From assembly GCF_009931695.1 (NCBI RefSeq), contig NZ_CP048000.1, positions 3,861,501 through 3,925,500 of the forward strand: a stretch of DNA of 64,000 bases. Direction: 5' to 3'. This DNA is from Anaerocolumna sedimenticola. GTDB taxonomy: Bacteria > Bacillota > Clostridia > Lachnospirales > Lachnospiraceae. The notes below the pieces were generated by a model. The model was not told where the DNA came from. It worked only from the letters and a program-made list of their open reading frames with translations, and ran no database searches. A program made the translations under genes and the position numbers. This document shows, piece by piece, positions 1-64,000 of this stretch. Positions within the stretch are counted from its first letter, which is position 1. Each line of letters starts with the position of its first letter.

Positions 1-1109
1 CCTGTTGCTCCTATAATAGCGGTAGTTTGGTGTTTCTTCGCGGTAAAACTTACATTTTCAAGTACATGACCTTTCCCTTCCGGATAGGTAAAACTGACAT
101 TTTTAAATTCAACATCAGGATCGAAATTTTCGTCATATATTAAGGTGTGCTTTTTATCTCTGATGGAAGGTTTCATGTCTAATACCTCTTTGATTCTGTT
201 GGCACTGACTGCGGCCCGAGGTATCATAATAAACATTACGGAAAGCATTAAAAACGCTGAAATAATCTGTATGGCATACTGCATAAATGCCATCATGGTA
301 CCGATATCGATATCCAGCTTAGAAATCTGTTTAGCACCAAACCAGACAATTAGTACAATAGTTATATTCATTATTAATGTCATTGTTGGCATCATTATTG
401 TCATAACACGGTTTACAAATAAATTAGTATTTGTTAATTCTTTATTTGCTTTATTAAACCGTTCGGCTTCAAATTTCTGTGTGTTAAAAGCTCGAATTAC
501 CAGCATACCTTCTAGATTTTCACGACTTACCAGATTTAGGCGGTCAATGAGAGTTTGTACCATTTTCATTTTGGGCATTGCAACTACAAAAATGAATATG
601 ATAAACATAAAAATTACAATCAGAGAAAGTACAATCATCCTGGATAGAGACAGGCTGCTTGAAACAGCCTTTATTGTCCCGCCGATACCAAGAATGGGTG
701 CATAAAAAAGTAATCTTACCATCATTACAATCAGTGACTGAATCTGGGTGATATCGTTAGTCGTTCGTGTAATTAAGGATGCCGTTGAAAATTTATCAAA
801 TTCTTCATTTGAAAAGCTCTGGACCTTTCGAAATACATCACTTCGCAAATCTCTTGACGTCCGTGCAGCCACTCTGGATGCAAAATAACCCACAGAAATA
901 GAACATAGGGTTCCGATAAGGCTGATTATCAGCATTTTCTTTCCTGTATCCAATATAAAATTAATATCACTGTTTATAACTCCTGTGTTAATTATATCAG
1001 ACATATAATCCGGCAATGTTAGTTCACACATTGCCTGGATAAAAAGAAGGATTACTGCCATCAGAACAAAAACCCAATAACGTGATATATATTTAAATAC
1101 TCTATCCAT
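1..1109 (-). CDS. ABC exporter, fused membrane/ATPase type (3' end off the window)
   Basis: This is the N-terminal part (about 369 residues) of a half-size ABC exporter of the multidrug/lipid type. A transmembrane segment directly after the start (residues about 10-35) opens a six-helix ABC membrane domain; typical exporter motifs such as the TRTTNDI stretch follow. Near the left edge the nucleotide-binding domain begins (FKNVSFTYPEGKG) and the reading stops inside the Walker A loop (GATG). The ATG at 1109 has an AAAGGGA ribosome site 7 bases upstream and lies 38 bp after the adaptor gene, so the two are probably co-transcribed. Exporters of this kind usually work as a heterodimer; the partner would lie beyond the edge. 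Substrate unknown. Confidence 0.88.
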   Translation of the reverse strand, partial: MDRVFKYISRYWVFVLMAVILLFIQAMCELTLPDYMSDIINTGVINSDINFILDTGKKMLIISLIGTLCSISVGYFASRVAARTSRDLRSDVFRKVQSFSNEEFDKFSTASLITRTTNDITQIQSLIVMMVRLLFYAPILGIGGTIKAVSSSLSLSRMIVLSLIVIFMFIIFIFVVAMPKMKMVQTLIDRLNLVSRENLEGMLVIRAFNTQKFEAERFNKANKELTNTNLFVNRVMTIMMPTMTLIMNITIVLIVWFGAKQISKLDIDIGTMMAFMQYAIQIISAFLMLSVMFIMIPRAAVSANRIKEVLDMKPSIRDKKHTLIYDENFDPDVEFKNVSFTYPEGKGHVLENVSFTAKKHQTTAIIGAT

Positions 1110-1147
1110 CTTGTGTCCCTTTCAAACTGTCATATTAGCTTGTGTTC

Positions 1148-2952
1148 TTATGGCCTGGAAGCTGTACCGTCCTCTTGGTTTTCGATACTTGTTTGTCCGT
1201 CCTGATTATTTTGAGTTTGTATTTCCGTTTGAACCGGAATTTGGTTTCCAAGAACAAAAAGTTCTTCTTCACCGGTTAATCCATTTACGATCTCCGTATA
1301 TTTACCATCTGTAAAGCCTGTCTCAACCTTAACTTCTTTAAACCCAACCGGCACATGATCAACTACTTCTTTAACCGCAGGGTCTTTAACATATACAACA
1401 TCTCCACGAATCAAAGCACCATTTGGAACTGTCATAACATCTTTTACTTCATTTATAATAATTTCACCCGTTACATTCATGCCCGGATATAATTCACCGA
1501 AATCATCTATTCTTACGGTAACCGGATATTCCGGCACACCGTTTGTGTATGTACTTTCCGGGCTTATATTAGTAACTACGCCATGAAAGGTAAAACCTTC
1601 TAAAGCATCCGAAGTTACGCTGACTTTCTGACCGACCTTAACTTTTTTAATATCCATTTCATCTACCGGCATATCAAACTTAACAGCAGATAAATCATAA
1701 ATAGTACAGAGTTTTGGTGTTGCAGTTCTGATCGTGTCACCTTCTAAAACGTCCTTACTGGCTACCAGACCGGAAATCGGAGCCGTTACACTATAATCCG
1801 TTTTATCATCTATGATATCCCCAGAGAAGTTTTCGCATCATCGATTTTTTCCTGTGCTTTTTCCAAAGTATTTTCTGCATTATCCATTACGTCTTTTGCA
1901 TTATCTACTTTATTCTGATAAGCATCCAACTGATCCTTATATGTATCGCTGTCTAATACGATCACTGTATATTTTTCTGATATCTTATCCCCTTCTTTTA
2001 TATTAAGTGAGTGAATTTCGCCAGCTTTATCCGCTGTTATTATCCCCTCTTCCAATACGTTAAAAGTTCCGTCATTACTGCTGTATAAATCACCGATTGA
2101 TGCGGTAGCTTTTGTACCGGCGGTTAAACCGCCCGGATTTTTAACCTTAATGGTTACCGTTTTAACTACACGGTTACCACTTAATACATCTTCAATATTA
2201 CTTATTTCCGTTACTTTTCCTTCTAATTTCTCATTGCTGTCGGTAACTTCTATTTTTGCAGTTTTTCCTATCAGAGATTGTTTTACATCAGATGAATTAA
2301 ACGGAATCTTTAGTTCCATGTAACTATTATCATAGATCTCAGCTATCTGAGTTCCAATCTGTATTTTATCTCCTTCATCAACAAATAAAGTTTTAACAAT
2401 ACCGGATTTTTTAGATTTAATGGTTAAATCACCATAGTCTTTTGCTGCATCGTCATAATCATTCAATGCATCATTATATTTCTGTATGGCTTCAGTATAT
2501 TTATCTTGTGCAAAGTTGTAATCTTCTTTTGCTCTTGGAACTGCATTTTCTGCGTTACGCAGTTTACTGTCTATATCGTCTGTTGTTATCTGATATAATA
2601 CATCATCTTTTTTAACCTGATCCCCTTCTTCAAAGTCGGCGGAGATTACGTCTCCAACCACCTGACTGGTTACCTCATAAATATTCAGAGGTTCTATGAC
2701 GCCGGTAGAAGAAAGTATATTCTGAATATCTCTGGTTTCAACTTTTACCGTATGTGTTACTTCTTTGGCATTTGATTTTTCCATTTTGCTGTTAATTCTG
2801 TTGAATATTAAAACTGTTATAAATATAAGAACTACAAGTAAAACCAAAGGCTTAAGGAAATTTAAACCTTTACCTTTATGGGTCGTGTTTAATGTTTCCT
2901 CAGATTTTTCAGTATTGGAAGACTTCTTTTTTGAATTGTTATCAATACCCAT
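1148..2952 (-). CDS. HlyD/MacA-like membrane fusion (adaptor) protein, frameshifted
   Basis: This adaptor links an ABC exporter to the cell envelope. Seen: one N-terminal membrane anchor (residues about 28-50), a first lipoyl-like half (VIEPLNIYEVTSQVVG then EEGDQVKKDDVLY), a charged coiled coil, a second lipoyl half, and a C-terminal beta-barrel part (YPGMNVTGEIIINEV). The frame breaks at the CCCC run 1819-1822: the upstream part (to 1810) ends at SLGIS-stop, while the next frame continues without a gap as DIIDDKTDYSVTAPISG. One extra base in the run restores about 600 residues. It starts with ATG at 2952 behind AAGGAGATG, 20 bp after the SLH gene. I read the break as a probable base-calling error rather than a dead gene. 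Confidence 0.85.
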
Positions 2953-2972
2953 CTTGTGTATTCATCTCCTTG

Positions 2973-5248
2973 TCAATCATTATTTTCTGCCACGATAACA
3001 CGTATTCTGCCGCCGGCGGACATAGTCTTGTCATAATAAGCAGTTAATTTATATTTCTTTAAGTTGGATACGTCACTTAAAGTGGATGTAGTGTACTTTC
3101 CGGCATCATGGAAAAATACAGCAACTTGATCTGCCAATTGATATTTTTGAGTACTATCCTGTACGGTATTTACCTCTAAGGATTTTACCTTTACCTCAGT
3201 TAGATCAACCATATCTTCTATCTTGGTAGAATCATCATCATCTAATATAAATCCTTTGGGTCCTATCTCAGTATCATAATAATCACCGGAAGCAGTTCCT
3301 GTCGTGCCATCTATGTTATATCCGTAATTCGTACTGTCGGCGCTGCTGTCTCCAATCTCCGTTAAAATTCCGTATTTGTAAACATCTCCTGTTACATTGC
3401 TTAATATTAATTTAGATATATCACCTGAGCTGTTTTTTTCATAGTAATAAACGGTATGACCCCCTAAAGATATATTAGCAAGTCTGGAAGCATTTACGGT
3501 AACATAACTTCCATCACAATAATCCAAAATCTTAACATTTGCTGCCAGCTCATCATTGCCTAATTTCTTTCCGTCACTCGAGAAAGCGTTATTACCAAAG
3601 GATACACTTCCTGACTGGTATCTTGTGACAGAGGCAATACCACCCGTATAAGTAACTCGTACAATGTCACCTTCCGTAAAATTATACGCTTTTATATCAT
3701 AATCCTGCTCATATTCATTTCCACTGGCATCTACGATTGTTACATAATTTGTGCTTACCAGTTCATCATTTTCATTGGTAATAACATGTTCGCCATGGTT
3801 AATAACGATTCCGGTAACCGTTACATTGTACTCATCAATCCCTAATACATCTACAACCGTATCATCCTTGCCTAAAATTAAAGTTACAACATCTCCTTCA
3901 TCCACTTTACCTAAGGAGGAGAATGCAACGGACATATCATTGGAGCCTAAGGTATATTCTTTTCCGCCCAGTTTAACGGAGGTGGGAGCTAAGCGGTTCG
4001 GTAAAATGGACTGTATGGAACCGGTAACCTTATTATCATAAGCCCATACGGATTTACAATGTCACCTTCAGTAAAATTATACGCTTTTATATCATAATCC
4101 TGCTCATATTCATTTCCACTGGCATCTACGATTGTTACATAATTTGTGCTTACCAGTTCATCATTTTCATTGGTAATAACATGTTCGCCATGGTTAATAA
4201 CGATTCCGGTAACCGTTACATTGTACTCATCAATCCCTAATACATCTACAACCGTATCATCCTTGCCTAAAATTAAAGTTACAACATCTCCTTCATCCAC
4301 TTTACCTAAGGAGGAGAATGCAACGGACATATCATTGGAGCCTAAGGTATATTCTTTTCCGCCCAGTTTAACGGAGGTGGGAGCTAAGCGGTTCGGTAAA
4401 ATGGACTGTATGGAACCGGTAACCTTATTATCATAAGCCCATACGGATTTTAAATCTTCCGAATAATAAACCACATCATTTTCCTGAATATCATTCAGGG
4501 TACCTAAGGTACCGTCTTTATAAAAAGTAGCATTGCCTAAGAAAAACGGTATTTGAGTCTTCCAGTCATTATCCACTAAGATAGGGCCTTCCAGGTTGGA
4601 ATTCACTAAAGATAAATAGTCCATTTCCCCTTTGGAATCAACCGTATATCCCAGAGTTTCCGCATAAATCTTACCGTCTTTGGTTTTCGCGGTTAAAGTG
4701 TTATAAAAAAGATTCGTGCAGTCTTTTCTGGTCAGTGCCTGTTTTTGTGTCTTTGTTATATTTTTGTCTAAGTCCTTGGACTCATACAACGCCATTTCAG
4801 CTGCACTGATGTTACCGGTAAAGTCGCTGTTGGTATATCCTAAAAGCTTTAAAACACCATTTACTGCTTCAATTAAGGTAATACTTTGAGATGGTTTAAA
4901 AGTTCCGTTCATGTAACCGGACATCCATCCCTGATTAATTGCTGTTTGTATGTATCCTGCCGCCCAATATTTTTTTGTTACATCTTTAAATAAAGATACA
5001 TTGCTTTTCGCAGAAGTCTGATCTTTTAAGGCTGACATATTCACTAACATCTGTGCATACTGCGCTCTTGTTACTTTAGCAGCCGGATTGGTGCTGTTAC
5101 CCTGATCCGTATCCATGATTTCTAAGGCTTCGATTACTTTTTCCACATTATTAGTACCGGAGGCAGCTTCCACCGGTTTTACCGGAACTGTAATTGTTCC
5201 AAACAGCATAATCACAGCAAGTAATAGAGTTAAAATTTTTCTTTGCAT
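2973..5248 (-). CDS. S-layer-homology (SLH) domain surface protein, disrupted by internal duplication
   Basis: A secreted, wall-anchored protein. It has a signal peptide (residues 1-28, ending PVEAAS) and then SLH motifs (VTRAQYAQMLVNM; YWAAGYIQTAINQGWMSGY; ITLIEAVNGVLKLLGY). The C-terminal part is a repetitive beta-rich region of no clear family. A 395-bp tandem duplication (3661-4055 and 4056-4450) is not a multiple of three, so the frame from 5248 runs off after entering the left copy and stops at 3989; the second half resumes in the left copy and ends at 2973. Collapsing one copy gives a continuous 626-residue protein. It is the first gene of an apparent operon with the adaptor and ABC exporter. 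Confidence 0.82.
3661..4450. repeat. 395-bp perfect-phase tandem duplication
   Basis: Bases 3661-4055 and 4056-4450 are the same sequence at an offset of 395 bases. I found one mismatch (C at 3675, A at 4070). The duplication lies inside the SLH gene and breaks its frame, because 395 is not divisible by three. It could be a recent genomic duplication or an assembly error. Confidence 0.95.
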
Positions 5249-5363
5249 CTTCAGTCTCCTTAATTTAACTTTATTATGTATTTACAAAAGATCATCACAT
5301 ATCTAATAACCTTTCCTTAAGGCTTAAGATATGTTCCCTCGTTGCCCAGTTAAAATTTGACCG

Positions 5364-5456
5364 TCAAAAGATGGCAGTTCTAACCATTGGTAAGAAGCTT
5401 TCCAATTTAGAATCCACACTTTCGTATTTCCAGTTAAACACAATACCCTTTTTCAT
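5364..5456 (-). CDS. possible 30-residue leader peptide or gene remnant
   Basis: A short open frame MKKGIVFNWKYES... ends with TGA at 5364. It is preceded by AGAGGTGTC and lies directly downstream of a perfect sigma-A promoter, before the SLH gene. I do not recognise it. It could be a leader peptide, the 5' stub of a lost gene, or chance. Confidence 0.3.
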   Translation of the reverse strand: MKKGIVFNWKYESVDSKLESFLPMVRTAIF

Positions 5457-5510
5457 ATGACACCTCTTTTCAAATCCGATTATGTGACACAGTGTTTCTT
5501 ACATTTCGTT

Positions 5511-5539
5511 ATTATAAGTGACATATTGTCTCTTGTCAA
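5511..5539 (-). promoter_or_regulatory. consensus sigma-A promoter of the SLH/export operon
   Basis: On the minus strand TTGACA (5539-5534) is followed after exactly 17 bases by TATAAT (5516-5511), a full match to the vegetative consensus. Copies of TGTCAC/TGTCAT occur at about 5517-5522, 5482-5487 and 5457-5461 and could be an operator repeat. Confidence 0.75.
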
Positions 5540-5542
5540 GAT

Positions 5543-5575
5543 AAAAAAATCAGAGGTATTTAAATAAACCTCTGA
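5543..5575 (-). terminator. Rho-independent terminator of the DUF445 gene
   Basis: An 8-bp perfect stem (TCAGAGGT at 5550-5557, ACCTCTGA at 5568-5575) with a 10-base loop is followed on the minus strand by seven T. It lies 25 bp after the DUF445 stop. Confidence 0.85.
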
Positions 5576-5600
5576 TAAAAAACATACATATGAACATAAT

Positions 5601-6491
5601 TTAAAATAACAAATTAATTAATCCTAACACAAATCCTATTACAGCCCCAAGGTTAACAACAGCCCCCAATTCCTTTTTCATAATAGAGAGAACAAGCTCC
5701 TCCACCTCTTTGGTATCCATTGCATTTACTTTTTCCTCTGCTATTTTGGAAAGGTTTAAAGACGTTAATATTTTTTCAGAATAATCAGTAATCAGCATAC
5801 GATAAACTTTTAGTATTGTTTCTTTTAATTCAACAGTATTAATGTGATCAAATAATGAGGATATGGTCTGTTGATTTAATTTTGTATATTCGTCCCGTAT
5901 AAGATTGTTTACTTTATCTTCTGCATGTTCTTCTATATATATATTAACTCGGTCTTTGATTGTATTTTCAATAGGTTCTAAAACAGAAGGGTTTAAAAAC
6001 ATTGCTAACATTGTACCCTGAACTTTTTCTACTACTGCTGACCTAACTTCAGCGGCTATAACTTGGCCTAAATTCATTGTAATTAGTTCATTGCTTATCT
6101 TTTGGGTTAACGTCTCTACAATATCCGATTCAAGCTTTATCTGGGCAGAATCGCCTATCATAGTATTTAATCTTACTTCCAAGGTAGTATTATCATCAGA
6201 TAATTTTTGGAAAATGAGATCGAGCTGTTTTCCGATTTCCTGTTCCTTATCAGGGGATAATAAAGTCTCTTTGATAATAACCGGATTTAAAAGATTATTT
6301 CCTACCACATTTCCAATAGCTTTAGCAAATCTGGCCTTCCCCCTTGGGATAATACCCGGTGTAAAGGGTATACGGTATTTTCCGATATAAACCGGGTTGA
6401 TCGGATGAAATAACATTTGAACTGCTATTAAGTTCGTAACATATCCAATAACTGCTCCCAGTGCAGGTCCAATTAAAATATTCCATTGCAT
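5601..6491 (-). CDS. DUF445 family membrane protein (YheB-like)
   Basis: A 296-residue membrane protein of the DUF445 family. The family hallmark is the N-terminus: a membrane segment (residues 4-25, GPALGAVIGYVTNLIAVQM) followed by LFHP, then PFTPGIIPRGKARFA. The middle is amphipathic and helical, without a known catalytic motif, and the protein ends in a second membrane segment (GAVIGFVLGLINLLF), so both ends are probably in the membrane. The B. subtilis relative YheB has no firm function that I know of. It stands alone, between its own terminator and the SHOCT gene. Confidence 0.85.
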   Translation of the reverse strand: MQWNILIGPALGAVIGYVTNLIAVQMLFHPINPVYIGKYRIPFTPGIIPRGKARFAKAIGNVVGNNLLNPVIIKETLLSPDKEQEIGKQLDLIFQKLSDDNTTLEVRLNTMIGDSAQIKLESDIVETLTQKISNELITMNLGQVIAAEVRSAVVEKVQGTMLAMFLNPSVLEPIENTIKDRVNIYIEEHAEDKVNNLIRDEYTKLNQQTISSLFDHINTVELKETILKVYRMLITDYSEKILTSLNLSKIAEEKVNAMDTKEVEELVLSIMKKELGAVVNLGAVIGFVLGLINLLF

Positions 6492-6664
6492 ATTAAAATC
6501 CCTCTTTCGTAATAAAAAATAAAGTCAAAAATAATATACTATCTGTAAATGAATATTACAAGTATAATTGCATAATTTATTATTTTATTTAATTCTTTGG
6601 TTATATAAGTAGATAGACGCTAACCAAGCTAAGTATTTTAAATATCATCTAATATTTGTTTCCG

Positions 6665-6908
6665 TTATTTATCATATTCATCTTCCGTTATTACATTTTT
6701 TTCATATTGAATATGTAATTCGTTTAACCTTTCTTCTGATGTTTTAGTGTTATTGTTTTTCTCCTGATTATAATCATTTTCAACATTATAGTCATCTTCA
6801 ATAACTATTTCATGAGTGGCAATGCCTTTGCTGGAAAATGCATTAACCCCACTGATAATAGTTATAACTAAAGCAAACAGTGTCCATAGAAGTCCCCTTC
6901 TTTCTCAT
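6665..6908 (-). CDS. SHOCT-domain small membrane protein, probably frameshifted
   Basis: This reading of about 80 residues ends in a typical SHOCT domain (SEERLNELHIQYEKNVITED) after one membrane segment (LLWTLFALVITIISGV). The domain frame has no start codon of its own. The only good start, ATG at 6908 behind GGGAG, is one frame off: removing one base near 6897-6903 gives MRKRGLLWTLFALV. It is therefore either a frameshift or a sequence error. SHOCT modules are thought to mediate oligomerisation or nucleic-acid contacts; the role here is unknown. Confidence 0.5.
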
Positions 6909-7237
6909 CGTTTTTCTCCCTTTTTCTATTATTTTGTAATACAAAAATATCACTGAATTTCTATGTTCTACGAAAGAAATATTAATTATTTATAGTATAC
7001 CAAATATCACAGATGGTACTACATAATTTACATTAGTCAATATTATTGTTGTAAACGGAAAAATCAACTGACCCGTCAATTTATGGCAAGTCAGTTGATT
7101 CTAAATATATATATAATGTTTACTATTTATTATTTTCTCTCTCGCTTTTTACTCTCTGTGACAACTGCTTTCCTTGTGTGAATCGTCTCTTTTGGATGTA
7201 GTGGTCATGCGAAAATTGAATATAATAAACTAATGAG
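6909..7237. other. intergenic, terminator only
   Basis: Apart from a hairpin terminator near 7055-7100 I see no gene here. The rest is AT-rich, with only very short open frames. Confidence 0.6.
7055..7100 (-). terminator. hairpin terminator after the 2H phosphoesterase gene
   Basis: AATCAACTGAC (7062-7072) pairs perfectly with GTCAGTTGATT (7090-7100). On the minus strand it is followed by TTTTCCG. It lies about 140 bp after the stop at 7238. Confidence 0.6.
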
Positions 7238-7801
7238 TTATATTTCGGCTACCTTATAACAGAAGTAAGTTCCTGGTTTTATACTGTCATCATCATAATA
7301 AAGTAGTCCAAGCCTATCAAATACAAAAGCTTTTTGATAATCTTTCTTTTTCATTTCAATGAATGCCTTTTCATAATTAACATAAGGAGCACCGCCGATT
7401 GCTATCGTCATATGAAATACATAATCGTCATCGTGCTCTGCAGGACATCGGCCAAAACGTTCTTCCAAACGCCAAAATAGATTATTTTGAATATCAGTTA
7501 ATTCAACTGATTTCACAGCGCTGATTGACATACACCCTGATGGATAACCTAAAACCTTACTTGGATGAATAGTAACCTCTTTGAATTTAACTGCGACTGG
7601 CTTTATATCCTTTGCAAATTGATCAAAGAATTCTTCGAATTGTACTAAATCAGGTATGGAAAAGGGCTGCTTCAAAGATACATGCTGGGGAAGCCTTGCC
7701 ATTTCAAACCCCAGGTTACCGGCTTTATGAGCTTCTAACATTAACTTTTTACCATAATTTTCGGCTTCATTATTGGCAATTAAAACAATTGTAGCTTTCA
7801 T
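7238..7801 (-). CDS. 2H phosphoesterase superfamily (2'-5' RNA ligase-like) protein
   Basis: A 187-residue protein with the two histidine motifs that define the 2H fold: H40-V-S42 (LPQHVSLKQPF) and H130-M-T132 (YVFHMTIAIGG). The spacing of about 90 residues and the length fit the 2'-5' RNA ligase / cyclic phosphodiesterase group. Members open 2',3'-cyclic phosphates or join 2'-5' ends; the true substrate here cannot be read from sequence. It starts with ATG behind TTGGAGGT and appears to be a single-gene unit. Confidence 0.8.
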   Translation of the reverse strand: MKATIVLIANNEAENYGKKLMLEAHKAGNLGFEMARLPQHVSLKQPFSIPDLVQFEEFFDQFAKDIKPVAVKFKEVTIHPSKVLGYPSGCMSISAVKSVELTDIQNNLFWRLEERFGRCPAEHDDDYVFHMTIAIGGAPYVNYEKAFIEMKKKDYQKAFVFDRLGLLYYDDDSIKPGTYFCYKVAEI

Positions 7802-7889
7802 GTTATCTCAAACCTCCAATTAATAAATGCTTCAGTGGGTAATTGCAAAATTCTTATTTTTTGAATCTACTATACCGCTAATTAAAATT

Positions 7890-9794
7890 TCAGAGCTTCT
7901 GGCCTTTAAGAGTTTCCTGTATTAATTTTATAAATTCTGAAAGGTTCATTTCACCCAGATTGCCTTTTTCAAGATTTCTGACAGATAACGTATCGCATTC
8001 TTTTTCTTTTTGACCAATGATTAACATATATGGTATCTTGTCAAGTTGTGCCTCACGGATTTTATATCCTATTTTTTCATCTCTCGTATCTATTTCACAC
8101 CTGTAACCGGCAGTTTTTAATTTTTTTATAACGGATTCAGCATATTCAATAAATCGATCAGATAACGGCAATATTTTTATTTGTACTGGAGACAGCCATA
8201 AAGGAAATTTGCCGGCATAGTGTTCAATTAATATACCGATAAAACGTTCTATGGATCCAAAAACAACCCGATGAATCATAATTGGTCTGTGCTTCTCTCC
8301 ATCATAGCCAGTATATTCTGCATGAAAGCGTAAGGGAAGTTGAAAATCAAGTTGAATTGTACCACATTGCCATGTCCGTCCGATGGAATCCTCCAAATGA
8401 AAATCAATTTTTGGACCATAAAAAGCTCCATCTCCCTCATTAATAATATAATCCATGTTAAGTTCAGTCAGAGCCTGCTTTAATCCATTTGTCGCAGTAT
8501 CCCAGTCTTCATCGCTGCCTATACTGTTTGCAGGACGGGTGGATAATTCTACATGGTACTTGAATCCAAATTTACTGTAAACCTCATCAATTAATTGGAT
8601 GACACCCTTTATTTCATCTGGTACTTGTTCTTCCGTCATGAAAATATGGGCATCATCCTGAGTAAAGCACCGTGCTCTCATCAATCCATGCAATACACCT
8701 GATTTTTCATGTCTGTGAACCAATCCCAATTCACCGATTCTGAGTGGAAATTCTTTATAGGAATGTGGGGTGGATTTATAAACCAGCATACATCCTGGGC
8801 AATTCATTGGCTTTATTGCATAATCCTCTTCATCAATAATAGTCGTATACATGTTTTCACGGTAATGATCCCAGTGGCCTGAAGTCTCCCAAAGCTCTCT
8901 GTTCAATATGGTTGGAGTTTCTATTTCAACATAACCCTCCCTTTCATGAATCATACGCCAATAGTCAATCAGAAGATTTTTTAGAATTACCCCTTTTGGA
9001 AGAAAGAAGGGAAATCCAGGTCCCTCATCCATAATAGAAAACAGTCCCATTTCCATCCCAACTCTTCGATGATCCCGCCTGCGGGCTTCTTCCAACTGCT
9101 CCAGATACTCCTCTAAATCACTGTTCTTTGGAAATGCTGTTCCATAAATACGTGTGAGCATTTTATTCTTCTCATTACCGCGCCAATAAGCTCCTGCAAT
9201 AGTCATAAGTTTGAATGCTTTTATGCTTATTGTACTTATTAAGTGTGGACCGGAACATAAATCAGTAAAATCTCCCTGCTCATAAAAACTTATTTCTGCG
9301 GTAACGGGTAAATCGTTTATCAATTCTACCTTATAGGGTTCGTTCTTTTCTGCCATAAGTTTAATTGCGTCTTCTCTGGATAAATAAAACCTGTGTAACT
9401 TAATATCCTCTTTTATTATTTTTCTCATTTCCTCTTCAAGTGCTAGTAAATGCCCTGCAGTAAAAACAAAATCAAACTCAAAATCATAATAAAATCCATC
9501 TGTAATTGCAGGTCCGATCGCTAACTTTGTGCTTGGATATAATCGTTTTACCGCCTGTGCCAAAATATGAGCTGTTGTGTGCCGAAAAGCTGCCCGCCCG
9601 TCGGTTTCTTTAAAGGTAAGGATATTTAAATAACAGTCAGACGTTATCATAGTTCTTAAATCGACAATATCTCCATTCAATTCTGCTGCACATGCATCTT
9701 TTTCCAATTGCCTATTCATCTCTTTGGCAAATTCAAAAATACTTTTTTCCTCATTTAGTTCCCGCTTGGAACCATCTTTCATTGTAATAATCAT
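7890..9794 (-). CDS. thrS: threonine--tRNA ligase
   Basis: Charges tRNA-Thr. Domains in order: TGS (MIITMKDGSKRELNEE, residues 1-60), the second editing/SAD domain (GPAITDGFYYDFEF), the class II core with zinc-binding Cys in MNCPGCM, and a C-terminal anticodon-binding domain. At 634 residues it has the normal bacterial length. The frame stays open upstream to 9860, but that stretch covers the T-box terminator, and AAGGAG (9810-9805) is 10 bases from the ATG at 9794 and only 1 base from the ATG at 9803, so I place the start at 9794. Expression is controlled by the T-box leader upstream. Confidence 0.96.
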   Translation of the reverse strand: MIITMKDGSKRELNEEKSIFEFAKEMNRQLEKDACAAELNGDIVDLRTMITSDCYLNILTFKETDGRAAFRHTTAHILAQAVKRLYPSTKLAIGPAITDGFYYDFEFDFVFTAGHLLALEEEMRKIIKEDIKLHRFYLSREDAIKLMAEKNEPYKVELINDLPVTAEISFYEQGDFTDLCSGPHLISTISIKAFKLMTIAGAYWRGNEKNKMLTRIYGTAFPKNSDLEEYLEQLEEARRRDHRRVGMEMGLFSIMDEGPGFPFFLPKGVILKNLLIDYWRMIHEREGYVEIETPTILNRELWETSGHWDHYRENMYTTIIDEEDYAIKPMNCPGCMLVYKSTPHSYKEFPLRIGELGLVHRHEKSGVLHGLMRARCFTQDDAHIFMTEEQVPDEIKGVIQLIDEVYSKFGFKYHVELSTRPANSIGSDEDWDTATNGLKQALTELNMDYIINEGDGAFYGPKIDFHLEDSIGRTWQCGTIQLDFQLPLRFHAEYTGYDGEKHRPIMIHRVVFGSIERFIGILIEHYAGKFPLWLSPVQIKILPLSDRFIEYAESVIKKLKTAGYRCEIDTRDEKIGYKIREAQLDKIPYMLIIGQKEKECDTLSVRNLEKGNLGEMNLSEFIKLIQETLKGQKL

Positions 9795-9850
9795 TTCTTG
9801 CATTCTCCTTTCGATTCTTGTTAAATAAATACGAATGAAACGATAACATA

Positions 9851-10133
9851 AGAAAAGCACCCCAAGGAAATGACATCAGCCATTTACTTAAGGGTGCATA
9901 AATTATAAATGCACGGTTCCACCTTAACTTTTTACTTCAGATTCTAACAAATCCTATTCTTTAACGCAGACATACGGTAACACATACTAATTACATAACG
10001 TAATTCATTCAATGCTACAGCTCAGGAATGGTTTTCATCTATACTCTTTCATAAAGAACTTCCACCAAATGTTCTTCTCTCTGGATGTTTCCTACAGATT
10101 ACTCTTTTCCGTCATCGCTTTTCCTATGTTATT
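9851..10133 (-). promoter_or_regulatory. T-box leader (threonine) of thrS
   Basis: On the minus strand the leader opens with the stem I signature AGCGATGACGGAAAAGAGTA, has a candidate specifier codon ACC (Thr) at 10032-10030 in the context AAAACCATTCC, and carries the T-box sequence AAGGTGGAACCGTGC at 9925-9911, which pairs with the uncharged tRNA end. It closes with a terminator (GCACCC at 9897-9892 pairing with GGGTGC, then TTTTCTT) just before thrS. Uncharged tRNA-Thr should favour read-through. Confidence 0.93.
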
Positions 10134-10139
10134 ATTAAT

Positions 10140-10167
10140 ATAATATCATTCTTCCTTAATTTGTCAA
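10140..10167 (-). promoter_or_regulatory. thrS promoter
   Basis: TTGACA (10167-10162) and TATTAT (10145-10140) on the minus strand are 16 bases apart and lie directly upstream of the T-box leader. Confidence 0.65.
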
Positions 10168-10242
10168 GGATAAATTACACTGTAATTGTTATTTTAATAG
10201 GTATAGTAACAGAATATTTCTACTTTTGATTATTACTCACAT

Positions 10243-11232
10243 TTAGATATCCGTTCTATTATCTGATGGAAATATAATACCTAACTGCTTACGAACTTGA
10301 TCCATAACCTTTATTGCATTTAAGGATACTTCGTTATAGTAATCCAATTTTTCATTTTTCTCTATTGCTTCCATAAAGGTATTAAGTTCATAAATCATAT
10401 TATTTTCACAGGCTTCTGCAACAATTTCTTCCTCGGAATTATCATTGTATTTAATCTTAAAGTTTCTTGGACTTGATATATGGGGAATAAGTATTACACC
10501 GTTTTCTCCTTGTATCTGGCTTGGAACTTGTGAATTCGTAATTTTTGAATAAATTAATTCAGAAATCATATCTTCGTATTTTGCTAGAATACTGCCTGCT
10601 CCGTCTATTCCATTACTTAATATAACAGAAGCTGAATTCACTGAATCGGGATGACCAAACAAATCAATTAAAGAATGCACACAATAAACACCGATATCCA
10701 TTAAAGCTCCGGCTGATAATTTGGGATCAAATATATTTGCAGTTTCACCTTTTTTAAAAGCATCATATCTTGAAGAGTACTGACAGAAATCCAAGGTTAC
10801 TCTTCTTACCGTTCCTATTTTAGATAAATTTTCTTTTATTAGTTTCTGGCCGGGATCAAAAATAGGTCTCATTGCTTCCAATAGTTTCACATTATTATCC
10901 TTCGCGACCTGTAACATACTTTTTACTTCTTTTACATTAGCTCCCATGGATTTTTCGCATAGAACATGTTTACCGGAACGTAACATTTTAACAGTCTGAT
11001 CATAATGCAAACTATTTGGACTGGCAATATATACTGCATCAATCATGGAACAATCGGCTAAGTCATCTAAATTATGAAAGAAAAGCTCAGCACCAAATTC
11101 CCGTCCAAAGCTTTCTGCTTTTTCTAGCTCTCTTGAATAAGCACCTAATAATTTAAAATTATCTAATTGTGCCGCAGCCCCCAATAATTGTCTTGTAATT
11201 TTACTTGTTCCGATGGTTGCAAATCTTATCAT
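10243..11232 (-). CDS. Gfo/Idh/MocA family NAD(P)-dependent oxidoreductase
   Basis: A 329-residue dehydrogenase. The N-terminal Rossmann fold starts at residue 2 (IRFATIGTSKITRQLL), and CEKSMGANVKE stands at the place of the family's EKP motif. The C-terminal half (DIGVYCVHSLIDLFGHP) is the substrate-binding alpha/beta domain. The family oxidises or reduces sugars, inositols or related hydroxyls; the substrate is not evident. ATG at 11232 is preceded by GGAGAGAA. The neighbours are two aldo/keto reductases, which may or may not be related in function. Confidence 0.85.
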   Translation of the reverse strand: MIRFATIGTSKITRQLLGAAAQLDNFKLLGAYSRELEKAESFGREFGAELFFHNLDDLADCSMIDAVYIASPNSLHYDQTVKMLRSGKHVLCEKSMGANVKEVKSMLQVAKDNNVKLLEAMRPIFDPGQKLIKENLSKIGTVRRVTLDFCQYSSRYDAFKKGETANIFDPKLSAGALMDIGVYCVHSLIDLFGHPDSVNSASVILSNGIDGAGSILAKYEDMISELIYSKITNSQVPSQIQGENGVILIPHISSPRNFKIKYNDNSEEEIVAEACENNMIYELNTFMEAIEKNEKLDYYNEVSLNAIKVMDQVRKQLGIIFPSDNRTDI

Positions 11233-11382
11233 TTTTTCTCTCCTGTTATTATTGTAATTTTTAAAATTGCGAAAACTGAACCGGTATCCCCTGATTTCTA
11301 AGGGCTTTTACATAAGTCCAATGAATCCTACAGAATCATTTTAATACAAAACATATGGATAGACAACAAAATGTGTGATATT

Positions 11383-11432
11383 GAAAAAAAGCCGGTAAGG
11401 GTAAGCTGCTTCCTATTATTATTAAGGCTTTT
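11383..11432 (-). terminator. weak terminator after the first aldo/keto reductase
   Basis: AAAAGCC and GGCTTTT (11386-11393 and 11426-11432) form a short stem. On the minus strand it ends in seven T. It is 55 bp after the stop at 11487. Confidence 0.5.
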
Positions 11433-11486
11433 ATCAATTTTTAATCCTCACTTTCCATCATAGATTTCTATTTCTATATTTACATT

Positions 11487-12668
11487 TTAATTTATATTTT
11501 TACAAAGTACCAGATCAAATTTTTTCAATATATCAGGTATATCAATATTCTGCGGGCAAAGTTTTTTACATGCGCCACAGTTTAAGCAGGCCCCGGGCAG
11601 TTCTGAATTTTTCATTGCATCTAATGTGAATTTTAGGATGGATGGATTATCAAAGGTACTCTCATTATACATAGATAAGAGCTTTGGGATATCTAATCCC
11701 TGAGGGCAACCCTCACAGCAATATCGACAGGCGGTACATGGTATAAGGTTTATCATAGTAGACACAACCTGATTAAGTAATTTGTTCTCATACGCAGTCG
11801 TTGGATTATTTTGAGAGAATATATCGATATTTTCTTTCAATTGTTCCATGGTAGTCATGCCACTTAGAACGGTTTGTATATTTGGTAAAGACTGCAGATA
11901 ACGAAAAGCCCAGGATGCAATGGAATCGTTAGGACGTTCTTTTTTTAACAGGTTATTGGCTTTCTCGTTAAGATTTGCCAGCTTGCCGCCTCTACATGGC
12001 TCCATTACGATTACTGGAATACCATGATTCGTTAATATTTCATATTTTCTTCCTGCATCCTGAAGAAACCAGTCCATATAATTTAATTGGATTTGTGCAA
12101 ATTCAAAACAATCTTTCCATTTCAGAAATTTTTCAATAGTTTCAGCTCTTCCATGGGCAGAGAAACCTAAATGCCGGATACGTCCCGCTTGTTTTTGTGC
12201 GAGAAGATATTCTACAATTCCTAAATCCTCATCGGTATAAAAGTCATATGAGGTTTCGCATAAGTTATGTAACAAGTAGAAATCGAAATATTCCACACCG
12301 CATTTTTCCAATTGTTCCTCAAAGATATCTGCAGTAGAACACTTCTTCATACCGGACAAATAACCGATAAACTCCAATTTACCATTTTTGTATTGCATCA
12401 TATGTCCTGGCATTTTTGATGCCAGATACCAGCTTTCACGAGGATATTGGTTTAGCACTTTCCCAACAAATTTTTCTGATTCCCCTTCATGATACCGATA
12501 GGCGGTATCAAAATAATTGACACCGTTTTCATAAGCATTTTCAATAATCGCTCTTGCTTTTAATTCGTCAATCGGACCATGTTTATCAATAGTAGGAAGG
12601 CGCATATTACCCATACCTAAAGTGGAGAGCTGCAGTTCCTGGAACGGTTTATATATCATAATATTCAT
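11487..12668 (-). CDS. aldo/keto reductase fused to a two-[4Fe-4S] ferredoxin tail
   Basis: The N-terminal three-quarters is an aldo/keto reductase barrel with the usual catalytic Asp and Tyr (YFDTAYRYHEGESE), Lys (LASKMPG) and His (FYLLHNL). The last 90 residues carry two ferredoxin motifs, CTACRYCCEGCP and CLNCGACKKLCP. At 393 residues it belongs to the large clostridial group of such fusions. The tail suggests electron exchange with an iron-sulfur carrier in place of, or besides, NADPH; that is an inference. A MITE-like repeat lies just upstream of the start. Confidence 0.85.
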   Translation of the reverse strand: MNIMIYKPFQELQLSTLGMGNMRLPTIDKHGPIDELKARAIIENAYENGVNYFDTAYRYHEGESEKFVGKVLNQYPRESWYLASKMPGHMMQYKNGKLEFIGYLSGMKKCSTADIFEEQLEKCGVEYFDFYLLHNLCETSYDFYTDEDLGIVEYLLAQKQAGRIRHLGFSAHGRAETIEKFLKWKDCFEFAQIQLNYMDWFLQDAGRKYEILTNHGIPVIVMEPCRGGKLANLNEKANNLLKKERPNDSIASWAFRYLQSLPNIQTVLSGMTTMEQLKENIDIFSQNNPTTAYENKLLNQVVSTMINLIPCTACRYCCEGCPQGLDIPKLLSMYNESTFDNPSILKFTLDAMKNSELPGACLNCGACKKLCPQNIDIPDILKKFDLVLCKNIN

Positions 12669-12691
12669 CCTTTCATATTTATGACATGCTT

Positions 12692-12850
12692 AAGTAATTA
12701 CGAAATCCCAATTACTCCAATATTGTATCTATATACCATGCAATTAATATAATTTCAGAGCCAAATCTGTCCCCAGAGGGAACTAAAGCTGGAAACAAGG
12801 GTCAATCGTATGGTATATTCAAAAAAACTATGTAGTTTCGCAATTATCTA
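12692..12850. repeat. MITE-like palindromic repeat, copy 1 (inverted orientation)
   Basis: The ends AAGTAATTACGAAAT and GTTTCGCAATTATCT are an imperfect terminal inverted repeat. Read on the minus strand, it matches the folT copy: GCGAAACTA, GAATATACCATA, GGCTCTGAAATT and GGTATATAGATACAAT occur in the same order. The centre differs from the other copies. Possible diverged flanking duplication: TTATGACATGCT and TTATAACATGAT. Confidence 0.8.
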
Positions 12851-12883
12851 TTATAACATGATATTAGTTAGGAATAAGTTTCC

Positions 12884-13912
12884 TTAATTTATTTTGACCT
12901 CACCGGTAAGTATCTTTTTATAATCTTCATAATTTTTCTTTAATAATCCCGGTGTATCCAGACTATACGGGCACCGCGTTTTACATTTTCCGCATTCAAG
13001 ACAATCTTCTACTTTCTTCATCAATTCCTGTGCTTTTGGTGTCAAATGATTTTTCGAGGGAGAACGCCTTATTAAAAGTGACATTCTTGCACAGGTATTG
13101 ATTTCAATCCCAACCGGACATGGCATACAATAACCGCAACCCCTGCAGAAATCTCCGGTAAGTTCCTTTCTCTCTTGTTCAATATAAGCTTTTCTTTCCT
13201 CAGTCATCAGCGGCGGGTTATCTATATAACTTAAAAATTCAACCAGTTCCGATTCTCGTTGGATTCCCCAGATTGGCAGTACATTATCATACTGTGACAT
13301 AAATGCATACGCAGCAGCAGAATCTGTAATCAGACCACCGGACAATGCTTTCATAGCAATGAAACCCATATTAGCCCTCTTACATTTTTCTACCAACGAG
13401 ATTTCCTTATCGGATGATAAATAACTAAATGGAAATTGAAGTGTTTCATATAATCCTGAGTCGATACACTCCTGTGCTATATCTAATTTGTGGTTTGTCA
13501 AACCAATGTGCCTTATTTTTCCAAGTTTTTTAGCCTCCAGCATACATTCATACATCCCTGTACCATCACCTGATTTATAACATACACCTGGCCAATGAAA
13601 CTGATAGATATCAATATAATCAGTCCTTAAGACGGTTAAGGAAGTCTCTAAATCTCTCCAGAACTTTTCCGGAGTATCAGCCCGCGTTTTTGTTGCAATG
13701 ATAATCTTTTCACGTATACCATGAAATGCACGTCCAATTTTTTCCTCACTATCTGAGTATACACGTGAAGTATCAAAGAATGTAATACCTCCATCAAATG
13801 CTTTTCGTAAAATACCGACCGCTGATTCCATATTCACTCTTTGAATGGGAAGTGCTCCAAATGCGTTACGGTCGGATACAATCCCGGTACTTCCTAATGT
13901 GATTTGTGTCAT
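12884..13912 (-). CDS. aldo/keto reductase fused to a ferredoxin-like tail (second paralogue)
   Basis: A 342-residue relative of the gene at 11487. The barrel part has FFDTSRVYSDSEEKIG (Asp, Tyr), IATKTRA (Lys) and YQFHWPG (His). The tail has two cysteine clusters, CRGCGYCMPCP and CLECGKCKTRCP. The sequence differs enough from the first gene that a recent duplication is unlikely. ATG at 13912 sits behind GAGGAGTT. The likely activity is reduction of small aldehydes or ketones using iron-sulfur-borne electrons; the substrate is unknown. Confidence 0.83.
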   Translation of the reverse strand: MTQITLGSTGIVSDRNAFGALPIQRVNMESAVGILRKAFDGGITFFDTSRVYSDSEEKIGRAFHGIREKIIIATKTRADTPEKFWRDLETSLTVLRTDYIDIYQFHWPGVCYKSGDGTGMYECMLEAKKLGKIRHIGLTNHKLDIAQECIDSGLYETLQFPFSYLSSDKEISLVEKCKRANMGFIAMKALSGGLITDSAAAYAFMSQYDNVLPIWGIQRESELVEFLSYIDNPPLMTEERKAYIEQERKELTGDFCRGCGYCMPCPVGIEINTCARMSLLIRRSPSKNHLTPKAQELMKKVEDCLECGKCKTRCPYSLDTPGLLKKNYEDYKKILTGEVKIN

Positions 13913-13955
13913 TATTAACTCCTCCTCATATAAATTACCAAATTGAATATTTTTA

Positions 13956-14141
13956 CTATATACAGAAAAAGCGACTCCCGTTTCTCTTCATGAAATGATA
14001 GATAATCCTAAGTATTCTTTCTTTGTAATGTCTTTTCTTTCGCAACCACCGTTTGTTCGTATCTGAATCTGCCACATTATTTAACAAATCGGTTTGATTT
14101 TCTATTAGATACTTCTTAGAATATTCAGTTATTTCCATCAT
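13956..14141 (-). CDS. hypothetical 61-residue basic protein
   Basis: A short frame, MMEITEYSKKYLIENQ..., rich in Lys/Arg with a C-terminal KRNGSRFFCI. It has a strong ribosome site (AAAGGAGT) 4-5 bases before ATG-ATG and lies 43 bp upstream of the second aldo/keto reductase. I recognise no family. It may be a real small gene in the same transcript. Confidence 0.4.
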   Translation of the reverse strand: MMEITEYSKKYLIENQTDLLNNVADSDTNKRWLRKKRHYKERILRIIYHFMKRNGSRFFCI

Positions 14142-14583
14142 TAGACTCCTTTCGATAGTTATATTTTTATCTTCTTATAGCTTAACACTTGAAGTTAACT
14201 CCAAGTCAAGTAAAATATTAAAGATATTTTGAAAAATGTAAAGGTAAATTCTTATTTGCAAGGGTAAATTCTTGTTTGATGATTTTAGTCTTGCATTACT
14301 TTTAGGAATTTCCCTAGACTACATCGAGTTTTTATTCATAACCTCTGCTTTTATTAATACAACCGGATTATTATAATTTTACTTCATGATATTTGTATGC
14401 AGAAAGAGGTATCTTCATGGAGTGTTCATATATGTAAAAAGCCGGATGAAACAATAATTATATGTTTCTCCGACTTTAAGACGATATAAATTAATGATTT
14501 AAAAATTATCAAACTTTCCTGTAAAAATTGAATGACTTCTCCGTTTATAAAACAATACCGTAGGATTATTCTATTACTTTTTA
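14142..14583. other. intergenic with thiC terminator and a short direct repeat
   Basis: No gene is seen. At about 14239-14280 a motif of about 18 bp, GGTAAATTCTTATTTG / GGTAAATTCTTGTTTG, occurs twice in tandem. The thiC terminator lies at 14436-14478. Confidence 0.6.
14436..14478 (-). terminator. terminator of the thiamine operon
   Basis: AAAGCCGGATGAAAC (14438-14452) pairs, with two mismatches, with GTTTCTCCGACTTT (14464-14477). On the minus strand it is followed by TTTTT. Confidence 0.7.
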
Positions 14584-15888
14584 TTATAAAATATCAATAT
14601 GTTCTCCCGCAAGTGCTTTGTTCATACTTCTAACGGCACAGAATTTTCCGCACATGGAACAGGTATCTTCATGTTCCGGTTTCCTGTCCGCGCGGATTGC
14701 TTTGGCTGTTTCCGGATCGATTGCACACTCCCATTGTGCTTCCCAGTCAAGTACTCTTCTTGCATCTGCCATCTTATCATCAATTTTCCTGGCGTCCCTT
14801 ACACCTTTGGCTATGTCGGCGGCATGGGCTGCAATTTTGGAGGCAATGATACCTTGTTTTACATCATCTAAATTTGGCAGCGCCAGGTGTTCAGCCGGAG
14901 TGACATAACACAAGAAAGCTGCACCTGCTGAAGCTGCAATAGCTCCACCGATTGCCGAAGTTATATGATCATATCCAGGTGCTATATCTGTTACTAAAGG
15001 CCCCAATACATAAAACGGTGCTCCGTTACAGATGGTCTGCTGAAGTTTCATATTGGCAGCGATTTGATCCATAGGCATATGACCGGGACCCTCTACCATT
15101 ACCTGTACATCCTTTTCCCATGCTCTTTTAGTTAGTTCACCAAGGCGGACCAGTTCTTCAATCTGGCATACATCCGAAGCATCTGCAAGACATCCCGGCC
15201 TGCAGGCATCTCCCAAAGATATGGTCACATCATATTCACGGCAGATATCGAGAATTTCATCATAGTACTCATAAAATGGATTCTCTTCTCCGGTCATACA
15301 CATCCATGCGAAAACGAGTGAGCCTCCTCTGGATACAATATTCATTTTTCTTTTATGCAATTTTATCTGTTCAATTGTTTTTCGCGTGATTCCGCAGTGC
15401 AGAGTTACAAAATCAACACCATTTTCAGCATGAAGCCTCACTACATCAATAAAATCCCTTGCGGAAAGATCCGACAAATCTCTTTGGTAGTGAATAATCG
15501 AGTCATATACCGGTACAGTACCAATCATAGCAGGACATTCGGCTATTAGTTTACAACGGAACGGAATGGTATCGCCATGAGAGGATAAGTCCATGATTGC
15601 ATGTGCTCCCATATGAACGGCTTCCATTACCTTTTTCATTTCTGTATCATAATCCTTACAGTCTCTTGAGACACCAAGATTAACGTTTATTTTTGTTTTC
15701 AGCATAGATCCCACGCCCTGGGGATCTAAACATTTATGGTTTTTGTTCGCACATATTACTACTTTTCCGGATGCTACGAAAGGTAATAATTCCTGGGGTG
15801 TCATAAGCTCTTTCTTTGCCACATTTCTTAATTCTTCAGTGATAATCCCTTTTCTTGCAGCTTCCATCTGTGTTGCATATTCTCTCAT
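14584..15888 (-). CDS. thiC: phosphomethylpyrimidine synthase
   Basis: Converts aminoimidazole ribotide to HMP-phosphate in a radical-SAM reaction. The 434-residue protein shows the family pattern throughout ([36 protein letters not shown]) and the C-terminal cluster-binding [11 protein letters not shown] (Cys-x2-Cys-x4-Cys). It lacks the long N-terminal extension of plant and proteobacterial forms. Its ATG overlaps the thiD stop (ATGA), so translation is probably coupled. It is the last gene of the TPP-controlled operon. Confidence 0.96.
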
Positions 15889-16682
15889 TGTTTATCTCCT
15901 TTAAATATATTCCATACGTGATTAAGCGGTCCGCTTCCTTTACCCAGATTAAGGTTGGCCTTCAAAGCTCCGGATATATATTCTTTTGCTAATCGTATTG
16001 ATGTCTCCAGATTAAGACCCTTAGCAAGACCGGAAGCGATGGCACTGGACAAAGTGCATCCAGTTCCATGTGTATCGTTATTATTAATTCTCTCTCCGTT
16101 AAACCAGGTATACGAATGATTTAGATATAATAAATCATTGGCATCATTAAAACTGTGTCCGCCTTTGCATAAAACAGCACATCCGTATTCACTGCTTATG
16201 ATTTTTGCTGCTTTAATCATATCTACTTCATCATTAATGGCTATACCTGATAACACGGAAGCTTCCGGAATATTAGGCGTCAATAAAACTGCTTGCCTGA
16301 ACAAACAATTCTTTAAGGTTTCTACTGCATCATCTCTAAGCAGCGTCGAACCACTGGTAGAAATCATTACCGGATCCACAACAATGTTTTTTGCATTATA
16401 ATATTTTAACTTTTCCGATATTATTTCAATCAGACTGTTGGATGAAACCATACCGATTTTAACTGCATCCGGGTAGATATCCGTAAAAATACTATCCAAT
16501 TGTTTCCCTAAAAATTCTTCCGTAACTTCCATAATTCCAGTGACACCGGTTGTATTCTGAGCAGTAAGCGCAGTAATCGCACTCATGGCATATACGCCAT
16601 AGGCGGTCATTGTCTTAATATCTGCCTGGATGCCGGCGCCTCCGCAGGAATCACTGCCTGCAATTGTTAATGCTGTTCTCAT
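15885..16682 (-). CDS. thiD: hydroxymethylpyrimidine (phosphate) kinase
   Basis: Phosphorylates HMP and HMP-P to HMP-PP, the pyrimidine donor for ThiE. The 265-residue ribokinase-fold protein starts with [19 protein letters not shown] and has the C-terminal anion-hole/catalytic motif [18 protein letters not shown]. The length is normal. It follows the HAD gene after 146 bp, the only wide gap in the operon, which holds a hairpin. It overlaps thiC by 4 bp. Confidence 0.95.
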
Positions 16683-16787
16683 CTTTTCACCATAACAAGG
16701 GATGTTGGAAATAATTTATTATACTTTAGATATTGCGAAATCCCTTATCCAATCCTTACTTATTTTTTGTTCAAGCATTAATTTTAT

Positions 16788-16823
16788 AAAGCGGCAAAAG
16801 GTGGTGCCCCCGGTTTACCGCTT
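16788..16823 (-). terminator. intra-operon hairpin between the HAD gene and thiD
   Basis: AAGCGG and CCGCTT close a GC-rich hairpin directly after the HAD stop at 16829; only a short T stretch (TTTATAAAATT) follows. It could be a partial terminator or an mRNA stabiliser that lowers thiD-thiC expression. Confidence 0.4.
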
Positions 16824-16828
16824 GGGTA

Positions 16829-17494
16829 TCAAACAGTTTTATCTGCTCTTTCTAAAAAAAGAGCTATATTATCTAAGTTTTCTAAGTAGATATCACTAAG
16901 ACTTTTTATCTCATTTTGATCTGCTATACTGGAATCATCAAATACACCTGCCGTTTTAAATCCTGCATTTTTGGCTGTTTTTATTGCATATAATGCATCT
17001 TCAAAGACCCAGGTTGACTTAATATCCGTTTTCATATATTCCGCTGCCTTAAGATAAATATCAGGTTTTTCTTTACTTACGCCTACCTCCGTACAGGTAA
17101 AAATCCTGTCAAAGTAATAAATAACTTCTAACCTTATCAGCGCTTTTTCAATTATCTTACGGTCACTGGAGGTTGCCAGGGTTATTTTAATACCTGTTTT
17201 TTTTAATACATCTAAGAACTGCGTCACACCATCTTTTAACAAAACTTGGAAATAGTAAAAATGTTCGATGGTACGGTTAATCCCATCTAAAATGGCATCG
17301 TAAGTCAAATCCAATTTATATCTGTTTTTTAAGTATTCGGACCCTTCTTTCATACTCATAGAGTACATAACTTTACTTAGGTTAGGTTCTGCTGTTATTC
17401 CTAAACTGTTTAAGTACATTTCACCGGCCTTATCCCATATTGACATGGAATCCAGTATCGTCCCATCTAAATCAAAGATTGCCCCTGTTATCAC
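16829..17494 (-). CDS. HAD-superfamily phosphatase inside the thiamine operon
   Basis: A 221-residue HAD phosphatase of the beta-phosphoglucomutase-like group. Motif I is FDLDGTILDS (Asp8, Asp10), motif II is ATSSD, the motif III lysine lies in SKEKPDIYLKAA, and motif IV is in FEDALYAI; a helical cap lies between I and II. It starts with GTG overlapping the thiE stop (GTGA), so it is translated with thiE. I infer, but cannot show, that it acts on a thiamine intermediate, for example thiamine phosphate or HMP phosphate. Confidence 0.8.
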   Translation of the reverse strand: MITGAIFDLDGTILDSMSIWDKAGEMYLNSLGITAEPNLSKVMYSMSMKEGSEYLKNRYKLDLTYDAILDGINRTIEHFYYFQVLLKDGVTQFLDVLKKTGIKITLATSSDRKIIEKALIRLEVIYYFDRIFTCTEVGVSKEKPDIYLKAAEYMKTDIKSTWVFEDALYAIKTAKNAGFKTAGVFDDSSIADQNEIKSLSDIYLENLDNIALFLERADKTV

Positions 17495-18132
17495 TTTATC
17501 ACCATCTTTTTCGTTAATTCTTTTAATTCTGCTGTGGCGTTAACAATATCCGGCTGTGCAAAAATTGCGCTGATAACTGCTATTCCACATATTCCTGAAC
17601 CTGCCAGTTCCATTATATTATCTTTACTGATACCTCCAATTGCTATAACAGGAATGGTTACGGCTTTACAAATTGCTTTCAAAGTTTCATAACTGACATC
17701 TTCTGCATCTGCTTTAGAACCGGTAGGAAACACTGCTCCTACTCCTAAATAATCTGCACCTTGTTTTTCTGCCAATACTGCCTGTTCTACTGTTTGGGCC
17801 GATACTCCAAGAATTTTATCAGGTCCGATCAATTGACGTACATTCACAGCCTCCATATCATTTTGGCCTACATGAACTCCGTCGGCATCCATTGCCATAG
17901 CTATATTTACATTATCATTGATGACAAAGGGAACATGGTATCTTTTACATAATTCCTTTATTACAATGGCTTCCTGTAGGAATCTGTTTTCCTCCAATTC
18001 TTTCTCGCGAAGCTGTAAAAAGGTAATTCCGCCTTCTAAAGCTTTCTCGACCTGGCTTCGGAGGGATTCACTTCCAAGCCAAAACCTGTCGGTGACAGCA
18101 TATAAAAGCAGCTTTTTGTTATCGCAATTCAT
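17491..18132 (-). CDS. thiE: thiamine-phosphate synthase
   Basis: Joins HMP-PP with hydroxyethylthiazole phosphate to give thiamine phosphate. This 213-residue TIM barrel shows LYAVTDRFWLG, the Mg/PP-binding FVINDNVNIAMAMDADGVHV (the usual NDxxxxA...DGvHvG pattern), YLGVGAVFPTGSK and PVIAIGGI. The length is normal. Its ATG lies inside the last codons of thiM (14-bp overlap) behind AAAAAGGAG, and its stop overlaps the HAD start. Confidence 0.96.
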   Translation of the reverse strand: MNCDNKKLLLYAVTDRFWLGSESLRSQVEKALEGGITFLQLREKELEENRFLQEAIVIKELCKRYHVPFVINDNVNIAMAMDADGVHVGQNDMEAVNVRQLIGPDKILGVSAQTVEQAVLAEKQGADYLGVGAVFPTGSKADAEDVSYETLKAICKAVTIPVIAIGGISKDNIMELAGSGICGIAVISAIFAQPDIVNATAELKELTKKMVIK

Positions 18133-18939
18133 AATTTACTCCTTTTTCCAGGGTTTCACCATCCATATTATAAATAGCATCAATAATTCTGTTTCGATAT
18201 GTAGAATTTCCGTCGGAAGGCAGCATATTGTTCCACCCGATTTCCCCCGCAAGTCCCATGGTGCATACGGCTGCTGCAGCAGCTTTTAATTCGTTATTCG
18301 GATTTGCAATTAAAAAAGCGGTTACCAATGCGGAAAGCTGACAGCCTGTACCAGTAATTTTACTCATTTCCGCCCTTCCGTTTCGAATAACAAAACATTG
18401 GTTACCATCGGTAACCAGGTCAATTGCTCCCGTTACTGCTATAATACATTTTGCTTTTAATGCAAATTTTTTCACAAATGTTACCGCATTATCAAGGGAG
18501 GTTTCAGTTACAGCATCCGTAACATCTGCATCAACTCCTTTGGTACTGCCGTTTCCAAGTGCTAAAGTTTTAATTTCAGAAATATTTCCTCTTATTACAC
18601 AAAATTGAATCTCTTTCATCAGATTAATTGCCGTGTCGGTGCGAAGTTTACTTGCGCCTGCACCAACGGGATCCAGTAAAACCTTATGACCTAGTTCATT
18701 AGCTTTTTTCCGGCAAGTAACATGGCCGGTATTGTAATTTTATTCAGTGTTCCAATGTTAATGTTAAGACCTCCGCAGATGGATGTGATATCCTCCACAT
18801 CCTCCGGACCATCTGCCATGATAGGGCTTCCTCCGCAAGCAAGCACAACGTTTGCTACATCATTTACAGTTACATAGTTGGTAATGCAATGAACAAGTGG
18901 CCCATTCTTACGTACATTATCAAGAAATTCTTTAAACAT
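18119..18939 (-). CDS. thiM: hydroxyethylthiazole kinase, frameshifted
   Basis: Salvages thiazole by phosphorylating hydroxyethylthiazole. The first part (VHCITNYVTVNDVANVVLA) and second part (LDPVGAGASKLRTDTA; SKITGTGCQLSALV) are both typical ThiM, but the frame breaks at the T6 run 18704-18709: read directly it gives AGKKLMN-stop, while one more base gives the family sequence AGKKANELGHKVLLDPVG. The restored length is about 273 residues, which is normal. I start at ATG 18939, 5 bases after AAAGGAG; the frame also opens at an earlier GTG (18954). First gene after the TPP riboswitch. Confidence 0.9.
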
Positions 18940-19044
18940 GATATCTCCTTTCACAAATACAAACTGAAAGGTCTGTCAACAATACTTTCGCAAAAAAATG
19001 CACATATACCAATAAAGTATATATGCAGAAAATTCCACAAAATA

Positions 19045-19130
19045 TATCCCTACGTTGGCATTATCCAAATCAGGTTATGGGTCTAAGCAAAACAGCTTAC
19101 TCTCAGCCTGCTTTTCGCAAGCTCCCCTTT
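19045..19130 (-). promoter_or_regulatory. TPP riboswitch (THI element)
   Basis: On the minus strand all conserved parts appear in order: GGGGAGC, GCAGGCTGAGAGT, GACCC, ATAACCTGATTTGG, ATAATGCC and AACGTAGGGA. It lies about 105 bp before thiM and should shut the operon down when thiamine pyrophosphate is plentiful. Confidence 0.97.
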
Positions 19131-19143
19131 GTATTTATTTTAA

Positions 19144-19171
19144 ATTATACTACAGTATAATGAAAAATCAA
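19144..19171 (-). promoter_or_regulatory. thiamine operon promoter
   Basis: TTGATT (19171-19166) and TATAAT (19149-19144), 16 bases apart, lie directly upstream of the riboswitch. Confidence 0.6.
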
Positions 19172-19273
19172 CCATATTTTTAGTTTTAGATTTTATTTAC
19201 CATTTATCAGTCACTTCATAATAATTGTACATATTTCTGTAAAGGTAAGTAAATAGGCTTTTTGAGAAAGTAT

Positions 19274-19355
19274 AAAGGGTGTTGTAAAATAATATATTTA
19301 CCGAGCTATATATTTTCCCAAGTAAGATAAGTTTTGAATTTTACAACAGCCCTTT
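19274..19355. repeat. 82-bp inverted repeat, terminator or small palindromic element
   Basis: AAAGGGTGTTGTAAAAT (19274-19290) pairs with ATTTTACAACAGCCCTTT (19338-19355) with a single bulge; the 47 bases between are AT-rich. It lies 80 bp after the AraC gene. It has no classic T-run, so it may be an element rather than a simple terminator. Confidence 0.6.
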
Positions 19356-19434
19356 GTATTAATTGATATTTATTATAGGTTCTTAATTACACTATGATTT
19401 TTAATATATTTATTATAGTTGAATGTTACAAATG

Positions 19435-20346
19435 TTACTTATTACATTTTACTACGGGTCTAGCTTCGATATAACCTCTATATCCCATAGGGGCAAGCTG
19501 AAAACGCGGTGCTTGCTCCGGAGCCCATTGATATCCGTATACTTCGGGATTAAATTTTTCAATATGTTTCCATACCTCACCGATTTCATACTGAAAATCC
19601 TCATCATTATAGGGTTCACCCTGAAACACCATCATTGTACAAGGCGGTAATATAATCAGTTCATACCCATCCGGAATGTTCTTATCATAGTCCATTGGCA
19701 GTTCCACTCCTTGAATATATGAAGATGTATCTTCAGGTATAAAATGGGACGGAAGCCACATACCAATAGGCTCATAAAGTGCTTCTTTTACACTTGATAA
19801 TAAACTCCATACATCACATCCAACTTCTTCACAGTATTCAAAATAGTCCTCCGCTTTTTTTCCTCTTTTTAAAAGGCATTTCCTTTCCGGTCGTTCAATA
19901 ATCTGCACAAATATTGACTTTGTCATATTTTCCATCCTTTCATCCATTTTATTTGAATTATGAAATGCTCGGTAGGTATCATAAGCTTTTTCAGGTAAAA
20001 ACAATTTTATGGGAGGTGTTTTGGATTTATATCTGCCAGGCGCAATACCAAATTCTCTGGAAAATGCCCTGGTGAATCCCTCCTGACTATCAAAAACAAA
20101 ATCCAGAGCGACGTCGATCACTTTCTTGTTTTCATCTCGTAGAATAAGTGCAGCCTGTGTAAGTCTTCTGGAACGTATATATTCAAAAATTCCTTTCCCG
20201 GTAACCTCTTTAAAAGTTCTGGCAAGATACCAGGAGGAATACCCAGCCTCTATGGATAATTGTTTCATGGTTATAGGCTTTGTTATATTCCGTTCAATAT
20301 AATTCTGCACTCTTTGTACGACATATGCTGATTCCCTTTTGGTCAT
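19435..20346 (-). CDS. AraC-family regulator with GyrI-like effector domain
   Basis: A 303-residue regulator. Residues about 8-105 are the double helix-turn-helix of AraC/XylS (YIERNITKPITMKQLSIEAG; FDSQEGFTRAFSREFGIAPG). The C-terminal half (about 140-300) matches the GyrI-like/effector-binding fold seen in Rob- and BmrR-type regulators that sense drugs or small molecules. It stands alone, with no obvious target gene beside it. Confidence 0.88.
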   Translation of the reverse strand: MTKRESAYVVQRVQNYIERNITKPITMKQLSIEAGYSSWYLARTFKEVTGKGIFEYIRSRRLTQAALILRDENKKVIDVALDFVFDSQEGFTRAFSREFGIAPGRYKSKTPPIKLFLPEKAYDTYRAFHNSNKMDERMENMTKSIFVQIIERPERKCLLKRGKKAEDYFEYCEEVGCDVWSLLSSVKEALYEPIGMWLPSHFIPEDTSSYIQGVELPMDYDKNIPDGYELIILPPCTMMVFQGEPYNDEDFQYEIGEVWKHIEKFNPEVYGYQWAPEQAPRFQLAPMGYRGYIEARPVVKCNK

Positions 20347-20767
20347 ATTTTACCCCATTGCATATACTGCACAGATCTGCAGTACTGCCATAAATGAAAA
20401 TGGTTGAAAGAATCGGTATATGGCTCCCTTTTTATCTTTTAGTTTCTTTCAACTATGAATACCTCCGATAGATCAAGAATACAATATTTTAGCATAATTT
20501 TCTTGACCGCCAGTGCGAAATTTATAAATAGACTATCATTCAATATTGGAGTAGTTTTCTTAAACTTAACTGTTTCAGCTGTTAAATTATTCGTTTATGG
20601 TGGTTATTACCATTTCCTTGCTGTTTGGCTTCATAGGACCTTTTGCTTCATAAAAAAATACATATCATCAGAAATTATTATATCTCCAATAATATGTATT
20701 TTAAAGATAAACTAATGTGTAATTAATTAATATGTACAAACGGATCTATAAGTTAATAAATATTAAC
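20347..20767. other. intergenic, no feature seen
   Basis: This gap of about 420 bp separates the AraC regulator from the secreted glycosidase. Open frames here lack ribosome sites and protein-like composition. I find no strong hairpin or repeat. Confidence 0.5.
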
Positions 20768-23134
20768 TTATTTCATTATTTCCAATAATTTATCAACACC
20801 TGGTTTCGTTGTCTTATTATTGAAGAAATCATAACGGAAGAATATAAATCCGTCTACCTTGCCGGTATCTCTACTGTATTCAACCTGTTCCTTTAACTCA
20901 TTGGTGTTATTTTTCCAATCTTTTTCTAATGTTGAACCAGCTTTATAGGTGGCAATACCAACATACATTTTAACCGTGGAACTAGTACGGAAAGATAACC
21001 ATTTATCCAATGTTTTATCAAAAGGATAACTGCTGTTGGAAAATGTCCAGTAAATCTGAGGACAAATGTAATCAATGTATTTATCAGAGGATAACCAGGT
21101 TTTATAATCTACATAATAACCTAAATTACTGGTTAAGGAATCATAGAAACCACCCGGGCTGATACCAAATTGAACGGAAGAATCTATCTTCTTAATGGCT
21201 GAATAGATTCCTTTGACCAAAGTATTTACGTTATTCCTTCTCCAATCGGCAATTGATAAAGCAGTCTTTTTACTCTCTTTGCATTCTGAAACGTAGGTCT
21301 TATATTCGGCAGCATCAAAATTAGTTGCATAACTGCTTCCTAAGGAAGGATAAAAATAATCATCAAAGTGAATTCCGTCCACATCATAATTCTGTACGAT
21401 TTCTTTCACACCGTTGGTAATTAAATTCTGTACTTCTTTTGATGCGGGATTATAATAAAGGTTGCCGGCATAAGATAACACATTACGATCGTTTGTTTTA
21501 TCTTTGTCATCATGCCATACTCTGGCAGGATTATCTTTGGATAATTTAGTATAATCCGTACTTGCAGTTGTTACACGGTAAGGATTCAACCAGGCATGTA
21601 TTTGTAATCCTCTTTCATGTGCAGCTTTAACCATATATTCTAAAGGGTCAAATCCCGGATCCGTGCCTTGTGTACCGGATGCATATCTTGACCATGGAAA
21701 ATACTCCGAATTATACATGGCATCACCAAACGGCCTTACATGAACAACAACCGCATTCATATTCATATCTACTACTTTATCAAACATCTTATCAATGGCA
21801 GATTCAAAGCTGGCTTCTGTAAATCCATCTTTACCATAATTCATGTATTCTAAGTATGAAATCCAAACTGCACGAAACTCCAAGACTACATTAACTACTT
21901 TTATTACAGAATTTCCTGCTTTATCTGTTACTAAAACACTGTAATTACCGGAAGAGGTTACAGTGAATTTACCTGTACCCGTTACATCCTTTGCGTTACT
22001 CCACTTATCTGAGCCAATATCCGTTACATTTCCTTTTAAATATTTGATAACGGATATACCGGAAGTTGTATCTTTGGCATTATATGTAATAATAGCTTTC
22101 TGATTGGTAACGGTATAATTTAAAGAAAGTGTTGGTAACGCCTTATCAATATTGGAAATGGTAATAATTTTTACAGATTGATTACCGACAATATCGGTTG
22201 CCAAAACGGTGTAATTACCATTATTGCTTACTTTAAAACCGCCTTTTCCGTTACTGTCCAGTTTTATTAAGGTTGGTTTACCCGCATCCGTAAAATCTGC
22301 AGCTGTTTTCTCCCCTGAGAGATATTTAGCTTCCTTAACACCGGACCCGGGATCAGTAGCGGTAAGATTAACTGTTACAGAAGATTTAGTCGGTTTTGTT
22401 GTACTTAAAGTATAGGCAATCTCAGGAGTTGTTTTATCAATATTCTCTACCGTTACCGCTTTTATTGTTTTATTTCCGGCGGTATCTTCTACTAAAAAAG
22501 TAAATGTGTTATTGGTTTTTACCGTTAACTTACCGGAATACATGTAATTATACTCAGCTTTTGTTACCTCAGTTTTGGTTAAGCTGATACTTTTACCTGC
22601 TTCTCCAAAATCAGCAGCTGTTTTAGTACCGATAAGGTATTTTAAGCTCTTTACCCCTAACCCTTTTTCACCAACCAGAAAAGATAAGGTGACATTCCCT
22701 TTCGTTAAATCACTTGTACTTTTTGTTACTTTAATTGCAGGTTTTGTGATATCAATATTTGAAATTGTGATTTTTTTTAATGAATCATTACCCGCTTTAT
22801 CTACGGCATAAAATGAATAGGTACCGTTAGCCGTAATCGTAACAGTATATACATTTTTTGAGTTTAATTTTATTAATTTACCTGATTTCTTAAAATAATC
22901 GGCATTTTTACTGCCGGAAGACCATTTTAAAGATTTTATACCAGAGGCATCTGATACTTTAACTTCTACTTTAATGGATTTATTAGTTGGTTCTTTTGTA
23001 TCTGCTTTTAATGTAATTGCAGGATCTGTTTTATCCGACGCTGCATACACGGGCACTGTAGCGAATAGGACTGCTCCTATTATAAAAATCATTAAAAGAC
23101 CAGATAACCATTGTACTTTGTTCTTATTTATCAT
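20768..23134 (-). CDS. secreted GHL10-type (DUF187) glycoside hydrolase-like protein with Ig-like repeats
   Basis: A secreted protein of about 788 residues: signal peptide (MINKNKVQWLSGLLMIFIIG..., ending VPVYAA); about four Ig-like repeats, each ending in a YSVLVTDKAGNSV- or NYTVLATDIVGNQS-like strand (to residue about 410); then a GHL10 barrel (RAVWISYLEYMNYG, AVVVHVRPFGDAMY, GLQIHAWLNPYR, DGIHFDDYFYP, FGISPGGFYD). The frame extends to a GTG at 23200, but its ribosome site would touch the start; ATG 23134 follows GGAGGG and gives a proper signal peptide. Probably acts on cell-wall or surface glycans. Confidence 0.87.
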   Translation of the reverse strand: MINKNKVQWLSGLLMIFIIGAVLFATVPVYAASDKTDPAITLKADTKEPTNKSIKVEVKVSDASGIKSLKWSSGSKNADYFKKSGKLIKLNSKNVYTVTITANGTYSFYAVDKAGNDSLKKITISNIDITKPAIKVTKSTSDLTKGNVTLSFLVGEKGLGVKSLKYLIGTKTAADFGEAGKSISLTKTEVTKAEYNYMYSGKLTVKTNNTFTFLVEDTAGNKTIKAVTVENIDKTTPEIAYTLSTTKPTKSSVTVNLTATDPGSGVKEAKYLSGEKTAADFTDAGKPTLIKLDSNGKGGFKVSNNGNYTVLATDIVGNQSVKIITISNIDKALPTLSLNYTVTNQKAIITYNAKDTTSGISVIKYLKGNVTDIGSDKWSNAKDVTGTGKFTVTSSGNYSVLVTDKAGNSVIKVVNVVLEFRAVWISYLEYMNYGKDGFTEASFESAIDKMFDKVVDMNMNAVVVHVRPFGDAMYNSEYFPWSRYASGTQGTDPGFDPLEYMVKAAHERGLQIHAWLNPYRVTTASTDYTKLSKDNPARVWHDDKDKTNDRNVLSYAGNLYYNPASKEVQNLITNGVKEIVQNYDVDGIHFDDYFYPSLGSSYATNFDAAEYKTYVSECKESKKTALSIADWRRNNVNTLVKGIYSAIKKIDSSVQFGISPGGFYDSLTSNLGYYVDYKTWLSSDKYIDYICPQIYWTFSNSSYPFDKTLDKWLSFRTSSTVKMYVGIATYKAGSTLEKDWKNNTNELKEQVEYSRDTGKVDGFIFFRYDFFNNKTTKPGVDKLLEIMK

Positions 23135-23255
23135 TTGTCTAAATTCCCTCCAGAAACTGTTATGGCATCCCCCTAAATCTCCGCTCGTCAATATGTTCAC
23201 TCCCTTTATGTAATTTAACTTATTATTCCAAATAAAATATTGTGTATCTTGAAAA

Positions 23256-23317
23256 GCCTGCCATTTAAAGTCAAATAAATTATTAAGAATAGACTCTTTT
23301 GACTTTTGTTGACAGGC
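23256..23317 (-). terminator. terminator after the amidase gene
   Basis: Nested stems GCCTGCCA/TGACAGGC (23256-23263, 23310-23317) and AAAGTCAAA/TTTGACTTT lie within 75 bp of the amidase stop. On the minus strand TTTTC follows. Confidence 0.65.
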
Positions 23318-23328
23318 ATTTCTATTAT

Positions 23329-25952
23329 TTATCTTCCAGTGGGATAAGAACTAAATACATCACATAATATATCATAAATTGCTTCTGCAGATTTTTCCTG
23401 AAAATCAGAATCTGTTATTTTTTTCAAATCGCTTGTATTAGACATAAAACCTAATTCAATTAATATAGCAGGTACTGTATTCTCTCTGCATACTGCAAGG
23501 TTTTTATCACTGATATATCTCTTATCTGTACCGATTTTACCAGGCAATGAATTTAAGAACATATTAGCTAAAATTTTGCTGTTTAATCCATTATCCGTAG
23601 TTGCTTTATTAGAACCGGTATAATAAATTTCGGTTCCCTTTGGTGATGTGTTAATATTTGCATTCATATGAAGACTGATAAATAAGTCAGCTCCAACTTT
23701 TTTTGCAAAAGCTGCTCTTTCATATAAATCAACTTTCGTATTATTATATCTGGAATAATATGCTTTTATTTCAGAATCTTCAGCATTAAAATATTTCTGA
23801 GTCAATTCATACATAATTTTAAAGTTTAAATCTTTTTCATTAATGGTCACACCATTTAATTTACGGCTTGCACCCGGATCGGTTCCGCCATGTCCGGCAT
23901 CCAATACGACAATATTTTTATAGATATCTCTTGGATTACCGAGAGCTACTCCAATATATCCACCCAGATCTTTTAATTTATATCCCTGAAGTTTAGTTGT
24001 ACCGATAACTATTTCGGTCATATCATTTTTATAACCGACAGAAATATCACTTATTACACTATTAGAGGAATCGATTGGATAAGTATTATATAGATCCCTA
24101 TAATCACCAGGTATACGAAGAACGATTTGATTATTATAATAAAGGTCTTCATTGGTTATTTCAGAATAAAATACTTCATCCGGAATTTTAATCTGTAAAG
24201 CGTAATCCAAATTATCGTTGGAACTTTCTTCGGTAAAAGTAAGTAAATATGTATTACCGGTATTAGTTACTTCATAATTGGCTGAACCGGATGTTTCTAA
24301 AATAATCTTAGTAGTATTGCCATCAGTAGAGGTGCTGGTTACGGATTGCAGGGTGTTAAGAGCTGTATTTAAATACTGCTCTCCTACACTGTTAATTGTA
24401 TTAGGTATTTCCAAAGAAATAATATTGCCATTTTCTGTTAAATCAACATTAAGTTCTCTCAAACCGGTAATCTTAACATAATCATTACCAGCTTGTGTAC
24501 CTGCCTCAATATTAGAAATGTAGTTAGGATATAAAGTCAGGTATAAAGTACATTTATCATCAGATAATGATAATTCATAACTGGTATTCGGATCCATTAA
24601 ATCAAAATCTATGTCGGTAGATAAATCGGAATGATCGGTTGTAGCTGTGATATGATCGGTTAATTTACCGCCTAAACTGTATTCTTTCGTATCACTTTCT
24701 TCAAGATAAGAATTATTAATATGAAGATTCAATGTTTGATCATTAATCTTAACAGTAGACTTACCAAAAGGTGCATAGGAATTAATGGCATATACTTCAA
24801 TGTTGCTGCTGAATGGAGAATCCATTTTTATTGAAGTAATATTAGAAGACGTATCATTATCGTCCGAAATTTCGGATGCAGTATTATGGCTGTTTGCTTT
24901 GTTATATTCTTCTGTATAGTCAGATGAGATACCCCAATTAAAAGCAACAGAGTCCGGTACAGGATCACCGCCTAATTCAGGACCATCTTCACCATCCTGG
25001 TCATCCTCATCTTCCGGTGCTCTTGACGTAATAACCGAAGTTTTGGTTGAGGAATTCCATGTATAATCGTAACCCAGATAAGAGGAAACAAAACTTCCCG
25101 GAACCATGACATAAGATACTTTCGAATCTTTATTCTCAACTAACAGAGGGCGGTATCCATCGTACGGGATTTACCGTTTACCAAAGCGGTTTTACTTCCA
25201 AGCGTCAGCTTAACAACAGTGTCGTTTAGCCTAAGTGTTACTACTTTCGTACTGCTGTTATAAGAATAACCAGCCTTGATGGAAGATGCACTGAATACTT
25301 GATATGCACGGAGCATCGCCGTATTATCAATAATAATACTTGGCATAGAACCTAAATTTACTGATTTGCCGTCAATGGTAACTTTACCCAAGGTCCCATT
25401 ATAAGATACATTTTTATTATTATAATATAGATGCATCGGTGATGTTATGGAAGCGGTTGAAGTAGAGCTGTTCCAGTCATATTTATAACCAAAAGTCTCT
25501 GCAACATATCTTGCAGGAACTAAGAGCTTGGTAACTTTCTGATCTTTATATTTAACTTTCATGGGGGCTAAAGACAAAGTAACGGATTTTCCGTTTAAGG
25601 TTGCCTTTTTACTTCCTGCAGTTAAAACTAAAGTTGTACCGTTCTGGGATAAGGTCAGCTTACCTTTTGTGTCATCATATTTATAATTCATTTTAATAGC
25701 AGATTTAACGAAAACATCGTTAAAGGGAGCCAGGGAAGTGCCGTCAAAAATGATCCCAGGAGTATTTCTCATATTAATAGTTGAGCCATTATATGTATAT
25801 TTAACCTGTTGACCTGTATAGGTTACATTCTTATTTGACCCATAATAATATAAGTTAAGTTTTGTTGCAGCCAGTGCACTTGTAACCGGTAAACACACCA
25901 GCACAACTGCTAAAATCAGCAAAAATTTTAAATTGTTACATTTCCTATACAT
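23329..25952 (-). CDS. N-acetylmuramoyl-L-alanine amidase with stalk domains, frameshifted
   Basis: Cuts the amide bond between MurNAc and the peptide in peptidoglycan. Signal peptide (MYRKCNNLKFLLILAVVL..., ending SALAA), copper-amine-oxidase-like stalk repeats (VPARYVAETFGYKYDWNSS), an acidic linker (PEDEDDQDGEDG), an AMIN-like segment and a C-terminal Amidase_3 domain with zinc ligands in LDAGHGGTDPGA and ISLHMNA and catalytic Glu in ILIELGFMSN. The frame breaks at GGG 25148-25150: MDTALC-stop versus MDTAPLLVENKDSKVSYVM with one extra base. Restored length is about 875 residues. Start ATG 25952 follows AAAGGATG. Confidence 0.86.
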
Positions 25953-26445
25953 ATTTAAATCATCCTTTTGTATTTTATCATTACTTTGCAATAGCATAAA
26001 AAATAGACTGCTTACGGTAGAATAAATATGTGCCGTAAGTAAATGTAATATAATATCATGCTATCCGATTCATGTATTAACAAGTTTCAGGGCATTACAT
26101 TTTCATCGTTTCCTATTTCTCTTATTCCATAAGACGACCGCTATTATAGCAGACCGTATTACTTTTTATGCTTTCATTACCAGTTTTTTCTTTAGTGATT
26201 ATTCAGATATCATCTTTTTATCTTTTGTAACTACTTTAACTATTAACACCTCCCATTAGTAAATCAAAAACTATTACATCATTTCTTTGTTCATTTTGCA
26301 TAATATACCTAATACATTTAAACAATACTGTTAAATAGTGTTAAAAGTATGTCATTTTATTGTTGATTTTCAATTTTATGGTCAAATTATTAAAATTATG
26401 TTATAATTACAATAATTATGAAATTTCATAGAAAGGATAGCAGAA
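25953..26445. other. divergent intergenic region with the recombinase promoter
   Basis: AT-rich gap between the amidase and the recombinase, transcribed away from each other. TATAAT at 26402-26407, with TGGTCA 17 bases upstream, is a likely plus-strand promoter. No gene is seen. Confidence 0.5.
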
Positions 26446-27495
26446 ATGGTTGAGAATAATTATCATGACCAAAAAAATATTGAAAATACAGTAAGGTTAC
26501 GTGAAATCATAGCAGAACTCCCTCGTTTCTGCGGCGACTTTTTCCGTGGCATAGAGCCAACAACTTCTTCGTTGACAAGAATTGCCTATGCCTATGATTT
26601 AAGAGTTTTCTTCCAGTTTTTATATAACTCCAATCCTTTATTTAAGAAGACTTCCATCAGAGATTTAAAAGTTGAAATATTAGATCAGATTAAACCTATT
26701 GATATTGAAGAATATTTAGAGTATCTCTCCTACTACCAAAAAGGGGATGTGAAAATCTTAAACCAGGAAAATGGCAAGAAAAGAAAATTAATATCTTTAC
26801 GAAGCTTTTATAATTACTTTTATAAGAGAGAAATGATTCAGTATAATCCTGCCGCACTAGTCGATATACCCAAACTCCATCAAAAAGAAATTATCCGGCT
26901 TGATATTGATGAAGTTGCAAAAATGTTAGATGAAGTTGAATCCGGAGAAAACATGACAAAATCCCAGCAAAAGTATCATAATAAAACAAAGGTAAGGGAT
27001 TTGGCAATTATTACGCTCCTGTTAGGAACCGGTATTCGTGTCAGCGAATGTGTCGGCTTGGACATCAATGATGTGGATTTTAATAATGACGGTATTAAAA
27101 TCAGGCGTAAGGGTGGATACGAATCTATTATCTATTTTGGTGATGAAGTACAGGAGGCCTTAGAAAATTATTTACTGGAACGGGAAGCTGTTATTCCGGC
27201 GACCGGCAGTGAGAATGCCCTGTTTTTATCCATTCAGAAAAAAAGAATCAGTGTAAAAGCAGTTGAAAACCTGGTCAAAAAATATGCCGGATTGGTTACC
27301 AGACTTAAAAAAATCACTCCTCATAAATTAAGAAGCACCTATGGTACAAGCCTTTATCGGGAAACCGGAGATATTTATCTGGTAGCCGACGTCTTAGGCC
27401 ATAAAGATGTAAATACAACGAAAAAACACTATGCCGCCATTGAAGATACCAGGCGCAGGAGTGCTGCAAGTAAGGTTAAGTTAAGGGAAAAATAA
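26446..27495 (+). CDS. tyrosine recombinase, XerS/XerC-like
   Basis: A 349-residue site-specific recombinase. The SAM-like core-binding domain covers residues about 25-135; the catalytic domain has all active residues: R198 (LGTGIRVSE), K222 (IRRKGG), H293-x-x-R296 (TPHKLRS), H319 (VLGHKD) and nucleophile Y329 (KKHYAAI). The length and layout are closest to the single-recombinase XerS type of Gram-positives, but no integrative-element genes or att-like repeats are seen next to it, and a chromosomal dimer-resolution role is not proven. Promoter at 26379-26407. Confidence 0.85.
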   Translation: MVENNYHDQKNIENTVRLREIIAELPRFCGDFFRGIEPTTSSLTRIAYAYDLRVFFQFLYNSNPLFKKTSIRDLKVEILDQIKPIDIEEYLEYLSYYQKGDVKILNQENGKKRKLISLRSFYNYFYKREMIQYNPAALVDIPKLHQKEIIRLDIDEVAKMLDEVESGENMTKSQQKYHNKTKVRDLAIITLLLGTGIRVSECVGLDINDVDFNNDGIKIRRKGGYESIIYFGDEVQEALENYLLEREAVIPATGSENALFLSIQKKRISVKAVENLVKKYAGLVTRLKKITPHKLRSTYGTSLYRETGDIYLVADVLGHKDVNTTKKHYAAIEDTRRRSAASKVKLREK

Positions 27496-27875
27496 GATTC
27501 CCGATAACTGAAAAGAAAATTTAAAAAATTACCAAATAATGGACTTTATTGTTATGAAAACTTAAAAATAATATTGTTAATATTTTATAAAAATTGAACT
27601 TTATAGTTAAAAAGCTCTATAGATAATAATATTTGTATATGGATATGATTGAATGAGGGATATTTTTTTCCCTCCTTTTAATTGCGTACCAATATTAAAA
27701 ATCCTTCGGAACGGAATAAATAGTTCAATTGACTTAATTTCATTTTCCATCATAGTTCTAACCTTGTTATATCCTTTTAAAAAATAATTCTTACCTTGCT
27801 CTATCTTTTTTTAATTTTGTTACATCAATTTATGCAGATAATGGAAAGCAATATGCTTATATTACAAATATGAAC
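27496..27875. other. intergenic, terminator only
   Basis: AT-rich gap between the convergent recombinase and cupin genes. It contains the recombinase terminator near 27655 and no recognisable gene. Confidence 0.5.
27655..27680 (+). terminator. terminator after the recombinase gene
   Basis: GAGGGA (27655-27660) and TCCCTC (27669-27674) form a short stem followed by CTTTTAATT, 160 bp after the stop. Confidence 0.5.
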
Positions 27876-28376
27876 TTATTCTCCATCAAGATAGTTAACT
27901 TCCGACTCAATTTTGAATGATTTTTGCATGTCTCCAGCCATAATACGCACTTTGCCTGTATTGGGATAGATAACTACTTCCGGTGTACCTACTGTATGAA
28001 CATCAAGGTAAAAAAGCGGTTCATTTGAATTATTGCTCAACATGTGCGCGCCGTTTTCATTTGGCGGCATTACAATTACATCACCTTCAGAAACTTCAAT
28101 ATCACCTTTTGGTGTTTTTAACGTAGCAGTCCCGGATATAATATAGAAAACTTCTTCATTCCCTGTATGCTGATGATATGGATAATTACTTTTACCTGGT
28201 TGTAACATATAGAAGTTAACACTGAGTTTTCCCTCGCCACTTCTGTATGGCGAAACACTTTCACTCCTTTGAAATTCGAACAATTGTTCATTCTTACCGA
28301 TGTAGTCATAAATCTGATTCAAATTGAAATCGCGGTACTGTGCTGTCTTTACATTTTTTATTTCCAGTTCTCGCAT
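27876..28376 (-). CDS. cupin-domain protein
   Basis: A 166-residue single-cupin protein. The metal-binding motifs are visible: YPYHQHTGNEEVFYIISG (motif 1, with both His and the Glu) and PPNENGAHMLSNNS (motif 2, His). Related proteins bind a metal and a small carboxylate or sugar; the role cannot be deduced. ATG is preceded by GGGAGGAA. It has no operon partner on this strand. Confidence 0.8.
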   Translation of the reverse strand: MRELEIKNVKTAQYRDFNLNQIYDYIGKNEQLFEFQRSESVSPYRSGEGKLSVNFYMLQPGKSNYPYHQHTGNEEVFYIISGTATLKTPKGDIEVSEGDVIVMPPNENGAHMLSNNSNEPLFYLDVHTVGTPEVVIYPNTGKVRIMAGDMQKSFKIESEVNYLDGE

Positions 28377-28566
28377 GATAACATTCCTCCCAAAATATAA
28401 ATATTGACTAGTTCGTAAATTAATGATGGCATATAATTATATGGTAATATTATACATTACATATTTGCACAAAACAACGGTCAAGCAATGAACTTTTGGA
28501 ATAAATGTATTGTTACAACAAATAGACTAAAAGTAATTATAATATATAGTTTACTTATTAGAACCA

Positions 28567-28733
28567 CTATACTCCATATGGACAGACATACAAACACATA
28601 CCGCATACATGAAGTTTACCGGCTTCGTTCAGTTTCTCAAAATATTCTTCACATTTTTTTACATCAAACTTTATGTGATAAAATCAATACCGTGAAAATC
28701 TCCTAATTCTTTTATTCTTTCTAACAGACTCAT
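28567..28733 (-). pseudogene. remnant of a 4Fe-4S (QueG-like) protein gene with internal deletion
   Basis: A strong ribosome site (TAGGAGGT) and ATG at 28733 begin MSLLERIKELGDFHGIDFI, the usual N-terminus of epoxyqueuosine-reductase-like iron-sulfur proteins, then a stop. In another frame right after it the C-terminal piece KKCEEYFEKLNEAGKLHVC is followed by GMCLYVCPYGV. The whole middle (about 200 residues or more) is missing, so this is a decayed gene. Confidence 0.65.
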
Positions 28734-28790
28734 ATTTTTTACCTCCTAAACTTAAAAATCCGTTTAAAAAAATTAACCGGAATTACACCA

Positions 28791-29303
28791 TTAGATAATA
28801 TACTTTTCCATCAAATAAAACTTTCCTTTTCTCCAATGTGCCTCTCCTACAATGTTATATCCTAATGACTTATACATTTTAAGAGCATATGGGTTTAATG
28901 AAAAAGCATCTAATCGAATAGCCTCTATTCCTTTCTTTAGCAGCAAGTTTTCGATATATTGCAATGTTCTTGTACCAATTCCCTGATTCTGAAAATCCGG
29001 GTTGACACATAAACGATGTATTACATAAAAGGGAGAATCTGGATATTTCCAATTCCCATTTACATATTGTTTATCTGCTTCCTGATTTAAAACAAATACG
29101 GAACAAATTTGACTATCGATTTCTCCGACAAACAGCTGATTTTCTTCAATGTCATTACTTAAGACCTCTTTATTTGGATATAATTCATCCCACTGAGGTA
29201 TCTCTTTCCTATTCATTTCTATTATTGCTTTCAGGAAAAGCTGATTAATGAATTCTAAGTCTTCCATACAAGCCTTTCTGAAGCTTATTCTACTAACTTT
29301 CAT
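28791..29303 (-). CDS. GNAT-family N-acetyltransferase
   Basis: A 170-residue acetyltransferase. Seen: the N-terminal strand/helix (RKACMEDLEFINQLFLKAI), the acetyl-CoA loop NPDFQNQGIGTRTLQYIE (Q-x-x-G-I/G form) and the C-terminal NPYALKMYKSLGYN. ATG at 29303 follows TGGAGGA. The substrate is unknown, and it has no operon partner. Confidence 0.85.
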   Translation of the reverse strand: MKVSRISFRKACMEDLEFINQLFLKAIIEMNRKEIPQWDELYPNKEVLSNDIEENQLFVGEIDSQICSVFVLNQEADKQYVNGNWKYPDSPFYVIHRLCVNPDFQNQGIGTRTLQYIENLLLKKGIEAIRLDAFSLNPYALKMYKSLGYNIVGEAHWRKGKFYLMEKYII

Positions 29304-29347
29304 TTTAATCCTCCATGCTGTTGTAAAGCGTTATTATTCTGCCGATT

Positions 29348-29448
29348 GGTCAAAAAGCCCAATTTATTGTTTTGAATGAATACGGGCGTAATATTTACTA
29401 TCGTAAATATATATATTCATAATATCTAAGATTAAAGGGCTTTTGACC
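29348..29448. repeat. 101-bp inverted repeat in a divergent promoter region
   Basis: GGTCAAAAAGCCC (29348-29360) is repeated in inverted form as GGGCTTTTGACC (29437-29448) about 76 bp away. The inner part is AT-rich. It could be a paired operator, a relic element or a terminator. Confidence 0.5.
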
Positions 29449-29554
29449 CTCGAATCAAAAAATATTATTAAAATTATTATTATAATGGTTGAATACCAGT
29501 TATTAGAATACGGCATATAATAGAATCATAATAATATGCAAATTAGAGGATTTT

Positions 29555-30172
29555 ATGGATTATACCGATGGATTTTTTCAGGAAATAATGTTTCAAAATG
29601 GCAATGTCTTGCGTATAGATAATGCCTTAATTGAGGAGGTATATAAAACAAATCAAAGAACCGGATATGTACTGATATCTTACGGAATTGAGGACCGGAC
29701 AAACCGGATAAACAATGATTTCCTCAGACTCAACGTAGGAAAAGATACCATAATTATGAATCAATTCGGTGAAACTCTTTGCCTTTGTGATCTGGCTGAG
29801 GGTATTACGGTAGATGCAGAGTTCTCATCTGCTATGACGAGAAGCATTCCCCCTCAAACGAGAGCTTTCCGTATTATTGCCAATACTGAGGCTCCTACCG
29901 TAATGGTTAAGACAGACCGCGTAGTGAATACCGATGAGGAGAACGGCTTTCTCACGACGGGAAATCCTTATGACATAAACGATCAAATGATATTTACCAT
30001 CTCCGGAGAAACAATCATCATAGATCAAAACTATAACCAGATTTCATTAAATGAAATCCAGCCAGGGCAGTTAGTGAGGGTCGAGCATGCCATTTTCCAG
30101 ACATTGAGCATTCCCCCCAAAGCCCGGCTTTTCTTGTTCAGCTTCTTTAAACAGGGTAAGAAAGGACTGTAG
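29555..30172 (+). CDS. hypothetical protein with two tandem repeats
   Basis: A 205-residue, beta-rich protein with no signal peptide and no family that I recognise. It consists of two similar halves: residues about 40-107 end in FSSAMTRSIPPQTRAFRII, and residues about 128-197 end in HAIFQTLSIPPKARLFLFS. In each half a strand of the type DTIIMNQFGETLCLCDLAEG / ETIIIDQNYNQISLNEIQPG precedes it, so the gene arose by internal duplication. It stands alone with its own upstream region. A binding protein of small beta-barrel or OB-like type is possible. Confidence 0.75.
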   Translation: MDYTDGFFQEIMFQNGNVLRIDNALIEEVYKTNQRTGYVLISYGIEDRTNRINNDFLRLNVGKDTIIMNQFGETLCLCDLAEGITVDAEFSSAMTRSIPPQTRAFRIIANTEAPTVMVKTDRVVNTDEENGFLTTGNPYDINDQMIFTISGETIIIDQNYNQISLNEIQPGQLVRVEHAIFQTLSIPPKARLFLFSFFKQGKKGL

Positions 30173-30324
30173 CAATGGAATAAACTTATCTGGCTTGGAA
30201 TAGAGGATATATTCTCGCCCATGTAAAATAGATTTTGAATTATGCAGCACAGTCCTTTCCAATTTATGTTTTAGAAAGATTAAGCTGTTTTGTTCTTCTG
30301 CTATCGCTTTGCAATCTGAAGTTG

Positions 30325-31635
30325 CTAAATATATTGGGTTTTAATATCTATTTCAGGATTTTCTTCATCAATAACGGCAATATCTGCCCCCAAATCAAAA
30401 AGTTTTTCAAAGAAATTATCGTATCCTCTTAATATATGCTCTAATCCATAGATTTTTGATTCACCTTCTGCAATCAATGCCGCCATAACCAATGCCGCAC
30501 ACATTCTAATATCCGTTCCTGTCATAGTTGTTCCGGTTATTTTTTGCATACCCTCGATAATAACCTGAGAATACAGACTTTCATATACCATGCCCATTCG
30601 GTTCATTTCAAATAAGTGATTAAACCTCACCGGAAAAATCGTATCTTTTATGGTGGATTTACCGTTGCAAATTAAAGCATAAACTGTTGCAAATGGTTGT
30701 AAATCCGTCGGAAAACCAGGAAATGGCAACGCATCAATATTGATCGGTTTTAGTTCGCAATTAGCTGCATCAATATGAATAGTATTCTCATCTACTTTTA
30801 TATCTGCACCCGAATCGGATAATATTGTAATTACTGATATCAAATGCTCTGGGATTACATTTTTAATTATTCCGGAACCTTTCGTTGCCGCAATCATAAA
30901 TAAGAATGTCCCAACTTCCAACCGGTCAGGCATAACTTCATGAATTGTTCTTTTTAATTTTTTTACCGATGGTTTAATATGAATGACAGGTGTACCTGCG
31001 CCAGATATTTTAACGCCCATAGAGTTAAATAAGATAGCCATATCCACAATTTCTGGTTCCATAGCAGCATTATAGATAATAGTTTCACTATCAGCTGCAC
31101 TTGCTACTAACATAGCATTTTCCGTTGCACCTACACTTGGAAATCTTAAGAATATTTTTTGACCCTTATAAGGAAATTGTGTTGCCTCACATTTCACATA
31201 TCCGTCAATGATTTCCGTATGAATTCCAAATTTATTAAAGACATACAAATGAATATCAATTGGTCTGTTGCCTATCTTATCTCCGCCTGAAAGAGGTACG
31301 GTTGCCTTACCGAATCTAGCCAGTAAAACACCAAGAAATAAGTTGGATGCCCTGATTTTAGAGACATATTGTTTACTCAAATCTGAATAAACCATATTTC
31401 CTTTGATTATTACCGTATTATTTTCACATGTCAAATGTATACCGATTTCATCTAAGATACCTTTCATTGCATCAATATCAGATATTTCAGATATATTTGT
31501 TAACATTCCCTTACCATTTCCTAAACACATGGTCGGTATTAAAGCTAAAATCGAATTCTTAGAACCACATATTTCTACTTCTCCCCGCAGTGCTTTACCA
31601 CCATTAACTTGTAAATAAGTTTTGTTATTTATCAT
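30325..31635 (-). CDS. murA: UDP-GlcNAc 1-carboxyvinyltransferase with Asp at the catalytic Cys position
   Basis: The first committed step of peptidoglycan synthesis, adding enolpyruvate to UDP-GlcNAc. The 436-residue two-domain EPSP-synthase fold is intact, with CGSKNSIL (Lys26-Asn27) and KIRASNLFLGVLLARFGK. The loop that normally reads PGGCxIGxRP reads LSGGDKIGNRPID, with Asp119 in place of the catalytic Cys. Asp at this place is known from M. tuberculosis MurA and makes it insensitive to fosfomycin. Clostridia often have two MurA copies; this may be the second (MurZ-like). Single gene, no operon partner. Confidence 0.88.
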   Translation of the reverse strand: MINNKTYLQVNGGKALRGEVEICGSKNSILALIPTMCLGNGKGMLTNISEISDIDAMKGILDEIGIHLTCENNTVIIKGNMVYSDLSKQYVSKIRASNLFLGVLLARFGKATVPLSGGDKIGNRPIDIHLYVFNKFGIHTEIIDGYVKCEATQFPYKGQKIFLRFPSVGATENAMLVASAADSETIIYNAAMEPEIVDMAILFNSMGVKISGAGTPVIHIKPSVKKLKRTIHEVMPDRLEVGTFLFMIAATKGSGIIKNVIPEHLISVITILSDSGADIKVDENTIHIDAANCELKPINIDALPFPGFPTDLQPFATVYALICNGKSTIKDTIFPVRFNHLFEMNRMGMVYESLYSQVIIEGMQKITGTTMTGTDIRMCAALVMAALIAEGESKIYGLEHILRGYDNFFEKLFDLGADIAVIDEENPEIDIKTQYI

Positions 31636-32055
31636 TATATATAACCTCTCTAATCCCTTTTTAATGCAATAATCCTTTCTTAATATAAGTATTCAAAATT
31701 GAAATATACGTTAAACATTCTTGAAATATATAGTATCTTTACTGATATTCAATTATTTTATGTAATAATTTTACTATTTTTTACCATATAAATCAATGTA
31801 TATTTACAAGGAATAAATAATTACTAAATTAGATGTCCGTTGTGGCAGCTCTGACCTGTATTATTATAATTATTTATTAGTTCAAAATGAAACATTTTTC
31901 GACAATTATTAATATAATATAATAGTGATATGGTATCACTAAAATTCATTTAAGGAATTACAAATTATAGAAGTGATTTTCAAATGTAATATAAGTATAA
32001 ATGAATACATGTTAGGAGCTTCTTATAAAAAATAATTCCGGAAAGGAATATTGTA
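31636..32055. other. divergent intergenic region of murA and the subtilisin
   Basis: AT-rich. It contains overlapping TATAAT boxes at 31913-31923 and a palindrome at 31923-31941. No gene is seen. Confidence 0.5.
31923..31941 (+). promoter_or_regulatory. palindromic operator candidate at the protease promoter
   Basis: TAGTGATA-tgg-TATCACTA has perfect 8-bp arms around a 3-base spacer. It starts inside or directly after a TATAAT box (31918-31923), where a bound repressor would block transcription of the protease gene 115 bp downstream. Confidence 0.5.
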
Positions 32056-33008
32056 ATGTCTAAACTATCTAAAATATTTCTGAAAAGAAAAAGAATACGT
32101 TTAGTCCCCTTTAGGGTTAAAGAAATCATAGAGAATGTTAATGAGATACCACAAGGAGTTCAGATGATTCAGGCTCCTGCAATCTGGGATAAAAGCCGGA
32201 AAGGGGAAGGGGTTGTTATTGCGGTCATTGATACAGGCTGCCAGATCGATCACCCTGATTTAAGGGACCGAATCATTGGTGGGAGAAACTTTACAAAAGA
32301 TTTTAATGGCGACCCGAATAATTTTTCCGATAATAACGGACATGGCACACATGTTGCCGGTACTATAGCTGCTACGGAAAATAATAACGGGTTCTTGGGG
32401 TTGCACCTATGGCAAAACTTCTGATTTTAAAGGTACTCGGTAAATCCGGCGGTGGAAACTATCAAAATATTATTGAAGCTATTAATTATGCTATTAAGTG
32501 GCGTGGTCCTAAGGGTGAAAAGGTCAGAATTATTTCCATGTCCTTAGGTGGAAGTACGGATGTACCCAAATTACATGATGCTGTAATAAAAGCAGTTAAT
32601 AATAATATTCTTGTTATCTGCGCTTCCGGTAATAACGGGGACAACAATTATAAAACGGATGAGTTAAATTATCCGGCTGCTTATAATGAAGCTCTATCTG
32701 TTGGGGCCATTGATTTTAATAAAAATATAACCAAATACAGTAATTCCAATAATAACGTCGATTTAGTAGCTCCGGGAAATGAAATCATATCAACCTACCT
32801 TGACAGTAAATATGCAAAATTAAGTGGAACGTCAATGGCTACACCCCATGTTTCCGGTGCAGCAGCCTTAATTATAAATATGTGTGAAGAGGAATATGGC
32901 AGAACTCTTACGGAAACTGAAATCTACGCCCAATTAGTAAAACATACTACTTCTCTTGGTTTGGACAAAAGAAATGAAGGAAATGGTATGTTAGATCTGT
33001 CGAAGTAA
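32056..33008 (+). CDS. intracellular subtilisin (S8 serine protease), frameshifted
   Basis: An intracellular protease of the Bacillus ISP type: no signal peptide, a short propeptide containing RLVPFRV (the LIPY/F-type inhibitory motif of ISPs), then the catalytic triad Asp ([14 protein letters not shown]), His (HGTHVAGT) and Ser ([12 protein letters not shown]), with the oxyanion Asn in ICASGNNGD. The frame breaks at GGGG 32397-32400: one more G turns LGLHLWQNF-stop into [16 protein letters not shown]. The restored length is about 317 residues, as in Bacillus ISP. ATG follows GGAAAGGAA. Confidence 0.9.
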
Positions 33009-33058
33009 ATTTCCGCTTAACAAAATCTATTGAATTATGATCATCCTCCATTCATAAA

Positions 33059-33106
33059 TAAATGAACTGATTGATAGGTAAAATCTTATCAATCAGTTCA
33101 TTTTTA
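33059..33106. terminator. strong bidirectional terminator
   Basis: AAATGAACTGATTGATA(A)G pairs almost perfectly with CTTATCAATCAGTTCATTT across a 7-base loop (33060-33103). It has T on one side and A on the other, and lies between the convergent protease and glycosyltransferase genes. Confidence 0.88.
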
Positions 33107-33127
33107 GGATTTCCGCTAAAGCCAGCT

Positions 33128-34429
33128 TCAGTTCTTTGTATCAACGATATTTTTAAAGTCCTTATATAGTTTATCCTGGATCACTGATTTCCTATGATTG
33201 TAAATACCGCATTCCCATGCTTTTTTCTGATATTCATACATCATAGCATGTTGAAGATACAATTTTTTCAATGCTCCATAGATTCGTCTGGTATTTTCTA
33301 TACATACGGCAGCATCTTGTTTATTAAGGTATTCATAACCCGGATTATCAATAGGACAGATGGCCAAAGTACAGCAATTACTTGCCAGACAATCAACTAC
33401 TTTTTCAGAGAAATTAAATTTTTTTTGTTTTCTGTTTTTTTTATCAAACGCTTCTAAAAGAAGGATAATATCTGCATTTCTATATACCTTTTTAAACTCA
33501 TCAGCAGTAACCGGCGGTTTAATAAAAGTTTGTATTCCGTCTGCCAACAGATTTTTTTGGTGTTTCGTAATTTTATCTGAAGGATAAATACTTAAAGTCA
33601 TTCTGGTTGTATTTTTATTCATTTTCTCAAGTGCTTTTTTTATCTGTATTAGTATCTTCCATCGATTATTATTTAAACTTCCTGCATACACTAATTTAAC
33701 AGGAAAATGTACTTCCTTAATGTTAAAATTATCCCTGAACTCACCGCTTTTCCTTAAAACACCGGTATCAACTTTGAATATGTCCTTATATAAATCTGCT
33801 TGTTTCTCTGAGAGGGTATAATATTTCCTGTAAAACTTCATGTTTTTTCTCAGGTCTTTTCTCAGATGAAAACGCCGCAGCCAATACAGAGGTGAGATTT
33901 TAAATTGATCCAATAGATATTCATCATCTCCGGAAAAAACTACAATCGGTTTATCCGTAAGGTTTGCTATTACTCTTTCTAGGTTTAGCATTTTTCTGGA
34001 AGCCTGCCGCAAACTGAATATAATATCCGGATCAAAATCCTGTATAAAGGAAGAAAGACTGGTTTTATCAAACTTACCCCTCATCCATAAAATATCATTA
34101 AAAAAACGAATGGTTTCGGCTGAAGCAGTTTTCCTATGAGGTCTTAAGTACTTATTACTTTCTTTTTTATTTATCTTAATTTTATATTTAGCCTGCTCCT
34201 TATCTAACGTAGAAAATTTGACACCTGCTTTTTGTTTGGTAAGTAGGCTTTTTAACATCATCTTATCGGTTATCTGAAAGTATTTACTGCAGCACTTATT
34301 TTCCGGTACTCCGGGAGCTAAATATATATTTGCAAGTTCAAAAGCCGAATCATTAAACCAGTTTGAGAGAATATTATTTTTATAAACAGTATCATTCCAT
34401 ACTTCATCCGTTAATAATAACACTTTCAT
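33128..34429 (-). CDS. GT-B type glycosyltransferase (GT4-like)
   Basis: Transfers a sugar, probably onto a surface glycan. The 433-residue protein begins MKVLLLTDEVWNDT (N-terminal Rossmann fold), has a central IVVFSGDDEYLLD, and in the C-terminal fold VKLVYAGSLNNNRW, DIILLLEAFDK and FSEKVVDCLASNCCTLAICP, the donor-binding pattern of GT4-like enzymes. The frame is open to 34495, but MKVLLLTDE at 34429 fits the family start; ATG 34450 is an alternative. It follows the GT2 gene by 27 bp. Confidence 0.72.
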   Translation of the reverse strand: MKVLLLTDEVWNDTVYKNNILSNWFNDSAFELANIYLAPGVPENKCCSKYFQITDKMMLKSLLTKQKAGVKFSTLDKEQAKYKIKINKKESNKYLRPHRKTASAETIRFFNDILWMRGKFDKTSLSSFIQDFDPDIIFSLRQASRKMLNLERVIANLTDKPIVVFSGDDEYLLDQFKISPLYWLRRFHLRKDLRKNMKFYRKYYTLSEKQADLYKDIFKVDTGVLRKSGEFRDNFNIKEVHFPVKLVYAGSLNNNRWKILIQIKKALEKMNKNTTRMTLSIYPSDKITKHQKNLLADGIQTFIKPPVTADEFKKVYRNADIILLLEAFDKKNRKQKKFNFSEKVVDCLASNCCTLAICPIDNPGYEYLNKQDAAVCIENTRRIYGALKKLYLQHAMMYEYQKKAWECGIYNHRKSVIQDKLYKDFKNIVDTKN

Positions 34430-34455
34430 AATACACCATAACCTTTCCATAAATT

Positions 34456-35444
34456 TTAAGTAAATTGAAGCAGCCTTTTTACTGCAAGAGAACATTTATC
34501 TGGTGCAACATAAAATGCAGTAAACATCATCTTATAAGAAAAGGGTGTAATTTGGTTATGTTTTACTTTTTTATAAGCTTTTTTATATAAATTAAGGATT
34601 TCTTTCTTGTTTTCGTTATGCTTATCCTTCTTATAATTTGAGTAAAGCCGCATTAAGTAAATGCAATAATATTCCCAGGATAAATCTAATAAACCAATAT
34701 CTCGTTTTTCAAAAAAGTTTATTCTTTCCTCTAAAATATTGGTAAATACCGATACATTAAATGGTTTCGGCTTTTGATTTGTGTTAAATGGATTATGAAA
34801 ACTATAATACATTTTTTATCAATACATGTTACAAGATATGATTTGTAAATCAGCTTATAAGTTAAGGATTCCTCACTGAAATTAAATTGTTTATTTTCTG
34901 AAACCTGTTCCTTAACCGGAAATCTTTCATTGGCAAACAAGGTTGTTCTGTATAATTTGCCTGCCAGTCCCGACTTTATTTTTCTGCTCATAAACGCATC
35001 TTTATTGTTATAAACATAAATTTTTCCATTTTTAGAAACACGGTGAAAACTACTGCCATTTCCATAACAAACGCCGCAGGCGGCAATATCTGTTTTATAT
35101 TTTAGGCATAAGAAAATCAGGGTTTTTAAATAATCCTTGTAAATAAAGTCTTCACAATGAATAAATGCAACATAGCTGCCGGTCATTACGTCTAAACCGG
35201 CATTCCTGGCAGAAGAGATACTTCCATATTCTTTATGAATTACTTTAATTCTTGAATCCAATTTAGCAAAATTCTCACATATTTCAGGGCATTTATCTGG
35301 GGAACCGTTATCAATAAGAATAATTTGCAGTTTTGAATAAGTTTGTTTCCGAATACTTTCCACACAACGGTATAGATAATTCTCAGCCTTATATACCGGC
35401 ACAATAACGCTTACAAGAGGTTTATTTTTCATTTTAACACCCAT
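34456..35444 (-). CDS. family 2 glycosyltransferase, frameshifted
   Basis: An inverting glycosyltransferase of GT2 type: VSVIVPVYKAENYLYRCVES at the start, IILIDNGSPD, GSISSARNAGLDVMTG, and a helical C-terminal part. The DXD position reads HCED (AFIHCEDF) rather than the common DSDD. The frame breaks at T6 34812-34817; one more base gives IDKKMYYSFHNPF, the normal YxxxHNP run of the family. The restored length is about 329 residues. It begins a two-gene unit with the GT-B enzyme and likely acts in the same glycan pathway. Confidence 0.82.
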
Positions 35445-35684
35445 TGCATGCAGGCTGATGTGGTATTACCATATAATAAAATGATTATGAGCTGTTTCAT
35501 GTCTTTAATTTTATTTATTTTGAAATCCATATTTTTACCTGATCTACTTTCGAATATCTAATATTAATCTATTATATTCATGATAAATGTAAGATTCTTC
35601 TGTTAATCCCTGGAATCTGATAAAAATTTATATTTACTATCAGATGCAATTATTACATTTCCAGTTAGCTAAATTGCTTGTTAA

Positions 35685-35780
35685 GACGAACCGAAGAAAC
35701 ACGCTTTGGGAGTTTCTTCGGTTCGCATGCGCGTGGGAGTTATTGCAAGTAAGCTTGTAAATCCCACTTTGCTTTCGCGG
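35685..35780. repeat. hairpin repeat family B, copy 1
   Basis: It contains a perfect 14-bp stem (CGAACCGAAGAAAC at 35687-35700; GTTTCTTCGGTTCG at 35712-35725) and a second, weaker stem GTGGGA...TCCCAC (35732-35768), ending ACTTTGCTTTCGCGG. It is more GC-rich than its surroundings. The reverse complement of 46633-46731 matches it along most of its length. Confidence 0.8.
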
Positions 35781-35785
35781 AAATA

Positions 35786-35855
35786 AAATACCCGGTATAA
35801 TCGTAATTCTTAAATACGAAACGTATTTAAATTATTACGAATATACCGGGTATTT
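35786..35855. terminator. 70-bp hairpin, probable bidirectional terminator
   Basis: AAATACCCGGTATA (35786-35799) pairs perfectly with TATACCGGGTATTT (35842-35855), with further pairing inside. On the minus strand it ends in TATTTTATTT. Confidence 0.65.
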
Positions 35856-35959
35856 ATAAAAAGTCTTTTAGCTTATTCCTATCTATATTAATTCATGATC
35901 TTTTGCTGCCGTAACACTTATTCTTCTAAATCACTATATAATGCATTAGTAAATATAAT

Positions 35960-36067
35960 TTATATAAGTAATATGATTTGCATAAGTAATATAATTTTCT
36001 TATGTAATATAATTTACATAAGTAATATAATTTTCTTAAGTAATACATATTACATATGTAATGTAAT
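35960..36067. repeat. six tandem 18-bp repeats
   Basis: Six units of the form TTACATAAGTAATATAAT follow without gaps (starts at 35960, 35978, 35996, 36014, 36032, 36050), with 1-6 differences between units. Each unit holds a small palindrome around ATAAGTAAT/CTTATGTAA. It lies 36 bp after the GNAT stop. Confidence 0.85.
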
Positions 36068-36103
36068 TCTATAAGGATAGAATGAAATAAGTTATAAAAA
36101 AAG

Positions 36104-36895
36104 TTATAAAATATCACCTCTTCTAAGCATATAGGTATCATAGGGTTTATCATACTCATACCCTAGTTTTTCTGCAAGATGAACCGATGTCAAATTCGCG
36201 GCATCCCAGCTTGGATATAAGCCTTTTTCACGGCAGGCAAGAATTAACGCTGCCCCGGCAATTTGGGCCAGACCTTTATTTCTGAATTCTTCCCGGGTTG
36301 CTATTTCAATTTCAATACCGTCATTATAAATTGTATAGGAAGAAGCACCGCTGATTATTTTGCCGTTATAAGTAATAACCCTGCCAATACCTCTGGTTAA
36401 ATAATCTTCTTTGGATAAAAAATTAGAAACAAAGTCTTTTGACCACGCTTCCTTAAGAGCTTCATCATACCATATTTCATTGATTGGTGATATAGTATAT
36501 TCATTTGGCAGTTTTCTTACGATAGACCTAAGGTATTCGATATTAAATTCATCTTTCTTTTTCTTAATACTGTAACGTTTGATTTTTTTGCAATTATCAC
36601 CATAAATCTGTTCTATTTTATCTCCAATCTTAGTATTATCTGTTATTACAAATGCTAAGGGAAGTTCAGTTAAATTAAGAATCTGGCTAATAAGCTGATT
36701 CGTCGATTCTTTGGTGGCATCACCGTTAAGGAAACAAAAATCACCGCCTTGTACCATAGCACAGGCCGGATTTTGCAAATCATCGGTAAAAGCTCTGCCC
36801 ATATGTCCCTGAAGGCAGGTCAGAATCACCGTATCATGCATAGTTATAAAAAATTTTTCTATTTTATATCGGTTCCCTTTTTCAAGTTCTATCAA
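36104..36895 (-). CDS. GNAT acetyltransferase, PF12746/ZmaR-like group
   Basis: A 263-residue two-part acetyltransferase. The C-terminal GNAT fold shows IEIATREEFRNKGLAQIAG (acetyl-CoA loop) and YPSWDAANLTSVHLAEKLGY, the signature of the GNAT_acetyltran group, which includes zwittermicin resistance protein ZmaR. The start is probably TTG at 36895, 7 bases after AGGAGG. It lies 16 bp after the flavoprotein gene and is the third gene of that operon. Acetylation of an amine or drug is plausible but not shown. Confidence 0.82.
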   Translation of the reverse strand: MIELEKGNRYKIEKFFITMHDTVILTCLQGHMGRAFTDDLQNPACAMVQGGDFCFLNGDATKESTNQLISQILNLTELPLAFVITDNTKIGDKIEQIYGDNCKKIKRYSIKKKKDEFNIEYLRSIVRKLPNEYTISPINEIWYDEALKEAWSKDFVSNFLSKEDYLTRGIGRVITYNGKIISGASSYTIYNDGIEIEIATREEFRNKGLAQIAGAALILACREKGLYPSWDAANLTSVHLAEKLGYEYDKPYDTYMLRRGDIL

Positions 36896-36911
36896 ATCTA
36901 TTCCTCCTATT

Positions 36912-37607
36912 CTACATCCGTTTAAACAAATCTCTTCGTTTTAACCCATGTTCTTTCGCTGACATTCTCCAGCCAAAATGTGCTGCCTGTATGTAGGCGA
37001 ATCTTGGAATATTCATATTAATATATAGATTCTCAGATAATTCATTAGAATTCGATTCCAACCCAGTTAGATTAGATTGAATCTGCTTTAACACACGTTC
37101 TAAAGCTATGCTTAAATTCTTTTTTGGGCCGCGTCCTGCCGGTATGTTTTTTACGGATAGCAGCATTCCACCTGAACCTATACCTATTCCCTGTCCCCAG
37201 GTCAGGCCTGATTTATATGTCCAATTCTGCATGATCTCCAGTGCAATTTTATTTTGGACTCCCTCATAAAAACCGCAATTAACAAGGGCATATACTATAG
37301 CATTCCTACTGCCCTTTGTAGTATAGTAATTTTGTAAGATAGTCAGGACGTTTAAAAGATGGGATGGAATGGAATCTACATAAAGAGGAAATGCAAAAAT
37401 TAATATGTTACATTGATATAGTTTCTTAAGTTCCACTTCTTCAATCTCCGGTTTATGTATTTCAAATTCATACATTTCCAATTTTTCATCTAAAGTTGCG
37501 CTGACATCCTGATTGTTGACTTTTATAAAATCCTTAACCTCACTAAGTAAATATCCTGATGCACTATCCTTAATTTTTGGACTACCATTTATTAATGCTA
37601 TCTTCAA
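36912..37607 (-). CDS. flavodoxin-fold NAD(P)H-dependent FMN reductase-like protein
   Basis: A flavodoxin-like protein of about 231 residues. The N-terminus KIALINGSPKIKDSASGYLL has the SPK...S phosphate-binding loop for FMN, and IFAFPLYVDSIPSHLL is the second FMN-contact loop. I choose TTG at 37607 as start because GGAGGG lies 8 bases before it and the protein then begins with the conserved LKIALINGSPK; the ATG at 37628 overlaps the preceding stop and would put the ribosome site inside the gene. Forms an operon with the next reductase and the GNAT gene. Confidence 0.78.
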   Translation of the reverse strand: MKIALINGSPKIKDSASGYLLSEVKDFIKVNNQDVSATLDEKLEMYEFEIHKPEIEEVELKKLYQCNILIFAFPLYVDSIPSHLLNVLTILQNYYTTKGSRNAIVYALVNCGFYEGVQNKIALEIMQNWTYKSGLTWGQGIGIGSGGMLLSVKNIPAGRGPKKNLSIALERVLKQIQSNLTGLESNSNELSENLYINMNIPRFAYIQAAHFGWRMSAKEHGLKRRDLFKRM

Positions 37608-37628
37608 ATTTAATTCCCTCCATTTCAT

Positions 37629-38105
37629 CTAACTTTCTGAAAAACCGAACAGAGGTTTTTGTGTATTCAAATTAACCCCATTTGCTGTAACTAACTTCTC
37701 TGCTGTCTTTTGTTCTGCTATGGTTATGTCCGATCCATAAAAATATACGGTCAGATTTAACTTGTTATCATACCGGCTTTTGTGGTGCATCTCACCGTTA
37801 CGCAAAGTAAAATATGGGTGAACATAGGAGATACTTCTATCCAGAATATTTTTAATAAAGGGGCTATAACAACCGTAACAGCATTTACTGATAATTATTA
37901 CTTCTTCACTTTTTGAGAATAATTCTCCCATATCACCATAGGAATCCCTGATAATACAAGCTCCAGGAGTTTTAACCCAACAACCAAAACAACCGATGCA
38001 GTTGTATATCGGAGCATTTTCGGAAATAACGTTAATACTGCCGCTTATATCCGGAAAATACTTCTCAAAATCCTGGCTTTCCAAATCATGTATAACTGTT
38101 TTCAT
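37629..38105 (-). CDS. FMN reductase-like flavoprotein with Cys cluster
   Basis: A protein of about 158 residues of the NADPH-dependent FMN reductase/iron-sulfur flavoprotein type. The segment YNCIGCFGCWVKTPGACIIRD has four cysteines in a C-x2-C-x2-C-x6-C pattern, and EVIIISKCCYGCYSPFIKN is the FMN loop. ATG at 38105 follows GGGAGGG at 9 bases; the frame extends upstream, but without a good site. Its stop directly touches the next frame. The two flavoproteins probably work together or as partners in one redox step. Confidence 0.72.
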   Translation of the reverse strand: MKTVIHDLESQDFEKYFPDISGSINVISENAPIYNCIGCFGCWVKTPGACIIRDSYGDMGELFSKSEEVIIISKCCYGCYSPFIKNILDRSISYVHPYFTLRNGEMHHKSRYDNKLNLTVYFYGSDITIAEQKTAEKLVTANGVNLNTQKPLFGFSES

Positions 38106-38304
38106 TTTAACAACCCTCCCTGATCTTATAACCACATTTTTCATAAAAAAGTATAACATAATAGTTGATAAAATGATACAGGGAAAACGAGTTGCCTGGA
38201 AATAAATTCGTCCTAACAACCCGCTTCTTTATTATCAAATATATAAATAACCAAAACAAATACAACTGATATATCATAAATTGGATATAATTATTATTCC
38301 CAAA

Positions 38305-38673
38305 TTACCTCTTTACAGCATAGTAAGGAACAATAATATAACTACCTTCGTGAATCACTTCCGAAGTTAAACCATTACTATACTTAATCTCATCTATATA
38401 AGAATTCATATCATCGTATTCCTCGGTAATATACTGACTCGCAATACTCCATAAAGAATCTCCTTTTTCTATCCTTACACTGGTTACATATTTTTCACGG
38501 TTTACAGCACGCTCTGCTGTAACTTTTGTGGATATAATACTTAAGGAAAGTATTATACTGCAAGTTATCAGTAATCCAATTAAAATCATAGCTCGTCTTT
38601 TCTCTATAAATGTTATTAAATTAGCTGAAAAAGATCTCATCTTCCTGATTTCATAATAATTTCTGTAAGTCAT
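38305..38673 (-). CDS. LysM-domain membrane protein, YneA-like (SOS cell-division inhibitor candidate)
   Basis: A 122-residue protein: one membrane segment (residues 29-49, MILIGLLITCSIILSLSIIS) and then an extracellular LysM domain (VRIEKGDSLWSIASQYI ... NGLTSEVIHEGSYIIVPYY). In Bacillus and Clostridia, yneA with this layout lies divergent to lexA and halts division after DNA damage. Here the same arrangement holds, with LexA-like boxes directly upstream. ATG follows AAGGAGGT. The role is inferred from layout and position, not from close sequence identity. Confidence 0.78.
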   Translation of the reverse strand: MTYRNYYEIRKMRSFSANLITFIEKRRAMILIGLLITCSIILSLSIISTKVTAERAVNREKYVTSVRIEKGDSLWSIASQYITEEYDDMNSYIDEIKYSNGLTSEVIHEGSYIIVPYYAVKR

Positions 38674-38700
38674 AGAAATACCTCCTTATAATGTATAAAT

Positions 38701-38727
38701 CGAACATATGATACGAACAAACGTTTT
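38701..38727. promoter_or_regulatory. two LexA (SOS) box candidates near the LysM gene
   Basis: CGAACATATGATAC (38701-38714) and CGAACAAACGTTTT (38714-38727) match the Gram-positive SOS box pattern CGAAC-N4-GTTCG in 8 and 8 of 10 positions. They lie 28-54 bp before the LysM start. Confidence 0.65.
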
Positions 38728-38748
38728 CTTATTTGTAATTATACAAAG

Positions 38749-38762
38749 CAAACATTTGTTTG
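38749..38762. promoter_or_regulatory. LexA box candidate, centre of the intergenic region
   Basis: CAAACATTTGTTTG is a perfect inverted repeat close to the SOS consensus (one change in each arm). Confidence 0.6.
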
Positions 38763-38796
38763 TCAATACCATTTACGGAAAATTTTATTAAATTAG

Positions 38797-38837
38797 CGAA
38801 CATAAGTTTTGCATTTCAATAAAATCTATGATATAAT
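38797..38837 (+). promoter_or_regulatory. lexA promoter with overlapping LexA box
   Basis: TTGCAT (38809-38814) and TATAAT (38832-38837) are 17 bases apart. The box CGAACATAAGTTTT (38797-38810) overlaps the -35, which would let LexA repress its own gene. Confidence 0.7.
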
Positions 38838-39006
38838 GAAAGCGAAACGGGGAATTGCAGGCTTGCTTGTATTTTCCAACTGGAGCAACAAGATTATGAA
38901 TACGTTTTATATCCATGATCTAATGGGATAAGTTAATGAGTATTCTATGAAAGAACATCTGATTTTCGATAATTCGATATCATTTAAATAATTAGGAGGT
39001 TACTAT

Positions 39007-39624
39007 ATGAGTTATGGTAAGATAAGTGCAAAGCAGAGAGAAATCTTAGAATATTTAAAATCACAAATTGTGAACAGAGGTTATCCGCCCGCTGTACGGG
39101 AAATATGTGAGGCTGTTAAATTAAAATCTACTTCTTCCGTACATTCCCACTTAGAAACCCTTGAGAAAAATGGATATATCAGACGTGATCCGTCAAAACC
39201 CAGGGCAATTGAAATTATAGACGACGGTTTTAATATAACCAGAAGAGAGATTGTTAATGTACCCATTGTTGGAACTATTACCGCAGGACAGCCTATATTA
39301 GCGGTTGAGAATCTGGATGGCTATTTTCCCATTCCAACAGAATATATGCCCAATGAAGAAACCTTTATGTTAAAGGTTAAGGGCGAAAGTATGATTAATG
39401 TCGGTATATTTGACGGAGATAAAATTCTTGTGCAGAGACAGTCCACTGCTTCTAACGGAGATATTGTTGTTGCACTTATTGAGGATTCGGTTACCGTAAA
39501 GACTTTCTATAAAGAAAATGGTTATTATCGATTACAACCTGAGAATGATACCATGGACCCGATTATTGTTCCTGAATTAAATATATTGGGCAAAGTAATT
39601 GGATTATTCCGTATGTTTCAATAG
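39007..39624 (+). CDS. lexA: SOS response repressor LexA
   Basis: A 205-residue repressor. Residues 1-70 form the winged helix (REILEYLKSQIVNRGYPPAV; STSSVHSHLETLEKNGYI). The C-terminal part is the self-cleaving S24 domain, with cleavage site A93-G94 (TITAGQP), nucleophile S128 (KGESMI) and Lys165 (SVTVKTF). After RecA-stimulated cleavage the SOS genes, including its own, are released. ATG follows TTAGGAGGT. It is autoregulated, as judged from the LexA boxes upstream, and has its own terminator. Confidence 0.97.
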   Translation: MSYGKISAKQREILEYLKSQIVNRGYPPAVREICEAVKLKSTSSVHSHLETLEKNGYIRRDPSKPRAIEIIDDGFNITRREIVNVPIVGTITAGQPILAVENLDGYFPIPTEYMPNEETFMLKVKGESMINVGIFDGDKILVQRQSTASNGDIVVALIEDSVTVKTFYKENGYYRLQPENDTMDPIIVPELNILGKVIGLFRMFQ

Positions 39625-39692
39625 TCCGGTAAGATTACATATAACTTTGCCGGTAAAGCTAACAAATACTTGATTTGCTTTCTCGCATAGTT

Positions 39693-39747
39693 AAAGCCCT
39701 GAACCAGTTTTCGAGTAGATACTCTATTGATTGGTCAGGGCTTTTTT
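39693..39747 (+). terminator. terminator of lexA
   Basis: AAAGCCCTGA-ACCA pairs with TGGTCAGGGCTTT, followed by six T in total, 70 bp after lexA. Confidence 0.85.
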
Positions 39748-39797
39748 AATGCCGTAAAAATACATATAGTAATCAGTAGCTTTTGCTAAACACTTCT

Positions 39798-40157
39798 TTA
39801 TACTTCCAGTTGCTCTCTTTCCACTACTTTTCCATCCCTCCAGATTCGTTCCAGATCATAGAACAAACGGTCTTCTTTCGAAAATATATGAACTACAACA
39901 TCACCATAGTCTAACAGAATCCAGCTTGCAGAACGGACTCCTTCAATTCGTTTTGGCTCATATCCGTGTTTTGCCAAAACCTGTTGTACGTTATCCACTA
40001 ATGCCTGAACCTGCGAAGAGTTGGTACCATTGGCTATAATAAAATAATCAGCGATAATGGTTATATCACCTATTTCTATCACTTTAATATCTTCTGCTTT
40101 TTTTTCATCTAATGCATTATAAGTAATCCTTGCTATCTCTTTCGAAATTTTATCCAT
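39798..40157 (-). CDS. rsfS: ribosome silencing factor RsfS
   Basis: Binds ribosomal protein L14 and blocks joining of the subunits when nutrients are short. The 119 residues match the family (KAEDIKVIEIGDITIIADYF; GTNSSQVQALVDNVQ; EGVRSASWILLDYGDVVVHI). Normal length. It is the last gene of the obg-yhbY-nadD-yqeK-rsfS series, separated from yqeK by a 104-bp repeat copy, so expression may depend on read-through of that hairpin. Confidence 0.96.
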   Translation of the reverse strand: MDKISKEIARITYNALDEKKAEDIKVIEIGDITIIADYFIIANGTNSSQVQALVDNVQQVLAKHGYEPKRIEGVRSASWILLDYGDVVVHIFSKEDRLFYDLERIWRDGKVVEREQLEV

Positions 40158-40188
40158 TTAAATCTCCTTTCAATGTCATATATTTTCA

Positions 40189-40292
40189 GGCGATTGCGAA
40201 ACGATATAGTTTTCTGATACACCATACAATTAATACGAATTTCACAGCTTCAGCTGCCTTTTAAATACAATAGCCTTGTTTCGCAATTACCT
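40189..40292. repeat. MITE-like palindromic repeat, copy 2 (internally deleted)
   Basis: It begins GGCGATTGCGAAAC and ends GTTTCGCAATTACCT. The left half matches the complete copies (ACCATACAATTAATACGAAT, TTCACAGCTTCAGCTGCC), but most of the right half is missing. It starts just after the yqeK stop codon (40296). Flanks TCATATATTTTCAG and TCCTATATTCTGAT may be a diverged target duplication. Confidence 0.8.
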
Positions 40293-40295
40293 ATC

Positions 40296-40874
40296 CTATA
40301 TTCTGATTTTATAATATTCATATGCATCTACTGTTAATTGGTCAATTTCCTGACCTTCTTTTTCCAAATACGAAAGGGTATTTTCCAGTATATCAACTGT
40401 TGCCTTGTTTAAATCGTAAAATGCGGTCTGCCTTATGGAATTTAATGCAGGAATCCGTTTTGAAGAACGGTTTGGCTCTATATAATCGGCAACAAAAATT
40501 ATCATTTCCAGTAGCGTCATATCCGGTTTACCGGTAGTATGATAATAAATTGCCGAGAGGATCTCTGTATCAGTAACACCATACTTATGCTCTGCATAAA
40601 AAGCGCCGAGTTTGCCGTGAAGCAAGAACCCGTTACGATTTTCCACCTCGGTAATTGGCAGTTTATACTTTCTGCATTCTGCGATTAATTCCTCATCTTT
40701 CATATCTTTCGCACAATCATGGAGTAAACCTGCTAAGTTAGCTTTATCCATGTCATAACCGTATTTAATTGCCAAAGCAAAACTCATACCTTGAACGCCC
40801 AGAGAATGATAAAATCTCTTCTCTGTCATAATTGCCGTTAAACTTTTCTGTAAAGCTAAGATGTCATACTCCAT
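40296..40874 (-). CDS. yqeK: HD-domain hydrolase YqeK (Ap4A symmetrical hydrolase family)
   Basis: A 192-residue HD-fold hydrolase. The metal site is visible as H24 (RFYHSLGV), AGLLHDCAKDM (the HD pair), LLHGKLGA and YHTTG. YqeK proteins were shown to split diadenosine tetraphosphate symmetrically to ADP. It overlaps nadD by 11 bp, so translation is coupled, and has the standard position after nadD. The UPF/Firmicutes length is normal. Confidence 0.93.
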   Translation of the reverse strand: MEYDILALQKSLTAIMTEKRFYHSLGVQGMSFALAIKYGYDMDKANLAGLLHDCAKDMKDEELIAECRKYKLPITEVENRNGFLLHGKLGAFYAEHKYGVTDTEILSAIYYHTTGKPDMTLLEMIIFVADYIEPNRSSKRIPALNSIRQTAFYDLNKATVDILENTLSYLEKEGQEIDQLTVDAYEYYKIRI

Positions 40875-41490
40875 TGTTGTCCTCCACTATAGCATACAGG
40901 TTATGATCCGTAATATATCGAACCACCTGATCCGGAACATAATACCGAATTGATTTGTTTAACCTTATATTTTGCCGGAGCATTTTAGAGGAAATATCCA
41001 TATTTGGGGTACTTAATAAATGAATTTTTGCCTCATATTTATTTGCTAAATAGTCAACCTGCTTGTCTAATTCTTTTCTGGTTGCATGATCTCTTACAGC
41101 TGCTACAATATTGGTCAGACTAAATATATTTTGCGGATGCCACCAATCCTCTATTTGAAATAAAGAATCCGCCCCCATAATAAAATAAAACTCATCCATA
41201 GGATATTTTATATTTAATTCTGCCAAAGTATCTGCTGTATAAGTGATGCCTTCCCGTTCCAGTTCTAATGAGGATAGTTCAAAGTGAGGATTATCTTTAA
41301 TTGCCAGGTCTATCATCTGAACCCTGTGCTCATCCTTTACTATACTCTCATGGAGCTTATGAGGCGGTTTTTTGGATGGCATAAAAAGTACCTTATCCAG
41401 TTTACATTCATCATATGCATTTTCAGCCAATATCAAATGGGCGAAATGAATTGGATTAAAGGTTCCACCCATAATTCCTATTTTACTCAT
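40864..41490 (-). CDS. nadD: nicotinate-nucleotide adenylyltransferase
   Basis: Adenylates nicotinate mononucleotide in NAD synthesis. The 208 residues show the nucleotidyltransferase phosphate loop GGTFNPIHFAHLILAE, MPSKKPPHK, FIMGADSLFQIEDWW and the second signature ISSKMLRQNI. Normal length. It lies between yhbY (28 bp) and yqeK (overlap) in the conserved clostridial order. Confidence 0.96.
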   Translation of the reverse strand: MSKIGIMGGTFNPIHFAHLILAENAYDECKLDKVLFMPSKKPPHKLHESIVKDEHRVQMIDLAIKDNPHFELSSLELEREGITYTADTLAELNIKYPMDEFYFIMGADSLFQIEDWWHPQNIFSLTNIVAAVRDHATRKELDKQVDYLANKYEAKIHLLSTPNMDISSKMLRQNIRLNKSIRYYVPDQVVRYITDHNLYAIVEDNNGV

Positions 41491-41518
41491 CAGGCTTTCC
41501 TTTCGTACAAATCAATTA

Positions 41519-41824
41519 TTATTTCTTCTTTTTGTCAACCGGAAGTTCAATTTTCTTTTTCTCTTTAGATTCACGATATAAAACTATTTTTTTACCTATG
41601 ACTTGTACTACTTCAGAATGGGTTCTTTCTGCTATAATCTGAGCTATTTCACCCGGATCATCCAGACAGTTTTTTAATACATTTATTTTTATTAATTCCC
41701 TGGCTTCTAAAGCTTCATCCAAACCTTTTGTAATTTCCGGTGTCAGACTTGACTTGCCAACCTGATATATGGGATCAATATTCATTGCTAATCCTTTTAA
41801 ATAAGCTCTTTGCTTACTTGTCAT
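41519..41824 (-). CDS. yhbY: YhbY-type CRM-domain RNA-binding protein
   Basis: A 101-residue single CRM domain with the GxxG-type loop: LKGLAMNIDPIYQVGKSSLT, then ELIKINVLKNCLDDPGEIA. It is linked to 50S ribosome assembly. The C-terminus is a lysine-rich tail (KKKIELPVDKKKK). It follows obg at a distance of 182 bp, a gap filled by a repeat copy. Confidence 0.94.
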   Translation of the reverse strand: MTSKQRAYLKGLAMNIDPIYQVGKSSLTPEITKGLDEALEARELIKINVLKNCLDDPGEIAQIIAERTHSEVVQVIGKKIVLYRESKEKKKIELPVDKKKK

Positions 41825-41844
41825 TATTTAATCTCCTTATTCTT

Positions 41845-43299
<1,455 letters not shown>

Positions 43300-43405
43300 T
43301 CACCTCTTTTTCATGTGTTTTATTATAATCGGATTTAGCAATAATTACAAGAAAAAATACGTTTCGAGTAATTTTTGTAACTTGTTATTATTTATTAATA
43401 TAACT

Positions 43406-43451
43406 AAAAATGAACCCCATATTCATGATTTAATCAAGAATTTGGGGTTCA
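43406..43451 (-). terminator. terminator of the rplU-prp-rpmA operon
   Basis: TGAACCCCATATTC (43411-43424) pairs with GAATTTGGGGTTCA (43438-43451). On the minus strand five T follow. It starts 14 bp after rpmA. Confidence 0.88.
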
Positions 43452-43464
43452 TAATCATCTCATA

Positions 43465-43752
43465 TTATTTAGATTCTACTGGATAAACAGAAGCTTGTTT
43501 CTTGTCTCTGCCTTTTCTTTCGAAACGAACAACACCGTCTACTAAAGCGAATAATGTATCATCTCCGCCACGTCCAACGTTATTGCCTGGATGAATTTTA
43601 GTACCACGTTGTCTGTAAAGTATATTACCAGCTAAAACGAATTGTCCGTCAGCTCTTTTCGCACCTAATCTTTTGGATTCGGAATCTCTACCGTTCTTAG
43701 TAGAACCAACACCCTTTTTATGAGCGAAAAATTGAAGGTTCATCTTTAACAT
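43465..43752 (-). CDS. rpmA: 50S ribosomal protein L27 with cleavable N-terminal extension
   Basis: A 95-residue L27. The N-terminus [20 protein letters not shown] carries the Firmicutes extension [10 protein letters not shown], which the Prp protease removes so that the mature protein begins at HKKG and reaches the peptidyl-transferase centre. The rest ([19 protein letters not shown]) is standard. ATG follows AAGGAGGT. prp lies directly upstream in the same operon. Confidence 0.97.
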
Positions 43753-43801
43753 AACCTACACCTCCTTGAATGTTTGGCTGCAGAATTGATCATCAACCCT
43801 G

Positions 43802-44119
43802 CTAAATCAACTTAATATATTCCTGACCATAATCCTCTCTTATTCCTTGTATACCAAGAAATAAAGAGTTCAATAATAAACTTGACTCATTACTAAGTTT
43901 TGAAACAATCTTGAAATCTATCTCGCCTTTATTCTCATCTTCCTTATAATCAAAGGTATCTGAAGTAAAATGTTCTATAGAATTCACAGTATTAATTACC
44001 AGAGCCGATACGGCCGCACATACAATATCCTGTCCGCTTTCCGCAAACCCTGCATGTCCTAAGCACCGGAAACCAATAATTTTACTTTCTGCATTCTTAT
44101 AAACGGATATTTTAATCAT
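43802..44119 (-). CDS. prp: ribosomal-processing cysteine protease Prp
   Basis: Cleaves the L27 extension. The 105 residues (YsxB/DUF464 family) have catalytic His (RCLGHAGFAESG) and Cys (DIVCAAVSALVINT). It sits between rplU and rpmA as in other Firmicutes. The ribosome site (AGGTAAGTG) is weak, so it may be made at a lower level than L21 and L27. Confidence 0.95.
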   Translation of the reverse strand: MIKISVYKNAESKIIGFRCLGHAGFAESGQDIVCAAVSALVINTVNSIEHFTSDTFDYKEDENKGEIDFKIVSKLSNESSLLLNSLFLGIQGIREDYGQEYIKLI

Positions 44120-44142
44120 ATCACTTACCTGTGTGGTATTAA

Positions 44143-44451
44143 TTATGCATTGATTTTTTCAATCTTAACCTTAGTATATGGCTGTCTGTGACCGTTTTTC
44201 TTGTGATATCCGGTTTTTCTCTTGTATCTGTAAACGATAACCTTTTTGTTTTTACCTTCTTCAACAACGGTTGCTGTAACGGTTGCATTAGCTACAGTAG
44301 GATTTCCTACTACTAATTCACCCTTGTTTACTACAAGAACTTGATCAAATGAAACAGTTGAACCAGCTTCTACACCAAGCTTTTCTACTTTAATGATATC
44401 GCCTTCGGCTACTTTGTACTGTTTACCACCTGTTGCTATAATTGCGTACAT
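44143..44451 (-). CDS. rplU: 50S ribosomal protein L21
   Basis: A 102-residue L21: [18 protein letters not shown] at the start and [20 protein letters not shown] near the end. I start at ATG 44451, which follows AGGAGGT by 5 bases; the longer frame to 44481 would run through that site and the leader. It is first in rplU-prp-rpmA and is probably controlled by the leader upstream. Confidence 0.97.
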
Positions 44452-44462
44452 ATGGCACCTCC

Positions 44463-44539
44463 TATTATCATTACTCGCCAACTATGGTATCTGTTATTTA
44501 TAAAAATACAGAATTTTAGAACCTCGTTGTGCGGCACAC
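44463..44539 (-). promoter_or_regulatory. candidate L21 leader RNA
   Basis: The untranslated stretch before rplU holds GTGTGCCGCACAACGAGG and TTGGCGAGTAATGATAATAGG on the minus strand, a layout like the L21 autoregulatory leader of Firmicutes. I judged this by eye only. Confidence 0.5.
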
Positions 44540-44563
44540 TAAAGTATATTAGCATATAAGACA

Positions 44564-45064
44564 TTATTTGTCAATACATTTTTCAAAACAGACCGCTTCT
44601 TCATTGTCGGTATATTTACCATAATTCTCTATTTGATGGTATCCCAAGGCTTCATAAAATAAAACCGCGTTTTTATTTATTAATCGAGTTTCCAGCCTAA
44701 GCGCCTTATAACCCAGATTTTTTGCCTCTATTTCAAGCTGAGTTAAAATTGCTCTCCCTATACCGGAACCCTTATACATTGCATACATTCGTTTCACTTC
44801 AGCCGTTTGCTCATCCAGGGGACGTATTGCTCCGCAGCCGATAGCTTCACCTTTCTGATTATAGGCTGTAATAAATAAACTGCGAGTCACTTTAAAATCA
44901 GCAGAATAATAGGAACTTCGTCCACTGCTGCCGGTTAGTGCTTCCAGGTAATCGGATAATTCATCCATTAATGCTAAAGCTTCTGCGGAATCCGGGTCTG
45001 TTTTCCTTAAATATGCCACATTATTCTCATTTTCATTGATTTTATTGTTATCTTTATTATCCAA
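44564..45064 (-). CDS. GNAT-family N-acetyltransferase
   Basis: A 166-residue acetyltransferase. AIGCGAIRPLDEQTAEVKRM is the beta4 region, YKGSGIGRAILTQLE the acetyl-CoA loop, and NAVLFYEALGYHQI the C-terminal motif. The first 15 residues are acidic and Asn-rich and look disordered. No operon partner on this strand; substrate unknown. Confidence 0.85.
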   Translation of the reverse strand: MDNKDNNKINENENNVAYLRKTDPDSAEALALMDELSDYLEALTGSSGRSSYYSADFKVTRSLFITAYNQKGEAIGCGAIRPLDEQTAEVKRMYAMYKGSGIGRAILTQLEIEAKNLGYKALRLETRLINKNAVLFYEALGYHQIENYGKYTDNEEAVCFEKCIDK

Positions 45065-45417
45065 TTTACTAATAAAATCATCCCCTTATCAATTCATATT
45101 GAAAGAATACTAATTTCAGTTAATTCAATTTATACTAACAGTTTATTTCCTCATATAGGAGTTTTTCATATCCCTTATTATTGGAAGATTGATTACTACC
45201 TTGGCACATAAATCCCTTTTCATTGTCAATTATTATAAACTGTAATTCATCAAATGATTCAGAAAAATTAAAACTGCCAGTTAACTACATATCCTTTATA
45301 TAGTATAACTCATATTTTATAAAATGAAAATAAAATATCATACTCCTTTACAGATAGTTGCTATAATGATTTGACTGTATTATAATACATAGGATAAATA
45401 GAAAGGCGGATATTACC
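45065..45417. other. divergent intergenic region
   Basis: AT-rich, no gene seen. It holds the promoter of the alanyl-tRNA editing gene at 45358-45386. Confidence 0.5.
45358..45386 (+). promoter_or_regulatory. promoter of the alanyl-tRNA editing gene
   Basis: TTGCTA (45358-45363) and TATAAT (45381-45386) with a 17-base spacer, 31 bp before the start codon. Confidence 0.6.
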
Positions 45418-46602
45418 ATGAGTGAACCAACCATTCAATTATATAATCAGGACAGTTATATGAAAACATTCCAGGGTACTGTTTTAACCTGTGTGAAGCA
45501 AACGGTAGAAGGGCAGCCGGATAAACCAAGTTATATTGTTACGTTAGATGTTACGGCTTTTTTCCCGGAGGGAGGCGGACAAGCTTCCGATACGGGAAGT
45601 ATTAATGGTATAACAGTTACAGATGTACAGGAAGACGACGGAATTATCTATCATACCATGGTGGCCCCGCTTACCGTTGGTGAAACAATTACCGGAGAGA
45701 TAAATTGGAATAGGCGTTTTGACTTTATGCAGCATCATACGGCGGAACATATTATTTCCGGTTTCGTTCATAAATATTTTGGCTATGATAATGTAGGGTT
45801 TCATTTAGGCAGTGAAGTAGTCACTATCGATTTTAATGGTAGTTTAACAGAAGAAGATATTAGAAATATAGAACTAAAAGCAAATCAGGCTGTATATGAA
45901 AATATTCCAATCAAGGTCAGTTTTCCAAATCCCCAGGAATTAAAAGAACTGGATTACCGAAGTAAAATAGAGCTTTCCGGTGATATCCGAATCGTAACCA
46001 TTCCAGGTTGTGATATCTGCGCCTGCTGTGCACCCCATGTAGCTTTAACCGGTGAAATAGGCGGAATTAAAATAACCTCCTTCCAGAAATATAAAGGCGG
46101 GATCAGAATCAATATGTTATGCGGAACCCGGGCACTTAAAGATTATAATAAGAAAGAAAAGAGTGTAACGGATATATCTGTTTTATTATCTGCTAAACCA
46201 GATGAAGTCCAGGATGCTGTAAAGAACATAAAAAATGAAAATCAAACTCTAAAAGGCCAATTATTAAATTTACAGAACCAAATATTAGTATATAAAGCTG
46301 CTGCCTTTCAGACTGGAACCGATTCCATCTGTATTTTTGATAACGATGTGGCAGCTGCTTCTTTAAGAACTTATGGAAATCTGCTTATAGAACATTGTGA
46401 GGGAATCTGTGCAGTATTTACAACTACTGATGAACAGGAATACAAATATGTACTTTTATCTAAAACAATTGACGTACGCCCTATAGGTAAAAGGCTGAAT
46501 GAATCATTTGGAGGAAAAGGCGGCGGTTCCAAAGAGATGGTTCAGGGCTCAGTCAAGGGTAAGAAAGAGGATATAGAGGCCTTTATCAATAATATTAAGT
46601 AA
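45418..46602 (+). CDS. alanyl-tRNA editing protein (AlaX-L) with DHHA1 domain
   Basis: Removes wrongly attached amino acids (mostly Ser, Gly) from tRNA-Ala in trans. The 394 residues match the editing half of AlaRS: N-terminal barrel (TAFFPEGGGQASDTGSI), zinc site in MQHHTAEHI (H-x3-H) and CDICACCAPHV (C-x3-H), then a coiled coil (VKNIKNENQTLKGQL) and a C-terminal DHHA1 domain ending in GKGGGSKEMVQGSVKG. ATG follows GAAAGGCGG. It is a long-form AlaX, monocistronic. Confidence 0.92.
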   Translation: MSEPTIQLYNQDSYMKTFQGTVLTCVKQTVEGQPDKPSYIVTLDVTAFFPEGGGQASDTGSINGITVTDVQEDDGIIYHTMVAPLTVGETITGEINWNRRFDFMQHHTAEHIISGFVHKYFGYDNVGFHLGSEVVTIDFNGSLTEEDIRNIELKANQAVYENIPIKVSFPNPQELKELDYRSKIELSGDIRIVTIPGCDICACCAPHVALTGEIGGIKITSFQKYKGGIRINMLCGTRALKDYNKKEKSVTDISVLLSAKPDEVQDAVKNIKNENQTLKGQLLNLQNQILVYKAAAFQTGTDSICIFDNDVAAASLRTYGNLLIEHCEGICAVFTTTDEQEYKYVLLSKTIDVRPIGKRLNESFGGKGGGSKEMVQGSVKGKKEDIEAFINNIK

Positions 46603-46632
46603 AAATAACTGCATTTCCGGAATTCTTTTATT

Positions 46633-46731
46633 TTCGCGAAAGCAAAGTGAGAATCAGCAAGCTTGCTTGCAATAATTCGAACGCGCACGCGAACCGAAGA
46701 AACTCGCCAAGCGTGTTTCTTTCGGTTGTGC
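46633..46731. repeat. hairpin repeat family B, copy 2 (inverted orientation)
   Basis: It starts TTCGCGAAAGCAAAGTGAGA and ends TTTCTTTCGGTTGTGC. Its reverse complement shares with copy 1 the blocks AGTTTCTTCGGTTCG, ATTGCAAG.AAGCTTG and CACTTTGCTTTCGCG. It contains GCAAGCTTGC, and ACCGAAGAAAC pairs with GTTTCTTTCGGT. Confidence 0.8.
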
Positions 46732-46750
46732 AATTAAACCGTGACGTATA

Positions 46751-46777
46751 GTTTGTGAAAACGGAGTTTTCACAAAC
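46751..46777. terminator. perfect 12-bp hairpin between convergent genes
   Basis: GTTTGTGAAAAC-gga-GTTTTCACAAAC is fully complementary. It lies 36 bp after the stop of the VWA gene and about 150 bp after the AlaX gene, and may end either transcript, though T-runs are weak. Confidence 0.55.
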
Positions 46778-46813
46778 TGAACAGAGAAAATAGTTAAGCT
46801 GTTTTCTACGATC

Positions 46814-48595
46814 TTATTCAATTCCGTCAACATTGGGATGCATGTAATCAGGATTAAATCTTTCCATTTTTTTTACCAGAGATACAAATTCATCTTTATA
46901 TTCGTCCCTTTCCGTATTTATCCTGCTTAAGTTATCTAAGATCATATCATAAGAAGAAGTTCCTTTCCATTTACTGTCCCTTAATAACATTCCAAATGAA
47001 GCCACAGAACTTGCAAAGGTCAGATTATCCGGCATGGATTTTGTGTAAATGCCTGCATCAACCGATACGGACATAAGTTTACTCTTATTTTTATCCGGAT
47101 CTTTATACCGTATATTAATGGTAAGCCACTCTTTGCTGTTCGCAAAGCCGGGTAATTGTTCTTTGGTTTGATATTTTAATTCGGTTTCCGGTATGTCCTG
47201 CCTGGAATCTGCGGTAAGCAGTTCATAAAGAGCAGTTACCCGGTGTCCCGCCCCTATTTCACCGGCATCTTTCGTATCATCTTCAAAATCTTCCGTATTT
47301 AATAAACGGTTTTCATAACCGATCAAACGGTAACCTTTAATTTGTTCCGGATTGAATTCTACCTGAAGTTTCACATCCTTGGCAACAGTAAATAAGGTAC
47401 CTCCCATTTCTTCTACCAAAACTTTTTTCGCTTCCAGAAGTGAATCGATATAGGAATAATTTCCGTTACCATTATCCGCTAAGGCTTCCATTTTATTATC
47501 CTTTATATTTTCCGTACCAAATCCCAGGACGGACAGAAATACACCGTTTTCCCTTTTCTCTTCTATCAATCTGGTGAGGGCTCCTTCACTGGTAATACCT
47601 ACATTTAAATCTCCGTCCGTCGCCAATATGACCCGGTTATTACCGCCTTTGATATAATATGCTTCTGCTAATTCATAAGCCTTCTCAATTCCGGCTGAAC
47701 CTGCGGTACTTCCGCCTGCTGTCAAATCTTCGATTGCAGAAGAAATTTTCATCGTTTCATCTCCTCTTGCCCCCTCTAACACTACCCGTTCTTCTCCGGC
47801 ATAGGTAACGATGGAGATCCGGTCATTTTCATTCAAATTTTCTGTTAGCATAACAAATGCTTTCTGCATAAGAGGCAATTTATTTGCTTCATCCATGGAA
47901 CCGGATACATCCAGTAAAAATACAATATTAGAACTGGGACATTCCTTCCTATCAATATCTTTTGCTTTTAAACCGATTAACAACAGCTTCGCATTTTCAT
48001 TCCAGGGACAATCGGATAATTCGGTATTAACGGAAAATGGGTTGCCTGACTCTGGTTCTTTATAATCATATTTGAAATAATTAATCATTTCTTCTAATCT
48101 TACAGCATCGGGTTCTACCGGTTGATTTTCATAGATCATCCTTCTGATATTACTGTAGGAAGCCGTATCCACATCAACAGAAAAAGTAGATAACGGATTA
48201 TTTAAGACAGAAACAAAATCATTTTCCACAATGGCTTTATATTCTTCCGTATTATAATTTCCTAAACCATTATTTTCTTTATCTAATAAGGTTCCCATTC
48301 CATACTCATCTACCTGGACTTTATCCTCTTCCACGGCTATTCCGTCTGTTCCGGCAATTCCTGTATTACTATCAGCTTTATCACGAACAGCAGATGAATC
48401 CATGACCTGGTTTTGTACCTGACTTTCTGATAGAACCGTATTGACACTATTAGCTTGGCCTCCCGAAACATTCGTACCGGTAGCGGAATCCGGGATTTCC
48501 ATATTAGCTTTTTTACCGGAACACCCTGTTATGCTGATTACGATTAAAATCAATACCAAAAATAAATGGATAAAGTAATTCTTTTTCTTTTTCAT
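46814..48595 (-). CDS. VWA-domain lipoprotein (YfbK-like)
   Basis: A surface lipoprotein of about 593 residues: an N-terminal signal with lipobox (VISITGCSG), a low-complexity linker, a vWF-type N-terminal region (FSVDVDTASYSNIRRMIYEN), a VWA domain with the MIDAS motif DVSGS (IVFLLDVSGSMDEANKL) and TDGDLNVG, and a C-terminal DUF3520-like part (SSYDMILDNLSRINTERDEY). The layout is that of the YfbK family. I start at ATG 48595, 7 bases after AGGAGG, not at the TTG next to the site. Probably binds a metal-dependent partner outside the cell. Confidence 0.85.
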   Translation of the reverse strand: MKKKKNYFIHLFLVLILIVISITGCSGKKANMEIPDSATGTNVSGGQANSVNTVLSESQVQNQVMDSSAVRDKADSNTGIAGTDGIAVEEDKVQVDEYGMGTLLDKENNGLGNYNTEEYKAIVENDFVSVLNNPLSTFSVDVDTASYSNIRRMIYENQPVEPDAVRLEEMINYFKYDYKEPESGNPFSVNTELSDCPWNENAKLLLIGLKAKDIDRKECPSSNIVFLLDVSGSMDEANKLPLMQKAFVMLTENLNENDRISIVTYAGEERVVLEGARGDETMKISSAIEDLTAGGSTAGSAGIEKAYELAEAYYIKGGNNRVILATDGDLNVGITSEGALTRLIEEKRENGVFLSVLGFGTENIKDNKMEALADNGNGNYSYIDSLLEAKKVLVEEMGGTLFTVAKDVKLQVEFNPEQIKGYRLIGYENRLLNTEDFEDDTKDAGEIGAGHRVTALYELLTADSRQDIPETELKYQTKEQLPGFANSKEWLTINIRYKDPDKNKSKLMSVSVDAGIYTKSMPDNLTFASSVASFGMLLRDSKWKGTSSYDMILDNLSRINTERDEYKDEFVSLVKKMERFNPDYMHPNVDGIE

Positions 48596-48601
48596 AAACA
48601 A

Positions 48602-48911
48602 TCCTCCTATATTGAATTCACATTGCTGCTAATTAGACGAATTCAAATGGAATTTCGTTCCATTTATTTATAGAAAAATGGATAAATTTTTGCATGTTCT
48701 ACAAAAGATAAGTGGTTTAACCTTTGATTACAACGCATCCATAAAAATAAATATAAAATTATGTTAATCTGCAATTATTGAAAATAAAAGTATTTAAATT
48801 AAATTAGAAAAAAACCTAATCGGCTCATTCCCAAATAGAACCAATTAGGTTTTGAATTTTATAAAATTTGCATATATTTTACTGAATATACCTGAGCAGG
48901 TTAAAATTGAA
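48602..48911. other. intergenic with one terminator
   Basis: No gene is seen; the region holds the VWA gene promoter area and the ybaK terminator (48807-48853). Confidence 0.5.
48807..48853 (-). terminator. terminator of ybaK
   Basis: AAAACCTAAT (48811-48820) pairs with ATTAGGTTTT (48844-48853), with CGG/CCA continuing. On the minus strand it ends in a run of T. Confidence 0.85.
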
Positions 48912-49382
48912 TTAATCCGTCAAATCAAAAAAGGCAGCATTTGTATATTCTCTTAACTGTTCCGGATTAATAATAATCTGGCAGCCCCGGACTCCGGCGC
49001 TAACTGTTATTTCATCAAAAAGGATTGCTGTTTCATCAATAAAAGTAGGATATTTTTTCTTCATACCAACAGGAGAACATCCGCCCCTTATATATCCGGT
49101 AAGCCCTAATAAATCCTTAACATGAATCATCTCGATTTTTTTATCACCTACGGCTGCGGCAGCTTTCTTTAGATTCAATTCGGCATTTACCGGTAAGCAG
49201 AATACAAGGATTCCTTTTTTCTCTCCTTTTGCCACTAATGTTTTAAAAACCTGTTCTGTCGGATAACCGATTTGTTTTGCTACATGTTCCCCTGAAAGAT
49301 CATTTTCATCTACTTCATACTCCAATGTTTTATAACTGATCTTTGCCTGATCGAACAAACGCATGACATTTGTCTTTATCAT
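48912..49382 (-). CDS. ybaK: Cys-tRNA(Pro)/Cys-tRNA deacylase YbaK
   Basis: Hydrolyses Cys wrongly attached to tRNA-Pro. The 156 residues show the family's ISYKTLEYEVDENDLSGEHV, QVFKTLVAKGEKKGILVF, LKKAAAAVGDKKIEMI, and TGYIRGGCSPVGMKKKYPTF with the GxxSP motif around the functional Lys/Gly residues. Normal length. It lies after rng in the same direction, separated by a short repeat copy. Confidence 0.93.
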   Translation of the reverse strand: MIKTNVMRLFDQAKISYKTLEYEVDENDLSGEHVAKQIGYPTEQVFKTLVAKGEKKGILVFCLPVNAELNLKKAAAAVGDKKIEMIHVKDLLGLTGYIRGGCSPVGMKKKYPTFIDETAILFDEITVSAGVRGCQIIINPEQLREYTNAAFFDLTD

Positions 49383-49416
49383 ATGGTATCACTATCCTTA
49401 CTATTTCTTATTTATT

Positions 49417-49462
49417 AGGTAATTGAAACAGCATAATTGTGCTTAAAGGTTTCGCAATTAGC
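49417..49462. repeat. MITE-like repeat, copy 4 (ends only)
   Basis: Only the two ends remain: AGGTAATTG-AAAC on the left and GGTTTCGCAATTAGC on the right, joined by about 18 bases. It lies 9 bp after the rng stop (49471), the same placement as at obg and yqeK. Confidence 0.7.
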
Positions 49463-49470
49463 TGTCTTTT

Positions 49471-50651
49471 TTATAATTGCTCATACAGAGGTTTTCTTAC
49501 CTTCTTTCTGGTTACCTCCACCAGATTAAGAGCTGTCATATCAACCAATGTAGTTTTAATTGGATCGCTTTTAAATAATTCTTCCAATTCATTCATCAAG
49601 CGGTTTTTATATTCCTGTTCATCCATATCGATAAAATCAATTATAATAATCCCGGATAAATTCCGAAGTCTGATTTGTTTGGCAATTTCTATGGCAGCCT
49701 CCATATTTATCTTATAAAAAGTATCCTGTGCTTTCTTTTTACCACTGATTGCCTTGCCCGTATTCACATCAATTACGGTTAAAGCCTCAGTAGGTTGTAT
49801 GATAATCGTTCCTCCTGACTTTAACCAGACTTTTTCCCGTAATGCGTTATCGAGTTTTGTACGGATACCATAAAGATTACCAAGGGTAATTAATTTATCT
49901 TCATATAATTTAAGTTTTGGTAGATCTTCTTTTTGATAACTTTTTAAATAGGAATAAATATTTCATATAAATCCGGTTCATCCGTTTGTATTTCGTTGAT
50001 TTTATCTGCAAACCCATCACGGATATCACAGATAAACCCTGGAGGTGTCTCATAGATAAGAGAAAAAGTTGTTTTATGAACACCAAATTCTTTTATTTCT
50101 TCATATTGCCTGATTAGTTCCGTTACTTCTTCCTGTATCCGTTCTGCAGGTTTATTTACTGCATTTGTCCTGATGATAAAACCGTAGGTTTCCTGTTTAA
50201 ATGGTTTCATAATTTCTTTTAAACGTTTCCGTTCGTTTTCATCATTAATCTTTGAAGATACCCCCAAAGTAGATTTACCATGGATTAAAACAACATATTT
50301 TCCTGTAAAATTTAGATTCGTTGTAACAACCGGTGCTTTGGTTTTCACATCTTCCTTGGATATCTGTACAAGTATTTCGTCCCCAATTACAATTCGGTCC
50401 GTTTTCTTTGGTTTCACGTAGATAGGTCCGGGGTTTTCTTCTATTGCTAAATAACACATTTTGCCGCCCGTTATTTCCACAAAGGCTGCATTTATATTTT
50501 TTACGATATTCTTTACTTTACCGATATAGATATTACCCAAAATACTTTGTTTATCCGCTTTATCCAGATTTACCTGAAGCATGTCATTTTCCGCAAACAC
50601 TGCGGATACAATATGATTATCCAGTTTTGTAATGATTAATTTATGATTCAT
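49471..50651 (-). CDS. rng: ribonuclease E/G family protein, frameshifted
   Basis: An endoribonuclease for rRNA/mRNA processing. S1 domain (SILGNIYIGKVKNIVKNINA), then the RNase E/G core with the two magnesium aspartates in LTVIDVNTGKAISG and IIIIDFIDMDE. The frame breaks at about 49950: PDLYEIFIPI-stop against PDLYEIFIPYLKSYQKEDLP when one base is added (CCTATTT to CCTTATTT). The restored length of about 394 residues is short but usual for clostridial RNase G. It overlaps the TIGR03936 gene by 11 bp. Confidence 0.9.
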
Positions 50652-51432
50652 GGTAACTCCCGAAACGATCTAATGGAATAAGTTTTCTGTTAATTTCATC
50701 ACCAAGATCCGCATATACTTCTAACCGGTGGACCTGAAATGCAAATGGTTTAAATTCCACTCCTGTATATTGGCAAAATGCTTCCATCACCAACTCCGGT
50801 TTCAGATTATTCACACTACCGGTTGCCAGCTGCATATATACTTTAATTCCGTTCTCATAAGTTTCAGCGACGGTTTGTATATTTTTTGTTTCGGATACGG
50901 AACCTTTACTTTCCAGAAATTTATCCTCTTCAAAAGCTATATGATAGATCATTGGTTTAATATCAACTATATTTTCACTCTTTTTTGATTTTTTGGTAAT
51001 GGTAATATTCTCTTGCTTAAAAAACGCCGTAAAATTCTGTTCAAATACTGCCTTATCCATAAAATCATAATCATCTTTTAAGGAGAGCAGATAATCCGCT
51101 CCTGCAACGATGGACATGGCATTTTTACTATTGTCCGGTAAAATTTTAAAATCCACAATCCGGATATATTCATTCATAACATCATTTATTTTCTGTATCA
51201 TCTGATCAGGAGCTTCACAGGATATCATGGACACATCCAGATATTCTCCGTCGCTGGTTAAACCGACACCTAAAGGGGCCGCAAAAGACATTAATTGATG
51301 GGGGCTGTAACCCTGGGAATATTCCACGTCTAATTCTGCTCTGCGAAAAGCTTTTTGGAAATAACGCATAACATCCAGATGACCGATAAATTTTAAAGGA
51401 CCTGATTTACTAAACTTTATACGAACTTTCAT
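50641..51432 (-). CDS. TIGR03936 family radical-SAM-associated protein (DUF2344)
   Basis: A 263-residue protein with the family start (KVRIKFSKSGPLKFIGHLDV; MRYFQKAFRRAELDVEYSQG; SPHQLMSFAAPLGVGLTSDG). In Clostridia it is encoded between a TIGR03960 radical SAM protein and RNase G, as here; in some species the two are fused. Its start overlaps the TIGR03960 stop (TAATG) and its end overlaps rng. Function unproven; RNA or ribosome modification is a reasonable guess from the neighbours. Confidence 0.92.
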   Translation of the reverse strand: MKVRIKFSKSGPLKFIGHLDVMRYFQKAFRRAELDVEYSQGYSPHQLMSFAAPLGVGLTSDGEYLDVSMISCEAPDQMIQKINDVMNEYIRIVDFKILPDNSKNAMSIVAGADYLLSLKDDYDFMDKAVFEQNFTAFFKQENITITKKSKKSENIVDIKPMIYHIAFEEDKFLESKGSVSETKNIQTVAETYENGIKVYMQLATGSVNNLKPELVMEAFCQYTGVEFKPFAFQVHRLEVYADLGDEINRKLIPLDRFGSYHES

Positions 51433-53312
51433 TATACAGTAACCTCCTGTCCTTTTTCTTCATAACAGACTCCGCCGTTAAATACCTTAGCACCGCAGTC
51501 AGCGCAAGCTCTTCTGCAGTTTGGCGTTACCTTTTCATGAATTCCTCTGTTGTATTCCCGCCATAAAAATTCCTTTGTAACACCTACATCAATAAAATCC
51601 CAAGGCAAGTTTTCCTCTTTCACTCTTTCCCTGCTGGTATAAAAAGGAATATCTATATTATTTTCTTCAAATGCTTTTATCCAAACATCATATTTAAAAT
51701 ACTCTGACCAGGAATCATAGAGGCAGCCTGCTTTATAAGCATCAAAGATAACTTTACTTAACTTACGGTCACCTCTTGCAAATACTCCTTCTAAAATACT
51801 CACTTCTGCCTCATGCCAATTATACTTTATGCTTTTACGGTTTAATTGATCATTAATCTTCCCGCGTAAAAAACGCTGTTTTGCTATATATTCCTCCGGT
51901 GTATCCATTCTGGCCCATTGGAATGGGGTAAAGGGCTTAGGCACGAAATAAGAAGTACTGGCAACAATACTGACTTTACCGTTTCTCTGATCTTTAGGAA
52001 TGGTATAATATTCTCTTGCTATTTGATCGGAAAGGACAGCGATTCCCTCGATATCTTCTTCCGTTTCCGTAGGTAATCCAAGCATAAAATATAATTTCAC
52101 ACGATTCCATCCGCTTTTAAAAGCATCCATGGCACCATTTAATATATTCTCTTCTGTTAAGCCCTTATTAATAACATCGCGAAGTCTCTGGGAACCGGCT
52201 TCCGGAGCAAAGGTTAAACTGCTTTTCCTTACATCCTGTACTTTGCTCATAACATCTAATGCAAAAGCATCAATACGAAGAGAGGGTAAGGAAATGTTAA
52301 CGCCTTTCGAACTGAATTCCTCAATCAAATAGTATACTAATTCCTGAAGGGCAGAATAATCGCTTGAACTTAACGAACTCAAGGAAATCTCTTCATGTCC
52401 GGTAGCTTTTAACATCTGATAAGCATAGTCTTTTAAAAATGCCACATCCCGCTCCCTTATGGGTCTGTAGATCATACCTGCCTGGCAGAAACGGCATCCG
52501 CGGATGCAGCCTCTTTGGATCTCTAATACAACCCTGTCCTGAGTAACTTTTATATAAGGTACCAAAGGTTTTTTCGGATAAAAAGTATCACTCAAACTCA
52601 TTTCAACCTGTTTGCGGATTTTATCCATGGCATGTCCATTTGTTTTATAAAACGTTTTAATCGTATTATCTTTGTTATATTCCACTTCATAAAATGACGG
52701 AACATATATGCCTTCAATTTTTGCAACTTTCTCCAGGTAATCCTTTCGGCTGCCGCCATTTTTCTTATTTTCCTTATAAGCATCTAATATCTGGTCATAA
52801 ACGGTTTCACCCTCACCGATATAAAAGAAATCAAAGAAATCGGCAATCGGTTCCGGATTATAGGTGCACGGTCCTCCGCCTAATATAATGGGGTCATCCT
52901 CACCCCTGTCTTTGGCATAGATAGGAATCTGAGACAATTCAAGTATCTGCAGAATATTTGTATAACACATTTCATATTGTAAGGTAATCCCTAAAAAGTC
53001 AAAATTTTTAATGGGATCCTGTGATTCTAAAGCAAACAACGGAATCTGTTTTTCCCTTAATATTTTATCTAAATCAACCCAGGGAGAATATACTCTTTCG
53101 CAATACGTATCTTCTCTTCGGTTAAACATATCGTATAATATCTGAATTCCAAGATGGGACATACCTATTTCATATACATCCGGAAAACACATACAAAATC
53201 GTATATCTATCTTATCCAAATCTTTTTGAACCATATTGATCTCATTACCGATATATCTGGCAGGCTTATCAACGGTTAATAAGATTTCATCGGATAGTGC
53301 TAATTTTTTCAT
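51432..53312 (-). CDS. TIGR03960 family B12-binding-like radical SAM protein
   Basis: A radical SAM enzyme of 626 residues. The N-terminal Rossmann/B12-binding-like part (MCFPDVYEIGMSHLGIQILY; ILGGGPCTYNPEPIADFFDF) is followed by the cluster motif CIRGCRFCQAG (Cys-x3-Cys-x2-Cys) and a SAM barrel (YFMLGLPTETEEDIEGIAVL). A C-terminal Cys-rich end (CRRACADCGAKVFNGGVC) is present. I start at ATG 53312, behind TGGAGGT; the ATG at 53324 would lie inside the ribosome site. A structured 5' leader precedes it. Confidence 0.93.
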   Translation of the reverse strand: MKKLALSDEILLTVDKPARYIGNEINMVQKDLDKIDIRFCMCFPDVYEIGMSHLGIQILYDMFNRREDTYCERVYSPWVDLDKILREKQIPLFALESQDPIKNFDFLGITLQYEMCYTNILQILELSQIPIYAKDRGEDDPIILGGGPCTYNPEPIADFFDFFYIGEGETVYDQILDAYKENKKNGGSRKDYLEKVAKIEGIYVPSFYEVEYNKDNTIKTFYKTNGHAMDKIRKQVEMSLSDTFYPKKPLVPYIKVTQDRVVLEIQRGCIRGCRFCQAGMIYRPIRERDVAFLKDYAYQMLKATGHEEISLSSLSSSDYSALQELVYYLIEEFSSKGVNISLPSLRIDAFALDVMSKVQDVRKSSLTFAPEAGSQRLRDVINKGLTEENILNGAMDAFKSGWNRVKLYFMLGLPTETEEDIEGIAVLSDQIAREYYTIPKDQRNGKVSIVASTSYFVPKPFTPFQWARMDTPEEYIAKQRFLRGKINDQLNRKSIKYNWHEAEVSILEGVFARGDRKLSKVIFDAYKAGCLYDSWSEYFKYDVWIKAFEENNIDIPFYTSRERVKEENLPWDFIDVGVTKEFLWREYNRGIHEKVTPNCRRACADCGAKVFNGGVCYEEKGQEVTV

Positions 53313-53327
53313 TTTTACCTCCATTCC

Positions 53328-53414
53328 TGCGCAAGTTTTATGCGCCTTTGAAATTTGCTCCGAGAATTACGCCGGTACAAATTTCTGAGGTTGAAAGTGA
53401 ATTTCTTTCAACCT
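53328..53414 (-). promoter_or_regulatory. structured 5' leader with three hairpins before the TIGR03960 operon
   Basis: On the minus strand, in order: AGGTTGAAAG/CTTTCAACCT (53414-53388), GAAATTTG/CAAATTTC with loop TACCGGCGTAATTCTCGGAG (53385-53350), and TGCGC/GCGCA (53346-53328) ending 6 bases from the ribosome site. All stems are perfect. I do not recognise a known riboswitch class. Confidence 0.55.
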
Positions 53415-53431
53415 TTGTAGCCAATCCTTAG

Positions 53432-53478
53432 AAAAACACATTGGTTAACATAATATAATTATGTAAATCAATGTGTTT
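53432..53478 (-). terminator. terminator of the 141-residue protein gene
   Basis: AAACACATTG (53434-53443) pairs with CAATGTGTTT (53469-53478), with inner pairing ACATAAT/ATTATGT. It ends in TTTTC. Confidence 0.75.
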
Positions 53479-53560
53479 GGAACAGCAATGACTGAATAGT
53501 CACCATTATTTATTATTATAACTTATAATCAGAAAAAATACAATTTATAAATAAGTTCGT

Positions 53561-53986
53561 TTATTCCTCTGTCTTTACGAACTGTTTGAATAAAGAAACA
53601 AAATAATCTTCTGCCTGTTCAATACTTTGATTGGAGGTAACCATATCCTTTATGTATTTTGTGTTAAATGTATTTACTTTAAGATCAAATTGATCAAATA
53701 TAAAAACTGCTAAAAACAGAATCAAAGCACAAATGGTACGGATTAATAAGGATTTTAAATTTACATTTGACATATTAAATCCGGATTCACTAAGGTTATA
53801 TCTGTTCATTGAATCAGCCTGGTCCCAGGTTCTGAATTTTTCTGAATTCACATATCCCTTGTTCTTATTTGTTCCATGGTTTTTTGCATTACTGCTGTTA
53901 TAACCTACATTTCTGTTACAACTCTCTCTTGCCATTCTTATATATTCATCCCTGGATAGAGCTCTCATATGCTCTTGATTGTCCAT
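53561..53986 (-). CDS. hypothetical 141-residue single-pass membrane protein
   Basis: The N-terminal 80 residues are polar and Asn-rich (CNRNVGYNSSNAKNHGTNKN) and end near one membrane segment (residues about 82-98, LLIRTICALILFLAVFIF); about 40 residues follow outside. I recognise no family. ATG follows TAGGAGG. Its place just upstream of the radical SAM operon, but with its own terminator, suggests an independent unit. Confidence 0.75.
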   Translation of the reverse strand: MDNQEHMRALSRDEYIRMARESCNRNVGYNSSNAKNHGTNKNKGYVNSEKFRTWDQADSMNRYNLSESGFNMSNVNLKSLLIRTICALILFLAVFIFDQFDLKVNTFNTKYIKDMVTSNQSIEQAEDYFVSLFKQFVKTEE

Positions 53987-54187
53987 ATTTATCCTCCTAT
54001 CATTATTTTCGCAGGCACCAACTGCAAAGCTGTGCTGATATAGTACTTTTATATTTTTCTCATACTAAAATATATTCGGGACTTGTTCAAATATATGTCT
54101 ACCATAGTTAATAATTTTATCTTCCTGTTTGATTCGTCAATAAGATTTGAGTGTGAAAAGAAAAAGTTTTGTTTTCTAAGTGAATTC

Positions 54188-54216
54188 TTGATAAATTATC
54201 CCAGTTCTGGTATAGT
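54188..54216 (+). promoter_or_regulatory. folT promoter
   Basis: TTGATA (54188-54193) and TATAGT (54211-54216) are 17 bases apart. Transcription would begin a few bases before the THF riboswitch. Confidence 0.65.
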
Positions 54217-54237
54217 TAATAAGTCAAAAAATACTGA

Positions 54238-54335
54238 TAGCAGAGTAGGATTTTGTGCGTTAAGTGTCACCGGAACGGGGAGTTGTCCGATGAACGAAAA
54301 GTTATCTTGCGGTACAGAATTCGCATCCCGCTGCT
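54238..54335 (+). promoter_or_regulatory. tetrahydrofolate (THF) riboswitch
   Basis: The aptamer parts are all present: AGAGTAGGATTTTGTG, GCGTTAAGTGTCACCGG, AACGGGGAGTTGTCCGATG, AACGAAAAGTT, TTGCGGTACAGAATTCGCA and TCCCGCTGC, in the order of the known folT THF aptamer (AGAGTAG...GCGTTAAGTGT...GCATCCGCTC). A hairpin with CTAC/GTAG arms (54334-54363) follows. It senses reduced folates and controls the folate transporter gene. Confidence 0.88.
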
Positions 54336-54377
54336 ACATGATAGGCATGATACCTTCTAGTAGTAGCAATATTTTAA

Positions 54378-54555
54378 GACATCTAATTATTAGGTAATTG
54401 CGAAACTATTTAATTTTCTGAATATACCATATAACTAATACGAATTTCAGAGCTTCAGTTGTCCGTTGGACAAGATTCAGCTCTGAAATTGTATTAGTTG
54501 TATGGTATATAGATACAATAATGGTGTTCCCAATTACCTGACATCTAATTATTAG
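54378..54555. repeat. MITE-like palindromic repeat, copy 5 (complete) with 16-bp target duplication
   Basis: The element (54394-54539) begins GTAATTGCGAAAC and ends GTTCCCAATTACCT and is one long imperfect palindrome with centre TTGTCC-gtt-GGACAA. It is flanked on both sides by the identical 16 bases GACATCTAATTATTAG (54378-54393 and 54540-54555), as expected of a target-site duplication. It lies between the THF aptamer and the folT ribosome site. Confidence 0.93.
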
Positions 54556-54570
54556 AAAAGGAGGTATACT

Positions 54571-55128
54571 ATGCAAAAATTAATTTATTCTTTAAAAGAA
54601 TCTGCAAAAGAATTGCGGAAAGTACATAATTTGGCTATAACAGCCATGCTTGCGGCATTAAATACGGTAATCGGTTTTTTTACCATTACAATCGGTGAAT
54701 TTATTAAAATCGGTTTTTCCTTCCTCACCATAGGTATTGCCGGTATGCTTTATGGACCAGTTATAGCCGGTATATTAGGTGGTACTTGTGATGTCTTAAA
54801 TTACCTGATAAAACCGACCGGTCCTTTTTTTCCGGGTTTCACCTTAAGTTCAATACTATCCGGTTTCATTTATGGTTTGTATCTTTATAAAAAACCAATC
54901 AGTATCCGCAGAGTTTTTTTTGCTAAATTAACGGTTGTTATTTTTGTTGACTTAATTCTTACAACTACATGGCTATCCATTTTATATGGTAAAGCATTTA
55001 TCATTTTGCTGCCTATGCGTCTCTTAAAAGCAATCATTATGCTCCCCATCGATACCGGAATCCTATATATTGTCCTGAAAAGAATCACTGCCTATGCCAG
55101 TCCTGGTGAAATCCATCAAAAACGTTGA
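54571..55128 (+). CDS. folT: folate ECF transporter S component
   Basis: The substrate-binding membrane subunit of an energy-coupling-factor transporter for folates. The 185 residues contain five to six membrane segments and the S-component N-terminus ([60 protein letters not shown]). The folate assignment rests on similarity to FolT and on the THF riboswitch upstream. ATG follows AAAAGGAGG. tyrS follows after 56 bp and may be co-transcribed. Confidence 0.9.
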
Positions 55129-55184
55129 AAAATAGAAAAATATCATTTATAATGAAAAATAACTTATTGAAGGAGGAATATAAA

Positions 55185-56417
55185 ATGTCAACCAATGTAT
55201 ATGATATTTTATTGGAACGTGGATTTATCGAGCAAACAACCCACGAACAAGAAATCAGGGAACTATTAGGGAAGGAAAAAGTTACCTTTTATATAGGTTT
55301 TGATGCAACAGCTGACAGTTTAACCGCAGGTCATTTCTTAACCGTTATGGCTATGATGCATATGCAAAAAGCAGGTCATAAGCCCATTGCTTTACTTGGA
55401 GGCGGGACAACCATGATTGGAGATCCTACCGGTAAATCCGATATGAGAACCATTATGACGAAAGAAACCATACAGCATAATGCAGATTGTTTTCACAAAC
55501 AGCTTGCCAGATTTATTGATTTTGACAATGATAATGCCATTATTGCAAATAATGCGGATTGGCTGTTAAATTTAAATTACGTAGATTTCTTAAGAGAAGT
55601 AGGTGTTCATTTTTCCGTTAATAAAATGCTTACTGCCGAATGTTATAAACAAAGAATGGAAAAAGGACTAACTTTCTTCGAATTTAATTATATGATTATG
55701 CAGTCCTATGACTTTTTAAAATTGAACCAGCTTTTCGGTTGTTCCTTACAGTTAGGCGGTAATGACCAGTGGTCCAATATTTTAGGCGGTGTTGATTTAA
55801 TCCGTAAAAAAGAACAGAAACCTGCGTTTGGATTGACCTTCAAATTACTTACCACCAGTGAGGGAATCAAGATGGGAAAAACCATGAAAGGTGCTGTGTG
55901 GTTGGATCCTAACAAAACATCACCTTATGAATTCTATCAATACTGGAGAAATATTGAAGATGTCAAGGTTGAAGAATGTCTTGGTCTTTTGACTTTCCTG
56001 CCTATGGATGAAGTCAGAAGGTTAGGAGCCTTAAAGGATGCGGAAATCAATTACGCAAAAGATGTACTTGCCTTTGAGATCACTAAAATTGTACATGGTG
56101 AAGAAGAAGCTAAAAAAGCAATGGAAGCTTCCAAAGCATTATTTAACGGTGGTATGAAATCCGAAGATATTCCTACTACCACGTACTCCGCTGAACAGTT
56201 TGCTGCAGGAATTGATTTGATTACCCTTTTAGTGGACGGTAAAATGGCTGTATCACGCTCTGATGCAAGAAGAAATATTGTTCAGGGTGGCGTTAGCGTT
56301 AATGATATTAAAATTACGGAATTTGATAAAGTATTTACAAGCAATGATTTTGACTCGGACGGATGTTTACTTGTAAGAAAAGGCAAAAAAGCATATCATT
56401 GTTTTAAAATAAATTAA
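55185..56417 (+). CDS. tyrS: tyrosine--tRNA ligase
   Basis: Charges tRNA-Tyr. The 410 residues show the class I signatures DSLTAGHFL (HIGH-type) and [11 protein letters not shown] (KMSKS-type), [33 protein letters not shown], and the C-terminal S4 domain ([19 protein letters not shown]). I start at ATG 55185, behind AAGGAGGAA; the frame opens earlier at 55125 without a good site. No T-box is seen before it, unlike thrS, so its regulation must come through the folT transcript or another promoter. Confidence 0.96.
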
Positions 56418-56437
56418 CCTGAATAGGAGTGATAAAA

Positions 56438-57460
56438 ATGCCCTGGTGTCCTAATTGTAAAGAGGAATATGTGGATGGTATAACTGTTTGTGTAGACTGC
56501 GGCACGGAATTGGTTGAAAATTTACCGGAAGAACCTACTGTTATACCTTTCATGGAAACTGAGAAAGAATTATTTGCTAAAAAATTTGTTGAATTTCTTC
56601 ATTATTCAAAAGTTGAATCTGCATCTTATGAATTTGATGAGGAAAAACAGCAATGGATCGTAACTATTGATGAAAAATCATTAAAACAGGTTACTAAACT
56701 TTATAATGCTTTTTACTCTGTGGAATCTGATAATGCACTCTCCTCTTTACAGGGAAATAATGATCAGCAGGTAAAGGAAAACGAAACTGACGCCGAATAT
56801 GAAGACGAGGAATATGAGGATGAGGAAGCTATTGATGAGGGTTTCGATGAGGAATTTGATGAATATGAAAGAATGGATGAGGAAGTTACCGTTCATAATC
56901 AGTCTGATTCGGAATATCAAACCATGTTCAGTGAAGATGAATTAAAAAATATTATGGAAAGCAGGCAGCCAAAGCCAATTGAACCTTCTACCGTTTATGT
57001 AAAAAAAGAAGAACAATATAAGGATTATAAATCTTCCGCTTCGACTTTTATTGTGGTTTCTGTTTTAGGCATTGCCGTTCTTATATTAAATGCGGTTGGA
57101 ATCATAAACATCTTTGCCGGTCCGATGCCCTATATCGTAATGGGTGCGTTATTTATTGCATTTTTATATATTGGTATTTCCTCCTATGCGAAAGCACAGA
57201 AAATAGAAAAAGAAATTGATGATGAAAATAATGTAACCCAGTCCATTAATGACTGGTTAACCCAGAATGTAACGGCCGAACAGCTGGATGCTCTAACCGA
57301 TCCCAGTGAAACGGCAGAAATCCGTTTCTTCCATAAACTTGAGAAAATGAAAGAAATGATTACTGCCCAATTCGGTGAAATGAATGAATCCTATTTAGAT
57401 CTTTTGGTTGAGGAATATTACAATAATCATTTTGAGACAAATCAGGAGCCGGAAGAATAA
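56438..57460 (+). CDS. zinc-ribbon, acidic-linker membrane protein
   Basis: A 340-residue protein: an N-terminal zinc ribbon (MPWCPNCKEEYVDGITVCVD, then CGTELVENLPE; Cys-x2-Cys twice), a small alpha/beta domain, a very acidic linker (YEDEEYEDEEAIDEG), two membrane segments near residues 207-253, and a charged helical C-terminus. The start is ATG 56438, behind AGGAG. It follows tyrS by 20 bp and has its own strong terminator. I know of no function for this architecture; a DUF2007-like role of the N-terminal domain is possible. Confidence 0.75.
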   Translation: MPWCPNCKEEYVDGITVCVDCGTELVENLPEEPTVIPFMETEKELFAKKFVEFLHYSKVESASYEFDEEKQQWIVTIDEKSLKQVTKLYNAFYSVESDNALSSLQGNNDQQVKENETDAEYEDEEYEDEEAIDEGFDEEFDEYERMDEEVTVHNQSDSEYQTMFSEDELKNIMESRQPKPIEPSTVYVKKEEQYKDYKSSASTFIVVSVLGIAVLILNAVGIINIFAGPMPYIVMGALFIAFLYIGISSYAKAQKIEKEIDDENNVTQSINDWLTQNVTAEQLDALTDPSETAEIRFFHKLEKMKEMITAQFGEMNESYLDLLVEEYYNNHFETNQEPEE

Positions 57461-57521
57461 TCTTCAATTGGCAGGGTATAATATTGCTCTGTGTTAAGTA
57501 CAGGAAAGACCATAATGATAA

Positions 57522-57565
57522 ATAAGCCGCATATGGTAAGCATAACCATATGCGGCTTATCTTTT
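57522..57565 (+). terminator. terminator of the folT-tyrS-zinc-ribbon unit
   Basis: ATAAGCCGCATATGGT (57522-57537) pairs perfectly with ACCATATGCGGCTTAT (57545-57560), followed by CTTTTA. Confidence 0.9.
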
Positions 57566-57622
57566 ATACAATCCTGACTGAGTAACCATTTATACTTCTA
57601 TCAACCTGTTAAAAGTCTTAAT

Positions 57623-58656
57623 TCATACAATATCCGGATTCTTAGATAGAATACTCTCCGTTACCTCCCATAGATCTGGCAGGAATTTTATGACCTCATC
57701 TGCTCGTCTGATAAAATCTTCATTGGAATTAAAACCAAGGTCCGACATAATGTTTTTAAAAGCAGGAAGATATAATTGCTGCTTAAGAGGTGCATCTGCC
57801 TCAAAAATTTTATGGCATCGTGCAAAAGTAGCGACAATCCAGAAGATTGCTTCATGATGGTGGCCCGATTTAATCAGTTCTGTACTTCCCTCTATCGCAA
57901 TTGGTTTTGCAAAAGGTGTAATATCCGTACTAAATAAAAAAGGTGTTTTAGCTACAGATGCTGCGGCATCAAACGTTTCTGCCAAAGCTTTTAAGTGTTC
58001 TTCAATCCGGCTGGGAGTCATATGAGTACAGCCAAGTAAATTCAAAAGTTTTGGATAAAATTCAGCATAACCATATTCGAAAAGCATATCCTTTACGGCT
58101 AAATAACGCCGGCGTACGGTTGGGTTACGCAGTGCAGCTAAAAGCAATACATGTGTGGTTATTCCTGTTGGAAAAAGCCAGGCCAATACCAAATCAGGAT
58201 AAGGTACAGAGATATTAATATGTTTTAATGAATTCTCTATGTTATTACAAACATTCTCACAGCGGAGTCGTACCCATTTTTTCTCCGGGAATTGTTTAGC
58301 TGCCTCTGACTGAAGTTTATGTAAACAGCCGGTTGCATCACTGATGATTGTATTTTTCCGTAAGCTGTTTGCCAAATGATGTGATATCAATACTTGCTCT
58401 ATATTTGATATCTGATTCCAGGATAAATAAGTAACCTCCAACATGACATCACGATAGATAAACTTTCCAAGCTTATTTGGTGTTTCATCCGTTGAAATCA
58501 CAATCATGATGTCAATATCAGAATATGCGGATAACTCTGCATTATCAGGTATATCTGTTATTGAGCCGGCAAAATATGCTCCCAGAAACCCCCTGCCTTA
58601 CTGCCATGCTGCTTAACCCATTCAACGGCTGTTTTTTTAGCCAATCCTACTATCAT
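57623..58656 (-). CDS. nucleotidyltransferase-domain protein, frameshifted
   Basis: The N-terminal part, restored by one base at about 58585, reads GGFLGAYFAGSITDIPDN and then AELSAYSDIDIMIVIS: the GS...DxD motif of pol-beta-type nucleotidyltransferases. Without the base the frame ends FWEHILPAQ-stop. The following 290 residues (from 58507) are a helical substrate domain (WVRLRCENVCNNIENSLKHI). The restored length is about 344 residues. Related proteins transfer AMP to small molecules, including antibiotics, or serve as antitoxins; the function here is open. ATG 58656 follows GGGAGG. Confidence 0.78.
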
Positions 58657-58717
58657 TATACTTCCCTCCCCCTTATTTATAACATTAGGTTTAGCGAATA
58701 TTAACCAGATTAATTAT

Positions 58718-58813
58718 AATATTACATACGATAATACATAACTATATTGCTTACTATATTACTAATTACATTACTTACTATGTTACCTGTTACTTATTAC
58801 ATTACATAACTAT
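58718..58813. repeat. degenerate AT-rich tandem repeats
   Basis: The stretch consists of variants of ACTATATTACT and ATTACTTATTACATTAC. The regularity is weaker than at 35960-36067, but the base motif (TTAC + ATA) is similar. Confidence 0.6.
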
Positions 58814-59024
58814 ATTACTCAAAACCTCAGGCAAAATATAGGCTTAAAATATATTTTATTTTATGGTATTATATAAGTATATGAAAGGATAAACTTTTTC
58901 GCTATGATAAAAAAATTTATATTAGCAAAAGTTTATATCATATTAAATTAGCTGTGAAACAAATACTTTGCTTTTTCTATCGTTTCTATTTATCTTAAAC
59001 ATCAAGATTTAAAAATAAACAACA

Positions 59025-59090
59025 TAAAAAGGGCTTCCCTTTTGTATAATGAATTAGTAATAATAACAAATATACAAATGAGAAGTCCTT
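59025..59090 (-). terminator. probable terminator of the SNF2 gene
   Basis: AAGGGCTTC (59029-59037) pairs with GAAGTCCTT (59082-59090) and TTTGTAT with ATACAAA. On the minus strand TTTTTATG follows. Confidence 0.5.
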
Positions 59091-59205
59091 AGTACTATTT
59101 AAAATATAAAATCAAGTACAAATTAAGATATATTTAAGATATAAGATCTATTTTTCACCTGGAATCCATCTTAAGATTAGATCTGCTTCAGGAGAAAGAG
59201 AATCC

Positions 59206-62200
59206 TTACCCGAAAATATCCTCCAGCTCTTCTTTCGTCAACGAATTAATAAATACTTCCTGGGATTGGATTACAGAATCGGATAAATTCTTTTTCTTAA
59301 GCTGGAGTTTATATATCTTCTCCTCAATCGTTCCCTTTGTTATTAATTTAATAACGTGAACAGAATTTACCTGACCGATTCGGTAAGCACGGTCCGTGGC
59401 CTGATCTTCCACCGCCGGGTTCCACCAGGGATCATAATGAATTACCGTATCCGCTCCAACCAGATTCAGGCCTGTTCCGCCGGCTTTTAATGAAATTAAA
59501 AAGACTTTCCCTTCTCCCTGGTTAAACCGTTTCACATAATCATTCCGGTCCTGGACTTTAGTAGAACCCTCCAGATAAAAGCTGGGAATATTCTGAGTTT
59601 TTAATTCTTTTTCAATGATGGATAACATAGAGGTAAATTGGGAGAATACTAAGATGCGGTGTTCATTGGCAATAGCATCCGTAATAATTTCCATCAATAA
59701 TTCTAACTTACCGCTTCCGCCGCTATAATTCTCAATAAAAGTACCCGGATGACAGCAGATCTGGCGTAATCTTGTTAATACTGCAAGTATTTTAAGTTTG
59801 CTCTTTTCTAATCCATTTTCTTTAATTTCATTATCTAATTCCGTTTTAGCACTTTCAACATAAGAAAGATAGACTTTTTTCTGTTCTTCCACCATATCAT
59901 TTAGCATTTTAGTTTCGACTTTATCCGGTAATTCCTGTAATACATCTTTTTTCATACGGCGCAGGATAAAAGGAAGAATCCGTCTGTTTAAATCTTCTAA
60001 TACCCCCTCTTCCAATCTCAGGATGGGTTTTTCATATTGATTCATAAATTTTGTATGGCTAAATAAATAATCCGGCATAATAAAATCGAAAATTGACCAT
60101 AGTTCAGACAAGGAATTTTCAATTGGGGTTCCTGTTAGTGCATACCTATGATCCGCCTCCAGCAATTTGACGGATTTAGCATTAAGAGAATCTGCATTCT
60201 TAATATATTGTGCTTCATCGATAAATACCGTATGAAAACGCAGTTTTTGATATAAATTAATATCCCGGCGCATTAGGGGATAAGAAGTAATCAGAATATC
60301 CACGTTCTCTTCTGATTCAATTAATTCCTTACGTTCCTTTGGAGTCCCTGTAACAACGTATGAGGTCAGAAAAGGTGCGAAATTTTCGAGTTCGTCCTGC
60401 CAGTTATAAATCAGAGAAGAAGGACAGACTATTAAAAATTTGGCGGATTGTATTATTTTTTTAATTGCAGCTATATAAACAATGGTCTGTAAGGTTTTAC
60501 CTAATCCCATATCATCTGCCAGTATTCCGCCAAGGTTATTTTCCGATAAGGTACGAAGCCATTTATAACCGGTAACCTGATATCCTCGAAGTTCAGCTTG
60601 GATTCCGTCCGGAATGTCGTATTCCGTAATATTCGGATTTAATATTTTTTCCACTAACTGTGAAAAATCCTCATTTTTCTCCACTTCGAGATTTTTTTCC
60701 TGGAATACATTGTTAAGGTAGAGAGCTTTATTCTTAGATAAACCAATCGTTTCATTATTTAATTCTTTACCGGATACTCCCAGATAACTTAATATATCCC
60801 ATACTTCTTTTATATTTTCCTCTTCCAGATTAATAAAACTTCCGTTTTTTAAGCGGTAGTATTTTTTCTTCATACGATAGGATTTAAATAAATCTTTTAA
60901 CTCTTCTTTGGGCACTTCCTCATAATTTAAGTCCATTTCAAGGAGATTTAGGCCATTACTTACCCTTAAACCAGCCTTAAAACTACCCGGAGATTTTATA
61001 TTAATCTTCTTAAATGAGTCGGAATAATATAATTCACATTCTTTCGACAGTTCATGAATGTGATTGATTAAAAAATCATAGATTTCGTCCTCGTTACGCA
61101 TGATAAAGCCGTGTTGCTTTGGTTGAAATCCAATCCTTTCCAGATAATCAATATAATAATCTTCTTTATGGGGTTGGCGGATAATAATAAAATTATCGGA
61201 GGGAGCATTTTCAAAAGCGTTAAATTCGTGTTCTCCGTAACGGTATCTTAATTCTGCCTGAATATAATTTTTTACTTTATCCAGATAAATAACCGGTTTT
61301 AATTCTTCAGTAATAAATCGGTCTTTAATTTCCTGCGGTACGGTTAATTCCATTGTCTCACTTATTTTAGGGAGTACTACCTCTAAAAACTTGTTTTTAT
61401 TAGTCCCCTTAAAAATTAAGGGTTCTTTTTTAGCCCCCAGATTATTATAAAAAGGCAGATAATTTCCTAAAAACCTCTTGGTCGGTTTATAGATACAGCC
61501 ATTGTAAAAAAGCAGCTCACCTGCTTCTGTTATGGGAATTACGCTGTATTTACCATGATAATCCATAACAATTCCGTCATCGATTAAAGATAAATCATAC
61601 TCTATCTTCGGATTGGCAGCCGTATATATGACATCTTCATATTCCTTTCCGTATAATTCCAAATCAAAAGGACTATCCTCCATGATATCCAAAAGGCGAA
61701 ACAACATATTTTTGTTAAAATGATATTGGATTTGGCAAATAGTTTTGAATAAAATAATTTATCAATAGCTTCCTGGATTTCATATATTTGAAGTATATAA
61801 TCCAGTACTTTTTTTGATTGTTTATCAAATTTACTCTCACCATGTATGAACTTAAACTCTTTTCCTAACATAATATTTTCTTTATTATAGAAATCTGTTA
61901 GAAATTTTTTTATGGATTGTACTTTATAATAATGATGATTTCCCACCCGCAGAGAAAGAATTGCAGAACCGGTTTCAGAACGTAAGATGTTCGGAATAGA
62001 TAACGATACTTTGATATGGTAAGTTTCCCCCTGCATTACGCTATCTTCCTGATTACTGAAATATCCGAGAATCTGATAAACCGTTTTTTCAGCCGGATTA
62101 TCCGGTTCTTCCATAAGAGAACGTTCCACATAATTCAAAACGAAAAACAGTGCAGTTACTACATGTCTGCACGCACCCTCTTCCTTTAGATGTTCCGAAC

Positions 62201-62411
62201 AATTACATTTATGTTCAAATGATCCATCAGGGGAAACATGAATCGTAACCAAATATTCAAAATTTTCCCTGACTGTAATACGATATTGCTGTTTAGAATT
62301 GGACCAAGTGGCATTCACCACATGATTTTGTTTGTAATCCTGCAACCCTCTTGCATAAACGGTTTCACTTGCTGCTAAATTTCTTATTCCCATTCTGGAT
62401 AATCGTATCAT
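59206..62411 (-). CDS. SWIM zinc-finger SNF2-family helicase, frameshifted
   Basis: A large DNA-dependent ATPase, about 1068 residues after repair. N-terminus: SWIM zinc finger (CNCSEHLKEEGACRHVVTAL, Cys-x-Cys...Cys-x-His). C-terminus: SNF2 ATPase with Walker A GGILADDMGLGKTLQ, box II FIDEAQYIKNAD (DEAQ), and helicase half FLISLKAGGTGLNLVGADTV and DQATDRAYRIGQ. The frame breaks at T5 61709-61713: one more base joins SNIILTKN to MLFRLLDIMED. ATG 62411 follows AAAGGAG. Such SWIM-SNF2 proteins are common in Firmicutes; the role is probably in chromosome or transcription complex remodelling. Confidence 0.9.
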
Positions 62412-62653
62412 TTCGTAACTCCTTTTACTTGTCCAATCTTTGCATCCTATTATTATACCACAATTTTGGGATAAATGTTAAGTTTATTCCTATTTTTACA
62501 AAGAAATATATAAGTAATTTTATATATAGCGGAATTGAATTTCTGAAGATGAAAGATTGAGATTTAATATTAAGAAAGGAAATTAGAAAAATCATTAGGC
62601 TTATATAAAACAAAATTAATACAGCCAGTACGGATTCAAACCTTAATAAGGAT

Positions 62654-62884
62654 TTAACAAGCGGCTTTGACTGTTTTATCTTTCCGAAACATAGAATACA
62701 GTCCGGATATTAAACAAATCACTATACCAAGTAACGCTATAACTAATTCCAGGTAGGTTCCTTTCGAGAGTATTATTATTGAAATTCCCCAAATAAAAAA
62801 CGGAAATGCCAGAATTGCAAATAAAGTACCGCTGATTAATTTATGATATTTACTTTTTCGAATTGCCGATATCATTTCTTTCAT
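62654..62884 (-). CDS. hypothetical 76-residue membrane protein
   Basis: Two membrane segments (residues 17-40, GTLFAILAFPFFIWGISIII; and 46-66, LVIALLGIVICLISGLYSMF) with basic ends. ATG 62884 follows TAGGAGTTAG. No family recognised. Confidence 0.65.
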   Translation of the reverse strand: MKEMISAIRKSKYHKLISGTLFAILAFPFFIWGISIIILSKGTYLELVIALLGIVICLISGLYSMFRKDKTVKAAC

Positions 62885-63201
62885 AACTAACTCCTATGCT
62901 TCCAATTAATACTATTACGAGTAAAAACTTATTAATTTTTTAACAAAAAATTTTATCTATATATAAAACGATTTAAACATTAAAAAAGTTTCACAATTCT
63001 TACAATTTTTTAAAAAAAGTTTTAGAAAATATAAATATGGTATTATTAAATACTATTATTAACCCTGTTATTGTATCATAAGGAGAAATTACGAAACTAG
63101 ATTCTTTAAGAAATATTTTTATAAGAAATATTTTTTCATGAATTAACATGTTTCTCTTTCAGGCGTTTTCTTATAATAAAACAAATTGCTCGTAATAAGA
63201 T
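62885..63201. other. intergenic, no feature seen
   Basis: AT-rich stretch of about 320 bp. A short direct repeat (AAGAAATATTTTT) occurs twice at about 63108-63136. No gene is seen. Confidence 0.5.
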
Positions 63202-63243
63202 AAAAAAACCTGTCACAATAAAAACAATCTGCTTGTGACAGGT
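63202..63243 (-). terminator. terminator of the EAL gene
   Basis: ACCTGTCACA (63208-63217) pairs perfectly with TGTGACAGGT (63234-63243). On the minus strand seven T follow. Confidence 0.9.
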
Positions 63244-63277
63244 CAATTAAAACTGCAATTTAAAACCATTTACCCTA

Positions 63278-64000
63278 TTAAAACAATAATTTCTCTAATT
63301 CCTCCATTGGCATAGGTTTATAGAAAAAATAACCCTGAACCATATCACAGTGATTCTCTTTCAAAAATCTTGCCTGATCCAGTGTTTCTACCCCTTCCGA
63401 TATAACCTTTAATCCTAACCCTTTGGCAAGATTAATAATATTAGCAATAACAATCTTATCTTTATCATCCATAACATCATAGGTTAAAAAGTCTTTATCC
63501 AGCTTAAGAATATCAACCGGTAAAGTTTTTAACAGATTTAAGGATGAAAATCCGGAACCAAAATCATCTATTGAAATAAGAAATCCTTTTTCACGCAGGT
63601 TACCCAAAAATCTTTTTAAACGGTCTAATCCATTTAAGAAAATACTCTCTGTGATTTCTATTTCAATAAGGTTCGTGGGCAGATTATATTTACGAATTAA
63701 ATACTCCAGCTTCTGGATAAATAAATCGTCATCAATATGAAGTCTGGATACATTTACGGATATGATTACCGGATTTTTTCCCATATCCAGCCATCTTCTC
63801 AACATTTTAAAGGCTTCTTCATAAACATAAAAATCTAACTCCAATATAAAACCGTTTTTCTCAAATATAGGAATAAACTCCGATGGATTCATAATCTCTC
63901 CATTACGGGTTTTCCATCTTACTAAAGCTTCTGCACCGGTGATGTTTAAGGATCTTAGTTCAATTTTCGGCTGCATGTATACGATGAATTCATGACTCGT
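63278..64000 (-). CDS. EAL-domain cyclic-di-GMP phosphodiesterase (5' end off the window)
   Basis: The C-terminal 240 residues of a larger protein. The EAL domain is nearly complete: it continues in frame to the right edge (HEFIVYMQPKIEL), then EALVRWKTRNGEIMNPSEF (the EAL motif itself), IEITESIFLNG, FLISIDDFGSGFSSLNLL (metal Asp pair), ILKLDKDFL (Lys) and VISEGVETLDQARFLKE (Glu). All key residues for hydrolysing c-di-GMP are present. A GGDEF or sensor domain probably precedes it beyond the edge. Confidence 0.92.
   Translation of the reverse strand, partial: TSHEFIVYMQPKIELRSLNITGAEALVRWKTRNGEIMNPSEFIPIFEKNGFILELDFYVYEEAFKMLRRWLDMGKNPVIISVNVSRLHIDDDLFIQKLEYLIRKYNLPTNLIEIEITESIFLNGLDRLKRFLGNLREKGFLISIDDFGSGFSSLNLLKTLPVDILKLDKDFLTYDVMDDKDKIVIANIINLAKGLGLKVISEGVETLDQARFLKENHCDMVQGYFFYKPMPMEELEKLLF

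Follow-up and report, generated by a model that had tools for sequence, protein, structure and literature searches.

A palindromic element between a THF riboswitch and folT in Anaerocolumna sedimenticola points to a transposon family that lands beside Shine-Dalgarno-like motifs

Introduction

THF represses folT, and in the stretch of the Anaerocolumna sedimenticola genome analysed here (64,000 nucleotides of contig NZ_CP048000.1, positions 3,861,501 to 3,925,500; hereafter the window) a palindromic repeat lies between the THF aptamer and the ribosome-binding site of this gene. The locus raises the question of whether folT can still respond to THF across the repeat, and of how the repeat came to lie at this point. 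We consider it probable that the insert is a MITE of an insertion sequence (IS) whose transposase reads a GAAAGGAG-like motif as DNA, that elements of this kind land 5' of Shine-Dalgarno (SD) sequences, and that the predicted OFF state of folT has been kept.

Results

A lineage-specific insertion in the folT leader

A preliminary description of this DNA held that the aptamer is split from the folT ribosome site by a palindromic mobile element with a perfect 16-bp target duplication, and both points are borne out by the match to RF01831 (Table 1), the duplication itself and an empty site in a close relative. The sequence GACATCTAATTATTAG is identical at 16 of 16 positions in its two copies, 54378-54393 and 54540-54555. 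Read as AGG...CCT, the form seen in the related copies, the element occupies 54392-54539 (148 bp) and is flanked by a 14-bp duplication, GACATCTAATTATT; this parse is also valid, the sole difference from the 146-bp element with a 16-bp duplication being a shared AG. Folded by itself, the element reaches -64.3 kcal/mol, and the leader has a z score of -8.7, a stability far above chance.

The preliminary description had also proposed comparison with the folT leader of close relatives, which revealed that the insertion is lineage-specific. In the closest congener (G007), whose folT is 91% identical, the leader aligns throughout, with one copy of the repeat and without the element. The THF aptamer was found in 25 of 61 genomes searched (window genome counted), and a folT homologue lies downstream of it in 24 of the 25 loci compared (tblastn, E up to 1e-3). 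Aptamer end and folT match are 63-96 nt apart in nine congeners versus 235 nt in the window genome; the distance is 315 nt in a tenth congener (G002), measured to a weak folT match (33% identity). Among the ten genus members whose leaders were compared, only the window genome carries an element between the anti-SD and the SD. The THF leader suggests that the product of folT is specific for folate. Two further RNA leaders above their Rfam cut-offs, a T-box leader (9887-10124) and a TPP riboswitch (19030-19139), lie on the - strand of the window.

Table 1. Features of the folT leader and related element copies, in window coordinates.
Feature	Position	Strand	Basis or remark
Promoter-like site, TTGATA-17-TATAGT with TG	54188-54216	+	Consensus scan, 10/12; aptamer downstream; candidate only
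THF riboswitch aptamer	54239-54335	+	Rfam RF01831, 91.4 bits (gathering score 36)
Ligand-free alternative hairpin, GCUGCUAC/GUAGUAGC	54330-54367	+	Predicted; competes with helix P1 and encloses the anti-SD
Anti-SD, AUACCUUCU	54350-54358	+	9 pairs with 54559-54567, one of them G-U
Target duplication, copy 1	54378-54393	+	14 bp to 54391, then shared AG
Palindromic MITE, 148 bp, ends AGGTAATTGCGAAACTA and ...CCAATTACCT	54392-54539	+	Sequence, genome and profile searches
Target duplication, copy 2	54540-54555	+	Sequence
folT SD region, AGGAGGUAU	54559-54567	+	AAAGGAGG motif starts 17 nt past the element end
folT, ECF transporter substrate-binding component	54571-55128	+	ORF of 185 aa; Pfam PF12822, 60.5 bits (cut-off 30.7)
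Partial copy	7837-7906		TTGGAGG then ATG on the left side (by eye)
Near-full copy	12693-12849		Left side AAAGGATGAATATTATG
105-bp relative with both terminal repeats	40188-40292		Left side GAAAGGAGATTTAAATG
Near-full copy	41856-42003		Left side AAGGAGATTAAATAATG

The leader resembles a translational OFF switch that is predicted to survive the insertion

The preliminary description had considered control ahead of the insertion, by a terminator near 54334-54363. A scan of 54100-54640 returned no terminator-like sites, and the stretch in question corresponds instead to the anti-SD hairpin of what appears to be a genus-wide translational switch. In congeners a downstream GTAGTAGC-like stretch offers the 3' strand of P1 (CTGCTAC) an alternative partner, giving a hairpin that encloses the anti-SD; the hairpin at 54330-54367 was found in the unconstrained minimum-energy fold of the window leader, and similar hairpins are present in congener leaders. 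All seven core positions of the anti-SD:SD duplex are paired in each of the 10 genus members (window genome included). The pair at position -3 is U-A in two, A-U in two, C-G in three, U-G in one and broken in two (paired in 8 of 10), counts that overstate the number of independent events because the three C-G members (G011, G012 and G014) are near-identical there. Pairing beyond the core is patchy, with position -4 paired in 4 of 10. From these sequence comparisons, the leader looks like a translational OFF switch, shared within the genus, that sets the anti-SD against the SD. Before the insertion, THF binding would have held P1 and left the anti-SD free to mask both the SD and the start codon; the MITE would have entered this switch between its anti-SD and its SD.

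Two constrained folds of the leader were computed, a bound-like one in which the aptamer pairs were imposed and a free-like one in which the alternative hairpin was imposed. With the element in place, the SD was unpaired with a probability of 0.04 in the bound-like and 0.48 in the free-like state, and anti-SD:SD pairing in the bound-like state was 0.96; for the empty site the corresponding values were 0.19, 0.44 and 0.84. The free-bound ensemble gap was 7.1 kcal/mol with the element versus 6.6 kcal/mol for the empty site. These bound-state figures depend on the pairs having been enforced, since the minimum-energy fold computed without constraints forms the alternative hairpin instead of the aptamer. 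When the element was replaced by shuffled inserts of equal length (60 in all), bound anti-SD:SD pairing averaged 0.79 and the free-bound difference reached at least 0.3 in 32 of the 60, while that of the empty site was only 0.25. The idea that the hairpin of the element is needed to keep the switch was dropped as unsupported, since shuffled, unstructured inserts did nearly as well.

Within the anti-SD/SD loop the element is predicted to form a hairpin of its own, so that the OFF state would be preserved while sensing and decision are 162 nt further apart. The folding models predict that the two-state design as a whole survives the insertion, and we infer from them that folT has retained control by THF; the longer wait until the SD is transcribed would favour sensing at equilibrium. 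The preliminary description had also raised the opposite outcome, in which folT is uncoupled from THF, either through an SD now too far from its anti-SD or through signals that the element brings with it. We regard this as unlikely but not negligible, given that the anti-SD and SD have moved 162 nt further apart and that the predicted bound state depends on enforced aptamer pairs absent from the unconstrained fold. Folding lends uncoupling no support, as predicted bound pairing and the ensemble gap are both larger with the element than without it; the 9 bp of complementarity between SD and anti-SD are intact; and consensus scans found neither a + strand promoter-like site inside the element, for which reason an outward promoter was rejected, nor a terminator-like site in the region. 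The regulatory reading of the preliminary description is only partly supported. The local finding makes a good but modest case: a mobile element in a riboswitch platform that, by these models, probably still works.

The element belongs to a large MITE family in the window genome

A search of the window genome (G000) found at least 39 other copies at 83-89% identity, with 40 of 225 candidates scored. The terminal-repeat pattern, allowing up to 3 mismatches, matched 385 times in the genome versus 51 times for a reversed control, from which we estimate ~165 copies with two ends each. Sampling ~995 kb around terminal-repeat or homology matches, chosen regardless of SDs, yielded 99 copies, 72 of them near full length. 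The elements are short, have terminal inverted repeats, a duplication and many copies, and lack a transposase, as MITEs do. Within the window itself there are five copies, four from the profile search and the 105-bp relative, whose overlapping profile match was counted once, and by eye all five adjoin SD-like sequence followed by ATG. Very short relatives of 39 bp (G000 position 5400667) and 74 bp (896531) have the same terminal repeats and also lie beside SD-like sequence by eye. At 515480-515787 of the same genome, two element copies lie ~12 bp apart, one beside an SD and the other directly behind the first.

In 40 copy-bearing stretches scanned at Rfam gathering scores, no other copy was found between a known RNA leader and its gene; the scan returned the folT THF aptamer and one T-box, the latter more than 1 kb from the copy in its stretch. 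The window genome yielded no intact transposase; all that was detected is an 83-residue piece of 53% identity (4225119-4225367; L183, L119), so that the MITEs of this genome may now be stranded.

Copies lie at a fixed distance from SDs and start codons

What the preliminary description had missed is that landing just 5' of an SD is the usual behaviour of this element family. Under a strict rule, in which an SD core is followed by a start codon that opens at least 30 codons, a start codon with SD lies 24-36 nt from one end in 56 of the 72 near-full copies, whereas 888 of 20,000 random noncoding positions (4.4%) satisfy it (p ~4e-61). In these 56 copies the SD core lies at 19.2 ± 2.2 nt and the start codon at 31.2 ± 2.5 nt. 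Of the 16 copies that miss the rule, 12 have a purine-rich SD-like motif near the right distance by eye, some of them weak, and four (59592, 515641, 1282539 and 1647872) have no SD-like motif by eye.

In congeners 19 of 23 copies pass (6/9 in G010, 8/9 in G007 and 5/5 in G006), the random control being that of the window genome only; one of the congener copies (L122), for which a place beside a terminator stem was considered and dropped, has an SD and start codon by the congener rule. Pooled, 85 of 95 copies matched AAAGGAGG at 6 or more of 8 positions on one side, versus 19.7% of 20,000 control positions from the window genome. On the other side, a codirectional gene ends within 150 nt in 37 of 58 copies (first version of the rule, with crude gene calls), which argues that a preference for promoter-bearing gaps is not the cause.

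The parent is an IS with a putative, distantly IS1182-like transposase

With at most one mismatch allowed, 51 of 299 genomes of the family (own included) contain the terminal repeat, versus 9 for the reversed control. In one of them (G219) it bounds a 1,757-bp IS with a single 485-codon gene, flanked by the duplication AATAAAGTTGTTA and then AAAAGAAAGGAG. Transposase homologues were present in 32 of 200 family genomes, and a scan of named genomes with an alignment of five proteins found 270 relatives, the best 80 of which were analysed. Both ends could be placed in 70 of these 80, with the left flank readable in 69 and the right in 65. The hosts are Lachnospiraceae and kin, including Roseburia inulinivorans, [Ruminococcus] torques, Mediterraneibacter massiliensis, Blautia massiliensis, Lacrimispora and Lachnoanaerobaculum; the IS of a further genome of the family (G125) has the same duplication and flank as that of Lachnoanaerobaculum gingivalis (L164, L253).

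The left flank, 5' of the transposase gene, carries AAAGGAGG at 6 or more of 8 positions in 64 of 69 IS, at offsets 14-20 in 62 and at offsets 11 and 13 in the other two. The match is 7 or more of 8 at offsets 14-20 in 52 of 69, and the control frequencies among 6,900 positions are 2.9% (at least 6/8) and 0.35% (at least 7/8). Five left flanks fall below 6/8, including one (L235) with the motif on the right, a side on which the motif reaches this score in only 7 of 65. Perfect duplications of 10-16 bp flank 40 of the 70 IS (lengths of 8-16 searched), with a mode of 12 bp: 10 bp in 5, 11 bp in 10, 12 bp in 11, 13 bp in 8, 14 bp in 3, 15 bp in 2 and 16 bp in 1.

The two IS ends differ (consensus of 70: left TAGGCGTTTGCGAAACGCC, right TAGGTAATTGCGAAACAAG), and the right-end consensus, TAGGTAATTGCGAAAC, equals the MITE ends, both of which are right-type by consensus. 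The MITE was presumably mobilised by the transposase of the parent IS. The end facing the motif is the left in 36 and the right in 25 MITE copies (61 scorable of 72), a weak orientation bias that is explained if the transposase can hardly distinguish two right-type ends.

The transposase matches Pfam DUF772 (PF05598) at 43.2 bits, cut-off 23.1 (one protein), and four of four transposases score 68-78 bits against NF033551 (76 for G219), below its cut-off of 270. The parent is hence best described as an IS of ~1.75 kb with a divergent, putatively IS1182-like transposase, the likeness being distant. Structural models of the transposase (38 sequences) reached a best pLDDT of 75, the other four ranging from 73 to 50, and Foldseek gave weak matches to piggyBac (E 4e-4) and Tn5 transposase (E 7e-4) with TM scores of 0.26-0.36; a sequence profile of the transposase had no match among PDB chains. 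The model is consistent with a DDE enzyme and uninformative on how the target is read. An IS4-type parent was considered and set aside, with a single PF01609 match in the window genome. Wider IS1182 relatives at 25-32% identity (L185-L187, L189, L190 and L192) had other or doubtful inverted repeats and duplications of at most 5 bp, and the motif was not found at a fixed distance, in a crude end search that recovered one of two positive controls (L163, not L220); a further locus (L188) is without an ORF.

The motif is most likely read as DNA

Anchored targets read G-AAAGGAG, and we compared them with native SDs that have a GGAG core in the same loci, taken from crude ORF calling. GAAA precedes GGAG in 39 of 55 targets but in 5 of 108 native SDs (p 2.5e-19); a G directly after GGAG was counted in 8 of the 55 targets and in 52 of the 108 native SDs (p 3e-5). 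The score by which targets were selected includes the AAA and the last G, so the AAA contrast is inflated; the excess of a leading G (84% of targets versus 24% of natives) and the shortage of the last G are the cleaner evidence, as the former is not in the score and the latter runs against what the score favours. A start codon opening at least 20 codons follows the motif in 44 of 62 IS targets and is absent in 18. A more widely spaced start is present in 3 of the 18; in 9 the motif lies within an open frame of 60 codons or more that continues as far as the IS edge; 5 show a short ORF only and 1 neither. Because the targets are unlike native SDs and a start codon is missing from some of them, direct recognition of the motif as DNA by the transposase is most likely.

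In the proposed mechanism, the transposase would recognise a GAAAGGAG-like motif as DNA, and insertion would duplicate ~11-13 bp of AT-rich DNA roughly 5 bp 5' of it, leaving the SD and the coding region intact. A full IS would insert one way, its left end (the 5' side of the transposase gene) toward the motif, so that the transposase gene lies antisense to the gene downstream, while a MITE, with two right-type ends, would insert either way round. As GAAAGGAG-like motifs in noncoding DNA are mostly SDs (a start follows 86 of the 104 noncoding AAAGGAG sites found in the portion of the window genome that was sampled), elements would accumulate immediately 5' of ribosome-binding sites, and motif recognition combined with loss of coding insertions would explain the pattern without a role for translation. 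Together, the sequence comparisons make a strong case that this transposon family lands at ribosome-binding sites via an 8-bp motif.

A similar distribution could arise if insertion were random and selection kept the copies just upstream of SDs, where they are harmless or useful. Coding insertions must indeed be purged, and the sampled noncoding motif sites mostly precede starts, but selection of this kind would not confine copies to within ~2 nt of a fixed distance when whole intergenic regions are available, nor would it nearly fix the orientation of the IS. Selection for harmlessness would not produce the leading G and missing trailing G that distinguish the sites from native SDs, and it does not account for the 18 IS targets without a qualifying start, including the nine in a long open frame up to the IS; we hold this account to be improbable.

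Guidance by the translation machinery, through the 16S rRNA tail or an initiating or ribosome-bound complex, would couple transposition to translation initiation. The 16S rRNA tail is CUCCUUUC, the exact complement of GAAAGGAG, and most targets do precede a start codon, three more at wider spacing. Against it, SDs of the AGGAGG type are under-used (G after GGAG, above), some targets have no start codon, and the profile and a weak fold match suggest a transposase of the ordinary DDE type, all of which makes this coupling very improbable. That the element and its copies are non-mobile repeats born with their genes as a repeated regulatory motif would suit their regular placement ahead of genes, but is practically ruled out by target duplications specific to each copy, the empty site in G007, and the existence of a parent IS with a transposase, like ends and duplications.

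Discussion

Recognition of a GAAAGGAG-like motif as DNA would place this family among elements that find harmless sites by sequence. Tn7 uses one conserved site, via a separate targeting protein. Like Tn7, the IS described here inserts in a specific orientation at a set distance from a recognised sequence and in a harmless place; it differs in that a short and very frequent motif appears to suffice and that the IS encodes one protein.

The likeness to the IS1182 family, and to IS1272 within it, extends to an NF033551-related transposase, the DUF772 domain, a single ORF, a length of ~1.75 kb and terminal inverted repeats, whereas the transposase here falls far under the 270-bit NF033551 cut-off. 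In the accessible part of its description, IS1272, an IS1182 relative, is reported to replace stem-loops of unrelated sequence (PMC5678879); the IS studied here instead generates duplications of 10-16 bp next to a GAAAGGAG-like motif, for the most part in a single orientation, and its 40 perfect duplications among 70 IS do not agree with stem-loop replacement, which leaves none. A survey of IS neighbourhoods, in the portion available, reports IS1182 to be over-represented in the ->IS<- arrangement (PMC9208149), which differs from the start-facing arrangement of the present clade.

Compared with bacterial MITEs as the available part of a review presents them (PMC10969869), the element shares short length, palindromic structure, terminal repeats, duplications, many copies, absence of an ORF and ends in common with a parent IS; it differs in being placed by a ribosome-binding-site motif, and the main text of that review, to the extent available, does not contain the terms Shine, ribosome binding or start codon. 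Judged by title and abstract, none of the matches listed for the open-licence literature describes SD-targeted transposon insertion, and as far as the literature was searched the habit is new. With respect to THF riboswitches (RF01831) of folT, the locus has a full aptamer match and the translational anti-SD platform seen in its genus, and differs in that a mobile element parts the anti-SD from the SD.

If this reading is correct, a transposon family lands safely in a compact genome by reading the SD, which is among the commonest conserved non-coding signals, and this would explain how one genome carries an estimated ~165 copies with little coding damage. Such elements would systematically rewrite 5' leaders, a riboswitch platform included, and the leaders with and without an insert form a natural set on how riboswitches and translation initiation tolerate long insertions. 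The family would also offer a testable, orientation-specific insertion system aimed at gene starts, for which target variants such as GAAAGGAG and AGGAGGTG could be used.

Several observations concern relatives of the IS. A 2.0-kb element (L157, 3999-6005; G139) has the same ends and several small ORFs (129 aa at most) with no recognisable transposase, and adjoins AGAAAGGAG, ~60 nt upstream of the ATG that opens secA (identified by its Pfam SecA domains); it is a cargo-carrying relative whose motif is not plainly the secA SD. The transposase region is not annotated as a transposase in a plasmid of Roseburia sp. 831b (L274) or in pCY360 of Butyrivibrio proteoclasticus (L273), and other annotations may likewise overlook the family. 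At its left end the IS has the hairpin GGCGTTTGCGAAACGCC, and next to it on the inner side lie CCGCATAAATACGG and a run of T (consensus, L193-L272), an arrangement that in sequence is like a terminator reading into the IS.
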